Shown: positions 1 through 64,000 of the stretch, in pieces
Layout of the letters: each line of letters begins with the position of its first letter
How positions within the stretch are numbered: position 1 is the first letter of the stretch
Assembly: GCF_007625115.1 (NCBI RefSeq)
Contig: NZ_VMNH01000004.1
Coordinates: 186,001-250,000, forward strand
DNA: 64,000 bases
Origin: Sedimenticola selenatireducens
Lineage (GTDB): Bacteria; Pseudomonadota; Gammaproteobacteria; Chromatiales; Chromatiaceae
Direction: 5' to 3'
Notes under the pieces: generated by a model
Told to the model about the DNA's origin: nothing
The model's database searches: none
Seen by the model: only the letters and a program-made list of their open reading frames with translations
Translations under genes and position numbers: made by a program

Positions 1-152
1 TTTCAAAAGAAGATACTCATAGGACGAAAATAATCCAAGGTAGTTCAGAGTACAGGCTCGACCCCATATTAGCGGAACGGTTGGTGATATCCCTAGACAA
101 CACCAACTCCCGATGGACTTTCCATTAGCCAGCAGATACTGCCGAACTATGA

Positions 153-2693
153 TTAAGGTTCTTTTTTAGCAACGACTTTTTTTGCCACCTTCTTTTTGGT
201 TACCTTTTTCTTCGCCACACGTTTTTTTGCCGGTGCCTTTTTCGTGGCAAGAGGAACCTGAGACGCCGATGCAGACAACTCGTCGGATGCAAAATCATCC
301 ACTGCAATGAGCGCCATGACCTTTTCATCAAAACGGCGAAGCTGCTGCGCCTCGTCACTGTTTAAGATGCCCTTCTGTTCCGCTTCATTGATCTGCGAGG
401 GGGCATCTTCGCTTTCAAATAGACCTGCCTTACGAGCATCATAGACCTTACGCTCTAAAGGTTTCACCGACTCAGACAGCTCCATTGCTTCCTGCAACAG
501 GCCCAGTGGATTGTTGGGCTCTACCGTTTTGTAAATGCCTTGGCAGAGTCGATCCCGTGTATCACTGGGTTTCATGATCAATTCAACAATCTGCAGGCCG
601 AGTTCATCCGAAGGGGAAGAGTAGGTGCGGCCCCGTGGAAATATAAACAGTCGTAGCAGCGCACCCACCCAGCGATTAGGAAAATTGCGCAACAAACCAT
701 GCAACTGCTCCTGTGCATCATACAGCAGTGAGCGGCATGCCCACTCAACGAGTGGCAGATCCGCCTCGGGGCTACCCTGATTGGTATGATGCTTCAACAC
801 CATGGAGGCAAGATAGATCGAACTCAATACATCACCCAGTCGTGCGGATAACAGCTCCTTGCGTTTCAGTGCACCACCCAGTGTCAGCATGGCCACATCA
901 GCCGCCAGAGCAAAAGAGGCGCTGTAACGGGATATGTGCTGGTAATAACGGCGCGTCTCATCCCGTGTTGGGGCTACCGCATAGCGCGCCTGGGTCAGTG
1001 CCATAATCAGTGATCGTGAGGCATTACTTACGGCGTACCCGATGTGCCCGAACAGTGCCTCGTCAAAAAGCGTGAGACCTGTCTCACCTTCTGCACCGGC
1101 CGCTTCCATCTCTCTCAACACATAAGGATGACAACGGATCGCACCCTGTCCGAAGATAATCAGGCCCCGCGTGAGGATGTTGGCGCCTTCCACCGTAATG
1201 GCTATCGGTATGCCTTGATAGTTCCGCCCAAGATAATTCTTTGGCCCTAACATAATGCCCTTGCCACCCTGTACATCCATCGCATCGTTAGCGATATCAC
1301 GGGCCATTTCAGTATTGTGGTACTTCAATATGGCCGAGGGCACCGACGGTTTTTCTCCGGCATCAATGGCACCAATCGTCACATCCGCAGCGGCACTCAT
1401 AATGTAGGTACGCCCCGCCATACGAGCTAATACCTCCCCAACCCCATGAAACTTGCCAACAGGCAGACCAAACTGGCGACGAATACGCGCATAAGCCCCG
1501 GATGCATAGACGGCAGCCTTGCCTGTCCCAACTGCGTTGGATGGCAAGGTAATCCCACGCCCGACCGATAGCTGTTCAACCAGCATCTTCCAACCCTGCC
1601 CTGCCATCTCGGAGCCCCCGATGATAGCGTCCAAAGGTACAAACACATCCTTGCCCTGGGTTGGTCCATTTTGGAAAGGAATATTCAACGGGAAGTGACG
1701 CCGACCGATAGTAATACCCGGCAGATGGGTAGGGATCAGCGCCGCTGTGATACCGTACTCATCTTGCTCACCCATCAGGTGTTCAGGATCATAGAGTTTA
1801 AAGGCGAGACCCAATACAGTAGCAATGGGTGCCAAGGTGATGTAACGCTTATCCCAATTGAGCCGGATGCCGATCACCTCTTGGCCTTCATACTCACCCC
1901 GACAGACCACGCCGGTATCAGTAATGGCCGTTGCATCCGAGCCAACACGCGGGGAGGTCAAGGCAAAGCAGGGGATCTCATCGCCAGCCGCCAGCCGTGG
2001 CAGGTAGTAATCCTTCTGGGCTTCAGTGCCATAGTGCAGCAACAGCTCCCCGGGGCCCAATGAATTGGGAACACCCACGGTAGAGGCCGCCACCAGGCTG
2101 CGGCTGGCCAGCTTGGTGAGTACCTTGGACTGTGCCAGTGCGGAGAATTCAAGCCCACCATATCGCTTGGGAATGATCATGGCGAAGAATTTTTCCTGCT
2201 TGATATAGGCCCACACCTCCGGTGGCAAGTCGGCCAGCTCATGAGTAATCTGCCAGTCATCGAGCATTTTACAGAGCACTTCTGTCGGGCCATCAAGAAA
2301 AGCCTGCTCTTCCCGACTTAAGCGTGGCGCAGGCATTTGATGCAGTGTCTCCCAGTCTGGTGAACCGGAGAACAGCTCCCCCTCCCACCAGACGGTACCG
2401 GCCTCCAGCGCTTCCCGCTCTGTCTTGGACATGGGGGGCAGCATCGTTCGATAGACCGCCAATAAACGTCGTGAGATATGGTTCCTTCTTACACCGGGGA
2501 GGTTCAACAAGCACATTCCAAGAAAAAGCACCCACAACGCCAGCAACCAGAGTCCGCTTGCACAACCCCAGAATGAATAGGCGAGCAGCACACCACCCAG
2601 GATAAATGTGGACCGTTTAAGCGTCTCCCGCCGATAGGCCAATGCGATAGCCACAACAGGAAACAATAGGAACCAAAAAAGCATTGCCACCAT
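153..2693 (-). CDS. fadE: Acyl-CoA dehydrogenase, FadE type, with lysine-rich C-terminal tail
   Basis: This 846-residue protein should catalyse the first, FAD-dependent step of fatty-acid beta-oxidation, oxidising acyl-CoA to trans-2-enoyl-CoA. It has the FadE layout: hydrophobic N-terminal segments (about residues 5-70), the acyl-CoA dehydrogenase core, and a long C-terminal domain. The block ITVEGANILTRG near residue 500 is typical of FadE and carries the presumed catalytic glutamate. The protein is about 30 residues longer than E. coli FadE (about 814). The excess is a run of KK, AKK and VAKK units over the last 32 or so residues, resembling histone-H1 or AlgP-type tails. The ATG at 2693 is preceded by GGGAG six bases upstream. 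The gene stands alone, divergent from the binding-protein operon, with a perfect palindrome 28 bp upstream of its start. The family assignment is secure; the role of the tail is unknown. Confidence 0.95.
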   Translation of the reverse strand: MVAMLFWFLLFPVVAIALAYRRETLKRSTFILGGVLLAYSFWGCASGLWLLALWVLFLGMCLLNLPGVRRNHISRRLLAVYRTMLPPMSKTEREALEAGTVWWEGELFSGSPDWETLHQMPAPRLSREEQAFLDGPTEVLCKMLDDWQITHELADLPPEVWAYIKQEKFFAMIIPKRYGGLEFSALAQSKVLTKLASRSLVAASTVGVPNSLGPGELLLHYGTEAQKDYYLPRLAAGDEIPCFALTSPRVGSDATAITDTGVVCRGEYEGQEVIGIRLNWDKRYITLAPIATVLGLAFKLYDPEHLMGEQDEYGITAALIPTHLPGITIGRRHFPLNIPFQNGPTQGKDVFVPLDAIIGGSEMAGQGWKMLVEQLSVGRGITLPSNAVGTGKAAVYASGAYARIRRQFGLPVGKFHGVGEVLARMAGRTYIMSAAADVTIGAIDAGEKPSVPSAILKYHNTEMARDIANDAMDVQGGKGIMLGPKNYLGRNYQGIPIAITVEGANILTRGLIIFGQGAIRCHPYVLREMEAAGAEGETGLTLFDEALFGHIGYAVSNASRSLIMALTQARYAVAPTRDETRRYYQHISRYSASFALAADVAMLTLGGALKRKELLSARLGDVLSSIYLASMVLKHHTNQGSPEADLPLVEWACRSLLYDAQEQLHGLLRNFPNRWVGALLRLFIFPRGRTYSSPSDELGLQIVELIMKPSDTRDRLCQGIYKTVEPNNPLGLLQEAMELSESVKPLERKVYDARKAGLFESEDAPSQINEAEQKGILNSDEAQQLRRFDEKVMALIAVDDFASDELSASASQVPLATKKAPAKKRVAKKKVTKKKVAKKVVAKKEP

Positions 2694-2720
2694 TACGCTC
2701 TCCCTAGTGAGGTACCTTCA

Positions 2721-2739
2721 CTTGACGTTTTACGTCAAG
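2721..2739. promoter_or_regulatory. Perfect palindrome upstream of fadE, likely operator
   Basis: CTTGACGT-TTT-ACGTCAAG is a perfect 8-bp inverted repeat with a 3-bp spacer, 28 bp upstream of the fadE start codon in a divergent intergenic region. It resembles, from memory, sites of the LiuR/MerR-type regulators of fatty-acid and branched-chain acyl-CoA genes in proteobacteria (TTGACGT...ACGTMAA-like). No regulator gene of that kind lies in the window, so the binding protein is inferred. Confidence 0.5.
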
Positions 2740-2923
2740 ACAAATGGACTGACTCCCTTTAGGGTAGGCTAGAACGCGTGGCGGGTAAATGCACCATGAA
2801 TAACGGTTAGTTTTCAAATGATTACCCACCGGAATAATTTAAAGTAACAGGGCTAAAGAGAGTAAGAAATTGGCCGATAGATATTAGAATCTGAAATATA
2901 AGTGTCTATCCGGGGAGAAAAGG

Positions 2924-3910
2924 ATGTCAAGGACAGTGAAATCATGGGCTCGTCACGGGCTTAGCCTACTCCTGCTGATTACGCTACTCGGTCCAACCCT
3001 AACCCTTGCAGCAGACCGTTGCCTCTATATCTCATCCTATCATCAGGGCTACGCCTGGTCAGATGGAGTAGAACGTGGCATTCGCAATACCCTGGGTGAA
3101 CGCTGCGAGTTACGTCAGTTGGATATGGACACAAAACGCAACAAGGGCGATGCTTATATCCAACAGATAGTAGAAAAAACCAAACACCTGATTGAAGAGT
3201 GGCAACCCAACGTCATCATCACATCCGATGATAATGCAGCAAAGTATCTGATACAGGCCCACTATAAAAACGCAAAAATTCCCTTTGTCTTCTGTGGCGT
3301 CAACTGGACAATCAGTGAATACGGGTTCCCCTATAGCAATGTCACCGGAATCATCGAAGTTGCACCGCTAAAACCGATGCTGGAACAGGCGGCACGCCTC
3401 AGTTCACATTCACTCTACAGCGCTTACTACATTGGCGCGGACACGCTGACTGAGAAGAAGAACTTCTCGCGCATACAAGCGGCGGCCGCTGAACTGGGTA
3501 TCACCCTTGAGAAGCGACTGGTTAGTAACATGGCGGATTGGAAAAAAGCCTATCTCGACGCCCAAAACCAGAGGTACATCGTACTCGGCAGCCATTCAGG
3601 CATTAGCGATTGGAATGCCAAAGAGATGGCACAATTTACAGCCGACAGGGGTCAGATCGTCAGCGTAACAAACCATGATTGGATGATGCCATTCACCCTC
3701 TTGGGCTTTACCAAAATACCGGAAGAACATGGTGAGTGGGCTGCCAAGGCCGCAATAGCGATACTTGACGGAACATCACCTATTGATATTCCGATTGTCT
3801 CCAATCGCAAGTGGGATCTCTGGCTCAACCCGATCCTACTTGAAAAATCCGCCATAAAGTTACCGAGAAAACTGACGCGCAAGGCAAAAAAAGTTACCAC
3901 TCAACCATGA
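2924..3910 (+). CDS. Orphan periplasmic substrate-binding protein (ABC_sub_bind-like), sensor partner
   Basis: This 328-residue protein has a signal peptide (hydrophobic stretch at residues 14-29, cleavage near LTLAA). The mature part looks like the ABC transporter substrate-binding family (PF04392-type, COG2984-like). Motifs shared with the protein at 20966-22822 are SYHQGYAWSDG near the mature N-terminus, [16 protein letters not shown] and NVTGIIEV. No permease or ATPase gene is nearby. The stop overlaps the next gene's start in an ATGA, and that gene encodes a membrane c-di-GMP enzyme. The likely role is therefore ligand capture for signalling, not transport. GGGGAG lies upstream of the ATG. 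The ligand is unknown. Confidence 0.8.
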   Translation: MSRTVKSWARHGLSLLLLITLLGPTLTLAADRCLYISSYHQGYAWSDGVERGIRNTLGERCELRQLDMDTKRNKGDAYIQQIVEKTKHLIEEWQPNVIITSDDNAAKYLIQAHYKNAKIPFVFCGVNWTISEYGFPYSNVTGIIEVAPLKPMLEQAARLSSHSLYSAYYIGADTLTEKKNFSRIQAAAAELGITLEKRLVSNMADWKKAYLDAQNQRYIVLGSHSGISDWNAKEMAQFTADRGQIVSVTNHDWMMPFTLLGFTKIPEEHGEWAAKAAIAILDGTSPIDIPIVSNRKWDLWLNPILLEKSAIKLPRKLTRKAKKVTTQP

Positions 3911-6648
3911 CAGTGAAACAACGAACCACCGTTTCTGTCAGTACCAGCGTCTTACTTACAATAGGCAGTCTGGTTATTGTCTTATGTGTCGGTTTTGTCG
4001 CTTTTTTTATGAACTGGGAAAAAGCCAACGAACAGTTCAACTATCGCACCAAGACGATTGTACAAACCGTATCCCAGCGCCTCGCCTCTGCTGATGCGGC
4101 GCTCATCACACTGATTGGATTAAGCCAAGCCACTGAAGAGCTCAATTCAGCGTTATTAACACCGATCAGTGAAAAACTGATCGAACGTTTTCCATTTATC
4201 ACATCCATCTCCTATCTCTCGCTCTTGACTCCCCCTGAAATTGAAAGCTTCCTAGCGGAGATGAGAAACAATGGGATGCCACAATTCCAACTCCAGCCAT
4301 TTGGCAGTCACAAAGCTGACACCCTCCCTGACTGTTTCACAAAGAAATGTTTGATTACCACCTTTATTGAACCCCTTGAGCCAAAGACTGCACGTCAAAT
4401 AGGCATGGACTGGTGGAGTGACCAGCGCTTTAGAACGATGATCTTTGAGGCCGTCACAACCAATGGCCCCGCATTAGCCTCATCAAACAGCGCGATTGAA
4501 TTCCTTAACCCACATATGATGCTGCGCCCAACCTACTTTGGAAACGTAACACCACGTAGTCTAGCCGAAAGACAAGAGCAGTTGAGTGGCGTATTTCTAC
4601 TAACGATTGATTACCCTGCACTACTCGAATTCAAACTCGAGCCCATGTCCGAACTCAGCTATTCCCTTTCGATTATTGATTCTAACGGTGAAGAACAGAA
4701 TATTTTCAATACCGAAAATACAAATGGCTCGAACAGATCACTCATGCTAGGAACCTTAGAGCAATCACAGACATTTAACCTTGGAAACCAAAACATTCGC
4801 CTGGATATAATAGGCTGGCCCATTAAAGATGAACTACGTCCCTTGTCCGTTCTTTTTTCCATGGTGGTTACGGCAGTACTACTCTACGCATTTTCATCCA
4901 TATGGTTGAATCGTAGACTGGCGGCGGCTGAGCGCTCTGCCGCCCAGGAACAACTGTTTCAAGAAAAGGATAAAGCGGACGTTACCCTACAGAGCATTGG
5001 TGATGGCGTCATCACCACAGATATCGCTTTTCGTATCACCTATATCAATCCCGTCGCAGAGATTCTATTAGGTCGCACATTCAGTCAAATAAAAGGACGC
5101 TTTATCTCAGAAATCGCCCCCTTTAGGACAAAAGAGAGCGGCCAAGTGGTGGAAAACCCCTTTACCTATTACATGGGTGCACAGCAGAGTCGAAACACGC
5201 CTACGCACTTAGTGCTTGCACACCCTTCCGGTCGGGAAATCAGTATCGATTGTACCGTATCTCATCTGACCAATCGCGTTGGCAATACAATAGGAAGCGT
5301 GCTGGTGATGAGGGATGTCAGTCTGGAAAGTGAACTGACTTCCGCTTTAGCCTACCAGGCCAGTCATGATGCCTTAACCGGCTTACTAAATCGTAATGAA
5401 TTCGAAAATCGATTAAAAGAGATGCTGGAGAGCAGTCGAATTCAGAAGTCTCAACACGCCCTTTGTTATATTGACCTGGACCAATTCAAACTGGTCAATG
5501 ACACCTGTGGTCACTTGGCTGGAGACAACCTGTTAAAACAACTGGCTAGTATTTTACAGGCTCAGATGCGCGAAATGGATGTAGTAGCCCGTCTTGGCGG
5601 AGATGAGTTCGGCGTGCTAATACATCACTGCGGACTTGATCGGGCGCTTGAAGTGGCAGAGCGCCTCAAACAAGTCATCGGGGATCATCGTTTCAAATGG
5701 GATGAAAAGATTTTCGATGTACACGCCAGCATTGGTGTTGTGCAGATCACACACGATATTGATACGCTCTCTGATCTTATGAGTGCGGCCGACCTTGCCT
5801 GCTACACCGCCAAAGATATGGGCAGAGATACCGTACACGCCTATCAGCCAAATGATAAAGAGATTGCACATCGACACTCCCAGATGCAATGGCTTCCTCG
5901 CATTCAAGAAGCGCTGCACAACAATGAATTCAAGTTGGTTACTCAGCGCATTGTGTCACTACAAAACAATACTGATCCGCATGAAATTTATGAGTTCCTA
6001 CTTCGTTGGCCACAAGGGGATGGCAGTCAGGTATCTCCTGGCATCTTTATCCCCGCAGCAGAACGCTATGACCTGATGCGTAATATAGACCGCTGGGTAG
6101 TTCAAAACGCCTTCTCACTTATCGAAAAGGTTCATGCGGAGTATGTGCCATTGCGGTCACGCCTCTACTCTATCAATCTCTCTGGCCAATCGATTGGCGA
6201 TCCCAAACTCGCTGGATTTATCAGTAGCCAGTTAAAACGCTATAACATTACTCCGGAATTGATCTGCTTTGAGATTACAGAGACATCCGCCATCGCCAAC
6301 TATTCAACTGCTGATGAATTTATTCGTCAGATGCTAACGATTGGCTGTCAGTTCGCGTTGGATGATTTTGGTTCAGGATTAAGCTCGTTTGGCTATCTCA
6401 AGCAACTGCCTGTTTCACTTTTAAAGATTGATGGCCAGTTTGTCAGAGACATGGCAAAAGATCCGGTCGATAGAGTTATGGTTAGAACCATTCAGGATGT
6501 CGCCCGCGCACTCAAACTCAAGACTATTGCAGAGTGGGTTGAAGATGAACAGGTAATTGATCTCCTCAGAGAGATCGGTATTGATTATGCGCAAGGGTTT
6601 CACATAGAAAAACCACAGCCCGCTGATAAATTACTGGTGCTGAGTTGA
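3907..6648 (+). CDS. CHASE-PAS-GGDEF-EAL membrane c-di-GMP enzyme
   Basis: This 913-residue protein should make and/or hydrolyse cyclic di-GMP at the inner membrane. Order: TM1 (about 12-34), a periplasmic CHASE-like domain (about 40-300), TM2 (about 313-333), PAS (about 350-475), GGDEF (about 485-645) and EAL (about 655-910). The cyclase motif GGDEF is intact and preceded at the proper distance by an RxxD inhibitory site (REMD). The EAL signature is altered to EFLLRW, but ETET-like (FEITET), DDFGSG and KIDGQF motifs remain, and the usual AEGVE is AEWVE. Phosphodiesterase activity is thus plausible but uncertain. Its ATG overlaps the binding-protein stop, so the periplasmic protein probably feeds signals to it. 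It ends 6 bp from the convergent hydrolase. Confidence 0.92.
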   Translation: MTVKQRTTVSVSTSVLLTIGSLVIVLCVGFVAFFMNWEKANEQFNYRTKTIVQTVSQRLASADAALITLIGLSQATEELNSALLTPISEKLIERFPFITSISYLSLLTPPEIESFLAEMRNNGMPQFQLQPFGSHKADTLPDCFTKKCLITTFIEPLEPKTARQIGMDWWSDQRFRTMIFEAVTTNGPALASSNSAIEFLNPHMMLRPTYFGNVTPRSLAERQEQLSGVFLLTIDYPALLEFKLEPMSELSYSLSIIDSNGEEQNIFNTENTNGSNRSLMLGTLEQSQTFNLGNQNIRLDIIGWPIKDELRPLSVLFSMVVTAVLLYAFSSIWLNRRLAAAERSAAQEQLFQEKDKADVTLQSIGDGVITTDIAFRITYINPVAEILLGRTFSQIKGRFISEIAPFRTKESGQVVENPFTYYMGAQQSRNTPTHLVLAHPSGREISIDCTVSHLTNRVGNTIGSVLVMRDVSLESELTSALAYQASHDALTGLLNRNEFENRLKEMLESSRIQKSQHALCYIDLDQFKLVNDTCGHLAGDNLLKQLASILQAQMREMDVVARLGGDEFGVLIHHCGLDRALEVAERLKQVIGDHRFKWDEKIFDVHASIGVVQITHDIDTLSDLMSAADLACYTAKDMGRDTVHAYQPNDKEIAHRHSQMQWLPRIQEALHNNEFKLVTQRIVSLQNNTDPHEIYEFLLRWPQGDGSQVSPGIFIPAAERYDLMRNIDRWVVQNAFSLIEKVHAEYVPLRSRLYSINLSGQSIGDPKLAGFISSQLKRYNITPELICFEITETSAIANYSTADEFIRQMLTIGCQFALDDFGSGLSSFGYLKQLPVSLLKIDGQFVRDMAKDPVDRVMVRTIQDVARALKLKTIAEWVEDEQVIDLLREIGIDYAQGFHIEKPQPADKLLVLS

Positions 6649-6654
6649 CCCCTG

Positions 6655-7326
6655 CTAAAAACCCATCACTTGAGATAACTCGTCACTAGAGAGTACATGA
6701 CAATAGATCATATTAATAATCTCCAACTCTTTCTGGTGTAACTCATCTGTCCCCGCTGCACAACCATCCTCTATCACGATAACATTAAAACTCTCATCGG
6801 CAAGACTGCGAACCGTAGAGGAGACACACTGATCCGTAAAGATGCCTGTCATAACCACATTTTTTACTCCCATATTCTGCAGTATCAAACGCAGATTGGT
6901 TCCTGTAAGGGCGCTGTCCGTGGTCTTGGTAAGTTCAACTTCTCCTGGTAGCGGCATCAAATCAGGAACAATCTGTGAGCTCACCTCATCTTTAGGTAAC
7001 AGCAGGTAATTCCAACCGGGCTTTTTCTGGCTCAATGAACGATCACGACCATCCGCCAGCATGCATGCGATACGTGCATGCAAAACATCCATCCCGTGAG
7101 CACGAAAATGCCCCTGTAGCTTCTTTACCGTTGGGATGACGATACCGGTCATCCGATCATGGAATGGCGCCCATCTTGCGCGCTCATTCTCATCATCAGA
7201 CTGCTGCATGTAGATATTCTGGATATCTATCGTCAGCAACACCGTCTCCTTCGGATCCAACAACAACTCTTCAGGTTCAGGCGCGCCCTGGTAGTAAAAA
7301 GATCGATAATCGGTTTTCCAGCCCAT
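6655..7326 (-). CDS. Cysteine hydrolase, isochorismatase family
   Basis: This 223-residue protein belongs to the isochorismatase-like cysteine hydrolases (nicotinamidase, biuret and carbamoyl hydrolases). The expected Asp-Lys-Cys triad is visible: Asp in LLTIDIQN, Lys in LTKTTDSAL and Cys in GIFTDQCVSST. The substrate cannot be told from sequence. I prefer the ATG at 7326, with GAGGGG five bases upstream, over the GTG two codons earlier. A small gene sits 32 bp upstream on the same strand, and a LysR regulator diverges beyond that, so the two are probably an operon under that regulator. Confidence 0.88.
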   Translation of the reverse strand: MGWKTDYRSFYYQGAPEPEELLLDPKETVLLTIDIQNIYMQQSDDENERARWAPFHDRMTGIVIPTVKKLQGHFRAHGMDVLHARIACMLADGRDRSLSQKKPGWNYLLLPKDEVSSQIVPDLMPLPGEVELTKTTDSALTGTNLRLILQNMGVKNVVMTGIFTDQCVSSTVRSLADESFNVIVIEDGCAAGTDELHQKELEIINMIYCHVLSSDELSQVMGF

Positions 7327-7358
7327 GCACACCCCTCAAGGAAATAGTGGCCCCAGCC

Positions 7359-7592
7359 TTATCTCATCATAGTGCAGTCCGAATTGCCAAGTGATGGCGA
7401 CGCTTCCGAATAACGATGGAATGGCAATATCTGACTCATATAATGAATGATATCCCAGGCCTTACTGGAACGCTGACAATGCGCACGTCGCTGGTAATAA
7501 CGAAAATCAATACTACCATTGAGGGTTCGGCGTACTGCTGTGCTTGTGGGAACCTCAGATTCCATATAATGATCGAATCTTTTCGTATCCAT
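7359..7592 (-). CDS. Small conserved-looking protein of unknown function
   Basis: This 77-residue ORF begins at an ATG with a textbook AGGAG seven bases upstream and sits directly before the isochorismatase-like gene, so I take it as real. The core reads NGSIDFRYYQRRAHCQRSSKAW, rich in Arg and aromatic residues. No signal peptide or membrane segment is seen. I do not recognise a named domain. Its position opposite a LysR gene suggests co-regulation with the hydrolase. Confidence 0.6.
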   Translation of the reverse strand: MDTKRFDHYMESEVPTSTAVRRTLNGSIDFRYYQRRAHCQRSSKAWDIIHYMSQILPFHRYSEASPSLGNSDCTMMR

Positions 7593-7741
7593 GGTACGCT
7601 CCTATATAGTCAAGTATTATTCATCTATATGTTTTTCTACATTTCGTAGCAAGATGATTAAATAGAACTATAATTGGCCAATACACACTCAACAAACGAT
7701 AGATTTTCACTCACACATTATATTTTCTCATCTATTAACAC

Positions 7742-8662
7742 ATGATCACACCACCCCTGAATGCCATACGGGCCTTTGAAGCCGCCGCACGACACCTCAG
7801 CTTCAGTCTTGCAGCAGAGGAACTGCATGTCACAGCCTCAGCAGTAAGTCATCAGATCAAAACGCTGGAAGAGTATCTGGATATCAAGCTGTTCATTCGC
7901 CAGACCCGACAAGTCACACTCACACCCGAGGCACAAGCCTACCTACCGGCTATAAGAATGGGATTGGATCAGATCAACGAAGCGACCCGGAGAGCCATGA
8001 GTCGCCAGGATACCGTGATCCGAATAAATCTTGCCCCGGCTATAGCGGGAGGCTGGCTCATACCGCGACTGTACGATTTTTATAATAAGCACACTGATGT
8101 CGAGATAGAAATCACCACATCAATGAAACTGGTGGATTTTAATCGATCGGATGTGGATCTGGCCGTTCGATTCGGCAAAGGCCACTGGCAAGGCCTGAGG
8201 AGCCACCTGCTGCTCAATGAGCTACTGATACCTGTATGCAGCCCTAAACTGCTCACAAAGAATGACCACCCCGAGTCACCAGAAGCACTGCTAAAATTCC
8301 CACTCCTGCATGTCAAACCCAAAGCAACCGATTGGCAAGAGTGGTTTCAGGCCGCAGGCATAGCACATGAAGCACTGAAGATGGGTGCCGGTTTCCAGAG
8401 TTCGCCGCTAATGCTGGATGCCGTTGAAGCCGGATTGGGATACGGTATCGTCAGCCGACATCTGGTTGAACAGGAACTTGCCAGCAACCGAATTGTTATC
8501 CCTTTCGATATCAGCCTTATTGGAAGTAATGGCTACTACCTGGTCTACCCGGAAAACCGATGCAAGGACCACAAAGTGGTTTTATTCAGGGATTGGGTGT
8601 TAAACCAGACAAAGACAACAACTGATGGAGGTCGGAGTCAGGTCGCGCAAAACCACCTGTAA
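7742..8662 (+). CDS. LysR-family transcriptional regulator, GcvA-like
   Basis: This 306-residue protein has an N-terminal winged helix-turn-helix (about residues 5-65: FEAAARHLSFSLAAEELHVTASAVSHQIKTLEE, written here in pieces as RHLSFSLAAEEL and TASAVSHQIKTLE) and a LysR substrate-binding domain (about 90-295). The spacing and the PPLNAIRAFEAAAR opening are typical of GcvA-like regulators. It is divergent from the small protein/isochorismatase pair, with 149 bp between the start codons, and probably controls that pair and itself. The effector is unknown. The length is normal for the family. Confidence 0.92.
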   Translation: MITPPLNAIRAFEAAARHLSFSLAAEELHVTASAVSHQIKTLEEYLDIKLFIRQTRQVTLTPEAQAYLPAIRMGLDQINEATRRAMSRQDTVIRINLAPAIAGGWLIPRLYDFYNKHTDVEIEITTSMKLVDFNRSDVDLAVRFGKGHWQGLRSHLLLNELLIPVCSPKLLTKNDHPESPEALLKFPLLHVKPKATDWQEWFQAAGIAHEALKMGAGFQSSPLMLDAVEAGLGYGIVSRHLVEQELASNRIVIPFDISLIGSNGYYLVYPENRCKDHKVVLFRDWVLNQTKTTTDGGRSQVAQNHL

Positions 8663-8725
8663 AAACCAACGACCGGGGCGGCATGACTCCTACCCTCGCC
8701 ACAAACACGCGACGCCAGGTCAATC

Positions 8726-9232
8726 CTACGGAAACAACTGAACGATACCGCTCTTACCGGCAAAATCACCCACCATCCAAATCTGCTCAAAAGGATGGTT
8801 CTCAGGCACCGCAATATGATGCTGCAGCGACTTAATCTCATCGGCACTCCATGCAGGATGAGCATTACGAATGACCAGCCAAACCCGCTTGGTTTTGTAA
8901 CGCTTGTGCGATTTGTTTTCAAGGATACGATTCAATGCCCTCAGTAATCGCGCATGGGGGTCTGCAACTGATTCCAGATCACGAAGCGCCTCTACCGTAA
9001 TATCACTCAACTCGCGACCCAATATCTGCATCGCCTCTTGCTCGCTGCCATAAAGGTGGGCCACTTCAAGATCCAGCCGCTCTCCTTCGAACTGGCATGA
9101 GACATCCGGCTTTATTGGCCGGTTATGCCAAATATGACGGATCTCTTTACCGGTATCATGCTCATACCAACGCATGAACAGCTTCGCCGCCTCATGCTCT
9201 AGCACTATTTTTTCATCTTCACTGGATTGCAT
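8726..9232 (-). CDS. Hypothetical protein, possible PD-(D/E)XK-like fold
   Basis: This 168-residue soluble protein starts at the ATG at 9232 (a TTG lies two codons upstream). I do not recognise the family. The stretch KPDVSCQFEGERLDLEVAHL has the look of a restriction-endonuclease-like core (PD, then a strand ending in an acidic residue), followed by a helix and a strand KRVWLVIRN. The Lys of the classical motif is not evident, so nuclease activity is speculative. It has no signal peptide. It lies convergent to the LysR gene and has no clear operon partner. Confidence 0.6.
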   Translation of the reverse strand: MQSSEDEKIVLEHEAAKLFMRWYEHDTGKEIRHIWHNRPIKPDVSCQFEGERLDLEVAHLYGSEQEAMQILGRELSDITVEALRDLESVADPHARLLRALNRILENKSHKRYKTKRVWLVIRNAHPAWSADEIKSLQHHIAVPENHPFEQIWMVGDFAGKSGIVQLFP

Positions 9233-9431
9233 AGTCAATAGGTAATACTGATTATCAGGGTGTAATCCTGCCTAGAAATATACTTGCTTTGCAACCATTT
9301 CGCATCTCACAACGAACTGTTGAGTCCCGTTTTTTAAATAGATGGTACGCTCGGATAAAAGCGTTAAAATGGCTTACACATCACATACAAGGTCTTTGTT
9401 CGAGAAAGGTCGGTTGATTCAGGGAATAACC

Positions 9432-9899
9432 ATGCAAAACAACGATATATTACGTCGCATACGCTACATCTTTGATCTGGGTGACTCACAGATGCGCGGA
9501 CTGTTTGCCCTGTCGGATTATAAGGTTGGACTTCCCCAGATCCGAAACTGGCTACTGAAGGAAGATGCACCCGAATTTGTTCCTCTAACAGATACACAGC
9601 TCGCCCTCTTCCTGAATGGACTCATTATTGATATGCGCGGCCAAAAGGAGGGGCCCAAGCCCGTACCTGAAAAGCGACTGACCAATAACATCGTATTCAC
9701 AAAACTGAAAATCGCCCTGAACCTGAAGGCTGATGATGTCCTCGCCATTCTCGAATCCGCTGGATTCAGCATCAGCAAACATGAACTGAGTGCACTTTTC
9801 CGCAAGCCAGATCACAAACACTATCGTGAGTGCAAAGATCAGCTATTGCGCAACTTCCTGATGGGTTTACAGAAAACGTATCGTGAGAATGAAGAATGA
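9432..9899 (+). CDS. DUF1456 family protein (YehS-like)
   Basis: This 155-residue protein contains two DUF1456 repeats, about residues 3-68 (NDILRRIRYIFDLGDSQM) and 85-150 (NIVFTKLKIALNLKADDV). This matches E. coli YehS in layout and length. The biochemical function of the family is not established. The internal ATG at 9432 gives the conserved MQNNDILRRI opening. An in-frame start 90 bp further upstream would add 30 residues unlike the family, so I use the later start. It is convergent to the DUF1330 gene. Confidence 0.88.
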   Translation: MQNNDILRRIRYIFDLGDSQMRGLFALSDYKVGLPQIRNWLLKEDAPEFVPLTDTQLALFLNGLIIDMRGQKEGPKPVPEKRLTNNIVFTKLKIALNLKADDVLAILESAGFSISKHELSALFRKPDHKHYRECKDQLLRNFLMGLQKTYRENEE

Positions 9900-9916
9900 A
9901 AGGTTTTGTTGACCCA

Positions 9917-10204
9917 TTATTCTTCATAAGAGAGTAAATCAACCTCAGCGGCTTTCTCTCTGAGCGGGATTAATGATTGATACGCCGGTGAAGAATGCCA
10001 GCCATTGAGCGCGGTTAAATCAGGAAACCGTATTACGACGGTATCAGTATGGGCATGGTTGCCTGAAAGAACAGAACGAAGCTTACCCCTGAATACCAGT
10101 TCAGCACCCCACGGCGCTAACGTAGCAGGCACTTTGTTACGATACTCATTCCACTCATCGATACTTTTCACGGTTATATGGCCAATGAGGTAGGCATTTT
10201 TCAT
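9917..10204 (-). CDS. DUF1330 family protein
   Basis: This 95-residue protein fits the DUF1330 (ferredoxin-like alpha/beta barrel, dimeric) family: MKNAYLIGHITVKSIDEW at the start, GAELVFRGK in the middle, and VVIRFPDLTALNGWHSS and AYQSLIPLRE towards the end. The family lacks a defined reaction. The ATG at 10204 has AAGGA about seven bases upstream. It is the first gene after a short intergenic gap from the unknown gene at 10273-10602 on the same strand. Confidence 0.88.
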   Translation of the reverse strand: MKNAYLIGHITVKSIDEWNEYRNKVPATLAPWGAELVFRGKLRSVLSGNHAHTDTVVIRFPDLTALNGWHSSPAYQSLIPLREKAAEVDLLSYEE

Positions 10205-10272
10205 ACTTGATCCTTCTCTTCCTTATTCAATACAACAAACACATCTGTCGAGCAACGACGAAATACAACTAA

Positions 10273-10602
10273 TCAATTCAGCTCAATGATTGTCCTGGCC
10301 GTCTGTTTATCAATCAAGAGCACAAACTCACAATAGACATTTTCAGTAGCCGGATCATCACCACAACTGCAGCCGGCAATGATCTCACTGAAAAACACGC
10401 CGACTTGAACCTTGATCCGCTTTCCACAATCAACGGCTGTAAGCAGGGAGAATTCCCTGTTTGATCCATCCGCATAACCGCCCTGCTGGACGCCCTGTTG
10501 CAACGGTAATAGCGCCGGATCAAGCGCCATCAACTCTTGCTTGAGTGATTGCTCAAATGATTCGCTGGCCCAATCCTGTAACGCCTGTTTGAGTATTATC
10601 AA
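10273..10602 (-). CDS. Hypothetical cysteine-containing protein
   Basis: The reading frame encodes about 109 residues from a TTG at 10602. The open frame extends eight codons further upstream to a TAG without an ATG or GTG. It begins with an amphipathic helix (ALQDWASESFEQSLKQEL) and ends in a beta-rich part with a Cys cluster (GCSCGDDPA, then YCEF). I do not recognise the family. The Cys spacing could bind a metal. There is no signal peptide. Coding is supported by the even amino-acid composition and the position between two same-strand genes. The start is uncertain. Confidence 0.55.
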   Translation of the reverse strand: MIILKQALQDWASESFEQSLKQELMALDPALLPLQQGVQQGGYADGSNREFSLLTAVDCGKRIKVQVGVFFSEIIAGCSCGDDPATENVYCEFVLLIDKQTARTIIELN

Positions 10603-10668
10603 CGCCTCAACCTGATCAATCCAATCCTATTTACAGAAGGACAATGACATTTAACACAGCGGCAATAT

Positions 10669-11010
10669 TTACGGCTTGACTGCAATACACTCAGCGACGG
10701 GCCGCTGATCACTACCACTCTCCTTGCAGTAATACAGTTGTCCATCCGCATAGCCTACCCAGGCACGCTGCTGACTGTTACTGATATCAGTCACCGCTGA
10801 ACCATGCGCATCTAACGCTGTGGTGCAGGAAGTCCAGAAAGGTACGGCCGTTCCCCCGCCTCCATTACAGAATCGCACCGCACCATCCGTATAGCCCACC
10901 CAGGCACCATTGGAATTATTGGTAGAGATGACACTGATGCCACTCGCGGCTGATAGCGAACCTGCAAGCCCAAACAGCCCCAGCAGAAGCAACCCCATTC
11001 GTTTATCCAT
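10669..11010 (-). CDS. Small secreted protein with two WVGYxDG repeats
   Basis: This 113-residue protein has a clear signal peptide (MDKRMGLLLLGLFGLAGSLSA, cut near ASG). The mature part contains two similar units, GAWVGYTDGAVRFC...C and RAWVGYADGQLYYC...C, each about 45 residues with a Cys pair that could form a disulfide. The ATG at 11010 has AAAGGAGATG seven bases upstream, a strong ribosome-binding site. The function is unknown. The repeats look like small beta hairpins of an extracytoplasmic binding protein. It lies 79 bp downstream of sbcC on the same strand but probably has its own promoter. Confidence 0.72.
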   Translation of the reverse strand: MDKRMGLLLLGLFGLAGSLSAASGISVISTNNSNGAWVGYTDGAVRFCNGGGGTAVPFWTSCTTALDAHGSAVTDISNSQQRAWVGYADGQLYYCKESGSDQRPVAECIAVKP

Positions 11011-11088
11011 AACAGCATCTCCTTTCCCAGTTATACGTGTTACAAGCGTAGTTCAATTCGGTTTCAATTCCAGTACATCTGAACTTTA

Positions 11089-14000
11089 TTACGGTGTGAC
11101 TAGCGTAACATGGCTACCGGCTCGACTCGGTATGATGTCCAGTCGCAGCGGCATCTGTTCCTTCAATTCCGCTACGTGAGAAATCACCCCGACCATGCGC
11201 CCCGATGCCTGCAGGTCAATGAGCGTGCGAATTGCCAAATCAAGAGAATCAGGATCCAATGAACCGAATCCCTCATCAATAAACAGCGTATCAAGCCGTA
11301 TACCGCCCGAATAGGCTTGCACTACATCAGACAACCCCAAGGCCAGCGACAGAGCCGCCAGGAAGCTCTCCCCCCCTGACAGGGTGGCCACAGGCCGACA
11401 CTTTCCACTGTAGGCATCCTCCACCTCCAACTCAAGCCCAGAGGCACGATTACCTTTCGCCCGTGCCTCTTTGCGGAGCAGTTGATAGCGTCCCTTGGTC
11501 ATGAGATGCAGTCGGTGACTCGCTTCAATTAAGACATCATCCAGCAATACACTGAGGACAAAACGCTGCAGACTGATCTTGTCACCTGTTTGGCCATTGG
11601 CCACATCACTCAGCGTTCCAATCAGCGCATAGTACTTTTCAAGCGTTTCACACTGTTGTTCGATACGCTGTAATTCTTGCTCGGCACGCTGGAGTTGTCC
11701 CAGGCGCTTATCCAGGGTTTGCCAATGCGCCTCAGTTTCAGCCTTTGTTTTTGCTATCTGTTCCAGCGCTTGCTGCATAACGACTAAGTCTGGAAGCTGC
11801 TGACCCTCTAGTCGGAATTGCTGCTGTTTTAATGCCCCGGCATTTTGTTGGACCGCCGTTTCATACGCCTGCAGTTGTACTTTGCATGCTGCCTTTGTTG
11901 CTTCATCCATCAATGCCCGCAGAAAATGCGCTTCATCTTTAAAAGCGCTTTTACTCAAGGCACTCATCCACTGAGACTCACTGGACTGCTTGGCACTCAG
12001 TAGCGCTATTTTCTGCTCTTCTGCCGCACTTGACGTTGCCTTGGCCGCTTCCCAATCACCATGGGCATGTTGATGCTCTTCCTGCGTAGCTTTTATGGCA
12101 CCAGATAGTCGCTCGATCTCACTGCGTACCTGTTTGATGGCTTCTGCGAGCATACCCGCTTGACGGTAGGGCTCAGGTAACTCCTGCTCGGCACTCTGCA
12201 GTTCACTTCGAATGGCCGCCAGCTCAACACGTGCTTCTGCCAGCTGTTTATTGACCTCATCAAGAGTTGACTGCGATTCAGTCACCTGCTGCTGTAATTG
12301 CTGATCGGCTGTTTCGAGTGCTTGCAGAGTGCTCTGGTTTTTTGTAAGCAGCTCTGCTTGGTGCTTTAGTCTTTTCTGGTGTTCTTGCAGTTGTGTCACT
12401 GTCTGCTCGGAGACATCACCCAAAGCTTCCTGTTTTCTGTTTATCTGATCAACCAAACTTTCCAAACCACTTTTAATGTGGGCATAGTTTTCACGTGCAG
12501 AGGTCAATTGCGTCTGGGCTTGCTGAACACGCTTCGCAGATTGCTCCAACTCAAGCTCTGAGGGAAGAGGCTCCAACGTGGTAGCAGGTGCCGGATGGGA
12601 AACACTGCCGCATACCGGGCATGGCTGATCAATCTCTAGATCCCGCGCCAGGAGTGCGGCCTGTCCGTTGTGCCAGCTCAGTTGAATGATCTTATCCTGT
12701 TCAACAAGCCTATCAAGATCGCTTGCCAGTTTTTTGCCTGCTTTTTCTGCCTTGTCCAACTGCTGCTGTTTTTCATTACGCTGAACGATCAGCGCCTCAA
12801 TCGCCTGGCGTTCTCCTAGCTGATTTGTAATCTGTTGAAGTTGCAATGGCGCATCAAGCAGATTAGAAAGGGCTTGTTGAAGCTGTGACCGTTCCTGCTG
12901 GTTCTTTAAACGCCGATCCGATTGTTGCTGATAGTCATCTGCAATCTTCCGCTGCCCGGCACTCGCGGCCAGCTCGGTACGTACGGCACTGTCCAGTTTG
13001 ATGCGTACCTGTTCAAGTCGCACAGCACGCTCTTGATAGCCATTCAGTGTTGATAACTGCTGTTTGGCGTTATCAAGTGAGTGGGTCAATTGATCCGCGT
13101 TGGCTACGTCAATGAGGGATTTATCCAGCCGTTGTTTTGAATCCGTTAACCGCTGATTGGCTCCCAGCAGTTTACGTTCGATTACTGAAAACTCAAGCCG
13201 ATACCGATCCCGCGTCTGCATGAGAGGCCTGATCTGATCCGCCTGCTCAGACCATTGAAGTTGTTGCTGTTTAGCATCAATTTTGGAGCGCTGCTTTTCC
13301 AACTCACCTCGCTGGTGTCGCAAACGCTCCAGCACTTGAAAGTCTTCACTAATCGAGCGGGCCTGCTCAAACTGCTTTAATGCAAGGGTATAATCTTTTT
13401 CGCTGATGCTTTTCTGTTGCAAGGCCTGTTCGACCGCTGGCTGTAACTCACTGAGACCATGCAGTAACTCCTGTTTCTGTTGCAGACCGATACCTTCCAA
13501 AATGCCCTGTTGTACCTTCCGGCTATTCTCTACCTCGCGACGTATTCCGGCAGAACGCACTTTCAGTTGCTCTTCAAGCTGTCGGTAGATACGGGTCTGG
13601 AACAGTTGACTGAATATCGCCTCCCGCGCCTTAGATTCAGCCAGCAATAGTTCTCGGAATTTCCCCTGAGGGAGTACCATTACCTGACGAAACTGCTCCA
13701 CACTGAGACCGGTTAACTGCTCAATCTCTCGAGTCGCCTCTGTCACTTTATTGGCAACAATTAATTGCTCACCGATATCCGGATCAAGACGCCAGAACTG
13801 TGCTTCAGCCGCTTGCGTGGTAGTGCCTTCTCCTCGTGCCTTGGGCCGCTGTTGTTCCGGCACCCGACGAACCCGATAGCGTGATCCTGACAGTTCAAAA
13901 ATGAAATCAACTTCTGTGAGCAGATCATCCGGTGCATGATCACAGCGCATCTGACTACCTTCCCGTTCATCACCCGTGGTGCGACCATAGAGGGCAAAGC

Positions 14001-14145
14001 AGATGGCATCCAGCAGAGTGGTCTTTCCTGAACCGGTGGGTCCATTAATAAGAAAGAGTGGGTTTTCCCCAAGCGCTTCAAACGGGATGGTCTCACTCCC
14101 CTGGAAAGGACCAAAGGCAGTCAACGTAAGGGAACAGGGACGCAT
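11089..14145 (-). CDS. sbcC: Exonuclease subunit SbcC
   Basis: This 1018-residue Rad50-like ATPase partners SbcD to cleave DNA hairpins and process double-strand ends. The Walker A motif (NGPTGSGKTTLLDAICFALYG, near residue 40) and ABC signature and Walker B near the C-terminus (LSGGESFLAALSLALGLSD; LFIDEGFGSLD) frame two long coiled coils. Between the coils, about residues 500-530, is the zinc-hook motif CPVC (DQPCPVCGSVSHPA). I use the ATG at 14145, one base after the sbcD stop, not an upstream alternative inside sbcD. The length matches E. coli SbcC (1048). It is the last gene of an operon that begins with RND efflux genes. Confidence 0.95.
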   Translation of the reverse strand: MRPCSLTLTAFGPFQGSETIPFEALGENPLFLINGPTGSGKTTLLDAICFALYGRTTGDEREGSQMRCDHAPDDLLTEVDFIFELSGSRYRVRRVPEQQRPKARGEGTTTQAAEAQFWRLDPDIGEQLIVANKVTEATREIEQLTGLSVEQFRQVMVLPQGKFRELLLAESKAREAIFSQLFQTRIYRQLEEQLKVRSAGIRREVENSRKVQQGILEGIGLQQKQELLHGLSELQPAVEQALQQKSISEKDYTLALKQFEQARSISEDFQVLERLRHQRGELEKQRSKIDAKQQQLQWSEQADQIRPLMQTRDRYRLEFSVIERKLLGANQRLTDSKQRLDKSLIDVANADQLTHSLDNAKQQLSTLNGYQERAVRLEQVRIKLDSAVRTELAASAGQRKIADDYQQQSDRRLKNQQERSQLQQALSNLLDAPLQLQQITNQLGERQAIEALIVQRNEKQQQLDKAEKAGKKLASDLDRLVEQDKIIQLSWHNGQAALLARDLEIDQPCPVCGSVSHPAPATTLEPLPSELELEQSAKRVQQAQTQLTSARENYAHIKSGLESLVDQINRKQEALGDVSEQTVTQLQEHQKRLKHQAELLTKNQSTLQALETADQQLQQQVTESQSTLDEVNKQLAEARVELAAIRSELQSAEQELPEPYRQAGMLAEAIKQVRSEIERLSGAIKATQEEHQHAHGDWEAAKATSSAAEEQKIALLSAKQSSESQWMSALSKSAFKDEAHFLRALMDEATKAACKVQLQAYETAVQQNAGALKQQQFRLEGQQLPDLVVMQQALEQIAKTKAETEAHWQTLDKRLGQLQRAEQELQRIEQQCETLEKYYALIGTLSDVANGQTGDKISLQRFVLSVLLDDVLIEASHRLHLMTKGRYQLLRKEARAKGNRASGLELEVEDAYSGKCRPVATLSGGESFLAALSLALGLSDVVQAYSGGIRLDTLFIDEGFGSLDPDSLDLAIRTLIDLQASGRMVGVISHVAELKEQMPLRLDIIPSRAGSHVTLVTP

Positions 14146-14146
14146 C

Positions 14147-15289
14147 TCAGACCGGTCCCTCTTTATGAACCGACTCCAGTACCTCAGCAATAATAGTGCA
14201 CTGTTCCTGCGTCAGCGGTTCTCCTCGCATCTGCTGATAAAAATCCTGGAACATGGCCAGCTCACCCCGCTTCAGTTGATCCCGATGCAGTGCACGCTGT
14301 TCACCGTTCACCATTAGTCCTGGGCGTTCCAAATGCAACACATTGGGATAGACTGAGCGTAACTTACCCATGATATCCAGTATGGCGTGACTATCGGTAA
14401 GACGTACCAGCAGGTAGTCATCAAAATTTGGATCAGTTTTTCCCTGCTGCAGCAGTTCATCAAGCGCACCATCAAGGATGCGCATGTCATGCAGTGGTTG
14501 CAGATCAACCTGTTCAATAGTGTGTGCGCCTGATGCATCAACATCCACAAGCGTCACTGACTTATGATGAAGTGCTTCTGAGAAAGAGTATTTGAGAAGG
14601 GAACCGGAATAGCGGATATGCGCCGCCCCCCTGAATTGCCTGCCGTGCAGATGACCCAATGCTGCATATTCAAACGGCATGAAATGTTCTGGGGAGACCC
14701 ATTCTGCCCCACCTATCGAGAGGGGACGCTCTGATTCAGACACCTCTCCGCCTGCCAGAAAGCAGTGTCCTAATACTACGCAGGGATAGCGACCCCGATT
14801 ATGTTCCAGAATACGCTGGGTCAACAACCCCATGGCGGCGTCATGTGTCGTCACCGTTTCATTAAGCAGATGACGGACAGTGACCGGATCGGCATAGGGG
14901 ATAGGATAGAAGGCCACCTCTGCACCGGCCGCACCCAGAATAATGGGGCGCAGCTCCTGTTCAAGTTGCCCGGCAATATATAGACCGGCCTTGGCCAACT
15001 GCCTGGAGCCAAACCCTAACCGTTCAGGCCCATCATGATTACCCGCAATCATGATGACCGGCACCCCTAAATCAATGCAGATACGATGAAGCACTTCATC
15101 CAGGAGAGAAACGGCTGCTGCTGGCGGGACGGAACGATCATAGATATCGCCCGCTACCAGCATGACATCCACCTGACGTGAGTCAATCAACTCAATCAAC
15201 TGCGCCAACACATGGCGCTGATCTTCAAGCAGTGACAGGTTATGAAACTGACGACCAATATGCCAGTCAGCGGTATGCAGAATCCTCAT
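14147..15289 (-). CDS. sbcD: Exonuclease subunit SbcD
   Basis: This 380-residue calcineurin-like metallophosphoesterase is the nuclease subunit of SbcCD (Mre11 homologue). The family metal motifs are visible: DWHIGR near the start (HTADWHIG), VAGDIYDR, AGNHDGPERL, and GHLHGRQF. Its ATG overlaps the stop of the RND permease gene in an ATGA (15286-15289), and sbcC follows after one base. Translation of all three is therefore probably coupled. Pairing sbcD with an efflux pump is unusual. Confidence 0.95.
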   Translation of the reverse strand: MRILHTADWHIGRQFHNLSLLEDQRHVLAQLIELIDSRQVDVMLVAGDIYDRSVPPAAAVSLLDEVLHRICIDLGVPVIMIAGNHDGPERLGFGSRQLAKAGLYIAGQLEQELRPIILGAAGAEVAFYPIPYADPVTVRHLLNETVTTHDAAMGLLTQRILEHNRGRYPCVVLGHCFLAGGEVSESERPLSIGGAEWVSPEHFMPFEYAALGHLHGRQFRGAAHIRYSGSLLKYSFSEALHHKSVTLVDVDASGAHTIEQVDLQPLHDMRILDGALDELLQQGKTDPNFDDYLLVRLTDSHAILDIMGKLRSVYPNVLHLERPGLMVNGEQRALHRDQLKRGELAMFQDFYQQMRGEPLTQEQCTIIAEVLESVHKEGPV

Positions 15290-18200
15290 TTAGCCATCAG
15301 CCGCTTCCAGGTAGCGATACCGTTCTCCATAAGCAGGTAATTGACCGGAACCATCAGCAAGGTGATGAAGGTGGCAAACAGGATACCGAAACCCAGTGAC
15401 ACCGCCATGGGGATCAGAAATTGTGACTGCGTCGATTGCTCAAAAAGTAAGGGCATAAGGCCAATAAAAGTGGTCAGTGACGTCAGCATAACCGGGCGAA
15501 AACGCGCTACGCCAGCTTTCAATATAGCCTCATACAGTCCTGATTCTTTCTTGTGGTTATTAATAAAGTCTACCAGCACCAAACTGTCATTAATTACCAC
15601 ACCGACCAACGCCATCATACCCAACATACTGAGCATGGTCAGGTCCATACCCATTATCCAGTGCCCCCCTAAGGCACCAATAGCACCGAATGGGATAATC
15701 GACATCACCACCAGTGGCTGAAGATAGGATTTGAATGGAATAGCCAGCAAGCCATAGATTACAAACAGCATAATCAACAGCCCAATACCCATAGAACTGA
15801 AAGACTCCTGTTGCTCTTTCATCTCACCTTCAAAGCTGTAATTAACCCCCGGGTATTGCAGTAAAAGCGTATCAATATAGGTTTGTAACTCGCCCTGTAA
15901 CACGGTCATATTGGCCGTGGCTTTATTGATATCAGCCGACACTTTCACTGTACGATAACGATTGATACGAATAATCGAGGTCGGGCTTTTACCTGGTTTC
16001 AACGTGACCACTTGACCCAAAGGTACACTAAGACCGCTGGCATTGGTGATACGCAGATCCTGCAGATTAGCAACTGATTTACGCTCAGACTCAGGAAAAC
16101 GAACCATGACGCGAATATCATCACGACCACGCTGAATACGCTGCACCTGAAAACCGTGGAAACCATTACGAATCTGATTGAGGATATCAGTGCGCGTCAA
16201 GCCCAGCGCATGCGCCTCTTTTTTGAGTTCAATCTGCAACTCCTGCTTACCATCTGACAGGGTATCGCTGATATCAAAAACGGCAGGATACAGTGCCAGA
16301 TGGGCCTTCATTTTATCGGCCACTTCAGAGAGCACTGGAAAATCAATGCCGGAAAACTGTATCTCTATCGGATCAGAGACACGCCCTATCTCCGCCCGGA
16401 ATGTCACGTTTTCTGCGCCAGGAATCACCCCGATCATTTTGCGCCACTCTTTGACCAAATCGGTACTGGTCAATTTAGAGGTACGATCCTCTGGCGCCAC
16501 AATCTCAAACATCACTCGACCCGTATGTGACCCGCTGGTTCGTCCACCACTGTTACCGGTCGTGGACTGAATATCCAGTACAAGATCAATGCCATCCTCA
16601 TCACGATATTTCTTCTTCAGTGCAAACGCCGCATCCGTCATCTTTTGCACATACCGATCCGTCACCTCAAAGGGTGTTCCCGTCGGCATAGTCAACGATG
16701 CGCGTGCCAGTTCACTCTGTACCCGCGGCCAGAATGTAAACCGTGTCCAGCCCGTCGTTGCCAGGGTAATCATAATCATCAGGATACCGCAAAACAGGAT
16801 CAATGTTGTCCAGCGGTGGTTCAGCGCTTGCTGTAATAACGGTTTATAAAATCGTAGGATGCCTTGCTCAAAACCGTCCGCAAATCGATGTTGAAAACGT
16901 TCAAACCACCCCTGCGACTTCAACTCAGACCGCAATTTGATATGTTTTAGATGCGCGGGTAAAACAAACTTTGATTCAATCAGTGAAAACAGAAAAATCG
17001 GTATCACTACAACCGGGATCTGGGCAAAGAGCAGTCCACGAGTCCCCTCAATAAAAGCCAGTGGCAAAAAAGCTGCGATGGTGGTCAATATACCAAAGGT
17101 AACAGGCACTGCGACTTCACGGGTGCCGCGTATGGCGGCTTCCAGTCCATTCTCCGCGTGCCGCAGATGGGTATAGACATTTTCTCCGGTAACGATGGCG
17201 TCATCTACCACAATACCGAGTACCAGCAGGAAGGCAAAAAGACTGAACACATTCAGCGTGACGTCAAAAAACGGCATCGCCACAAAGGCCCCCATAAAAC
17301 TCACGGGAACACCAATAAAGACCCAGAAGGCAATGGAAGGCCGTAAAAACAGGGTCAACAACAAAAGTACCAGCACACCACCCTGAATAGCATTATTGGC
17401 AAGCGTCTTGAGTCGCTTCTTAACAATTCGGGAACGGTCACGCCATGTGGTCAACTCTACGCCTTGGGGTAAAGCATGCTGACGCTCTTCCACATACGCC
17501 TTGACCTTGTCGGCTACATCAATGGCACTTTGGTCACTCACTCTATAGACATCAATAAATGCAGCCATCTTTCCATTGAAGCGACTACGCAGTGACGTCT
17601 CTTCAAAACCATCAATCACCGTGGCAAGATCTTTAACACGAAGCAGACTGCCATCGGGTTGAGTCAGCACAATAATGTTATCAAACTGATCCCGGCGGTA
17701 GGCCTGCCCCTTGGAGCGGATCAGGATCTCACCACCCTCAGCCTTGATATTTCCGGCTGAAAGATCCAAGGCACTGCTGGTAATTGCCTGCGCCACATCA
17801 CGCAAGGTAATGCCATACTGACGCAGACTATTCTCTGACACCTCAATGGCAACCTCATAGGCCCGCACAGAGTCCAGTTCGACTTGCGTGACACCGGGAA
17901 TACGCAACAGATCATCACGCACCTGTTCCGCTTGGGTACGGATCTCCTGTTCCGAATAGGGACCCGCTACCGCCACCGTGATAACCTCTCGGCGCCGGGT
18001 CGCCAGGCTGACAACCGGCTTTTCCGCTTCAACAGGAAGATTATTGATAGCATCGACCCGACTCTTGATATCGGCCAGTAACTCGCGCGGATCATAGCCG
18101 GACTCTATCTCCAGACCGACACTCGCGGTTCCTTCCGCAGAACGACTGGTGATCTCCTTGATGCCTTCGAGATCCTGCACTGCCTCCTCTACCAGAATGG

Positions 18201-18387
18201 CGATGCCTTGTTCAGCATCCTCCGGCGTTGCGCCACGTAGATTGATCACCACATTGATCTGCTGTGCCTCCAAAGTTGGAAACACCTCAAGTGGAATGCG
18301 ATGATAAAGAGACATTAAACCAAGGATAAGCAAGCTCACCATCAATAGATTGGCGGCAACATGATTACGTGCAAACCAGGCGATCAT
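15286..18387 (-). CDS. RND efflux permease (AcrB/HAE1-like)
   Basis: This 1033-residue inner-membrane proton antiporter has the RND duplicated layout: TM1 near residues 12-30, a large periplasmic loop, TM2-6 (about 335-480), TM7 near 530, a second loop and TM8-12 (about 850-1020). TM4 contains GIVVDDAIVTGEN, with the Asp pair needed for proton relay. The substrate is not deducible. Sequence style is that of the broad 'efflux RND transporter permease subunit' group, not the heavy-metal CusA type. It follows the membrane-fusion protein by 9 bp and overlaps sbcD by 4 bp. No outer-membrane channel gene is nearby, so TolC is presumably supplied from elsewhere. Confidence 0.93.
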   Translation of the reverse strand: MIAWFARNHVAANLLMVSLLILGLMSLYHRIPLEVFPTLEAQQINVVINLRGATPEDAEQGIAILVEEAVQDLEGIKEITSRSAEGTASVGLEIESGYDPRELLADIKSRVDAINNLPVEAEKPVVSLATRRREVITVAVAGPYSEQEIRTQAEQVRDDLLRIPGVTQVELDSVRAYEVAIEVSENSLRQYGITLRDVAQAITSSALDLSAGNIKAEGGEILIRSKGQAYRRDQFDNIIVLTQPDGSLLRVKDLATVIDGFEETSLRSRFNGKMAAFIDVYRVSDQSAIDVADKVKAYVEERQHALPQGVELTTWRDRSRIVKKRLKTLANNAIQGGVLVLLLLTLFLRPSIAFWVFIGVPVSFMGAFVAMPFFDVTLNVFSLFAFLLVLGIVVDDAIVTGENVYTHLRHAENGLEAAIRGTREVAVPVTFGILTTIAAFLPLAFIEGTRGLLFAQIPVVVIPIFLFSLIESKFVLPAHLKHIKLRSELKSQGWFERFQHRFADGFEQGILRFYKPLLQQALNHRWTTLILFCGILMIMITLATTGWTRFTFWPRVQSELARASLTMPTGTPFEVTDRYVQKMTDAAFALKKKYRDEDGIDLVLDIQSTTGNSGGRTSGSHTGRVMFEIVAPEDRTSKLTSTDLVKEWRKMIGVIPGAENVTFRAEIGRVSDPIEIQFSGIDFPVLSEVADKMKAHLALYPAVFDISDTLSDGKQELQIELKKEAHALGLTRTDILNQIRNGFHGFQVQRIQRGRDDIRVMVRFPESERKSVANLQDLRITNASGLSVPLGQVVTLKPGKSPTSIIRINRYRTVKVSADINKATANMTVLQGELQTYIDTLLLQYPGVNYSFEGEMKEQQESFSSMGIGLLIMLFVIYGLLAIPFKSYLQPLVVMSIIPFGAIGALGGHWIMGMDLTMLSMLGMMALVGVVINDSLVLVDFINNHKKESGLYEAILKAGVARFRPVMLTSLTTFIGLMPLLFEQSTQSQFLIPMAVSLGFGILFATFITLLMVPVNYLLMENGIATWKRLMAK

Positions 18388-18396
18388 GGGCAGGTC

Positions 18397-19629
18397 CTAG
18401 TTAGATTTACCAATTGGAGTATCGTGATCACTATTCATCTGTTGGCTCGCAACATTTTTGCCACGCCCCCCTTTCTCTTGGCCCAGTCGCTTAACCGGCG
18501 TGCCACTGCTTACCTGCCCCAATGGGGTAAGCACCAGCTGATCACCTGGTTTGAGACCTTCACTGATCAAGGCTTCACTGCCGTTCTGCCAGGCCACCCG
18601 TATGTCCGCCCGCTGTAACAGACCTTGTCTGAATAGATAAACATAACTCCCTTGATAGATGGCCGCATTCGGTATCGTAATAGCATCAGGGAGTTTTTTA
18701 CCTTGAATCTCAGCCGTCACAAACTGCCCTATCTTCAGAGGCCGTAACCCTTGACGATTGACCGCATAGGGATCATCAATCTGCGCCGTTACATAGAGTT
18801 GCTGGCTCTGTTCATCAATGGCCCCCGCCGTACGTACCAATTCGGCCGGCCACTCTTCGGAAGTATTACCCAGATTATTGAGGATACGAACAGGGGTTAC
18901 TGTCGCGGACTGATCACTCTCATTGCGAAACTGCTCAGGAAGATCGATAAAGCTAAGCTCACTGTTTTTCAGGGGCAGGCGTACCTCTACCCTATCGGTA
19001 GCATAGATTCGCGCCAAGCTCTGATTATTGGAGACAACAACGCCCTGATCAACACTGCGCGAAAGTATCCGTCCAGCATAGGGCGCTTTGATGCGGGTAC
19101 GCTCAACAGCGAGACGCGCCTGGGCAAGCTTCGCACGGGCCGCATCGATTTGTGATTGCGCCGCAGCCAATTGTGGTTTGCGCAGGGCATAATCAGAGGC
19201 CAGCCCTTTTCTATTAAGAATGGCCCGATCTTTCTTGGCCTGATCTGCCAGTGCCTGCTGTTCTTCGAGGTTAACTTTTGCGTTAGCAAGCTCTGCCGCA
19301 GCGATGTCTACCTGAATGTTGTAGTCGCGGGGATCTATTGTCAGCAAAACCTCCCCTGCTTCAAAAAAACCACCGTCACGAAAATTTGGACTGACCTCAA
19401 TGATCTGACCTGATACCTGGGCAACCAACTCGCCCTCGGTCCTGGGTCTTACCCGGCCAAATGAGTTGATCACCAGCGTATACTCATGCGGTTGAATGGT
19501 TAGTGTCTCCACGCTTATCACTGGCGTAGGAGGGAGTTCTCGCTTGGCCGAAACCGGCTTAAAGTGTGAGATCAACTGCGCGACAACCGCAAACGTTATC
19601 AACAACAACAATGGTAGAAACTTGCGCAT
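18397..19629 (-). CDS. RND periplasmic adaptor (membrane fusion protein)
   Basis: This 410-residue adaptor has an N-terminal signal or anchor (MRKFLPLLLLITFAVVAQL), a barrel-sandwich (lipoyl-like) part (GRVRPRTEGELVAQVSGQI), a helical hairpin (about residues 100-170), and the HlyD/MacA-type beta barrel ending in GLKPGDQLVLTPLGQV. It should connect the RND permease at 15286-18387 with an outer-membrane channel. I use the ATG at 19629, which gives a normal signal sequence. The C-terminus is Lys/Gly-rich. It is the first gene of the efflux-sbcDC operon, with a palindrome about 42 bp upstream. Confidence 0.92.
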   Translation of the reverse strand: MRKFLPLLLLITFAVVAQLISHFKPVSAKRELPPTPVISVETLTIQPHEYTLVINSFGRVRPRTEGELVAQVSGQIIEVSPNFRDGGFFEAGEVLLTIDPRDYNIQVDIAAAELANAKVNLEEQQALADQAKKDRAILNRKGLASDYALRKPQLAAAQSQIDAARAKLAQARLAVERTRIKAPYAGRILSRSVDQGVVVSNNQSLARIYATDRVEVRLPLKNSELSFIDLPEQFRNESDQSATVTPVRILNNLGNTSEEWPAELVRTAGAIDEQSQQLYVTAQIDDPYAVNRQGLRPLKIGQFVTAEIQGKKLPDAITIPNAAIYQGSYVYLFRQGLLQRADIRVAWQNGSEALISEGLKPGDQLVLTPLGQVSSGTPVKRLGQEKGGRGKNVASQQMNSDHDTPIGKSN

Positions 19630-20001
19630 ATCAGGACCGATCAATGGATATTATTGTAATCAGGGTATTTATTCGGATCTCCGAATCCGTAAGGCATCTT
19701 ACGCACAACCAATCCTTTGCGCATCAACAACACAACCGGACCGATAATCCGCTATTTTAGGCTGAACAGGGCTCCCAAGGGTAGACCTTTCAATCCAGCC
19801 AGGGTTCCACAGGCATGTGCTTCCGTTCGCCATTGTGAAACCACTTAACCCATCACAGGGTTTAGCCGCATTACTGAAATACTTCTGCCGACTAATCAGT
19901 ATGTTACTTCCTATTTATAACCTACCCTATTGCAGTAACCCTTTTTTATCTATGCTTGTATTTAAACTGCTATCAGTTTGAGTATGAGGAAGCCGGCGAA
20001 T
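19630..20001. other. Divergent intergenic region, efflux operon / diguanylate cyclase
   Basis: No convincing gene lies here. The stretch holds the promoters of the leftward RND-sbcDC operon and the rightward signalling operon. The only structured element I see is the 16-bp palindrome at 19671-19686. Short open frames exist but lack ribosome-binding sites and coding-like composition. Confidence 0.6.
19671..19686. promoter_or_regulatory. Palindrome upstream of RND operon
   Basis: ATTCGGA-TC-TCCGAAT is a perfect 7-bp inverted repeat with a 2-bp centre, 42-57 bp upstream of the adaptor start. Placement and symmetry suit an operator for a TetR- or MarR-like efflux repressor, but no such regulator gene is in the window. 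Confidence 0.4.
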
Positions 20002-20964
20002 ATGCTGAATGAAGGATCGAAACAGAAGCACACCGTTCTCATCATTGATGATAGCCCCATCAATATTGAACACTTGGCACAAGTTCTAAAGACCGATTAC
20101 AACATTAAAGTTGCCAACAAAGGTGAACCCGGAATTGAGGTCGCAAAAAGTCAACAACCGGACCTCATTCTGCTGGATATTGTCATGCCGGACATGGATG
20201 GCTATGCGGTCTGCCGTCGCCTCAAGGCCGATGATAAAACGCGTAACATACCGATAATTTTTATCACTACAAAGAGTGATACCGAAGATGAGACACGCGG
20301 ACTCAGCCTGGGTGCCGTTGACTACATTACAAAACCCTTCCGTACACCGATCGTAAAAGCGCGCATTAAGACGCACATAAAACTTAAGCACAACAGTGAT
20401 CTACTGGAAAAGCTTGCACTGATCGATGCACTAACCAATCTACCAAACCGCCGCCGATTTGAGCAGATTCTCAAACGTGAATGGGGCAGATCACGTCGCT
20501 CCCAGAGTCCACTCTCGATCATCATGTTGGATATTGATCACTTTAAAGAGTTCAACGACCATTATGGCCACTTGGCAGGTGACAGCTGCCTCACCCGCGT
20601 GGCTCAATCCCTGACACTGCCATTGAAACGGCCTGCCGATAGCATATTTCGCTATGGTGGCGAAGAGTTCATTGCCGTGCTCCCAGAAACCGACCACGCG
20701 ATAGCCATGACCTTGGCAGAAAAAATGCGCAGCCAAGTGGCTAGACTGCTTATTCCTCACGCTTATACTCACACCAGCCACCCCTATATCAGTATCAGTC
20801 TGGGTGCAGCCACAGTGATACCAAGCTCAAGGCATTCCCCAAATGACTTGGTGGAAGCGGCCGATCAACTGCTCTACAACGCCAAGAACGCAGGAAGAAA
20901 TTGTGTGAAAGGCATACTGATGCCTAGCACTCCTTTGGGTGAGCCCGTATCTTCAGGTGATTAG
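20002..20964 (+). CDS. Response regulator with GGDEF output (diguanylate cyclase, WspR/PleD-like)
   Basis: This 320-residue soluble protein has a receiver domain (about 10-130) with phosphoacceptor Asp59 (ILLDIVMPDMDGY) and a GGDEF domain (about 145-310). The active site reads GGEEF, preceded five residues upstream by the RxxD inhibitory site (RPAD), so an active, product-inhibited cyclase is expected. I use the ATG at 20002, with AGGAAG nine bases upstream; an ATG at 19984 and a TTG at 19978 are in frame but lack such a site. It is followed after one base by the tandem binding-protein gene and then a hybrid kinase, which could phosphorylate it. Confidence 0.93.
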   Translation: MLNEGSKQKHTVLIIDDSPINIEHLAQVLKTDYNIKVANKGEPGIEVAKSQQPDLILLDIVMPDMDGYAVCRRLKADDKTRNIPIIFITTKSDTEDETRGLSLGAVDYITKPFRTPIVKARIKTHIKLKHNSDLLEKLALIDALTNLPNRRRFEQILKREWGRSRRSQSPLSIIMLDIDHFKEFNDHYGHLAGDSCLTRVAQSLTLPLKRPADSIFRYGGEEFIAVLPETDHAIAMTLAEKMRSQVARLLIPHAYTHTSHPYISISLGAATVIPSSRHSPNDLVEAADQLLYNAKNAGRNCVKGILMPSTPLGEPVSSGD

Positions 20965-20965
20965 C

Positions 20966-22822
20966 ATGCATCAATTGCAGCGCTCAACACTGTTCTTATT
21001 CTGCCTGATTCTCAGCAAATTGCTTTTGGCCAATGAAACCAATCCCCTACCCCGCATACTTTTCATAGACTCATACCACGAAGGTTACACCTGGAGTGAT
21101 GGGGTAACCCGAGGGGTTGTAGCGGCACTGCAACAACAGCCGATAGAGTTAAAGATTCATCGCATGGATACCAAACGAAACCGTGATGAAACATTCAAGA
21201 TAGCCGCCGCAAAAAAAGCAAGAGAGGTCATTGATGAATTCAAGCCCGATGTAGTGATCGCCTGTGATGATAATGCAGCAAAATACCTTATCGCGCCTAC
21301 CTATATAAACAGTGATCTCCCAATCGTTTTTTGCGGTATCAACTGGGATGCCTCTACTTACGGTTTTCCTGCCCACAATATTACCGGAATGATAGAAGTG
21401 GATATGATTGAACCTTTGATAAGGCAGCTCAGGCAGTACGCTAAAGGGGATCGCATCGGGTATCTCGGAATCAATTCACTCAGTTCAGAAAAAGTCTCCA
21501 ACCATTATGAAAAACTTTTTAACCTCAATTTTTCTAAGCGTTACTTAGCCAGAGACTATGCCGAGTGGGTTGAAAAGTATCTGGCCCTGCAAAATGAAGT
21601 GGATATGCTGGTCATCGGCAACCCACAGGGATTAAGCGGCTGGGATAAGTCTGACTTCATTCAAATAGCACTCAAGCATACGCGTATTCCAACAGGCACA
21701 ACGGCATCCTGGCGTACGCGCTTTAGCCTTTTGGGCTATTCCAGAATCGCTGAGGAACAGGGTGAGTGGGCGGCCAACAGCGCACTGCGCATTCTACAGG
21801 GAACCCCTCCCTCAGAAATTCCAGTCACCCATAACAAAGAGGGGTTACTCACCCTTAATCTTGGCATGGCAGAAGCCCAAGGCATCACCTTTGATCCTGC
21901 ACTGTACCGACGTGCCGAACTGATTCACCCTTATAGTGGAAAACGAATTCTGTTTATCGACTCGTATCACAAAGATTACTTCTGGAGTGACGGATTACTA
22001 AAAGGCATTCAATCTGGACTCATGTTCTCTGGAGTCAATCTTGAAGTTGTACGCTTGAACTCTAAATTGTCCCCGCTTGAGGTAGACATTAAGGCGGCCG
22101 TTGCAAAAGCCCGGTCTAAAATAGCTGCTTTTAATCCTGATCTGATCATTGCTTGCGATGACAATGCAATGAAACATTTGATCAAACCCTATTATAAAGA
22201 TATCCCAACCCCTGTGGTCTTTTGCGGACTTAATTGGGATGCCTCGGTCTACGGACTTCCCTACACCAACACAACGGGCATGATAGAAGTGGATGCCATT
22301 GAAGAAGTATTGAGTCAGCTACGTCGATATGCCAAGGGCGATAGGATAGGTATTATTGGAGTAAACCGGGCCACAGCCAGAAAAAATGTCCACTTTATTA
22401 AAAACAATCTCAATATACCAATAACACAAAGCTACCTCGTCGAATCCTTCGATGAGTGGAAACTTGCCTATAGTAAGCTTCAAGATGAAGTAGATATGGT
22501 GCTGGCGGTAAACCACATTGGTATTAACAGCTGGGATCAGAAAGCGGCTGAGAAACATGCCAGGCAGGTGATAAAGATACCGGTTGGTGCTTTTGCACCC
22601 TGGTCTATGCGCCATGCTCTGATCAGTTTTATTAAATCACCTTTGGAACACGGTGAATGGTCAGCAAAAACGGCCTTACGAATACTTGACGGTACACCTG
22701 CGAGTGAGATCCCCATTGAAAAGAACCATACATTTGAACTTGTCATCAATCGTCAGCTACTCGAAAAACTGGATATAGTGATCGATAAAGCACTCTATTC
22801 CAGGGCGACATTTGTTGAATGA
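20966..22822 (+). CDS. Tandem-duplicated periplasmic substrate-binding protein, sensor partner
   Basis: This 618-residue secreted protein (signal peptide ending near LLLANE) consists of two homologous ABC_sub_bind-type domains of about 290 residues each. Paired motifs show the duplication: [15 protein letters not shown] and [26 protein letters not shown] and [23 protein letters not shown] and [21 protein letters not shown] and [17 protein letters not shown] in both. Both domains also match the single-domain protein at 2924-3910. No transporter genes accompany it. The ATG overlaps nothing, but the stop overlaps the kinase start (ATGA). It most likely presents one or two ligands to that kinase. 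Confidence 0.85.
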
Positions 22823-25800
22823 ATATACGCCATAAGTTCACCCTTTTCTCACTCAGCATGGTCGGTATGCTGATGTTACCACTTGCAACCGGTGGTTTTT
22901 GGATAATCAACCGTATTGTGTACAGCCAGTATGAAGAGAGCTTTCATCGCGAAATCAATAACATCGACATTGCCATTAAGGAGAGTGTCAGTGAACTCGA
23001 ACGGGCAGGGCTTTCCGGCCTGGATGCCTATGTCAATGCTGAGCAGAATCGTCTGATCAAGGAGCTGGAAAAATATCGATTTGGTGAAACAGGTCGATTG
23101 ACAATCTATAACCTCAAAGATAATGCGCTACAGCAGAAACCCAAAGACCACACCGCTATAATAAGTCCCGAACTGATACATTCACTGATCGCTGGCAAAG
23201 AGAGTGGCAGCATCAATTTTCAGTCAGACAATGTGGATCTCTTTGCAGTATACACACAATCAGAATGGGACTGGCTGCTGGTGCTCAGCATTACCCAATC
23301 AGAGATGTTTGTACAAAGAAACCTGTTTGCTATTTTAGCACTGTTCCTAACGCTCACCCCTCTTTTAGGGGTAACAGTACTCTCATCACTCTTTTATCGA
23401 AGATTTCATTTTCAAGTGACACGCATGCTTGAAGCGCTCAAGCTGATCGAAAAAGGTCATCTTGACACGCAAATTGACAAACCCGTCGATGATGAATTGG
23501 GTGAGGTTCAAGCTGGCATTAACAGCATGACAAATACATTGAGTGATCTGGTAACTACACTCGAAGAACGGGTTACGCAGCAAACCAGTGCCTTACGCGA
23601 TGCCAAAGAGCTGGCAGAATCAGCCAATCAGGCAAAGAGTGAATTCCTGGCAAATATGTCCCATGAAATCCGCACGCCCATGAATGGTGTACTGGGCATG
23701 TGCCAATTACTTCAATCAACACCACTCAATCAAAAGCAACAAGTCTATCTGGAAACCATCCACTCTGCGGCCAATTCGCTTCTCGCGATCATCAACGACA
23801 TCCTCGACTTCTCCAAGATCGAAGCCGGTGAGATGAAGTTTGAAGCCAACCCTTTCAAAATTAATCAAGTGCTGGATGAACTGGCCAATCTAATGTTGCC
23901 AGCCTGCACACAAAAGCGCATCGAACTACGCTTTGATGTTTCAGTAGAAATAGAAAATGAATATATTGGTGACAGCTTACGTTTAAAGCAAGTTTTAACA
24001 AACTTATTGAGTAATGCAATAAAATTCACACCCAGCGGCTATGTGCAGGTCAGCATTAAACCTGTTACAAGTGGAATTGATTTAGCCACACTTTTGTTTA
24101 CTGTTGAAGATACCGGTCCCGGCATCGCCCCCGATCAAATCAGCCGGCTGTTTCGCCCCTTCACACAAGCCGACGCCTCTACAACCCGCCATTTCGGGGG
24201 CAGCGGATTGGGCTTGAGTATTTGCCAACGGTTGGTTGAGTATATGGGTGGGACAATCAGTGTCACACAACGCAAGGAAGGGGGCAGTTGTTTCAGCTTC
24301 ACCGCTAACCTTGAACCGATAAATCCGGCAAGTGCTTTAAATGCACGGTATGATCCGGTCATCGCCAAAAAAAATATCGCCTTTCTGTCCAACCACCCCT
24401 TGCTTGACAAAACCGTTCCTCGTGATCTTAAGCAATTGGGCTGTAACTGTTATCACTTCATCACGGGAGAACAGTTTGAAACATTTCTCTCCAGAAGCAG
24501 TAATACAGCACAAATAGATGGGCTTATTATTGACTCATCTATTAACCCGACAAGTATACGGAATGTGATTAATTTACTGGGCAAACAACACCCTGATACA
24601 CCAACCCCCGTATTACAGCTCTACAATTTCGATGATGAACGAACTGCCGACAGGCGAATAACAGAGACACAGCAGAAACCGCTGACATTGAATCGACTTA
24701 ACGCGGCGATGAGGGATCTATTCAATAGAGATAAAAGAGCTCTGCCAGTTGACCAATTGTCGGACCATCGAGAGGATTCACTGGCAGGTGTGCGTGTACT
24801 TCTTGCGGAAGATACACCACTCAACCAACGCGTACTCATTGAACTGCTCGAACAAATGCATGTATCCACCACATTGGCGCGAACTGGCAGAGAAGCCCTA
24901 AACATTCTTGAAGAACAAGATGGTGATGGGTTTGATCTTGTCATGATGGATATTCAGATGCCTATAATGGATGGTTTCGAAACCACCCGACAGATACGTC
25001 AGCACGAAACACTGCGCGATATACCCATCATCGCAATGACTGCCAATGCCATGACAGGTGATCGTGAGCAGTGCCTGGCTGCCGGCATGGATGACTATTT
25101 AACCAAACCGGTTAATCGGGAAGCGTTACTTCGGGTATTAAAACGCATTATCACGTTTACAGAAAACGGTGCTAACCGACCGATATGTCCTAACTCAGCT
25201 GAACCCGTCTCACCACCCTCCCTTGACCTTACGTCGCTGCTTAATCGCTTTAACGGTGATGAGCCACGCGTACTTCGCTTGCTGCTACAGGCGGAAGAGT
25301 CCTTTAAGCACGATCTCCTTGAGATAGGCCGCTGTATGGAAGAACAGGAGTGGCAAGGCATGGCACAGTCGTTACATCGACTGAAAGGCGCAGCGGCCAA
25401 TATGGGGACGCTCGCCCTTTATCAACAGTGCCTCACACTGGAAAACAGGTTGGCTTCTGGCGACACGAACGCCCTGCCCAATGGCTATCAGGCCATGGAA
25501 AATGAACTTGATCGAATCATTAGCCGTATTGCCCAGCTCTCTGAACAGAGCCCCCTCACCTCAGCGAACACTGAGAATGAGCAAGAAAACGCGCTGCCCT
25601 CCGGTAAACTGCTACAGTTACTAAAAGAACTGAGGGATGACTTGATTGCACATAATCTGATCGAAAGCAGCCGGGTCGATACTATTGAGTGCGAACTGAA
25701 AAGTTCACCTCACACGGAAAAACTGGCGCTTCTGATACAACAATTGAGAGGGTTCGATTACACCGCAGCGGTCAAACTGGTTGAAGTGCTCTTGACCTCT

Positions 25801-25827
25801 CATGAGGAGGCCACAAAAGAGGGCTAG
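22819..25827 (+). CDS. Hybrid sensor histidine kinase with receiver and Hpt domain
   Basis: This 1002-residue inner-membrane kinase is built as TM1 (about 10-32), a periplasmic Cache-like domain (about 35-165), TM2 (about 170-195), HAMP (about 197-250), HisKA with His282 ([10 protein letters not shown]), HATPase ([18 protein letters not shown]), a degenerate spacer region (about 510-640), a receiver with Asp711 ([12 protein letters not shown]), and an Hpt domain with His853 ([11 protein letters not shown]). No DNA-binding output is present, so phosphate probably passes His282, Asp711, His853 and then to a separate receiver. Asp59 of the cyclase two genes upstream is the obvious candidate. The stop codon shares the four bases CTAG with the convergent pdhR stop. 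Confidence 0.93.
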
Positions 25828-26534
25828 TTGGCGCCTCGCAGGCAGGCCTCAATATACGCCAGATGCTCGTGGGCTGCATGGCGCGCTACGGTTGAATCAC
25901 CCGAGAAGATGGCTTCATAGATTTCACCATGCTGGGCATGTATAGCTTGATAGCTCTCCTCCATGGTGTAAATTTTTTCCCAGTTGCTCAAAACAACATC
26001 ACCCAACAGATCAAAAAGGCTCTGTGTAAGATGGATCAAGGCGACATTATGCGAGGCATCCGCAATGGCCATATGAAACGCCGCATCGGCCTTGGCCTCC
26101 AGCGGAAGATCACGTTTCTCATGGGCCGCCTGAAGTGCCAGAAAGCGCTCACGGATAATAGCCCGATCAATTTCTGTAGCCCTGGCTGCCGCGTAACTGG
26201 CAGCAAGCTCTTCCAGACCATGACGACACTCCATAACATCAGAGAGTGCCTGGGGATTATCTTTCAGCAGGTTCGCCAGTGGATTGGTAATAGTTGCACT
26301 CAGAGCATCAAGCACAAAAGTGCCTTCACCCTGGCGACTGTAGATCAAACCCTGCGCCTCCAGCTTGAGCAACGCTTCCCGCACGGAGGGTCGAGACACT
26401 TTAAGCTGATCTACCAGTTCCCGTTCAGCAGGTAGTTTGTCACCGGGTTTTAACACCCCGTTAAGAATCTGAGCCTTCAGCTGCTCAGCTATCGAGTCTG
26501 ACAATCTAGCGGGTTTGATCGGTTGTAACTGCAT
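25824..26534 (-). CDS. pdhR: GntR-family (FadR/FCD) repressor of the PDH operon
   Basis: This 236-residue regulator has an N-terminal GntR winged helix (about 8-75: [21 protein letters not shown], in pieces [12 protein letters not shown] and [10 protein letters not shown]) and a C-terminal FCD ligand-binding domain. It matches PdhR, the pyruvate-responsive repressor of the pyruvate dehydrogenase operon, and lies divergent to aceE. I use the ATG at 26534, preceded by GGAG, giving [13 protein letters not shown]; upstream ATG (26564) and TTG (26573) are in frame. A PdhR-like operator at 26580-26594 lies just upstream, suggesting autoregulation. Confidence 0.9.
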
Positions 26535-26579
26535 GATACTGCTCCAGGTGGTGTGCAAAGTCATTATATACAACCAATT

Positions 26580-26594
26580 AGTTGTCTGACCATT
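26580..26594. promoter_or_regulatory. PdhR-like operator, pdhR-proximal
   Basis: AGTTGTCTGACCATT matches 13 of 15 positions of the better site at 26740-26754. The right half (TGACCATT) is intact and the left half has two changes. It lies 46 bp upstream of the chosen pdhR start, where it could serve autoregulation. Confidence 0.55.
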
Positions 26595-26713
26595 GTTTTT
26601 ATACCAAAAAGTTCTACGCTTATGAAACTATATTAAATATTTAAATTTCAAATATTTAAATAACCATAGTCCAAATCATCCTAAATGACTGTTATCGCTA
26701 TGATAAAAAGTAT

Positions 26714-26742
26714 TTGACATATTATACACCTTACCTTTTAAT
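26714..26742 (+). promoter_or_regulatory. Sigma-70-type promoter of aceE operon
   Basis: The -35 box TTGACA (26714-26719) matches the consensus exactly. A 17-bp spacer follows, then the -10 box TTTAAT (26737-26742), five of six matches. The -10 box overlaps the PdhR operator, a typical repressor geometry. The aceE start lies 84 bp downstream. Confidence 0.7.
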
Positions 26743-26754
26743 GGTCTGACCATT
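26740..26754. promoter_or_regulatory. PdhR operator in the aceE promoter
   Basis: AATGGTCTGACCATT is a perfect 6-bp inverted repeat around CTG and fits the known PdhR consensus of the type ATTGGTnnnACCAAT. It overlaps the -10 box of the aceE promoter, so binding should block transcription until pyruvate releases the repressor. Confidence 0.8.
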
Positions 26755-26825
26755 GATATTACTAACAAGTAATCATTGAGCCATCAAATAAGAAGCAGCA
26801 CTGACCCAGAAGAGGAATTAATCAA

Positions 26826-29513
<2,688 letters not shown>

Positions 29514-29540
29514 GCGCGCACAGAATAAGGAGAAACAGAC

Positions 29541-30857
29541 GTGACTATTAAAGAAATTCTTGTACCGGATATCGGCGACTTTTCCGATGTTGAAATTATC
29601 GAGATCCTGGTAGCCCCCGGTGACACCATCGCGGTTGATGATGCACTGATCACCCTGGAGAGTGACAAGGCCTCTATGGAAGTACCCTCTTCTGATGCGG
29701 GTGTAGTAAAAGAGATCAAGGTCGCACTGGGCGATAAGGTCTCTGAAGGCAGTCTGGTCATTCTACTTGAAGTAGAAGGTGCCGCAGTTGATCCAGCACC
29801 GGCTGCAGCAACCCAACCTGTTGCACCTACCGTTGAAGCAGCACCGGTCGCGGCCGCAACAGCCGCCACAACGCCTGCTGCAACCAGCGCAGCATCTGAC
29901 CTTAGACAGGTGTCATTCGAGCGCACCCACGCCAGTCCCGCCGTGCGTCGTATCGCTCGCGAGAAAGGGATCGACTTGAACACCCTGCAAGGGACAGGAC
30001 GTAAGGGGCGCATCACGCGTGAAGATTTATCCAACGCCGGTCAGCGCGTGCTCAAGGCCTTTGTTGAATCATCCAAGGGTGGACAACCCGTAGGCAGCGG
30101 CACAACCGCACCGACCACATCAGGCATTCCAGCCATACCTGAACAGGACTTCTCCAAGTTTGGTGAGATCGAGTTCCAGCCCCTGAGCAAGATCAAACGG
30201 CTTACCGGGATCAATCTCAGCCGCGCCTGGTTGAATGTACCCCATGTCACTCATCAGGATGAGACAGATATCACTGAAGTTGAAGCATTCAGAAAATCGC
30301 TCAAGGCGGAGACTGAGAAGCAAGGCGTGCGTGTGACCCTGCTCAGTTTCTTTATGAAGGCATGTGCGGCTGCACTGAAGACTTACCCGACCTTCAACTC
30401 ATCACTGGATGGCAGTGGCGAAAACCTGATTCTGAAGAAATACATCAACATCGGTATTGCAGTCGACACACCGAATGGATTGGTTGTCCCGGTAATTCGT
30501 GATGTGGATAAGAAGAGCATTTTTGAACTCTCTGCCGAATTGATGGAGATGAGTGTCAAGGCACGTGACAAGAAACTCAAGCCAGCGGACATGCAAGGTG
30601 CCACCTTCACCATCTCCAGTCTGGGTGGTATTGGCGGCACTGCATTTACACCGATCGTGAATGCGCCGGAAGTAGCCATTCTGGGACTCACGCGTTCACA
30701 GATGAAGCCGGTCTGGAATGGCAGTGAGTTTGTCCCACGCCTGATGCAACCGATGTCGCTCTCATACGATCATCGTGTCATTGATGGCGCCCAGGCTGCG
30801 CATTTCGTTCGCACCCTCGGTATTTTGATGAATGATGTGCGGCGCTTGCTGCTCTAG
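29541..30857 (+). CDS. aceF: Dihydrolipoamide acetyltransferase (PDH E2) with one lipoyl domain
   Basis: This 438-residue E2 transfers acetyl groups from lipoamide to CoA and forms the PDH core. It has one lipoyl domain (about 1-77, lipoylated Lys43 in ESDKASME), an Ala/Pro/Thr linker, the peripheral-subunit-binding domain (about 130-168: HASPAVRRIAREKGI), a second linker and the catalytic domain (about 205-438) with SYDHRVIDG near the end. E. coli E2 has three lipoyl domains. Here two more are found on the E3 subunit next door. The start is GTG with AAGGAG eight bases upstream, 27 bp after aceE. Confidence 0.96.
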   Translation: MTIKEILVPDIGDFSDVEIIEILVAPGDTIAVDDALITLESDKASMEVPSSDAGVVKEIKVALGDKVSEGSLVILLEVEGAAVDPAPAAATQPVAPTVEAAPVAAATAATTPAATSAASDLRQVSFERTHASPAVRRIAREKGIDLNTLQGTGRKGRITREDLSNAGQRVLKAFVESSKGGQPVGSGTTAPTTSGIPAIPEQDFSKFGEIEFQPLSKIKRLTGINLSRAWLNVPHVTHQDETDITEVEAFRKSLKAETEKQGVRVTLLSFFMKACAAALKTYPTFNSSLDGSGENLILKKYINIGIAVDTPNGLVVPVIRDVDKKSIFELSAELMEMSVKARDKKLKPADMQGATFTISSLGGIGGTAFTPIVNAPEVAILGLTRSQMKPVWNGSEFVPRLMQPMSLSYDHRVIDGAQAAHFVRTLGILMNDVRRLLL

Positions 30858-30892
30858 ATTTCCCCCAACACCAAAACAAACGGAATAAGACA

Positions 30893-32974
30893 ATGAGCAC
30901 AATTGAACAAGTTCAGATCCCCGATATCGGGGAATTCGAAGATGTTGAGATTATTGAAATCCTGGTGTCGGTGGGCGATGCAATCAATATCGATGATCCG
31001 CTAATCACCCTGGAGAGTGACAAGGCCTCCATGGAGATTCCATCGCCCTCTTCCGGGACGGTGACAGAGATTCTGGTCAGTCTGGGTGACAAGGTTTCCA
31101 AGGGCAGTCACATCATCAACCTGGAGACAGCGACTGAACCAAAAGTAGCTGTACAGGATCCACAGCCCTTCCTGCAGAAAAATGCCAAGAGTGGTGCTGC
31201 CCCGGGTGATGCCGGCAAGACAGTACTAAAAGATGTCTATGTACCCGACATCGGTGATTTCCAGGACGTGGATGTCATCGAAGTGCTGGTAGCACCTGGC
31301 GATAACATCACTGTTGATACACCGGTGCTAACCCTGGAGAGTGACAAGGCCTCCATGGAAGTCCCCTCTCCCAGCAGTGGCCATGTCCATGCCGTTCATA
31401 TCAATGTGGGTGATACCGTCTCACAGGGCGACCTGATCCTGACGCTGGAAGTGGTAACGCCTGGTGCTAAAGCTACTACGCAATCCGGCACAGTAACCGT
31501 GGCTCCTGCTGCAGCCAAGGTTGCTCCTGCCGCAGAACACGCCGCTTACATTGGTAATGCGGATATTCAAGCTGACGTTGTGGTACTCGGTGCGGGCCCT
31601 GGTGGTTATACCGCCGCGTTCCGCGCGGCTGATCTGGGTAAGAAGGTGATCTTGATCGAACGTCACAGTAGCCTGGGTGGCGTTTGCCTCAACGTGGGTT
31701 GTATTCCCTCTAAGGCTCTACTGCATGCCGCCAAAGTGCTTGAAGAGGCGCGTGATTTCCGCAGCCATGGTCTGAAATTTATTGAACCAGAAGTGGATCT
31801 GGATGCGCTGCGTGAATGGAAGAACGGTGTGGTCACCCGACTTACTGGCGGACTGATGGGTTTGTCCAAACAACGCAAAGTCCAAGTTGTTAATGGCTTT
31901 GGTAAATTCATCGATCAAAACAATATTGAAGTCATTGATGGTGAAGGCAACAAGACAGTTGTCGGCTTCTCGCAATGTATTATTGCGGCCGGTTCCGCTC
32001 CGGTTAAACTACCGTTCCTACCGGAAGATCCGCGTATCATTGACTCCACGGGTGCCTTGGCACTTAAATCAATTCCCAAGCGTATGCTAGTGATTGGTGG
32101 CGGCATCATTGGCCTTGAGATGGCCACGGTCTATCACGCACTGGGCAGCAAGATTACGGTTGTCGAGATGCTCGATGGACTGATTGCCGGTGCCGACAAA
32201 GATATTGTTAAACCGCTGCATAAACGTCTTGAAAAACAGTATGAGGCGATTCTTACCAAGACCCGCGTGACCAAGGTTGAAGCGCTGGACGAAGGGCTAC
32301 GCGTGACCTTTGAAGGGGCCAAGGCACCTGAACCACAACTGTATGATTCCATACTGGTCGCTGTGGGTCGTTCTCCCAATGGCCATAAGATTGATGCGCA
32401 AAATGCCGGTGTTGCCGTTGATGACCAAGGCTTCATCCACGTCGATAAACAACAAATCACCAATGTGCCACATATCTATGCGATTGGTGACGTAGTGGGC
32501 CAACCCATGCTGGCCCACAAGGCTGTCCATGAAGGTAAGGTCGCGGCCGAAGTCTGCGCCGGTCTCAGCACCTTCTTTGATGCCTGGGTGATTCCTTCGG
32601 TCGCCTATACCGACCCTGAAATTGCCTGGGTGGGTAAAACTGAAGCCGAAGCCAAGGCTGAAGGGATCAAATACGGTAAGGGCGCATTCCCCTGGGCAGC
32701 CAGCGGTCGTTCACTCTCTCTTGGAAGAGACGAAGGCCTGACCAAAATGATCTTCGACGAAGAGACTGGCCATGTCATCGGTGCCGGTATTGTTGGACCC
32801 AATGCAGGCGATCTGATTGCCGAGGTGTGCCTGGCAATAGAGATGGGCTGTGACGCCTCTGACATTGGTTTGACGGTCCATCCTCATCCTACGCTATCAG
32901 AAACCGTAGCGATGGCCGCTGAAGCATTTGAAGGGACCATTACTGATCTGTTCATACCGAAACGAAAAAAGTAA
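30893..32974 (+). CDS. lpdA: Dihydrolipoyl dehydrogenase (E3) with two N-terminal lipoyl domains
   Basis: This 693-residue flavoprotein reoxidises dihydrolipoamide with NAD+. The ordinary E3 part (about 225-693) has VVVLGAGPGGYTAA for FAD binding, the redox disulfide in GGVCLNVGCIPSK, an NAD-binding GGGIIGLE and the C-terminal HPHPTLSE. In front are two complete lipoyl domains with target lysines Lys44 and Lys152, each in ESDKASME. E3 proteins with one fused lipoyl domain are known (for example in Neisseria and Ralstonia). Two is less usual. With the one on E2 the complex has three lipoyl domain types, the number E. coli has on E2 alone. Confidence 0.96.
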   Translation: MSTIEQVQIPDIGEFEDVEIIEILVSVGDAINIDDPLITLESDKASMEIPSPSSGTVTEILVSLGDKVSKGSHIINLETATEPKVAVQDPQPFLQKNAKSGAAPGDAGKTVLKDVYVPDIGDFQDVDVIEVLVAPGDNITVDTPVLTLESDKASMEVPSPSSGHVHAVHINVGDTVSQGDLILTLEVVTPGAKATTQSGTVTVAPAAAKVAPAAEHAAYIGNADIQADVVVLGAGPGGYTAAFRAADLGKKVILIERHSSLGGVCLNVGCIPSKALLHAAKVLEEARDFRSHGLKFIEPEVDLDALREWKNGVVTRLTGGLMGLSKQRKVQVVNGFGKFIDQNNIEVIDGEGNKTVVGFSQCIIAAGSAPVKLPFLPEDPRIIDSTGALALKSIPKRMLVIGGGIIGLEMATVYHALGSKITVVEMLDGLIAGADKDIVKPLHKRLEKQYEAILTKTRVTKVEALDEGLRVTFEGAKAPEPQLYDSILVAVGRSPNGHKIDAQNAGVAVDDQGFIHVDKQQITNVPHIYAIGDVVGQPMLAHKAVHEGKVAAEVCAGLSTFFDAWVIPSVAYTDPEIAWVGKTEAEAKAEGIKYGKGAFPWAASGRSLSLGRDEGLTKMIFDEETGHVIGAGIVGPNAGDLIAEVCLAIEMGCDASDIGLTVHPHPTLSETVAMAAEAFEGTITDLFIPKRKK

Positions 32975-32997
32975 TGTTTGTTTTTTAGCCGCGCATT

Positions 32998-33023
32998 GAT
33001 ATCCCCGCTTATGCGGGGATATC
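32998..33023 (+). terminator. Perfect 11-bp hairpin between lpdA and lipA
   Basis: GATATCCCCGC-TTAT-GCGGGGATATC forms a perfect 11-bp stem with a 4-base loop, followed by TTTCT. It begins 23 bp after the lpdA stop. The T-tract is short, so it may act as a partial terminator or an mRNA-stabilising hairpin that lowers lipA relative to the PDH genes. Confidence 0.6.
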
Positions 33024-33055
33024 TTTCTGAGAAAGCACGCTCTTCAGGTAACATC

Positions 33056-34027
33056 ATGAACAAATCATCCCAAAAACAGAAACCCGTTATTGCCGGTGAA
33101 AAACTGCGTGACGCGGACAAGGTAGCCCGCATACCCATCAAGGTGGTTCCAACTCAAACGCCCCTTAAAAAACCAGACTGGATTCGTATCAAGTTACCCA
33201 GTCCTGAACAACGTCAACAGGTAGAAGCATTGGTTGCAGAAACCGATTTGCACACGGTTTGCCAAGAGGCCTCCTGCCCCAATCTGGCCGAATGCTTTCA
33301 CCATGGCACGGCGACGTTTATGATCATGGGAGACATCTGCACACGGCGCTGTCCTTTCTGCGATGTGGCCCATGGACGACCACTGGCGCTGGACAAAGAT
33401 GAACCTGCACGTCTTGCAGATGCCGTAAAAAAAATGCGGCTCCGCTATGTGGTGATCACCTCGGTTGATCGCGATGATCTGATGGATGGCGGCGCAGGAC
33501 ACTATGTTGAATGCATAGCCGCTATTCGCACAATCAATCCAGGCATTAAGGTTGAGATACTGGTGCCGGATTTTCGCGGCCGCATGGAGCCGGCACTGAC
33601 ATGCTTGACGGGTACTCCACCCGATGTATTGAATCACAATTTGGAGACAGTACCCCGCCTCTACAAGTCGGTTCGACCGGGTGCGGATTATCAATGGTCG
33701 CTTGATCTACTTCAGCGATTCAAAACAGAGAACCCAGGTGTACCCACCAAGTCTGGCCTCATGCTGGGCTTGGGCGAGACACTGGATGAGGTAAGGCAAG
33801 TGATGCAGGATTTACGCAATCACGGCTGTGCCCTGCTCACCCTGGGACAGTACCTGCAACCCAGCCCACATCATCTGCCGGTGAGTCGTTACGTCACACC
33901 GGATGAATTCGAGGCATTGAGACGCTACGGCGAATCAATCGGGTTCTCTCACGTCGCCAGCGGCCCCTTTGTTCGATCGTCATATCATGCAGACAGACAA
34001 GCCGCAGAGCTGGTCAATCAGCAGTAA
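33056..34027 (+). CDS. lipA: Lipoyl synthase
   Basis: This 323-residue radical-SAM enzyme inserts two sulfurs into octanoyl groups on lipoyl domains. It carries both Fe-S motifs: the auxiliary cluster [13 protein letters not shown] and the radical-SAM CTRRCPFC, and the C-terminal RSSYHADR motif with the Ser ligand. I use the ATG at 33056 (AGGTAA upstream, MNKSSQKQK); an upstream in-frame start would run through the hairpin. Placement after aceEF-lpdA gives the PDH complex its own cofactor enzyme. lipB is not in the window. The last 10 bp overlap the convergent MHYT-GGDEF-EAL gene. Confidence 0.97.
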
Positions 34028-37000
34028 ACTTTGGATTCAGACAATACCTCAGCGGCCACTTCAGCCGAGACGGGCCTACTGAACAGATAACCCTGTAGAT
34101 AACCGCAATCAAACTCCCGGAGCAGCTTCAGTTGCCCGGGAGTCTCTACACCCTCCGCCACCACCTGCATCTCTAGCCCCTGTGCCAGATGCACCACTGA
34201 ACCCACAATCGCCTGGGTGCGTGTACTTGCTTCAAGATCTTTAATAAAGGTACGATCAATTTTCAATTTGTTTACAGGTAACTGCTTAAGATATTCCAGT
34301 GATGAATAGCCTGTACCGAAGTCATCAATAGCTATCGACAAACCTAACCTATGACATTCTTCTAATACCTGCTGTGACTCTTTGGGATATTTCATTAACG
34401 TCGTTTCTGTCAGCTCCAATTCAATACACTGTGCATCCAATTGATAATGTTCCAGGAGTTTTTTAATTTGACTGACAAAGTCACGCTCAAGCAATTGACG
34501 CGTGGAGACATTGACCGCCACTGGCAATAATTTCAAACCCAGTGAACGCCAATCCGCCAACTGGCGACAGACCGCTTCTAATACCCAGGCTCCAATCTCT
34601 ACAATTTGTCCAGTCTCTTCCGACAGCGGAATAAACTCTGTAGGTGATACAACGCCCATGCCTGGCACCTGCCAGCGTATCAGTGCCTCAAAGCTCACCG
34701 GCAATCCTGACTCGATATCAATTAACGGTTGATAGTTGAGGAAAAACTGGCCATTTTCAATGGCCGTTCGCAAGCGCATTTCAATACTGAGCCTTCGGGC
34801 AGCCGTCTCTTCCATCTCTTTATCAAACAAACTGCAGGCACTACCGCTATGTGATTTGGCGCGATACATGGCAATATCTGCGTGTCGCACTAAAGCACTC
34901 GTCGTTGTGCCATCCTCTGGATAAAAAGCAATGCCGATACTGGCACCCACAGAACAATCATGGCCCTCAGCAATCACAGGGAGATCAATCAATTCGATTA
35001 TTTCATATGCAATATGTACCGCATTCGACACCTCTTTAATGTCTGGTAAAATCACCGTGAACTCATCACCACCTAATCGGGCAACAGTATCACCTTCCCG
35101 TACCTTGCCATGAATACGGTTAGCCACTTCAATCAGCAACTTATCACCTACATCATGACCGTAGGTATCATTGATTCCTTTAAACCGATCTAAATCGATA
35201 AACAGCAAAGCTATCCTTTCCCTACTTCTAGCAGCCTGAATAACAGCATGCTCAAGCCGATCATTAAACAGCTGGCGATTAGGTAATCCTGTTAACTGAT
35301 CATGATGTGCCAAATCCTTTAGACGCTCTTCTGTCTGCTTTCGCTCAGTAATATCAGAGGCAATACCCACATAATGGGTCACCTCTCCTGCGCTATTCTC
35401 AATGGCCGTAATACTCAGCCATTTCAGATAAAGCGTTCCATCTTTACGCCGATCCCAGATCTCACCCTGCCAACTGCCTTCGTTATTAATGCCTTCCCAC
35501 ATGGCCTTATAAAATGCCCCATCATGGCGACCAGAGGAGAGAAAACTGGGATTTTTACCCAGCGACTCAGCAAAGCTGTAACCGGTAATTTCACAAAAGG
35601 CCGGATTGACATATTGAATGCGATTCTTTGCATCAGTAATGGCGATACTCTCTAGCGAAGTCTCCATTACCTTAGCGGCAAGCCTCTCTTGTTGCCGTGC
35701 ATGCTGACGTTCTGTCAGGTCCCGGATCAGGCCAATAAAAATCTGTTCTTTACCCTGCTGAACCACACTGATAGTGACTTCGATCGGAAAAAGATGTCCA
35801 TCCTGATGTTGCGCCTGAAACTCTCTGGGAAACCCTATCGCATTTCCACCCAGCCCCTTATTGAAGCGATCAATATAACCATCATGCTCAGTGCGATAGG
35901 GTTCCGGCATCAAGATTGAAACATTGTTACCTACAATGGCCTGATCATCATAACCAAACATCCTTTCCGCCGCGCCATTCAAAGACCGAATGATGCCCTC
36001 TCCATCAATAGTGACGATGCCATCTGCAACATGTTCAACAACACTACGGATTCTGGCCTCTGCTTCAGATAACGCAAGCTCTCTGGAATTCACTTGCTCA
36101 CGCATCTGGGTAAAGGCCTCGCTCAGCAAACTGATTTCATGCAAGTCAGAAGTGGGGAAATTTACCCGCATGTCGCCGGCTGCAAACTGCGCTATAGAGC
36201 GCATCGAAATATTCAGGGGATTCACAATCTGCCGCACTAGCCAGATTGCCACAGGAATACTCAGCAAAATCAACAACAGTGTGGCAATGAATGTCTTATT
36301 CAGTATTGGACGCAATTGCTGATCGATATAGGCAGCCGGCAAGATTTCAACCATTACCAACTCCCTATCAGGATAACGTTCACTCACCCCGACTTTATGA
36401 AGATGCACATAAAGCTGTTCGCCGCCATCCGAGACTTTTGCCGCAAAGCTCCCACCCGATGGTGTCTTATTAAATAACTCACGTAAGAACGGGTAGCGAA
36501 CCTGTGTAAAAAGCGCATCTGCCCCATAACGCTGCAGGGTTGAATCCCGATAGGCTAATAACCGCCCCGCCTGATCAGTCACTAGATTACGATCTCCTGG
36601 TTGTTCAGAGCGCGTCATCATACTAAACACTTGACTCAGGTTGACGTAGATAACGACTATACCGGCGGGTGAGTTATCACGATCGAAGTATATGGGCGCT
36701 GCAATACGAATGACCATAACCCTTGGATCTGTAACGACACCATCCTCCCGATTAAAATCGATATCAGACAGGTAAGTGACGCCAGGCAACAGTTTCAGCG
36801 TCTCGGTAAAATAATGCTCGCTAGCCATTGGCTGTAACAGCTGTTCATTGATTTCAACTATATCCTCTCCTTGTCTCTCTGCCCTGATCAACTGACGACC
36901 CCCACCGTCTGCACCAATCAGGCGAATCTGCATATATTCAGGCTTGCTTATAAGAAAATCACGAAACAAAGAAGAGATGCGTCTTTTCACGACCTCGGGA

Positions 37001-38052
37001 GGAACATCACCTATTGCAGAATTTTTTGCAGCGAGTCCCTTCATTAAAACAGCGATACCGGGTACGCGTGACAGAAAACGAACATCATCCTCCAGCCGTC
37101 TGATCAGGCGCGCAAACTCTTTACCCTCACCTTCAAGCTCGAACTTTAAATGTTCATTCTTATTACGTACTAAAATTGAATCGATCTCTATGACTGAGAG
37201 AAGACCCACGCACATGCCAGTCACCGTCACCAGAACAACCACAATCACTCGTAGGCGCGTACCGATACTCCCTTTTAATGCCTGCCCATTGCCCCTTAGT
37301 GACATACCCATCAGCAGATAGAGGATGAACAATACCCCGATTGCCAATGGCCAGAGTAACTGATCACTTTCAAAACTATTGAGGAAGACACTCCTGCTCG
37401 TCTCCACCGGGACAAAACGTGTGCCAAACATCGCCAGGTAGTGTATGCCGATGATGGAAAGCCCCATAGTCACCGCACTGATAAATCGCCACGACGAGGT
37501 CTTTACATCCAGCGTTGCTTCCTTGTAAAGCAGTGATAAAGCAAGCCCCGCTGCACCAAAGGAGATCACAACCGATAACAGAATGATGCCGATGTCATAA
37601 TCCATTCGAGCTGGCATCACCATGGTCGCCATGCCAACAAAGTGCATAGCAGTAACCACCGATGTCCAGATCAGTGAACCCAAAGCAAATCGTTGCCAAG
37701 CCCTTTCGTAATTAACGATCACAAGAAGCGCAATAAACGAACCGGCTATAGCAATGAATAAGGAGAGTAGGGTTAACCCTTTATGATACTGAACTGGAAA
37801 AGGTAATTGCAGGGCGATCATGCCAATAAAATGCATGGTCCAGGCACCCCCACCAAGGGCCACAGCGGCACCAAGATACCAATACCACCGACTGATACCC
37901 TCTGCCACCAGTAAGCGTCTCACCATACTGAAGGCGACATAGGAGGCGGCAAAGGCAACAATGACAGATAAGAGCACCCCGGAAGGATCAAAGACACCTT
38001 CAATGGGGGTTACTGAAACGTGTAGCTCCTGCCCTTGCACATTCCCTCGCAT
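34018..38052 (-). CDS. MHYT-Cache-HAMP-PAS-PAS-GGDEF-EAL c-di-GMP enzyme
   Basis: This 1344-residue inner-membrane protein has an MHYT sensor with about seven TMs (residues 15-260; motifs MHFIGM, MHFVGM and IHYLAM), a periplasmic Cache-like domain (about 290-585), a TM near 590-610, HAMP, two PAS domains (about 675-790 and 795-915), GGDEF (about 920-1085) and EAL (about 1095-1340). GGDEF is intact with an RxxD site (REGD). The EAL motifs EALIRW, ELTETT, DDFGTG and AEGVET are intact. The first PAS resembles FixL: His723 in EHDGYIDR and Arg743 fall at the spacing of the FixL haem ligand and its distal Arg. Both activities are plausible. It is monocistronic as far as can be seen. Confidence 0.95.
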
Positions 38053-38222
38053 TCTTCTTTACGGCCCTACTAAACTATAGCGGATTCGCAGCAACTTTCT
38101 GAAGAGCTGATAAGATGACGGGCATAAAAATACTTTGCAGCAAGTTCAAGATCTGAATCAATGTAATACCCTGTTGTCACAGGTAATATGCCTACAGGGT
38201 ATAAGACTTTATTTTCAGGAGC

Positions 38223-38744
38223 GTGAAACTCAGTATGAATATCGCCACAAACGTATTCAAATACCTCTTTATAAGCATGGGATTATTGATCAGTCTCTCC
38301 CCCGTTGCCGCTGACAGGGTTAAAGAGAAAACAGACACCCATCAATACAACCTTGGGCTTGGCCGAGTTGTGTTCACTCAGCAATGCATCAAGTGTCACG
38401 GAAAACCCGAATCCGGGGCGCCCCAGTTAGGGCAGGTCAATGATTGGCATGAACGCTTAAAATCCACACTTCCGACATTGATCGAACACGCCCTCCAGGG
38501 GCACGGTGAAATGCCCCCAAAAGGAGGGCTTGATGAGTTATCTGATCGGGATGTCTCTGCAGCGGTTGCCTATGTTGTGGATAGAAGCAGACAACTCTTT
38601 GTGGAATATGAAGGTAAGCAAGTACTCTTGTTTGACAAAATATGCCACGAAGAAAAACAGCTCGACTCGTGCAAACAGGATCGTATGGATAACACCCTGC
38701 TACTGCAGATGCTCTGGCTCATTACAGGGCAAAATCGAGAATAA
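38223..38744 (+). CDS. Small c-type cytochrome, cytochrome c5-like
   Basis: This 173-residue exported protein has a signal peptide (ending near VAADR) and a single haem-binding CIKCH around residue 57, with GHGEMPPKGGLDELSDRDVSAAVAYV further on, where Met is the likely sixth ligand. This is the pattern of cytochrome c5/CytCBB3-type domains. The C-terminal 50 residues (about 125-173) contain two more Cys and are not typical. The start is GTG at 38223 or ATG at 38235; the ribosome-binding site (AGGAG at 38217) is close to the former. The electron partner is unknown. It is divergent from the MHYT protein. Confidence 0.85.
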   Translation: MKLSMNIATNVFKYLFISMGLLISLSPVAADRVKEKTDTHQYNLGLGRVVFTQQCIKCHGKPESGAPQLGQVNDWHERLKSTLPTLIEHALQGHGEMPPKGGLDELSDRDVSAAVAYVVDRSRQLFVEYEGKQVLLFDKICHEEKQLDSCKQDRMDNTLLLQMLWLITGQNRE

Positions 38745-38793
38745 CCGTCACCAGAGACGATATTGTCGCGGCTCAATCTGACGCCTTCCCTAG

Positions 38794-38841
38794 ACACTAA
38801 TTCTAGTGTGAGTTGATCGTCATCATTCTGTATTATTTAAT
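38794..38841 (+). promoter_or_regulatory. Palindrome and putative promoter before the small acidic gene
   Basis: The palindrome ACACTA-ATTC-TAGTGT (38794-38809) ends four bases before a putative -35 box TTGATC (38813-38818). After a 17-bp spacer a -10 box TTTAAT (38836-38841) follows. This suggests a regulated promoter 44 bp upstream of the 46-residue gene at 38885. The match is moderate and untested. Confidence 0.4.
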
Positions 38842-38884
38842 CGCTAGCATGCCTCATCAACAAATAACTGGATGAGATCTAATC

Positions 38885-39025
38885 ATGGAAAGCACAACAG
38901 AGAAAAGCCATGTCGATAACCACACCGAATCAGACGCCTATGATTTCAGTATGCTAAATCTCGACGAGATGGATGATATGGATGATGAAGCGCTGCAAGA
39001 TTACTATGATTCACTGGATTTCTGA
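38885..39025 (+). CDS. Small acidic protein, 46 residues, unknown function
   Basis: A short open frame runs from ATG at 38885 to TGA at 39025. The product starts MESTTEKSHVDNHTES and ends ALQDYYDSLDF, with a dense acidic run (LDEMDDMDDEAL) and about one third Asp plus Glu. No signal peptide or membrane part is seen. A possible Shine-Dalgarno (GGATGAG) and promoter precede it. It lies between a cytochrome and a Cache-GGDEF-EAL gene. The composition is unlike random frames here, so I consider it likely coding, but there is no family evidence. Confidence 0.5.
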   Translation: MESTTEKSHVDNHTESDAYDFSMLNLDEMDDMDDEALQDYYDSLDF

Positions 39026-39104
39026 GCCGTCAGCGCTACCAAGCCAACCGGAATAAATTGCATATTCCAGGTAGACAGCTCCCACCTGACATTCTATTCT
39101 TTGA

Positions 39105-42100
39105 GTGGTGAGCAACCCGAATATAAAACCCAAATCGTTACGTCAGACGCTGCTTGTCAGACTCAGTCTGTTTGTCACAGGCACCGCCCTCCTTGTCTGC
39201 CTTGGCTTCATCATACTGGGCCTGTTACCAATCATTGATGACATTGCAGAGAAAGAGTTCAACAGTGCCGCCAATAATGTGGTGGCTGATCTGAATGCCT
39301 TGTTCAACCCTACCCATGCATTGCTTAAAATGAGCAGTGAATGGATAGGTGACCAAGCCCCGGATTTGGATCTACCAGACCGATTCAATAGTTACTTCCA
39401 ACCGCTACTGAAACAGATCCCCCAGATTACTTCCGTCGTTGCCGGTACAACCAGTGGAAAAGGCTGGCTGTTACTTCAGCAAACTGATGGTGTCTGGCGT
39501 AATCGGATGACCAATATTGAACGCTGGGGTGATCAACATCTCATGATGATGCATCATCCCGATGGAAGCTCTACGCAAGAGTGGACTCAACTCGACTACG
39601 ATGCCAGAAAACGCCCCTGGTTTATCTCAGCACAGAACAACCAGACCAAACAAACAGTAAACTGGACAGCACCCTATGTCTTTTACTCTACACGCGACCC
39701 TGGGATAACCGCTTCGATTCAAAAACAATTGAGGAATGGTGATCAACTCATCCTTGGTTTTGATCTCACCCTGCGTGATCTGTCGAACTTCACCATGAAA
39801 TCCAAAGTTGGCAAACAGGGGATGACATTGGTACTTACCGACAACGAGCTCGTTCTGGCCTTGCCCCCCCAACCAGAAACAGCAGACAGCACAGAATGGC
39901 TAAAACGTGTATTACATCCTGCTGTCAACCTGGGCATACCGGCCATCAGTGATGCGTTAAAAGGCTGGCATGAAGCTGGACGTGAATTAAACAACGCCCT
40001 CAGCTTCAACTCCGAGAACCGTCGATGGTTGGCCAGCGTTCATCCTTACACCTTAGGCAATCAGCAGTTCTGGGTTGTCACCATGGCACCTGCTGACGAC
40101 TTCACCCCGAACTGGCTACCCTTTGTCATGCTACTCGCGGGCGGATTGATCGTGCTACTGGCAACCGCCTTTCTGATCGCACGAAAGCAGGCTTTTTCCA
40201 TTGCCAGCCCACTGGAGCGACTCGCAGCGGTGAGTCAGCGAATTGGCCAACTTGATTTCGAGGCGATCCCCGCAGTTACCAGCAACATAAAAGAGATACA
40301 ACAGCTTGCATCGACACAAGACAATATGCGCAAGATGCTACAACAGAACCAACGTGCACTCGCTGAACAATCTGACCGGCTGCAGCATCAGGTCGATGCG
40401 CTACAGCAGGCTGAGGCTAATCTGCGCGAGAGTAATGCCTATAATAAAGTACTCTTTTCAGAATCCCGGATTCCACTCCTGGTGTTAGAGCCTGATACTG
40501 AAATTATCGTCGATTGCAATCTCGCTGCCGCGAGAATATTCCATTTGGCAGACAGGGCATCGCTGTTAAATAAACACTTCGCAGACATATCATCACCGAC
40601 ACAATATGATGGCTTTGATTCTGCCGAATCGGCCAAGGGTCATATCAAACTCGCTCAACTGAAAGGCTCTCACCTGTTCGAGTGGCGATACACATATCCT
40701 GATGGAAAATCCTGGGACGCCGAGGTGCATCTGATGGATTTTGCATTTGAATCAAGGCCGTTGCTACAAGCCAGCCTTCTTGATATCACGGATCGCCGGG
40801 CCACGGCTGATGAGATCAATAAACTGGCCTTTTATGACACCCTCACTCGGCTACCCAACCGGCGACTTTTCCTCGACCGACTTCAACAGGCGCTGTCTGG
40901 CTCGCGTAAAGAACATGAAGGTGCGCTATTAATTATTGACCTGGATGATTTCAAGTCACTCAATGACACAATGGGGCACGATAAAGGCGACCTGCTTCTG
41001 CAAAAATTTGCCCAGCGCCTTTCTGAATGCATACCAGAGGGTGACACGGCCGCCCGACTGGGAAGTGATGAATTCGTTGTCATCCTCAAAGACCTCAACG
41101 GCAATTCACAAGACGCGGCAACCGTGGCACAAGGTGTCGCCGAAAATATTCAGGCATTGCTCCAACAACCCTTTGATCTGGCGGAACAGACCTACCATGC
41201 CACAGCCAGCATCGGTATCGCACTGTTTGGTAATCACATGGATACCACCGCAGAGCTTTTAAAACGCGCTGATCTGGCAATGAATCAGGCCAAGCGGCAT
41301 GAGCAGCATAACCTCTGTTTCTTTGATCCTGGCATTCAAGATGCCGTCAACTCCAGAATGAACCTTGAGACTGATCTTCGCCAGGCCATTCAGGACAACA
41401 GTTTCAAACTCTACTATCAGCCACAGGTTGACCATCAGGGTTGCATCATAGGCGCTGAAGCACTTATTCGCTGGCCACATCCAACACGGGGGATGGTATC
41501 ACCCGCCGAGTTTATTCCTGCTGCCGAGCAGATTGGATTGATCCTCCCAATAGGTCACTGGGTATTGGAGAGTGCCTGTCAACAGCTCGTGCTATGGTCA
41601 AAAGATAGCGTTTTAGAAAAGATGACATTGGCAGTCAATGTCAGTGCCGTACAGTTCAGAAAAACCGATTTCGTTAAACAGATCCTAGCTATCCTAGATC
41701 GCACTGGCGCCAATCCTAAACGGCTCAAGCTGGAACTTACAGAAAGCATGTTGCTGCATGACCTGGAGGGCATTATCAGCAAGATGGCTACCCTGAAGGC
41801 CAGAGGCGTACTGTTCTCCCTGGATGATTTTGGCACCGGCTACTCATCGCTCTCGTACCTCAAACGATTACCACTCGATCAACTGAAGATTGATCAGTCA
41901 TTCGTGCGTGACCTGTTAACTGATCCAAACGACGCAGCAATCACCAGCACAATTATTGCACTGGCTCACAGCTTGGGTTTAGAAGTGATTGCCGAAGGTG
42001 TTGAGACAGAGGCACAGCATCATTTCTTGACTACGCAAGGATGCCGTGCATTCCAAGGTTATCTATTTGGCAAACCTGGGCCGGTTGAGCAGGTGCTAAG

Positions 42101-42152
42101 TCGCCACATCATCACGCAAAGCCACCAAACTGTTAAAAGGGCGTTGTCATAA
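39105..42152 (+). CDS. Cache-HAMP-PAS-GGDEF-EAL protein, degenerate cyclase motif
   Basis: This 1015-residue membrane protein has TM1 (about 17-38), a double-Cache-like periplasmic domain (about 45-330), TM2 (about 342-362), HAMP (about 363-415), PAS (about 440-560), GGDEF (about 570-735) and EAL (about 750-1000). The cyclase signature is GSDEF and the inhibitory RxxD position reads PEGD, so cyclase activity is doubtful. All EAL motifs are intact (EALIRW, ELTESM, DDFGTG, AEGVET). The best guess is a c-di-GMP phosphodiesterase. The start codon is GTG at 39105, with a second GTG next to it, and no strong ribosome-binding site. It precedes the TSUP gene by 14 bp. Confidence 0.92.
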   Translation: MVSNPNIKPKSLRQTLLVRLSLFVTGTALLVCLGFIILGLLPIIDDIAEKEFNSAANNVVADLNALFNPTHALLKMSSEWIGDQAPDLDLPDRFNSYFQPLLKQIPQITSVVAGTTSGKGWLLLQQTDGVWRNRMTNIERWGDQHLMMMHHPDGSSTQEWTQLDYDARKRPWFISAQNNQTKQTVNWTAPYVFYSTRDPGITASIQKQLRNGDQLILGFDLTLRDLSNFTMKSKVGKQGMTLVLTDNELVLALPPQPETADSTEWLKRVLHPAVNLGIPAISDALKGWHEAGRELNNALSFNSENRRWLASVHPYTLGNQQFWVVTMAPADDFTPNWLPFVMLLAGGLIVLLATAFLIARKQAFSIASPLERLAAVSQRIGQLDFEAIPAVTSNIKEIQQLASTQDNMRKMLQQNQRALAEQSDRLQHQVDALQQAEANLRESNAYNKVLFSESRIPLLVLEPDTEIIVDCNLAAARIFHLADRASLLNKHFADISSPTQYDGFDSAESAKGHIKLAQLKGSHLFEWRYTYPDGKSWDAEVHLMDFAFESRPLLQASLLDITDRRATADEINKLAFYDTLTRLPNRRLFLDRLQQALSGSRKEHEGALLIIDLDDFKSLNDTMGHDKGDLLLQKFAQRLSECIPEGDTAARLGSDEFVVILKDLNGNSQDAATVAQGVAENIQALLQQPFDLAEQTYHATASIGIALFGNHMDTTAELLKRADLAMNQAKRHEQHNLCFFDPGIQDAVNSRMNLETDLRQAIQDNSFKLYYQPQVDHQGCIIGAEALIRWPHPTRGMVSPAEFIPAAEQIGLILPIGHWVLESACQQLVLWSKDSVLEKMTLAVNVSAVQFRKTDFVKQILAILDRTGANPKRLKLELTESMLLHDLEGIISKMATLKARGVLFSLDDFGTGYSSLSYLKRLPLDQLKIDQSFVRDLLTDPNDAAITSTIIALAHSLGLEVIAEGVETEAQHHFLTTQGCRAFQGYLFGKPGPVEQVLSRHIITQSHQTVKRALS

Positions 42153-42166
42153 GCATATCGCTAGAA

Positions 42167-42901
42167 TTGCTCGCACTTTTGGCGATAGTGGGGTTTACCG
42201 CCGGCTTTGTCAGCTCTATCGCTGGTGCGGGCGGAATGATCGCCCTGCCCGTCCTGTTAACGGTGGGCATGCCACCGCTCAATGCCCTGGCCACGAACAA
42301 ATTTCAGAGCGTATTCGGCACACTCTCGTCCACCATCAACTACTTCCGTAAAGGGCACATTGATTTCTCACGCCTCTATCCGGCAATGCTGTGGTCAGGT
42401 GTGGGGGCGGTAGCCGGGACGCTCACTGTACAAAACATCAACACGCAACTATTGCAGTCACTGATTCCCTATCTGTTGATCGTGATTGCGCTTTACTTTT
42501 GGATATCGCCAAGAGCTGATGATCATGATTCACACGCACGACTTGCATCGGGCACGTTCAACTGGTCTGTGGGGGGAGGCATCGGTTTTTACGGTGGATT
42601 CTTTGGTCCAGGCATTGGCTCTTTTTTTGCCTTCGCCTTTACCAGCCTGCTGGGATATAACATGCGCCGCGCAACCGCCAATACCAAACCGTTGGTGCTG
42701 GTCACTAATGCCACCTCACTTGTTATTTTTCTATGGGGTGGCCATGTTATCTGGAGTGCCGCACTGATCATGGCGCTCACCCAAATCATGGGTGCGCGCA
42801 TTGGCTCGAACATGGTGATTAAGCGTGGTGCTGCCTTGGTAAGACCCGCAATAATCATCGCCACCATCGCCATGGCGATTAAACTACTGGTCAGCGATTA
42901 A
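42167..42901 (+). CDS. TSUP family transporter (TauE/SafE)
   Basis: This protein of about 244 residues has roughly eight TM segments and the duplicated TauE/SafE motifs (GFVSSIAGAGGMIALPVLL near the start, GGFFGPGIGSFFAFAF in the second half). The family exports or imports sulfur-containing anions or organic acids; the substrate here is unknown. No ATG or GTG is in the open frame near the start. The TTG at 42167 is the only standard start, and the frame opens at 42137, so true initiation could be at a nonstandard codon or be coupled to the EAL gene just upstream. The end is convergent with an EamA gene. Confidence 0.85.
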   Translation: MLALLAIVGFTAGFVSSIAGAGGMIALPVLLTVGMPPLNALATNKFQSVFGTLSSTINYFRKGHIDFSRLYPAMLWSGVGAVAGTLTVQNINTQLLQSLIPYLLIVIALYFWISPRADDHDSHARLASGTFNWSVGGGIGFYGGFFGPGIGSFFAFAFTSLLGYNMRRATANTKPLVLVTNATSLVIFLWGGHVIWSAALIMALTQIMGARIGSNMVIKRGAALVRPAIIIATIAMAIKLLVSD

Positions 42902-42999
42902 ATTTCGCCCTGGAAAGAGCTATCCAACGATCATTACCAAACAGCATTCATATTCTACTTCAGCAATAATTGGCTGGCGTACTCAAATAGTCACCTAGC

Positions 43000-43929
43000 T
43001 TAATGGTCCTTGGCATATCTTGCCCTGAAAAACATCAACGAACGCAAGGCCATCTGCTTCGGCATAATGACCAACACATTGCCCATCACAACCAGCGCCA
43101 CACCACTGGCTGCCAATACGCTCCACTGATAACCTTCAAACAGAGTGGAGATACCCAGCGCTACCAGCGGAAAAAGAACCGTCGCATAGGCGGCCTTTTC
43201 TGGCCCTATACGCCCCAGAAGCGTCAGATAACTGCCAAAGGCCAGTACAGAACCAAACAATGCCAAATAGAGTATCGACAAGTTATAAGAAAGTGTATTT
43301 TCATAGACGAAAGGAAGACCTTGCCCGGCTGCAAAAAGAAACAGTATCACTGCGCCATAGGCCATGCCGAAGGCATTACCCTGAATGACGGGCAAGCGCT
43401 GGCGCTGATTTCTAGCAGATATCATATTGCCAAGCGATGCAATAAAGGTCCCTAAAATACTCAAGACAAGCCCCTTTACGGCCCCATCACTCTGCCGTAG
43501 ATTGGCGATCTCTGGCCAAAACACCAAGGCTATACCCAGTAATCCTATAACAGCTCCCGCTACCATTGAGGCGTCGATCGGTTTGCGGAAAAAGAGTGCG
43601 CTATTAACGATATTCATCAACACAATCGTCGAAAAAATAACCGCGATCAAGCCACTGGTAAGTTCGGCCGTGGCCCAGTAGAAGATCAAGTAATTGAGGC
43701 AAAACAGCATCAGCCCCTGCAGGGCCATCCAGAGATGCTGCCCTCTGTTAAAACGCATTGGCAACCCACGCAGGAGACACCAGGCGAACAGAATCACTGC
43801 AGCTATTGCAAAACGATAAGCGACAGAGAGTTCCGGGGGAACCGTACCCAACTGAAACTTGATGGCATACCAGGTAGAACCCCAGATAAATACCGCTGCA
43901 AAATAGAGACTGACTGAATGGGTGAGCAT
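43000..43929 (-). CDS. EamA/DMT family permease
   Basis: This 309-residue protein has ten predicted TMs in two EamA repeats (WGSTWYAIKFQLGTVPPEL starting the first, IGLLGIALVFWPEI and SLGNMISARN opening the second). Such proteins export metabolites such as amino acids. The substrate is unknown. It is divergent from the LysR gene at 44042, with 112 bp between, and may be its target. Confidence 0.9.
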   Translation of the reverse strand: MLTHSVSLYFAAVFIWGSTWYAIKFQLGTVPPELSVAYRFAIAAVILFAWCLLRGLPMRFNRGQHLWMALQGLMLFCLNYLIFYWATAELTSGLIAVIFSTIVLMNIVNSALFFRKPIDASMVAGAVIGLLGIALVFWPEIANLRQSDGAVKGLVLSILGTFIASLGNMISARNQRQRLPVIQGNAFGMAYGAVILFLFAAGQGLPFVYENTLSYNLSILYLALFGSVLAFGSYLTLLGRIGPEKAAYATVLFPLVALGISTLFEGYQWSVLAASGVALVVMGNVLVIMPKQMALRSLMFFRARYAKDH

Positions 43930-44041
43930 AACCTAATCCGCTTCCTGTGGACGGTAAACTTATTTTATACGCGCCTGTGATATATTATGAAAACGAATTA
44001 TCATAATCCCAACAATTAGATATCGTAATGACGGACGCCGC

Positions 44042-44911
44042 ATGAGCCGAGATATTGATATCAGCCTGATTCGCACATTTCTGGCTGTAGCCGAGAACAG
44101 CGGCATGACACGGGCCGCGCAAAGCCTGAATCTGACCCAAGGAGCAGTAAGCCAGCAGATTAAGCGCCTGGAGGCATTTTTTTCCAAGCCGTTGTTCGAC
44201 CGCCGACAGAAACAGATGCAACTGACGCCGGATGGAGAAAAGCTGGTTGCTAGTGCCAATCGTCTGCTGGCGCTGAACGATGAAGTGTTACAACTGATGC
44301 GCCAGCCAGAATTCACTGGCGAAATCTTGTTAGGCGTTCCGCCTGATATCGTGCGTCCGTTCCTGCCGCCGATTCTCCGCCGCTTCAATCGTGAGTACCC
44401 CAGTATACGGGTGACCCTGATCAGTGACGCCACACCCGTGCTACTGGAGATGTTAAAAAAGAAAGAGATTGATCTGACACTGACGACAGAATCGATCCAG
44501 GGTCGTCAGGAGGAGCATCTGCTTACCGATGCACTCGTGTGGATTGGCGCACCCAATGGTGAAGCCTGTCACCGCAATCCATTGCCTGTCGCACTGGGAC
44601 TTGAATCCTGCGGTTTTAGAGCCTCTGCAGCAGAAGCCCTTAATCGTGCAGGCTTAGAGTGGGTATCCATCTGTCAGGTTGGCAGCATCGAACCTGTTAT
44701 CGCTTCGTTGGAAGCAGATATGGCCATCGCCCCCTATATGTCTCAAGTTATTCCTGAGACTCTCAGCACGATCGAACCCGCCACTGGTCTACCCGCATTA
44801 CCCCGCTACTACATCAATCTGCGCATGCCGAATCAAGGCACACGTAAAATTGTTAAAGAGCTGGCGCAACAGATTCGCAACGGCTTCGCCATGCGCTATC
44901 CTGCCCCTTGA
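44042..44911 (+). CDS. LysR-family transcriptional regulator
   Basis: This 289-residue regulator has an N-terminal winged helix (about residues 5-65: MTRAAQSLNLTQGAVSQQIKRL) and a LysR effector domain opening EFTGEILLGVPPDIVRPF. It lies opposite the EamA permease gene with a short shared intergenic region, the standard arrangement for control of an exporter. The ATG at 44042 follows a GC-rich region. The effector is unknown. Confidence 0.92.
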   Translation: MSRDIDISLIRTFLAVAENSGMTRAAQSLNLTQGAVSQQIKRLEAFFSKPLFDRRQKQMQLTPDGEKLVASANRLLALNDEVLQLMRQPEFTGEILLGVPPDIVRPFLPPILRRFNREYPSIRVTLISDATPVLLEMLKKKEIDLTLTTESIQGRQEEHLLTDALVWIGAPNGEACHRNPLPVALGLESCGFRASAAEALNRAGLEWVSICQVGSIEPVIASLEADMAIAPYMSQVIPETLSTIEPATGLPALPRYYINLRMPNQGTRKIVKELAQQIRNGFAMRYPAP

Positions 44912-44971
44912 ATTGTTTACGTGGACTATGCTTTTGACAAGCCAACTACAAACAATTAAACGAGGGGCTGA

Positions 44972-45841
44972 ATGATTATTGCGGTCACTGGCGCCAGTGG
45001 TTTTGTCGGCACCCATCTCTGTCAAGCACTGACACAAACGGGGCATCAGCTCATCATGCTGGGACGTAATGATGTTCAACAAGATGCCACACAACTCGCC
45101 ACTCAACTAAAGGGCTGTCAAGCGGTGATCAACCTGGCGGGTGAAAACATTAGCCGACGCTGGACAGCTCACTATATGAAAGCCATTTATAGTAGTCGCG
45201 TGCTTACCACACGGACACTGGTCAGTGCGATGCGACTGATGGATGAGAAACCTACCTGCTTTATTTCCACATCGGCCATAGGCGCCTTTGACAGTGAGGG
45301 TGATTACGGTGAATCAGATCCACCGAATGCCACAGACTTTCTTGGTCGTCTCTCTCACGATTGGGAAGCAAGCGCCATGGAGGCGGAATCACTGGGTGTT
45401 CGCACCTTGATATTTCGCCTTGGCCTTGTACTGGGGCGCGATGGCGGTATGATGAAACAACTACTCCCACCCTTTCGACTGGGACTTGGCGGCCCTATAG
45501 GTGACGGAAGCCAACCCTTCTCATGGATACATATCGACGATCTGGTCGGTGCCTACTTGCTGGCGCTTGGGCGAATGGAGATGTCGGGCGTCTATCATCT
45601 CTGCGCACCCGATACGACAACCAATCGCCAGTTCACTAAAACACTGGGGAGGGTGCTGCATCGGCCTACCCTGTTTCCAGTACCCAAGCTGTTACTGCAA
45701 CTACTCTTTGGAAAAGGGGCCGAGGTAATGACATCAGGTCAAACATTGCATTCAGAGCGATTAAGTAGTGCCGGCTTTAACTTCAAATATGAAACAGTGG
45801 AGCAGGCTCTCATTGAGATCACAGGGAGTAAACCCGCATGA
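44972..45841 (+). CDS. SDR epimerase, TIGR01777 family (YfcH-like)
   Basis: This 289-residue protein has a Rossmann fold (IAVTGASGFVGTHLCQAL, the GxxGxxG motif) and the C-terminal DUF1731 segment (VPKLLLQLLFGKGAEVMTSGQ ... SAGFNFKYETVEQAL). That combination is the TIGR01777 / YfcH family of short-chain dehydrogenases of unknown substrate. Its stop overlaps the next start in an ATGA. GAGGGGCTGA precedes the ATG. Confidence 0.93.
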   Translation: MIIAVTGASGFVGTHLCQALTQTGHQLIMLGRNDVQQDATQLATQLKGCQAVINLAGENISRRWTAHYMKAIYSSRVLTTRTLVSAMRLMDEKPTCFISTSAIGAFDSEGDYGESDPPNATDFLGRLSHDWEASAMEAESLGVRTLIFRLGLVLGRDGGMMKQLLPPFRLGLGGPIGDGSQPFSWIHIDDLVGAYLLALGRMEMSGVYHLCAPDTTTNRQFTKTLGRVLHRPTLFPVPKLLLQLLFGKGAEVMTSGQTLHSERLSSAGFNFKYETVEQALIEITGSKPA

Positions 45842-46800
45842 GTATAAAAACATTCCCCAAGGTGACTATTGGTATCAGCACTTGTCTGCTGGGAGAAAAC
45901 GTCCGCTACGATGGTGGGCACAAGCGAGACCGCTTTATCACAGATACACTTGCAAAATACATGACATTTCAACCGGTCTGTCCTGAGATGGGCAGCGGCA
46001 TGTCCACGCCAAGACCACCCATAAGATTAGCGGGTAATCCAGAAGACCCAAAAGTGTTAGGCGTAGACGACCCTACAAGGGATGTTACCCATCAAATAGA
46101 ACGCTACTCAAAACGTCAGGTTAAACAGCTCGGTGATATCAGCGGCTATATCCTGAAAAAAGATTCACCGAGCTGCGGTATGACTCGTGTCAAAGTCTAT
46201 CCACTCAAAGGGGGGGCAGCCGAGCGCAAGGGCGTGGGCGTCTTTGCCCGATATCTACTGAATCAACATCCACATCTGCCGGTTGAAGATGAGGGCCGAC
46301 TGAATGATCCCGTATTACGTGAAAATTTTATAACCCGCATATTTGTCTATCGGCACTGGCAGGATCTAATCAATGATGGACTCACTCCAGCAGCACTCAT
46401 TGATTTCCATGCACAACATAAATACCTGGTCATGGCCCACTCACAGGCCGCCTATAAACGCATGGGACAACTGTTATCCCATGTTCCAAAAAGTGCACTC
46501 AAATCAGTCAGCGAGCAATACATCGATGAGTTAATGACGGCACTGAAACGTCCTGTCAATAAAAAGGGGCATACCAACGTTCTGCAACACATCATGGGCT
46601 ATTTGAAACGCAATATTGACAGTGATGACAAGGATGAACTGGTGACCAGCATTGAACGTTATCGAACAGGAGAGATACCGTTAGTAGTGCCTATTACACT
46701 ACTCAATCACTATTTCCGCAGACACCCAGACCCTTACATCAATAAGCAGGTTTACCTGCAACCTCATCCGGAAAAACTGGGACTCAGGAACAACCTATAA
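45838..46800 (+). CDS. DUF523-DUF1722 protein (YbgA-like)
   Basis: This 320-residue protein has an N-terminal DUF523 domain (about 8-165: GISTCLLGENVRYDGGHKRD; KKDSPSCGMTRVK) and a C-terminal DUF1722 domain (about 185-310: FHAQHKYLVMAHSQAAYK; RYRTGEIPLVVPITLLNHYF). The conserved Cys in STCLLG and PSCG suggest a metal or Fe-S site. Function unknown. It is translationally coupled to the YfcH-like epimerase, a pairing seen in gammaproteobacteria. Convergent with the EamA gene 71 bp away. Confidence 0.93.
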   Translation: MSIKTFPKVTIGISTCLLGENVRYDGGHKRDRFITDTLAKYMTFQPVCPEMGSGMSTPRPPIRLAGNPEDPKVLGVDDPTRDVTHQIERYSKRQVKQLGDISGYILKKDSPSCGMTRVKVYPLKGGAAERKGVGVFARYLLNQHPHLPVEDEGRLNDPVLRENFITRIFVYRHWQDLINDGLTPAALIDFHAQHKYLVMAHSQAAYKRMGQLLSHVPKSALKSVSEQYIDELMTALKRPVNKKGHTNVLQHIMGYLKRNIDSDDKDELVTSIERYRTGEIPLVVPITLLNHYFRRHPDPYINKQVYLQPHPEKLGLRNNL

Positions 46801-46871
46801 GACCCGTTATAAAAAACTCATAATCAGCCTTATTCAGCAAGTACAGATGATTGGGGTCGACAACTAAATCG

Positions 46872-47759
46872 TTATCGCCGATTCACTAAATAGATGCCCA
46901 CACCCACACAGATCAGGGCAAGCAAAAGCGACAGCGTCAGTGGCTCATCCAACAACAGACCACCGGCCAGTACACCGAAGATTGGTGTCAAAAAAGTAAA
47001 GGCAGAGAGTCGGCCAGCGGGATAGTGTCGTACCAACCAGAACCAGGTGAGATATGTAACGAAGCTCACCCAAACCATTTGAAACAGTAGACTGCCAATA
47101 ACCAAGGGCGTTAGCGCCCCTACACTCGGTTCATTCGCAAGCCAGGAGACCCCTAATATCAACACAGCAGAAACCGACAGTTGATAGAGGAGCGTTTTGC
47201 TAGGCGCCAGTTGATTGAGGCTGCTGGCTTTGATCACGACCGTGGTAGCGCCCCACATAATCGCCGCCACAATCAGCATCAGATCCCCTGTTAGCATCAC
47301 CTTGCTTGGCAGGATCAGGGCATCACCGAAGATAATGAGTACCCCGGAGAAGGCTGCAATAAGCCCCACGACCTGAATAACGCGTAACCGTTCACCTGGA
47401 ATAAACAGATGTGCACCTATGGCAACCACAAAGGGCGCCATGTAGAGGAAGATGACTGCACGCGAGGCCGAGGTATACTGTAGCCCCAGAAATATCAGCA
47501 GAAACTCACCGCCAAATAGCAGGCCGGCTAATAACCCCCACCAACCAGAGCCATCACGCTCTAACACCGGCACACGGCGCAGCCCCATCCAGATCAGAAT
47601 TAACAGCGTAGCACCCAGCGAACGAATGCCCGCTTGGAAGAAGGGTGGTATCGCTACACTGGCTACCTTGATCGCTACCTGCTGCAATCCCCAGCTGGCA
47701 CAGAGGACAACCAGCAACACCATGGCCAAAAGATCAAGATGGGACTTGCGTTCAAGCAT
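46872..47759 (-). CDS. EamA/DMT family permease
   Basis: This protein of about 295 residues has ten TMs in two EamA repeats (LLVVLCASWGLQQVAIKVAS; MLIVAAIMWGATTVVIKASS). It is a predicted metabolite exporter of unknown substrate. I use the ATG at 47759; a TTG nine codons upstream is in frame. It lies 45 bp after the LysE gene on the same strand, so both probably form an exporter operon. Confidence 0.9.
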   Translation of the reverse strand: MLERKSHLDLLAMVLLVVLCASWGLQQVAIKVASVAIPPFFQAGIRSLGATLLILIWMGLRRVPVLERDGSGWWGLLAGLLFGGEFLLIFLGLQYTSASRAVIFLYMAPFVVAIGAHLFIPGERLRVIQVVGLIAAFSGVLIIFGDALILPSKVMLTGDLMLIVAAIMWGATTVVIKASSLNQLAPSKTLLYQLSVSAVLILGVSWLANEPSVGALTPLVIGSLLFQMVWVSFVTYLTWFWLVRHYPAGRLSAFTFLTPIFGVLAGGLLLDEPLTLSLLLALICVGVGIYLVNRR

Positions 47760-47804
47760 CGATTGAAGGTCTATTGCTGAGAACAATACTTAAAATAACG
47801 AGGA

Positions 47805-48422
47805 TCAGTGACGCAGACCAATATAGGCACCTGCCGCCATCATAATAGAACCAGCCACCCGATTGAGGCCACGCATCGCCCGCTCAGAACGGAATTTTTT
47901 ACGCGCCCAGGAGGCACTCACCGCAATCAGCATCAAGCCCAACATCAAACCGACAAGCGTGATTACAGAAGCTAACGCAATATCCTGTGAGGAGAGTACC
48001 GTTAGATCCATAAAAGTCGGCAGGAAGGCGATATAAAACAAAATTACCTTAGGATTGGATGCCGAAATTAAAAAGCCCTGCACAAAACTCATCAACTGAT
48101 TAATTGATTTCACCTCGGCCGCCTCCTGCTCCAGTGTTGGCCGAGTTCGCCACATCTTCCAGCCGAGGTAAAGCAGGTAAAGGGCACCGACAACGCGTAT
48201 CACGGTGAACAGACCGCTCCAATGCTCCGCAATGGCGGCCAATCCGAAACAGGCCAGGATCAGATAGATGATGTCGCTGACCGACATCCCCAGCGCCAGT
48301 GTAAAGCAGGCCGCAGCCCCTTCCGTCATGGCACGCGCCAGAATAGCGAACACGCCAGGACCCGGGGTGATCGAAAATATGAAAATGGCCAAAAAGAAGG
48401 CCAGTGCACTTTCAGTGGACAT
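47805..48422 (-). CDS. LysE/RhtB family exporter
   Basis: This 205-residue protein has about six TMs and the LysE opening FSITPGPGVFAILARAMTEG, followed by FLISASNPKVILFYIAFLPTF, the second family motif. It should export an amino acid or related compound. The ATG at 48422 is well placed. Likely transcribed with the EamA gene downstream. Confidence 0.92.
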   Translation of the reverse strand: MSTESALAFFLAIFIFSITPGPGVFAILARAMTEGAAACFTLALGMSVSDIIYLILACFGLAAIAEHWSGLFTVIRVVGALYLLYLGWKMWRTRPTLEQEAAEVKSINQLMSFVQGFLISASNPKVILFYIAFLPTFMDLTVLSSQDIALASVITLVGLMLGLMLIAVSASWARKKFRSERAMRGLNRVAGSIMMAAGAYIGLRH

Positions 48423-48629
48423 GCGCCAAAAATACTCTATAGGTTACCTACTATCGTAGTTTTCATAATACGTCATCACACGGCTAATATGCACGCTTTT
48501 GCACACTGTTCGTTATCATTCTTTTCAGTTACAGATGAAATTATCCCCTACCTCAACTGAGTTATTTGAAGACAAAAGGTAGTGTAATATGAAACGAGAT
48601 TAATGCAGCCAAACCTGAGAGCATAAACA

Positions 48630-49862
48630 ATGACCACAGAAAGCCTCCTTCCAAAAGTCACATCATGGAGAACTCCCCTGCTGGTTATTGTGGCTGGCTG
48701 CATCATCGCCATGATCGGCTTCGGCATCCGTTCCGTTTTTGGTCTGTTTCTTGAACCTATGACCACTGCGCATGGCTGGAGCCGCGAAACTTTTGCGATC
48801 GCCATGGCCATTCAGAATCTGCTCTGGGGTATTGGCGTACCCATCGCAGGAGCCCTGGCTGATCGTTATGGCCCGATGCGAGTACTCTCTGTTGGCGCAG
48901 TCATCTACGGACTGGGCGTCTGGGGTATGGCCGTCACTGATAGCAGTATGGGATTGCATCTGTTTGGCGGCCTACTCACTGGCCTGGGTATCGCCTTTAC
49001 GGCTTTCTCGCTTGCCCTCGCAGCCATGGCCAAGGTAGTGGGTCCAGAACGGCGTACGCTGGTACTTGGACTTGGTACTGCAGCAGGTTCATTGGGACAG
49101 GTAATTTTCTCACCACTGGGTCAGCAGTTCATCGCGAATTATGGCTGGCAGTCCGCACTGATGATCCTTGCCGCCACGGCCCTGTTGATTATTCCCCTGT
49201 CGCTCTGCCTGCCAAATAATCAGACGCATACCGGTGAAGCCGCGTGTGATCAAACCCTCAATGAAGCCCTACGTGAAGCAATGGGACACCGGGGCTTTGT
49301 GCTTCTCACCGTCGGCTTCTTTGTCTGTGGCTTCCATGTGGCGTTCATTACGGTACACTTTCCTTCTTATGTTAAAGACCTGGGTCTCGCGCCCGAGGTC
49401 GGTGCCTATGCCCTCTCCATCATCGGTCTGTTTAATATCGCCGGGTCCTTTCTCTCTGGAGCCGCCGGTACCCGCTGGAGTAAGAAAAGTGGCTTAGCCT
49501 TCATCTATTTCACCCGCGCCATCGTTATCACCGCACTGCTACTTGCACCCAAAACGCCAATGACCATCTATCTGTTTGCCGCTGCGATGGGGATACTCTG
49601 GCTCTCCACTGTTCCCCTGACGTCCGGTATCGTTGCCCAGGTATTTGGTGTTCGCTACATGGCCACGCTCTTTGGAATCGTCTTTTTCAGTCACCAGATC
49701 GGCAGCTTCCTTGGGGTCTGGCTGGGCGGCCGTCTCTATGACACCACCGGCACCTATGATGCAATCTGGTGGGCAGGTGTGATTCTGGGACTCGTTGCGG
49801 CCTTTATCCATCTACCGATCAATGAACACCCCCTGCCCAGGCTGGCTGTCGAGTCCAGGTAA
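48630..49862 (+). CDS. MFS transporter
   Basis: This 410-residue protein has 12 predicted TMs and the MFS loop motif between TM2 and TM3 (GALADRYGPMRVL). The opening GFGIRSVFGLFLEPMTTAHGWSRETF resembles the oxalate/formate or monocarboxylate-like MFS group. The substrate is unknown. It is divergent from lysE and lies 176 bp before glcB, so a carboxylate transport role is only a guess. Confidence 0.9.
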   Translation: MTTESLLPKVTSWRTPLLVIVAGCIIAMIGFGIRSVFGLFLEPMTTAHGWSRETFAIAMAIQNLLWGIGVPIAGALADRYGPMRVLSVGAVIYGLGVWGMAVTDSSMGLHLFGGLLTGLGIAFTAFSLALAAMAKVVGPERRTLVLGLGTAAGSLGQVIFSPLGQQFIANYGWQSALMILAATALLIIPLSLCLPNNQTHTGEAACDQTLNEALREAMGHRGFVLLTVGFFVCGFHVAFITVHFPSYVKDLGLAPEVGAYALSIIGLFNIAGSFLSGAAGTRWSKKSGLAFIYFTRAIVITALLLAPKTPMTIYLFAAAMGILWLSTVPLTSGIVAQVFGVRYMATLFGIVFFSHQIGSFLGVWLGGRLYDTTGTYDAIWWAGVILGLVAAFIHLPINEHPLPRLAVESR

Positions 49863-50038
49863 CGACAATCCCAGGTTATTTTTAGGGGTACATTCCATAT
49901 ATGAATTTGATAGACTGATTATTTACCGTTATTTCCAGTTCCGGCAAACATATCCACAAAACGCGGCGAATCTCTTTTCGCGGTGCCGGCACGGATAGTG
50001 GGTTTATATTTGTATCACAACTGCAAGAAGGGCAATTC

Positions 50039-52213
50039 ATGACAGCACGTACACAGATTGGCGGCCTACAGATAGCCAATGTAATCAAAGAGTTAGTTGA
50101 CAACCAGATCGCACCTGGAACCGGCATAGCCCCCGAAGCCTTCTGGAATCAACTGGAACAGATCATCGCCGATCTAGGACCGAAAAACCGTGCCCTGCTT
50201 GCGAAACGGGAAGAACTACAAAAACAGATCGACGCGTGGCACCAACAGCATGCCGGCCAACCGCTGGACGCTGCAGCCTATAAGGCTTTTTTGATGGAGA
50301 TCGGCTACCTCTTGCCTGAAGTGGGCGATTTCACTATCGAAACCGACAATGTCGATCCTGAAATTGCCGAGATGGCCGGCCCCCAGCTTGTAGTCCCGAT
50401 CAACAATGCGCGCTACGCATTGAACGCCACCAACGCCCGCTGGGGTAGCCTGTATGATGCCCTCTATGGCACCGATGCCATTGAGCAGAGCGGTGACTTG
50501 GCGATCACCTCCGGTTACAACCCAGCGCGAGGCGCTAAAGTCATCGAAGCCGCCCGAGAGCTGCTCGACGAAGCCGTTCCACTGGCACAGGGCAGTCACA
50601 AACAGGCGACTGGATACAAAATCACTGGCGGAAAGCTCAACGTTACACTGAGTGATGGCAACAGCACGGGTCTGGCACAACCGGAAAAGCTGGCAGGCTT
50701 CACAGGCGGAGCCGCTGCACCCAATGTCATTCTGCTTAAAAATAACGGCCTGCACATTGAAATTCAGATCGATCGCACTTCTATGATTGGCAAAGACGAT
50801 CCTGCTGGCATCAATGATCTGATCATGGAAGCGGCGATTACCACCATTCAAGACTGTGAAGACTCAGTGACCGCCGTTGATGCGGAAGACAAGGCGATTG
50901 TCTACAGCAACATGCTGGGCCTGATCAAAGGTGATCTGACGGCGGATATGGAGAAAGGTGGCAAGACCATCACCCGCGCACTGAACAAAGACCGCACCTA
51001 CCAGACCGTCGATGGCGGCAGCCTCACCCTGCCGGGTCGTAGCCTGCTGTTTATCCGTAATGTCGGTCATCTGATGACCAACGAAGCCATCTTGGACAAG
51101 AACGGAGACGAGATCCCGGAAGGCATCATGGATGGCATGATGACTGCCCTGATTGCCCTGCATGATCTGAAAGGCGACGGCCAGTACAGCAACAGCCGCA
51201 AAGGCAGTATCTATATCGTAAAACCAAAAATGCATGGCCCCGAAGAGGTCGCCTTCACCTGCGAACTGTTCAGTCGCATTGAAGATGCCCTTGGACTGGC
51301 CCGCAACACCATGAAGGTCGGCATCATGGACGAAGAGCGTCGCACCACGGTAAACCTGAAGGCCTGTATCCATGCTGCCAAAGAACGCGTGGTCTTTATC
51401 AACACTGGCTTCCTGGATCGAACCGGTGACGAGATTCACACCAGCATGGAAGCCGGCCCAGTTGCCCGTAAAGAGCAGATGAAACAGCTCCCCTGGATCA
51501 AGGCCTATGAAGATTGGAACGTCGACAACGGCCTGCGTTGCGGCCTGCGCGGCAAGGCTCAGATCGGCAAAGGCATGTGGGCCATTCCCGATCAGATGGC
51601 CAACATGCTTGAAGCCAAGATCGCCCATCCACTGGCCGGTGCCAACACCGCCTGGGTCCCCTCACCTACTGCCGCCACACTGCATGCTACCCATTATCAC
51701 AAAGTGAATGTGGCCGAGCGTCAGAACGAACTGGCATCACGAAAGATGGCCAGCCTGGATGAGATTCTGCAGATTCCCTTAAAGGGCGACCAGGTCTACA
51801 GCGCAGAAGAGATACAACAAGAGTTGGACAACAATGCTCAGGGCATCTTAGGTTACGTGGTGCGTTGGATCGACCAGGGCGTCGGCTGCTCCAAGGTGCC
51901 GGATATCAATAACGTCGGCCTGATGGAAGATCGCGCCACCCTGCGTATCTCCAGCCAGCACATTGCCAACTGGCTGCGGCATGGTATCTGTTCAGAAGCG
52001 CAGGTGATGGCGACCTTCAAGCGTATGGCACCCATTGTGGATGGTCAGAATGCCGGCGATCCCAACTACCGCAACATGGCCCCCGATTTTGACGGCGTGG
52101 CCTTTGCCGCTGCCTGCGACCTGGTGTTCAAAGGCTGTGAACAGCCCAGTGGTTATACCGAGCCAGTACTGCATGCCCGCCGCCGTGAAGCCAAGGCGAA
52201 GTATGGCCAGTAA
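50039..52213 (+). CDS. glcB: Malate synthase G
   Basis: This 724-residue enzyme condenses glyoxylate and acetyl-CoA to malate. The length equals that of E. coli GlcB (723), and the whole sequence follows the malate synthase G pattern: [21 protein letters not shown] in the N-terminal clasp region, [17 protein letters not shown] in the barrel with the catalytic Arg, [18 protein letters not shown] and the terminal [16 protein letters not shown]. Its partner isocitrate lyase is not in the window. Convergent with pckA, with a strong terminator between. Together they suit growth on acetate or fatty acids. Confidence 0.97.
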
Positions 52214-52243
52214 CGATAAACAGGGTCGTAACTGACCGCTAAA

Positions 52244-52278
52244 AAAGAAACGCCCGTCGATGACGGGCGTTTCTTTTT
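52244..52278. terminator. Bidirectional rho-independent terminator between glcB and pckA
   Basis: A 15-bp perfect stem (AAAGAAACGCCCGTC with its complement, loop GAT) runs 52244-52276, followed by T residues on the plus strand and preceded by A residues that give a T-tract on the minus strand. It lies between the convergent stops of glcB and pckA and should end both transcripts. Confidence 0.92.
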
Positions 52279-52318
52279 ATGCCTGCACGCCAACCCTAAA
52301 GATTGGCGTCAACACTAT

Positions 52319-53938
52319 CTAGTCAATCTGAGGACCGGCCGCCACCAGGCGCTTGCCTTCGGCGGTATCCGTATAGCGACCAAAGTTCTCGGCAAACAGA
52401 TAAGCCAGATCCTGCGCCTTGCGATCCCACTCCTCGCCATCACTGTAGGTATCACGAGGATCCAGGATGCCACTGTCACAACCCGGCAATGCTGTTGGCA
52501 CTTCGAGATTAAATACAGGAATACTCTTGGTTGGTGCACTCTCGATGGAACCATCCAGGATGGCGTCAATGATTGCGCGGGTATCTTTGATGGAGATTCG
52601 CTTGCCAGAACCGTTCCAGCCCGTATTAACCAGATAGGCGCTCGCACCCACCGTCACCATACGTTTGACCAACTCCTTGGCATACTTGGTGGGGTGTAAT
52701 TTCAGGAATGCCGCACCGAAACAGGCCGAGAAGGTTGGGGTCGGCTCAGTGATACCACGCTCGGTACCCGCCAACTTGGCGGTGAAACCCGACAGGAAGT
52801 GATACTCGGTCTGATCAGGGGTCAACTTGGAAACCGGCGGCAACACACCAAAGGCATCAGCAGTAAGGAAGATCACTTTCTGTGCATGACCTGCCGCAGA
52901 GACGGGCTTAACAATATTCTCAATATGATAGATGGGGTAGCTGACCCGAGTATTTTCAGTACTGGAACCATCACTGAAGTCGATCTTACCTTCAGCATCT
53001 ACTGCAACATTTTCCAGCAGGGCATCCCGCTTAATCGCGTTATAGATATCCGGCTCATTCTCTTTACTGAGATTGATTGTCTTTGCATAACAGCCACCTT
53101 CAAAATTAAAGATGCCATCATCATCCCAACCATGCTCATCATCACCGATCAAAGCCCGCTTCGGATCCGCTGACAAGGTGGTCTTACCCGTACCCGAGAG
53201 ACCGAAGAAGATCGCCACATCCCCCTTTTCACCCACATTGGCCGAGCAGTGCATGGAGGCAATACCGCGCAGCGGCAACAGGAAGTTCATCACCGAGAAC
53301 ATACCCTTCTTCATCTCACCGCCGTACCAGGTGCCGCCAATCAGCTGCATCTTCTCGGTCATGTTGAAGGTTACAAAGTTCTCACTATTGAGGCCCTGAC
53401 GCTCCCAGTTGGGATTGGTCACCTTGGCACCGTTCAGCACGACAAAATCGGGCTTAAAGTTTTCCAGTTCCTCGTCACTGGGACGGATAAACATATTCTT
53501 CACGAAGTGTGCTTGCCAAGCCACTTCGGTAATAATGCGTACACCCAGACGGGTATTTACATTGGCGCCACAGTAGGCATCAACAACAAACAGCCGTTTA
53601 TTGGAGAGCTGTTTTGTCACCAGATCTTTTAACTCTTCCCAGGTCTCCTGGGAGAGGGTCTTATTGTCATTCTTGCCTTGATGTGACCACCAGAGGGTAT
53701 CCTCGGTCATCGCGTCACTGACAATATATTTATCTTTTGGAGATCGGCCGGTAAAGATACCGGTATCGACGGACACAGCGCCCAATTCGGTCACAACCCC
53801 TTTCTCATAACCCTCAAGGTCAGGGCGGGTCTCCTCCTCAAACAACAGTTCGTAGGATGGGTTGTATACAATTTCAGCAACATCGTTGATGCCATACTGG
53901 CTGAGGTCAACTTTTGCTGCAAGGTCACTGGTAGCCAT
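52319..53938 (-). CDS. pckA: Phosphoenolpyruvate carboxykinase (ATP)
   Basis: This 539-residue enzyme converts oxaloacetate to PEP with ATP, the entry to gluconeogenesis. Diagnostic motifs are the kinase loop [16 protein letters not shown], the metal-binding [22 protein letters not shown] and the site around [14 protein letters not shown]. Length fits the ATP-dependent type (about 540). The start is the ATG at 53938 or a GTG two codons earlier, both behind AGGAGAGAG. A long leader (over 400 bp) with inverted repeats lies upstream. Convergent with glcB. Confidence 0.97.
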
Positions 53939-54453
53939 ATCCACTTCTCTCTCCTGGAAAGTTTAAAAAATAAGTCTCGGTATTCATTCCAGTTGGGTCT
54001 TCGGCATTCCTTCCACCGAACCCCACCGTTATTTCAAACGATGCGCCATAATCACCGTTAAATGTACGGTATTCTGGCTACAGTCAGCACTAATCGCTCA
54101 AAACTGAAAATACCATCGAATGCTTTATGGCCACATCAAACCGCATCTAATTGATATTTTTATAAAAAAACGCCGAAAAACAAAACCCCACACCGCATAA
54201 GCACGGATCTTATGCAGCGCCCACCTTGGGGCATAAGAACTTCATTACCCAATGACGGTAGTACTGGCTAATTTCTTTATATAAACGATAAGCCCTCTTT
54301 ATAGGACCATTATGTTATACCCGTCGACCAGGGGCAACCAGTTGATTAAACATAACGAAACAGACTAATCGCATAGCCTTTGATTCTTATGTGATTTAAT
54401 GCACAGCCCCTATACTTTACCCTCACCTGATCACTCACCAGGAAGGGATGAAC
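53939..54453. other. Intergenic region upstream of pckA
   Basis: No gene is supported in these 515 bp. It holds the leftward pckA promoter and leader and the rightward promoter of the YdeN-like gene. It contains three GCATAAG elements (see 54195-54237). A short minus-strand frame overlapping the YdeN-like gene is only its shadow. Confidence 0.6.
54195..54237. repeat. Alternating GCATAAG inverted repeats in the pckA upstream region
   Basis: GCATAAG (54195-54201) and CTTATGC (54209-54215) form one hairpin-like inverted repeat. The same CTTATGC can instead pair with a second GCATAAG (54231-54237), where inner GCCC and GGGG also face each other. The structures exclude each other. They could be a pair of protein-binding sites or an RNA switch in the pckA leader, about 260-300 bp before its start codon. 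Confidence 0.4.
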
Positions 54454-55041
54454 ATGAATAGAAGCGACCCAATTCACTACATTATCGTCCCGGGCTATCA
54501 GAATTCTGGCCCCGATCACTGGCAGACGCTTTGGGAGAAACGGCTTCTCAACAGCCGCCGAAACCAGCCCAGCAGTTGGGATCATCCCGAACATGATGAC
54601 TGGGTCATCGCACTCAACAGGGCCGTAGACAGCACCACAGACCCTATCATCTTCATCGCCCACAGCCTAGGCACCATCACCGTAGCTGAATGGGCCCGCC
54701 AATATGCCTCTGACAGGATTATAGGTGCCTTACTTGTCGCCATCCCCGACGTACAACGACCGGATTTACCAGAAGTCATACAGGGGTTTTCCAACCCAAT
54801 ACTCGAGCCACTCCCCTTCCCCGCAATCGCCGTATTGAGTAACAATGATCCCTACGCTGCCTTATCAAGGGGACGCCTGCTAGCAGAACGCTTCGGTGCA
54901 CAGATACAAGAGATCGGCAACTATGGGCATATCAACCATGAATCAGGGCTCGGCGAATGGGAAATCGGGTTAAAATGGCTCGACCAACTTATTCAGTTCA
55001 ATACTCAGCAACACCAATCAGGGAAAACCAGGACGGGATAA
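54454..55041 (+). CDS. Alpha/beta hydrolase, RBBP9/YdeN family
   Basis: This 195-residue serine hydrolase opens with the family motif IIVPGYQNSGPDHWQTLWE. The nucleophile Ser is in FIAHSLGTITVAEWA, the acidic residue probably in SNNDPYAA and the catalytic His in GHINHESGLGEW. The physiological substrate of YdeN-like hydrolases is unclear. I use the ATG at 54454, six bases after GGAAGGG; an ATG two codons earlier sits directly on that site. It stands alone. Confidence 0.9.
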   Translation: MNRSDPIHYIIVPGYQNSGPDHWQTLWEKRLLNSRRNQPSSWDHPEHDDWVIALNRAVDSTTDPIIFIAHSLGTITVAEWARQYASDRIIGALLVAIPDVQRPDLPEVIQGFSNPILEPLPFPAIAVLSNNDPYAALSRGRLLAERFGAQIQEIGNYGHINHESGLGEWEIGLKWLDQLIQFNTQQHQSGKTRTG

Positions 55042-55135
55042 ACCCTATAGGGTGGCCCTTCTTCTTGTACTGTCTACTTGGCTTACATTGATTGCAGATA
55101 GATTTTTTGCGGCCGAAATAATGCAAAAAGAAACA

Positions 55136-55144
55136 GGGGGGGGG
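55136..55144 (+). repeat. Homopolymeric tract of nine G
   Basis: A run of nine G lies in the 274-bp gap between the YdeN-like hydrolase and the EF-hand/M23 gene, 172 bp upstream of the latter. Such tracts can slip during replication. Nothing shows it is functional. Confidence 0.75.
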
Positions 55145-55315
55145 AATCGAATTAAAACTGCTTACAAGAAGTATACTGACCAACTTATTATTCTTGTGGT
55201 TAAACTATAAAGATGGGGTCCCGATAAGCCGATCCAGTATCCCCTAATCAAGATCATGGCAACCCGTAAAAAATAGTCTACTGTTTGAGTAGCGTACAAC
55301 AACAAGGTCAACCAG

Positions 55316-56326
55316 ATGCGCAATTCACAAACCGGATTACATTCAGCTCGCATTCTCCTGTTTGCCATGATCGGAACAGTAATAACCTACCAAACTGTTG
55401 CCTTCGCTCAGAATAGATCCGCAAGTGTCATGGAGAAACTGGATAAGGATCAGGACGGCAAGATCAGCCGCAAAGAGTGGCGTAAAAAAAATATTTTTGC
55501 TGAAGTCGATCTGGATAAAGACGGCTCCATTTCACTGAATGAACTAAAACAACGCTTTGGTGAAACCGAAGAGAGCAATAACGAAGACCGACCTGACCCT
55601 GTTTCCATGGCCGCTATTCGTCGCTCCAAACTCGATGATGTCATACACCAAAAGAGTCGCGGACTGTTTGAGACAGGGCTTAAGCCCATCTGGCGTGATG
55701 ATGTGATCTGTCGCGGCATTGATGAGTGGTATGGAAAGGATTACACACCGGTAAGACCAAAAGAATCCTATCACGGCGGAATTGACCTGCCCGCCCCCTT
55801 TGGCACACCGGTATTGGCCATCATGGATGGTGAAGTGATCGCCCTTTATGAAGGCAAGAAGAACCCTCGGGGTATCGAAGTGGTTCTACGCCACACCCCG
55901 GAAGAGAGCGGCCTGCCGTTCTACCTATACTCTCGCTATACCCACTTCGACAGTATGCCGAAGTTGATAAAAGGGCAGCAGATAAAAATGGGGGAGGTTA
56001 TTGGCGAGACAGGTAATACCGGTGTACAGGGTTGTGAATTAAAAGGAATACCCTGTAAACGCCCCCGTCGATCGGTAACACACTACGACATCCTCTACTC
56101 AATCAGTGAAAAATACTACGACACTGGCAATATATTGGTTCCCTTTGAGGCTCACTGGATGGATCCGATCGCCCTGTACCGAAAACAGCCTCCGTTTGAC
56201 TCACACTCAATGCGGGCGCTACCGGAGGTAGAAAAAATGATTGCCATTTCATACAAACTGGACAGTGGCGAATACTATCCCGCCGATACCAAAATGATCT
56301 GGCCCTATAGCTGCAGAAAAAAGTAA
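55316..56326 (+). CDS. EF-hand and M23 peptidase-like secreted protein
   Basis: This 336-residue protein has a signal peptide (cut near AFAQ), an EF-hand pair (DKDQDGKISRKE and DLDKDGSISLNE, about residues 42-80, both with intact Ca-ligand spacing) and an M23/LytM-like domain (about 145-265). The first zinc motif HGGID gives His153 and Asp157, and His210 (YTHFDS) fits the catalytic His. The usual final HxH reads HYD (His256, Asp258), so one zinc ligand is Asp. A cysteine-containing insert (GCELKGIPCKRPRR) precedes it. It may be a calcium-regulated peptidoglycan hydrolase or a catalytically altered relative. Confidence 0.85.
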   Translation: MRNSQTGLHSARILLFAMIGTVITYQTVAFAQNRSASVMEKLDKDQDGKISRKEWRKKNIFAEVDLDKDGSISLNELKQRFGETEESNNEDRPDPVSMAAIRRSKLDDVIHQKSRGLFETGLKPIWRDDVICRGIDEWYGKDYTPVRPKESYHGGIDLPAPFGTPVLAIMDGEVIALYEGKKNPRGIEVVLRHTPEESGLPFYLYSRYTHFDSMPKLIKGQQIKMGEVIGETGNTGVQGCELKGIPCKRPRRSVTHYDILYSISEKYYDTGNILVPFEAHWMDPIALYRKQPPFDSHSMRALPEVEKMIAISYKLDSGEYYPADTKMIWPYSCRKK

Positions 56327-56365
56327 CTATAGACTTCGCTAGCATTTTGATGGCATGGACACATC

Positions 56366-57670
56366 ATGAAGCACATCTGGCCACGTCTTTACCAAAGAAT
56401 ACGCAATAGCATCCAGGTTGAATCGGATGAAGTACAGGCCCTCCTCTGGTCATTCAGCTATTTCTTTGCCTTGCTCTGCAGTTATTACATTATCCGCCCC
56501 ATGCGAGATGAGATGGGCATCCTGGGGGGCGTTGAAAATCTGCAGTGGCTCTTCACGGGCACCCTGTTGGCCATGACGGCGGCGATTCCTTTATTCGGCT
56601 GGGTCAGTTCACGCTTTCCACGCCGGCAGTTCCTTCCCTATGTCTACCTATTTTTCATCGGATCACTGTTGCTGTTTTACGCCCTGATGAATGAGCAAAA
56701 CATTTCGATATACATGGCACGGACCTTTTTCATCTGGGCCAGTGTATTCAATCTGTTTGTTGTCTCAGTCTTCTGGAGCTTCATGGCCGATATCTACAGC
56801 AATGCGCAGGCCCGTCGACTGTTTGGTTTTATTGCAGCAGGTGGGACCGTAGGCGCTCTTGCCGGCCCGGCCATTACCACACTGCTGGTTGAACCGATCG
56901 GTCCCAGAAATCTGCTGTTAATCTCTGCACTCTTTCTCTCATGGGCGATTCTCTGCATCATCCGGCTATCACGCTGGTCTAAAACACAATCTCCCGAGCC
57001 AACTGACGCCACGAAAAATGTAGAGGAAGAGGCCATTGGCGGGAGTATCTGGGACGGTATACGACTGGTCATCCGGTCACCTTATCTACTGGGGATCTGC
57101 CTATTGATGTTGCTCTTCACCACATTAGCAACATTTCTGTACCTGATGCAGGCACAGATCATTCGAGATGCCCTGGTTGATTCAGCTCAACGCACAGCAC
57201 TGTTTGCCCAAATAGATCTGGCAGTCAACGCACTCACCCTCATACTGCAACTATTCCTCACCAGCCGACTGATAAAGTGGCTCAATCTACCCGTTGTACT
57301 GGCACTTATTCCACTTTTGCTTGCCATAGGATTCATACTGTTGGGATTTGCACCCATACTATCCCTGTTAATTATCGTCCAGGTGATACGTCGGGCAGGC
57401 AACTACGCCATCATGCGTCCGGCCCGGGAGATGCTCTATGTAGTACTCAGCAAAGAGGAGAAGTATAAGGCAAAAAATGTCATCGACACGGTTGTTTACC
57501 GAACAGGTGATGCCGTCAGTGCCTGGATCTACAGTGGCATGCGCACCCTGGGTATCAGCCTGTCTGGGATTGCATTCATTGCAGTACCACTGGCACTAGT
57601 ATGGGCATGGGTCGCCTACAAGCTCGGCAGAGAACAGCAAATAAAGGCTGAAGTGGCCCACGTTAAATGA
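56366..57670 (+). CDS. MFS protein related to Npt/ATP-ADP-translocase-like transporters
   Basis: This 434-residue membrane protein has 10-12 TMs. Its start, EVQALLWSFSYFFALLCSYYIIRPMRDE, and RRAGNYAIMRPAREMLYVVLSKEEKYKAKNVIDTVVYRTGD in the second half are characteristic of the free-living-bacterial relatives of the nucleotide transporter (NTT/TLC) family within MFS. The substrate is unknown; nucleotide transport is not implied. It ends 10 bp before the aldo/keto reductase and probably shares its transcript. Confidence 0.88.
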   Translation: MKHIWPRLYQRIRNSIQVESDEVQALLWSFSYFFALLCSYYIIRPMRDEMGILGGVENLQWLFTGTLLAMTAAIPLFGWVSSRFPRRQFLPYVYLFFIGSLLLFYALMNEQNISIYMARTFFIWASVFNLFVVSVFWSFMADIYSNAQARRLFGFIAAGGTVGALAGPAITTLLVEPIGPRNLLLISALFLSWAILCIIRLSRWSKTQSPEPTDATKNVEEEAIGGSIWDGIRLVIRSPYLLGICLLMLLFTTLATFLYLMQAQIIRDALVDSAQRTALFAQIDLAVNALTLILQLFLTSRLIKWLNLPVVLALIPLLLAIGFILLGFAPILSLLIIVQVIRRAGNYAIMRPAREMLYVVLSKEEKYKAKNVIDTVVYRTGDAVSAWIYSGMRTLGISLSGIAFIAVPLALVWAWVAYKLGREQQIKAEVAHVK

Positions 57671-57680
57671 GGCAAATAAT

Positions 57681-58607
57681 ATGATTGACAAAAACCTGAT
57701 AAGTCGCCGTCAGTTCATCTATCTCAGTAGTTACTTGGCCGCTGGTCTTGTCCTGCCAATAGAGACATTCGCAGCTGATCAACAGATCTATAAAACTATT
57801 CCAAAGAGTGGAGAACAGCTCCCTGTAATCGGCATGGGCACATCCCGCACCTTTGAAGCACGTAATGACCCTGCTCTGCTTGCTCAACTGCAACAAGTGA
57901 TGCAGACATTTTTTGATCTGGGGGGCGGCATGATCGACTCATCACCCATGTACGGCTCCGCACAGCAAGTCATTGGAACGCTCCTACCAAACATTAAAGG
58001 CGATAAAAAGCTGTTTTCCGCGACCAAGGTCTGGATTGACGGACAGCAGGCGGGTATTGAACAGATGGAAACATCACGCCAGCAATGGGGCATCAAACAG
58101 TTTGATTTGATGCAGATCCACAACCTGGTGGATTGGCAAAACCATCTGGAGACACTTAACCAGCTGAAAACCGATGGGAAGATCCGTTATACCGGTATCA
58201 CCACTTCACATGGCAGATCACACAATCAACTGGAACGTATCCTTAAACAGCATGACTTTGATTTTCTTCAATTGACATACAACATCGGTGACCGCGAGGT
58301 GGAGTCCAATTTATTACCCTTGGCACAAGAACGGGGTATCGCTGTCATCATTAACCGTCCCTATCAGCGTGGCTCACTTTTCCGCCAAGTCAAGGGCAAA
58401 GCACTCCCGGAATGGGCAAAGGAGTTTGACTGCAACAGTTGGGGACAATACTTTCTAAAGTTTGCCGTATCACACCCTGCAGTGACCTGCGCCATACCGG
58501 CTACCACTAAAGCAAAGCATATGATTGACAATATGCAGGCCGGCAAAGGTCGACTACCAAATAAGAAGCAACGCGAAATGATGATCAAGTACCTTGGATC
58601 GATTTAG
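57681..58607 (+). CDS. Tat-exported aldo/keto reductase
   Basis: This 308-residue protein starts with a twin-arginine signal (SRRQFIYLSSYLAAGLVLP) and is thus probably exported folded with its cofactor. The aldo/keto reductase tetrad is visible: Asp and Tyr in MIDSSPMYGSA, Lys in SATKVWI and His in LMQIHNLVDW. NADPH supply in the periplasm would be unusual, which is typical of this exported AKR group and unresolved. It follows the NTT-like transporter gene. Convergent with the redox operon. Confidence 0.9.
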   Translation: MIDKNLISRRQFIYLSSYLAAGLVLPIETFAADQQIYKTIPKSGEQLPVIGMGTSRTFEARNDPALLAQLQQVMQTFFDLGGGMIDSSPMYGSAQQVIGTLLPNIKGDKKLFSATKVWIDGQQAGIEQMETSRQQWGIKQFDLMQIHNLVDWQNHLETLNQLKTDGKIRYTGITTSHGRSHNQLERILKQHDFDFLQLTYNIGDREVESNLLPLAQERGIAVIINRPYQRGSLFRQVKGKALPEWAKEFDCNSWGQYFLKFAVSHPAVTCAIPATTKAKHMIDNMQAGKGRLPNKKQREMMIKYLGSI

Positions 58608-58688
58608 GCTTTTTAAAGAGGGAAGCGTGCGCGCCCTTAGTGACAATATAGACGCCCTAACTATTCTATACTTACTTTATACGCGAGA

Positions 58689-59483
58689 TTAATCATCATG
58701 GTCTCGTCTTCTGTAATTACGCTGATCAAATCCTTCCGAGTTCAGTTGCCGCTGCATTTCGCTTTTATAGCCTCCTGACCGCCAAATTCTTTTGGCTTCA
58801 TCTTCATCACCACTGCGATGGCATTCAGCACAATTTTCATAGTCCCTGATACCCTCTTCAAAATGCTCCTCACGGATTTTTGAACGAGAGTGTTCATGAC
58901 ATCCATAGCAGGTGTATTTCGTATAGTCGTTATTAATATGACAGGTTGCACATTCCGTTGTGTGATCACGGTCAAAACGGAAATACTTGTCGTGCTCGAA
59001 CGTGGCCGGGAGCCATGCATCATTGCTATGACACTGTGCACAGTTACCCGTGATCTTTAGGTGGAACGCATCCCCTGGATTGCTGTGGCAGCTGTCACAC
59101 TGATCCTGTACTGAAGTTTGCAGAAGCTCATGGGAAAACTGTCCAATGGGCCTGAATGGCTGAACACCCTTGTGTTCGCTATGGCACGCAACGCAATCAT
59201 CCTCGACCAACTTCTGATGAAATGCGACATTCTTCTGCTCTTTATCAATTATGACCCCTTTGGTTGTCTTGATACCGATATCAGCGACCGAATGACAGGA
59301 AATGCACTGCTGAGCCGTGCTGCCGATGAAAGGGGTATGGCAGGCAAAGCAGTCGTTTGCAAGTTCAATATGTGCCTCAACAGGTTTTCCCGGACTGATC
59401 ATTAGGTGTGGTGCAAAGATTGCCAACAGAACGAGTACAATCAAGTTCAGCGCAACAATAAAGGTGATTCGTTTTTTATTCAT
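58689..59483 (-). CDS. Octaheme membrane-anchored c-type cytochrome
   Basis: This 264-residue protein has an N-terminal uncleaved-looking hydrophobic anchor (about 5-25) and eight CxxCH haem motifs: CFACH, CISCH, CVACH, CDSCH, CAQCH, CATCH, CYGCH and CAECH. Several additional His residues could be distal ligands, as in cytochrome c3/c7-type domains. The charged tail is rich in Arg and Asp. The ATG at 59483 overlaps the stop of the preceding membrane gene (ATGA); another ATG lies at 59489. It is the last gene of a three-gene redox operon and presumably faces the periplasm. Confidence 0.9.
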   Translation of the reverse strand: MNKKRITFIVALNLIVLVLLAIFAPHLMISPGKPVEAHIELANDCFACHTPFIGSTAQQCISCHSVADIGIKTTKGVIIDKEQKNVAFHQKLVEDDCVACHSEHKGVQPFRPIGQFSHELLQTSVQDQCDSCHSNPGDAFHLKITGNCAQCHSNDAWLPATFEHDKYFRFDRDHTTECATCHINNDYTKYTCYGCHEHSRSKIREEHFEEGIRDYENCAECHRSGDEDEAKRIWRSGGYKSEMQRQLNSEGFDQRNYRRRDHDD

Positions 59484-60058
59484 TTCCATTGCCAGAAAAG
59501 AAAGATGCTAAGAATATGTGTCAAACCCAGTACAGCAAAAGCAAGCGTGATCGGTAAATGAATGGTACGCCACTGCTTCATCAAATCGTAAGTTGTGGCA
59601 TCCCAAAAGAGTTTTTTATCTACTTCTTCAGCAGAAAACCCTTGTTGATTATAAATCTCCTTTTTTTCGGCAAGGAAACGTTTAGAACGATCAAGAAGGT
59701 ATTTACCCGTCATACCACTGATGACGTTAGTTAACATGGCTATCAACGCGAGCCAGGGCAGAATGGCATAAACGTGAATCCCGGCATGTACTAGAATAAA
59801 CAGCGCGCCAATCCATGTCAGGGTTTCGTGTATCGTCAGCAGTGTTTTTGGTTTACCAAAGCTGATCTTTTTTCGCTTGCGTAGTGAGTATATAAATGAC
59901 GAGAGAATCAACAGAGTTCCAGGTATGCCAAGCCAGCGTCCGATCCAGGCAAGTTCAAACTGATGCAATAGGGCATCTGATATGATGGTAGCCAAGATCA
60001 GAGCGCCGAACATCAGCAGGAATGGCATAACTTCTTTTCTTATGAGTGAGCGTTGCAT
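59480..60058 (-). CDS. Predicted diheme b-type membrane cytochrome
   Basis: This 192-residue protein has about five TM helices. Four histidines are placed as two pairs, His77/His91 in one helix and His167/His181 in another, each pair 14 residues apart. That is the layout for two stacked b haems across the membrane, as in NOX/ferric reductases and cytochrome b561-like proteins. A charged loop lies between (about 120-160). I know no exact family. It sits between the FAD/2Fe-2S reductase (9 bp gap) and the octaheme cytochrome (4-bp overlap), so it is probably the transmembrane link between them. Confidence 0.75.
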   Translation of the reverse strand: MQRSLIRKEVMPFLLMFGALILATIISDALLHQFELAWIGRWLGIPGTLLILSSFIYSLRKRKKISFGKPKTLLTIHETLTWIGALFILVHAGIHVYAILPWLALIAMLTNVISGMTGKYLLDRSKRFLAEKKEIYNQQGFSAEEVDKKLFWDATTYDLMKQWRTIHLPITLAFAVLGLTHILSIFLFWQWK

Positions 60059-60067
60059 GATGATTCT

Positions 60068-61336
60068 CTAAGCTGCCAGTGTCAGATTATTTTTTGGTCT
60101 GGTTATACACAATAAGCAGTTGCCTGATTCCACATCGGCATCCGCCTGCTGACTATATTCTACTTCACCCGATTCAATAGCCGTTTGACAGCTACCGCAA
60201 CTACCGGCACGACAACCGGATTGGACATCGATGCCCTGAGCTTCAGCAAACTCCAGCAGTGACTCTGCATTCTGATCCCAGGTAATTTTCTTCCCAGATT
60301 TGCTAAAGGTAATATTGATATCCTTATCTACCGATTGACTGGCTTTAGTTTTCACTCTGACTTGTCGTACCAGTGTGGCGGGACCGAAAGATTCGTAATA
60401 GACATCCCGGCTCTGCACGCCTAACTCTGATAAACCAGGAACCAATGTCTCCATCATTGGTTTGGGACCACAGATATAAAATTGATAACGCTGAAGCTTA
60501 AGTGTGGCACGTAAGAGAGAGATATCCACTCGTCCCCTGTGCTGATAATCAACGCCCTCCACCTCCTGTACAGTAGGACGGCTAAAACAGCAATGTAAAT
60601 GAAAACGGCTATGCGCTTTGGCCAGTGAACGAAGATGCTCTTGCATCACCAATTCACTGCTATTACGTACACCATAGAACAACCAGATTTCTCTCTGACT
60701 GCCACTCTCCAGTAAAGTATTAAGTATACTGAGCATTGGAGTGATGCCGATCCCACCACCAATCAACACCACTGGCAGCGCTTCCTCTTCTATCAGATGG
60801 AAGTGGCCAGAGGGTGCGCGAATTTGTAGGCGTGCCCCCTCCTCCACATGATCATGAAAATAGTTTGATGAAACACCGGGAGAAAGCTCTGGCCGGTTGT
60901 CTGGAGACGGTACCCGTTTGATAGAGACCCGATAATAATCGGGATGGTAGTTATCAGAAAGAGAGTAACAACGTATGACCGTTTTTTCCTGGCCGGTGGC
61001 AAGGTCCGGAATCAAAAGCTTGAAAGTAAGAAATTGCCCCGGCTTGAATTGCGGCAGGGGTTGGCCATCAATGGGTTTAAGATAGAATGAACAGATTGAT
61101 GCCTGTGTGTCTTCAATCTGTCGACGTATTACAATAAATTCCCTAAACCCTTTCCATCCAGTGTCTTCATTTAGCAATGCAGCGCCCTGACTATCGGCAT
61201 GTTCTGTCTCAAAGGCAGACTCGCCAGCTTTATTTTTAAACGTCCTGTGCCGGCGATAGAGACCGAGCATCATACTCATGCCGACTTGGGCAAGGATCAC
61301 AACAAATATGATTAATGCTAGGTATCCGATTGTCAT
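60068..61336 (-). CDS. Membrane-anchored FAD/NAD(P)H oxidoreductase with 2Fe-2S ferredoxin domain
   Basis: This 422-residue protein has an N-terminal TM (about 3-24), a ferredoxin-NADP-reductase-type FAD domain (RCYSLSDN near residue 125), an NAD(P)-binding domain (VLIGGGIGITPMLSIL near 195) and a C-terminal plant-type ferredoxin (CRAGSCGSC near 374-382, then the fourth Cys in NCLLC near 409). It should move electrons between NAD(P)H, FAD, an Fe-S cluster and the diheme cytochrome b encoded next. Architecturally it resembles methane/phenol monooxygenase reductases reordered with the ferredoxin at the end. First gene of its operon, with a CRP-like palindrome 127 bp upstream. Confidence 0.92.
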   Translation of the reverse strand: MTIGYLALIIFVVILAQVGMSMMLGLYRRHRTFKNKAGESAFETEHADSQGAALLNEDTGWKGFREFIVIRRQIEDTQASICSFYLKPIDGQPLPQFKPGQFLTFKLLIPDLATGQEKTVIRCYSLSDNYHPDYYRVSIKRVPSPDNRPELSPGVSSNYFHDHVEEGARLQIRAPSGHFHLIEEEALPVVLIGGGIGITPMLSILNTLLESGSQREIWLFYGVRNSSELVMQEHLRSLAKAHSRFHLHCCFSRPTVQEVEGVDYQHRGRVDISLLRATLKLQRYQFYICGPKPMMETLVPGLSELGVQSRDVYYESFGPATLVRQVRVKTKASQSVDKDINITFSKSGKKITWDQNAESLLEFAEAQGIDVQSGCRAGSCGSCQTAIESGEVEYSQQADADVESGNCLLCITRPKNNLTLAA

Positions 61337-61462
61337 GTAAGCGCATCCTTATCCACATTACGAAGCATGGTCTTTTCGTTAGCTAAACTTAGCATGGGCT
61401 TTATGAAATGAAGCTGAAAATACCGACCAAATGGTTGGGGAAATGATCGCTGTTTGTCTGTA

Positions 61463-61484
61463 GCAAGTGACCTGCATCACTTGC
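61463..61484. promoter_or_regulatory. Perfect GTGA-N6-TCAC palindrome, CRP/FNR-superfamily-like operator
   Basis: The arms GCAAGTGA (61463-61470) and TCACTTGC (61477-61484) are exact complements around a 6-base spacer CCTGCA. The core GTGA-N6-TCAC equals the core of CRP/Vfr sites and the spacing of CRP-family dimers. It lies 127 bp upstream of the reductase start, so it may activate the redox operon. No CRP-family gene is in the window. Confidence 0.5.
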
Positions 61485-61674
61485 AAGTGGTTCTTTGAAC
61501 AGAATGAATCAAGATAGGGGCTAATGGATGATGTGATGAAATATTGCAGCCTATTTAATAAAAATGGGGTTAGGTAATTGTTACGATCATACCTCCCAAA
61601 GAAACCAGAAATAAGAATTGTTATTGTATAGAGATTTGTTAGCAGAAAGGCGGGATGGCAGCTGATCTTGATGA

Positions 61675-61699
61675 CCCCACTGTAACAATTTCAGTGGGG
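61675..61699. terminator. Hairpin downstream of the OmpA-like gene
   Basis: CCCCACTG (61675-61682) pairs with CAGTGGGG (61692-61699) across a 9-base loop, 18 bp after the lipoprotein stop. The T-rich flank (GTTTATTATTT) is on the plus-strand side, so for the minus-strand gene the hairpin lacks a downstream T-tract. It may still protect or end the message. Confidence 0.45.
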
Positions 61700-61716
61700 G
61701 TTTATTATTTAGCTAC

Positions 61717-62388
61717 TTATTGTCCTGTATAGGGCAAGAGTGTCAGCTCTACCCGACGATTCTGTTGTCGACCTGTGGCGTTACTATTACTGGCAATTGG
61801 GCGAGTTTCACCGTAGCCAACGCTATCGATACGAACAGCTTGAACGCCATTGGCAATTAATATATTACTGACGGCATTGGCGCGCCGCTGTGACAAATCC
61901 TGATTATAGGCATCTGAACCCGTACTGTCTGTGTGCCCCGCCACTTCAATCATTGTTGATTTATACTCTTTTAATACGAGACCTACTGAACCGAGTGTTT
62001 CGACAAAATTTGGATTCACATCTGACCGATCTACAGCGAAAGTGATATTACTGGGCATATTCAAGATGATGTTATTGCCATCCCGCGTCACACTCACACC
62101 AGTATTCTCCAACTGCTGGCGAAGCTTGGCCTCCTGAACATCCATATAATAGCCCACACCACCACCGGCAATCGCACCGATACCCGCACCCTTTAGCGCC
62201 CGCTCTTTTCTCTTTTTCTTATCTTTTGATGTAGCGATGCCTAATACAGCACCAACAGCCGCACCGATGGCAGCCCCTTTTGTAGCACTGGATGTCTTCT
62301 CTTCTCGGGTATAGGGATCGACGGTCGTGCAGGCCTGAATCATGATTACCGAGGCGACCAAACTGCAGGTTAGTATTTTCTTATTCAT
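61717..62388 (-). CDS. OmpA-family lipoprotein with glycine zipper (YiaD-like)
   Basis: This 223-residue protein has a lipoprotein signal (MNKKILTCSLVASVIMIQAC, lipobox ending at Cys20 or so), glycine-zipper segments (GAAIGAAVGAVLGI and GAGIGAIAGGGVGYY, about 38-80) and an OmpA peptidoglycan-binding domain (about 105-220: AGHTDSTGSDAYNQDLSQRR; VGYGETRPIA). It should sit in the outer membrane and bind the cell wall. The ATG at 62388 has GGAG five bases upstream; a GTG two codons earlier is weaker. Confidence 0.93.
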   Translation of the reverse strand: MNKKILTCSLVASVIMIQACTTVDPYTREEKTSSATKGAAIGAAVGAVLGIATSKDKKKRKERALKGAGIGAIAGGGVGYYMDVQEAKLRQQLENTGVSVTRDGNNIILNMPSNITFAVDRSDVNPNFVETLGSVGLVLKEYKSTMIEVAGHTDSTGSDAYNQDLSQRRANAVSNILIANGVQAVRIDSVGYGETRPIASNSNATGRQQNRRVELTLLPYTGQ

Positions 62389-62722
62389 AAACACTCCAAT
62401 AGCTTGCGAAGAGAACCCAAAGATAGTTCATCATGCGTTACCACTAAGATCTGTTAGCAATATATCCGGTCACAATAAATATCCTGTCATATTAGCGATA
62501 ATCGCATAAATTCTTTCACGCAAGTAGATAGGACTTCACACTTATGCCAAATAGATGATGGCATTTACAACATACCACATGGAAAAAGTGGCCAGGGCAG
62601 ATTATACCCACTGCACAATTCTCACACTGCCCCCAATATTTTTCTATAATTCTATGTCAGCGGTAATATTCACCCGATACTATCCCTAATGCACCCTTAC
62701 ATCATTAATTTGGGTTGATAAC
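62389..62722. other. Divergent intergenic region
   Basis: These 334 bp hold the promoters of the OmpA-like lipoprotein (leftward) and the membrane protein (rightward). The sequence is A+T-rich. I see only short inverted repeats (such as GCGAT-A-ATCGC) and no gene. Confidence 0.55.
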
Positions 62723-63268
62723 ATGGAAAAAGCGTCCCATCTTCTCAATTTGACAAAGGGTTTAATTTACCCGGCATTTCTGGGAGCAGCACTCCTCTGG
62801 TTTTCTGAGTTTGTTGTTAACTACATTGATAAAGATCACTTGATCGGGTTACTAGAGGAGCCCATCTTCTATCTGGCTACCTGGTATTTACTCTATTTCT
62901 TTGTGCCTTTCACCAATCTTTATCGAAGCAAATTTGTTTCAAATTACCGCAAAAGCTCTTTTGCACTTGATCTTATCGATGTCCTGATTATATTTCTTGC
63001 TTTTTATAATCTAGGTCTCGTAGGCGATCATCCGGCGAACCTGGATGCCGTATATATCCTGCTGATCTTTATTCCAGCGGTCGGATTAATCAGCAATGAT
63101 ATTGTCAATAACTGGGAGTACTGGAAAGTGGCACTCTCGATGACGGCACTTCTCCTGTTTCTACTCTTTGGGCTAATTGGCAGTGCATCAGCATTAACAA
63201 ATTTCTTTTTTATTTGCATCCTATATTCACTGTTACTTTTTTATCTTTTGTTTACTTTTGATAGTTAA
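62723..63268 (+). CDS. Hypothetical multi-pass membrane protein
   Basis: This 181-residue protein has five or six predicted TM helices (for example YPAFLGAALLWFSEFVV, EPIFYLATWYLLYFFVPF, DLIDVLIIFLAFYNLGLVG, VYILLIFIPAVGLIS and the C-terminal pair). It has few charged residues and no motif I recognise. It precedes the VOC-family gene by 27 bp and may be cotranscribed with it. Confidence 0.7.
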   Translation: MEKASHLLNLTKGLIYPAFLGAALLWFSEFVVNYIDKDHLIGLLEEPIFYLATWYLLYFFVPFTNLYRSKFVSNYRKSSFALDLIDVLIIFLAFYNLGLVGDHPANLDAVYILLIFIPAVGLISNDIVNNWEYWKVALSMTALLLFLLFGLIGSASALTNFFFICILYSLLLFYLLFTFDS

Positions 63269-63295
63269 GTGCCACTACAAACATAAGGAGATTCA

Positions 63296-63712
63296 ATGAT
63301 TCATATTCGCGATATCGACCATCTCGTGCTACGCATTTCTGATCTTGATGCCATGCTGCACTTTTATTGCAGCGCTCTGGGTTGTACGATGGAAAGGTGC
63401 AAAGATGATATAGGTCTCGTTCAATTACGCGCTGGTCGCTCACTCATTGATCTTGTGCCTATCGATGGTCAACTTGGTAGAGAAGGTGGTATGGCACCTG
63501 GTAAGGAGGGGCGTAATATGGCGCATTTTTGTCTGCGTATCGATCCGTTTGAAGAATCGGCCATACGTGCCCATCTTGAAGAATTTGATATCGAGGTTGG
63601 CAGCGTCGAACAACGCTATGGCGCTGAAGGTGTAGGCCCTTCTCTCTATCTCACTGACCCTGAAGGCAATGTGGTTGAACTGAAAGGGCCACCCACCAAC
63701 AGCGCTGAGTGA
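63296..63712 (+). CDS. VOC-family (glyoxalase/bleomycin-resistance-like) protein
   Basis: This 138-residue protein has the vicinal-oxygen-chelate fold: DIDHLVLRISDLDAMLHFYC at the start with a metal-ligand-type His, MAHFCLRIDPFEESAI in the second module and LYLTDPEGNVVELKGP with the final Glu. It may be a metal-dependent lyase, dioxygenase or binding protein; the substrate is unknown. AAGGAGATTC precedes the ATG. Confidence 0.92.
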   Translation: MIHIRDIDHLVLRISDLDAMLHFYCSALGCTMERCKDDIGLVQLRAGRSLIDLVPIDGQLGREGGMAPGKEGRNMAHFCLRIDPFEESAIRAHLEEFDIEVGSVEQRYGAEGVGPSLYLTDPEGNVVELKGPPTNSAE

Positions 63713-63791
63713 AAGATTAGACATTATCCCATAAAGCCGTAACGATAGATCACCATTAGACTTCCCATAAAACTGATGACATCGGACAACT

Positions 63792-64000
63792 ATGATGCGG
63801 AGTAAAGGAAAAATAACGGCATGGAATGACGACAGAGGTTTTGGCTTTTTGATACCCAATACTGGAGGCAAACAGGTTTTCATTCATATCAAGGCGTTCA
63901 ATCATCGCAATCGCCGCCCTGAAATTGGCCAAATAGTCACCTACACCCTCTCAACAGACAAGCAAGGCAGGCCCTGCGCAACTCAAGCCATCTTGGCAGG
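63792..64000 (+). CDS. Cold-shock-domain protein, truncated by the window end
   Basis: The first 69 codons of an open frame are present. The product begins MMRSKGKITAWNDDRGFGFL and continues VFIHIKAF, giving the RNP1-like (RGFGFL) and RNP2-like (VFIHI) motifs of a cold-shock domain, followed by GQIVTYTLSTDKQGRPCATQ. The divergence from CspA resembles the CSD-DUF1294 membrane proteins, but the C-terminal part is outside the window. The start is the ATG at 63792 or the next codon. Confidence 0.85.
   Translation, partial: MMRSKGKITAWNDDRGFGFLIPNTGGKQVFIHIKAFNHRNRRPEIGQIVTYTLSTDKQGRPCATQAILA

Follow-up and report, generated by a model that had tools for sequence, protein, structure and literature searches.

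A conserved NAD(P)H reductase, cytochrome b and octahaem cytochrome c gene set associated with the SHP system and predicted to form a transmembrane electron wire

Three adjacent genes of Sedimenticola selenatireducens appear to encode a transmembrane NAD(P)H:cytochrome c oxidoreductase that would feed the DHC/SHP pool and would be switched on together with the SHP operon, a reading that we favour with moderate confidence. The argument is built from features that can be read in the genomes themselves, namely gene architecture, co-conservation, motif invariance, predicted topology, homology to PCC3 proteins, linkage to SHP genes, and a shared upstream box. The genes lie head to tail on the minus strand in the order reductase, b, and c8 (61336 to 58689) within the window, by which we mean the whole stretch of 64,000 nucleotides that was analysed.

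60068 to 61336, minus strand: NAD(P)H-FAD-2Fe-2S reductase, 422 aa (Pfam NAD_binding_1, Fer2, FAD_binding_6)
59480 to 60058, minus strand: putative dihaem cytochrome b, 192 aa, five transmembrane helices (invariant histidines, AF2 model, PCC3 homology)
58689 to 59489, minus strand: membrane-anchored octahaem cytochrome c (c8), 266 aa (Pfam Cytochrom_c3_2 / Cytochrome_C7)
61403 to 61419, minus strand: predicted response-regulator box TTTCAGCTTCATTTCAT, 17 bp, 83 bp upstream of the reductase start codon

Nine bases separate the stop codon of the reductase gene from the start of b, and b and c8 overlap by 10 bases, or by 4 if an inner methionine is the start. All three open reading frames were found as given in a preliminary description of this DNA, which had proposed a three-gene redox set with 9-bp and overlapping junctions. 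A scan of 84,980 species genomes returned 302 stretches encoding relatives of b, and the best 80 of these 302, which were kept, come from Sedimenticola, Thiodiazotropha, Chromatiaceae, Beggiatoa-like bacteria, Rhodospirillales, Magnetococcales, Gallionellaceae, Rhodocyclaceae, and others. The trio is conserved in the Gamma-, Beta-, and Alphaproteobacteria and the Magnetococcales. Among these best 80, the c8 gene directly follows b in all 79 testable loci and the reductase gene directly precedes it in 73 of 77, mostly 0 to 10 bp away. The co-occurrence exceeds chance. The genes are thus co-conserved and, as set out below, the four histidines of b are conserved, so both objections anticipated in the preliminary description, loss of the histidines and lack of co-conservation, fall away. 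A search of a plasmid collection gave a single distant match.

Four loci with full flanks (L067, L072, L075, and L084) hold b and c8 without a reductase, and no reductase orthologue was found elsewhere in their genomes, which suggests that b may have another donor, perhaps quinol. The regulatory box still stands upstream of b in the reductase-less L067 and L072. The trio-type b/c8 pair of L075 is 75% identical to the window protein and sits in a record labelled Candidatus Anammoxibacter; contamination of this MAG seems likely.

The reductase begins with a single transmembrane helix followed by positive charges, for which the positive-inside rule predicts an N-out/C-in orientation, and the same holds in nearly all relatives with a complete N terminus. 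Behind the anchor lie a flavohaemoglobin-type FNR module and then a C-terminal plant-type 2Fe-2S domain, whose cysteines (C375, C380, C383, and C410) are at least 95% conserved among relatives; the FAD/NAD motifs RCYS, GIGxTP, and CGP are conserved as well. The best PDB match is flavohaemoglobin 1cqx (E = 1.7e-51), with the homology confined to about residues 56 to 321, and Pfam found no globin family in the reductase.

In the b subunit, H77 and H91 lie on TM3 and H167 and H181 on TM5, each pair 14 residues apart within one helix just as the preliminary description had placed them, and an SGxxG motif lies on TM4. The four histidines are invariant in 63 homologous sequences and are retained in a distant family of about 300 aa; S114, G115, G118, and the set W163-H167-H181 are likewise invariant in the 63. 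An AF2 model built from the alignment has a mean pLDDT of 87, and its helices, including 70 to 94 and 158 to 188, fit five transmembrane segments. The suggestion of a split ferric reductase/NOX stood in part. Two HX13H motifs on TM3 and TM5, the spacing and helix placement known from PF01794, are found in b. But the FAD/NAD domain is not fused to the membrane domain, since a gene of its own encodes it both here and in 73 of the 77 testable relatives, and the profile link is lacking: b matched no Pfam or NCBIfam family above cut-off and no PF01794 at E ≤ 1, hhalign of its alignment against MsrQ and FRE (ferric reductase) alignments was not significant, and profile comparison with a cytochrome b561 alignment gave no homology. 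Structural comparison of the model was no more specific, with csNOX5 (5o0t) as a weak top row in Foldseek (E = 0.48) and VIA Z scores of 6 to 9 for NOX, b561, and b6f, the same level as for unrelated helical bundles. The b subunit would thus work like a split NOX, yet by sequence it is not a member of the NOX/ferric reductase family.

The third protein, c8, has an N-terminal transmembrane helix and eight CXXCH motifs, in agreement with the earlier count of eight haems, and matches class III and c7 models in Pfam. All eight motifs and nine other histidines are at least 95% conserved among relatives, which is sufficient for bis-histidine ligation of eight haems; in some lineages the relatives carry 10 or 12. 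The AF2 model of c8 (mean pLDDT 47.6) was set aside.

The family to which b does belong is that of PCC3. The PCC3 inner-membrane protein has been described as having five helices, SGXXG on TM4, HX13H on TM3 and TM5, and likely two b haems (He et al. 2017, PMC5566968). The b subunit carries every element of the PCC3/PCC4 motif definition (five helices, SGXXG on TM4, WX3HX13H on TM3 and TM5) except the tryptophan on TM3, and hhalign aligns it with the PCC3 protein of about 300 aa at a probability of 98% (E = 5.6e-14, 89 columns). By profile comparison, then, b is a relative of the PCC3 inner-membrane protein. The same authors, in their section "Other multiheme cytochrome c," mention porin-less sets in which a multihaem c is accompanied by a shorter five-helix protein and another redox protein (He et al. 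2017, PMC5566968), and it is likely that the window trio belongs among them.

This kinship bears on where b obtains its electrons, since He et al. (2017, PMC5566968) proposed that the inner-membrane proteins of PCC3/PCC4 are linked to quinone. If that proposal carries over, b would exchange electrons with the quinone pool and the reductase would be an auxiliary input or serve something else, a reading with which the four loci holding b and c8 alone are consistent. It sits poorly with a dedicated, anchored NAD(P)H reductase encoded directly upstream in nearly all testable loci, and also with what surrounds the PCC3-type genes themselves: in 9 of 12 loci examined, the gene for the PCC3-type b is near one for a homologous N-anchored protein that combines two 4Fe-4S domains with Pyr_redox_3. 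We therefore consider a quinone-linked wire rather unlikely. The neighbourhoods would suggest that an anchored NAD(P)H-type flavoprotein tends to accompany b in either branch of the family, though of an unrelated kind in each, and an anchored flavoprotein usually near PCC3 puts in question a quinone-only model of its link to metabolism. The flavoprotein-bearing PCC3-type loci are L038, L040 to L044, and L048 to L050, and the flavoprotein does not figure among the PCC3 components that the text of He et al. names.

Homology of both the b and c subunits to PCC3 parts also raises the idea that the trio is a small version of PCC3, in which the octahaem protein would discharge electrons through the outer membrane onto minerals or onto other cells. 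The surroundings of the trio argue otherwise. Neither a porin nor an extracellular multihaem cytochrome is present in the window neighbourhood, no porin was noticed in the loci read, and a second multihaem gene of the PCC3-like kind present in L038 to L050 was not seen beside the trio in relatives. He et al. make the same argument for porin-less sets, and we judge an extracellular outlet improbable.

At the level of sequence, linkage and a shared upstream box place the trio with the SHP system, an association that is new here. To our knowledge, SHP is the sole c-type haem protein described as binding oxygen, and its role and electron source have long been open. The genes that recur beside the trio are those of cytochrome b561 (PF01292), SHP (PF09086), and DHC (PF09626), together with a PepSY protein, a response regulator, a sensor kinase, and EF-hand proteins. 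The first three constitute the SHP operon, cytochrome b561-SHP (DUF1924)-DHC, in which b561 was proposed to use quinol (Meyer et al. 2010, PMC2909971). In 17 of the 80 loci (the best 80 of 302), the trio has SHP and/or DHC no more than 8 kb away, several of them as one co-directional operon. In Thiocapsa (L078 and L082) the order b561-SHP-DHC-reductase-b-c8 runs on one strand, the DHC-reductase-b-c8 core recurs in Thiocystis, Thiobaca, and Parabeggiatoa, and in Sedimenticola hydrogenitrophicus the trio is followed by cytb561-SHP-DHC. Because gene orders differ between classes, we argue that the trio and SHP have become associated repeatedly. In the window's own genome the trio and the SHP operon are on different contigs.

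Co-occurrence across genomes agrees with this linkage. SHP was detected in 36 of 46 trio genomes versus 42 of 274 in a class sample, a comparison uncorrected for shared ancestry, and within the class sample it was found in 5 of 8 trio genomes versus 37 of 266 others (Fisher P = 0.003, likewise uncorrected for shared ancestry). Many of the 10 trio genomes in which the search detected no SHP are incomplete MAGs.

A second line of evidence comes from the box upstream of the reductase gene. Box TTTCAGCTTCATTTCAT is a direct repeat with an 11-bp period, is also given as TTTCAGNTTSRWTTCAK in Sedimenticola, and occurs, as such or as a close variant, at about −70 to −120 of the trio in many loci; outside Sedimenticola, Thiodiazotropha, and near relatives, it is no longer recognisable. 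The search pattern, TTTMAGNTTSRWTTCAK, was derived from trio promoters, so that its matches at the trio are circular and the 17 matches at other regulon genes are not. Of the 25 exact boxes present in nine genomes of the genus, 22 sit 58 to 126 bp before regulon genes (the trio in 5 cases, the SHP operon or SHP in 8, PepSY-RR-SK in 6, and the EF-hand gene in 3), and the reversed-pattern control gave 0. Within the 4.03 Mb of the window's genome, the pattern matches exactly five times and the reversed control not at all; three of the five stand before the trio, the SHP operon on its other contig, and the PepSY-RR-SK1 operon, and a box with one mismatch precedes the EF-hand gene. One complete genome of the genus (G324) has neither the trio nor an exact box. 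We infer that the PepSY-linked response regulator binds the box; its OmpR-type output domain fits a direct repeat. In the accompanying sensor kinase, the motifs SGHYYQ and RSLWD vary on those that Meyer et al. (PMC2909971) list for SK1. FNR/DNR, HcpR, and NsrR boxes, which were also looked for upstream of the trio, occurred in at most 2 of 60 loci, with no clear excess over shuffles.

Some further observations concern these upstream regions. The other two exact boxes of the window's genome lie between divergent genes of unrelated kind (L200:6519) and inside a coding region (L199:6978). Upstream of the box, window positions 61463 to 61484 hold an inverted repeat, GCAAGTGA-N6-TCACTTGC, overlapped by CACTTGCAAGTG, which is not conserved in the closest relative, L051. 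In the S. selenatireducens genome G323, an exact box precedes a second SHP gene (L218, G323:C6:33262-36278), and a full ferric reductase gene (L145) follows or precedes it at a distance of a few kb.

Taken with the topology, these findings point to the following route for electrons. The anchored reductase would oxidise NAD(P)H at FAD on the cytoplasmic side and pass electrons singly through its 2Fe-2S centre to an inner b haem (H77/H167), from which they would cross to an outer b haem (H91/H181) and finally reach the anchored octahaem c8. The most likely periplasmic recipient would be DHC, which would hand electrons to the oxygen-binding SHP, and the wire would run parallel to the SHP-operon b561, thought to be quinol fed. 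The shared box would let one PepSY/response-regulator/SK1 system turn on the wire together with the SHP operon. Cofactor occupancy, the pairing of ligands, the outward direction, and the hand-over to DHC/SHP are the parts of this scheme that we infer. A work that Meyer et al. cite (PMC2909971) describes DHC in its title as low-potential, and a protein so described would suit an NAD(P)H-level donor better than ubiquinol.

The proposal in the preliminary description of a transmembrane wire between NAD(P)H and the periplasm is well supported, and its added "or the reverse" now seems unlikely. The membrane potential helps electrons to leave the cytoplasm for the periplasm and would oppose their inward flow to NAD+. 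Used in reverse, the trio would bring periplasmic electrons from sulfur, iron, or minerals inward to make NAD(P)H for CO2 fixation. The hosts are indeed largely sulfur- or iron-oxidising autotrophs, within the class sample all 8 trio genomes carry dsrA, compared with 85 of the 266 others, and in A. vinosum growing on pyrite the SHP cluster (Alvin_0020-0025) and an 8-haem cytochrome rise (PMC11267869). That cytochrome is a candidate equivalent of c8. Such use would nevertheless call for donors with potentials far below −320 mV, no site of coupling was seen, and about one-third of the 46 trio genomes sampled contain no real dsrA; we think it very improbable. The missing dsrA genes also indicate that Dsr sulfur oxidation does not by itself account for the function, and a strict role in that pathway was rejected in spite of the enrichment. 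Outside the window, its genome has two full-length dsrA genes (G000:C41:62162-63361 and G000:C28:32106-33311), as have the S. selenatireducens genome G323 and S. hydrogenitrophicus. The window's genome also holds a molybdopterin oxidoreductase gene whose neighbours are of 4Fe-4S, multihaem, and chaperone-like kinds (L203, G000:C27:5000-14292), a set that looks like a respiratory operon of the chlorate/selenate/nitrate type.

The outward NAD(P)H-driven wire that we favour can be set beside several known systems. With NOX, ferric reductases (FRD), and MsrPQ it shares the path from a cytosolic flavin reductase through transmembrane b haem(s) to the periplasmic side, and the histidine spacing of b equals that of FRD/NOX; it differs in that b has no detectable homology to theirs, the reductase is separate and differently built, and the end point is an octahaem c. 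Flavohaemoglobin (Hmp) is the closest solved relative of the reductase's FNR module, whereas the trio reductase is without the globin domain, is membrane anchored, and has an additional 2Fe-2S domain. NO dioxygenase activity has been reported for SHP (Li et al. 2008, as cited in PMC2909971). It is conceivable, though we hold the idea only tentatively and think it on the whole unlikely, that the trio and SHP form a transmembrane counterpart of flavohaemoglobin, in which a cytoplasmic flavohaemoglobin-type reductase drives the periplasmic SHP haem through the two b and eight c haems. If so, NAD(P)H would power NO or O2 chemistry beyond the inner membrane.

PCC3 resembles the trio in its homologous five-helix b, with HX13H on TM3 and TM5 and SGxxG on TM4, in a periplasmic multihaem c whose N-terminal part is homologous to c8, and in the N-anchored NAD(P)H/FeS flavoprotein often found nearby, which parallels the reductase. 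In contrast to PCC3, the trio comes without a porin and without an extracellular cytochrome of 30 to 60 haems; its b has 192 rather than about 300 aa, its c 8 to 12 rather than 21 to 24 haems, and its flavoprotein an FNR module and 2Fe-2S domain in place of 2[4Fe-4S] and Pyr_redox_3. The porin-less sets of He et al. have the same short five-helix protein with two HX13H motifs beside a periplasmic multihaem c and a redox protein, although the section describing them gives neither a regulon nor a link to SHP. Finally, the SHP operon draws its b561 from another family (PF01292) than the trio b and is without an NAD(P)H reductase, but it too amounts to a periplasmic chain of low-potential cytochromes fed by a membrane b cytochrome, and it has the PepSY/RR/SK1 regulators and the box in common with the trio. 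A conserved NAD(P)H-linked wire that shares operons and a box with SHP thus offers a testable electron donor for this protein.
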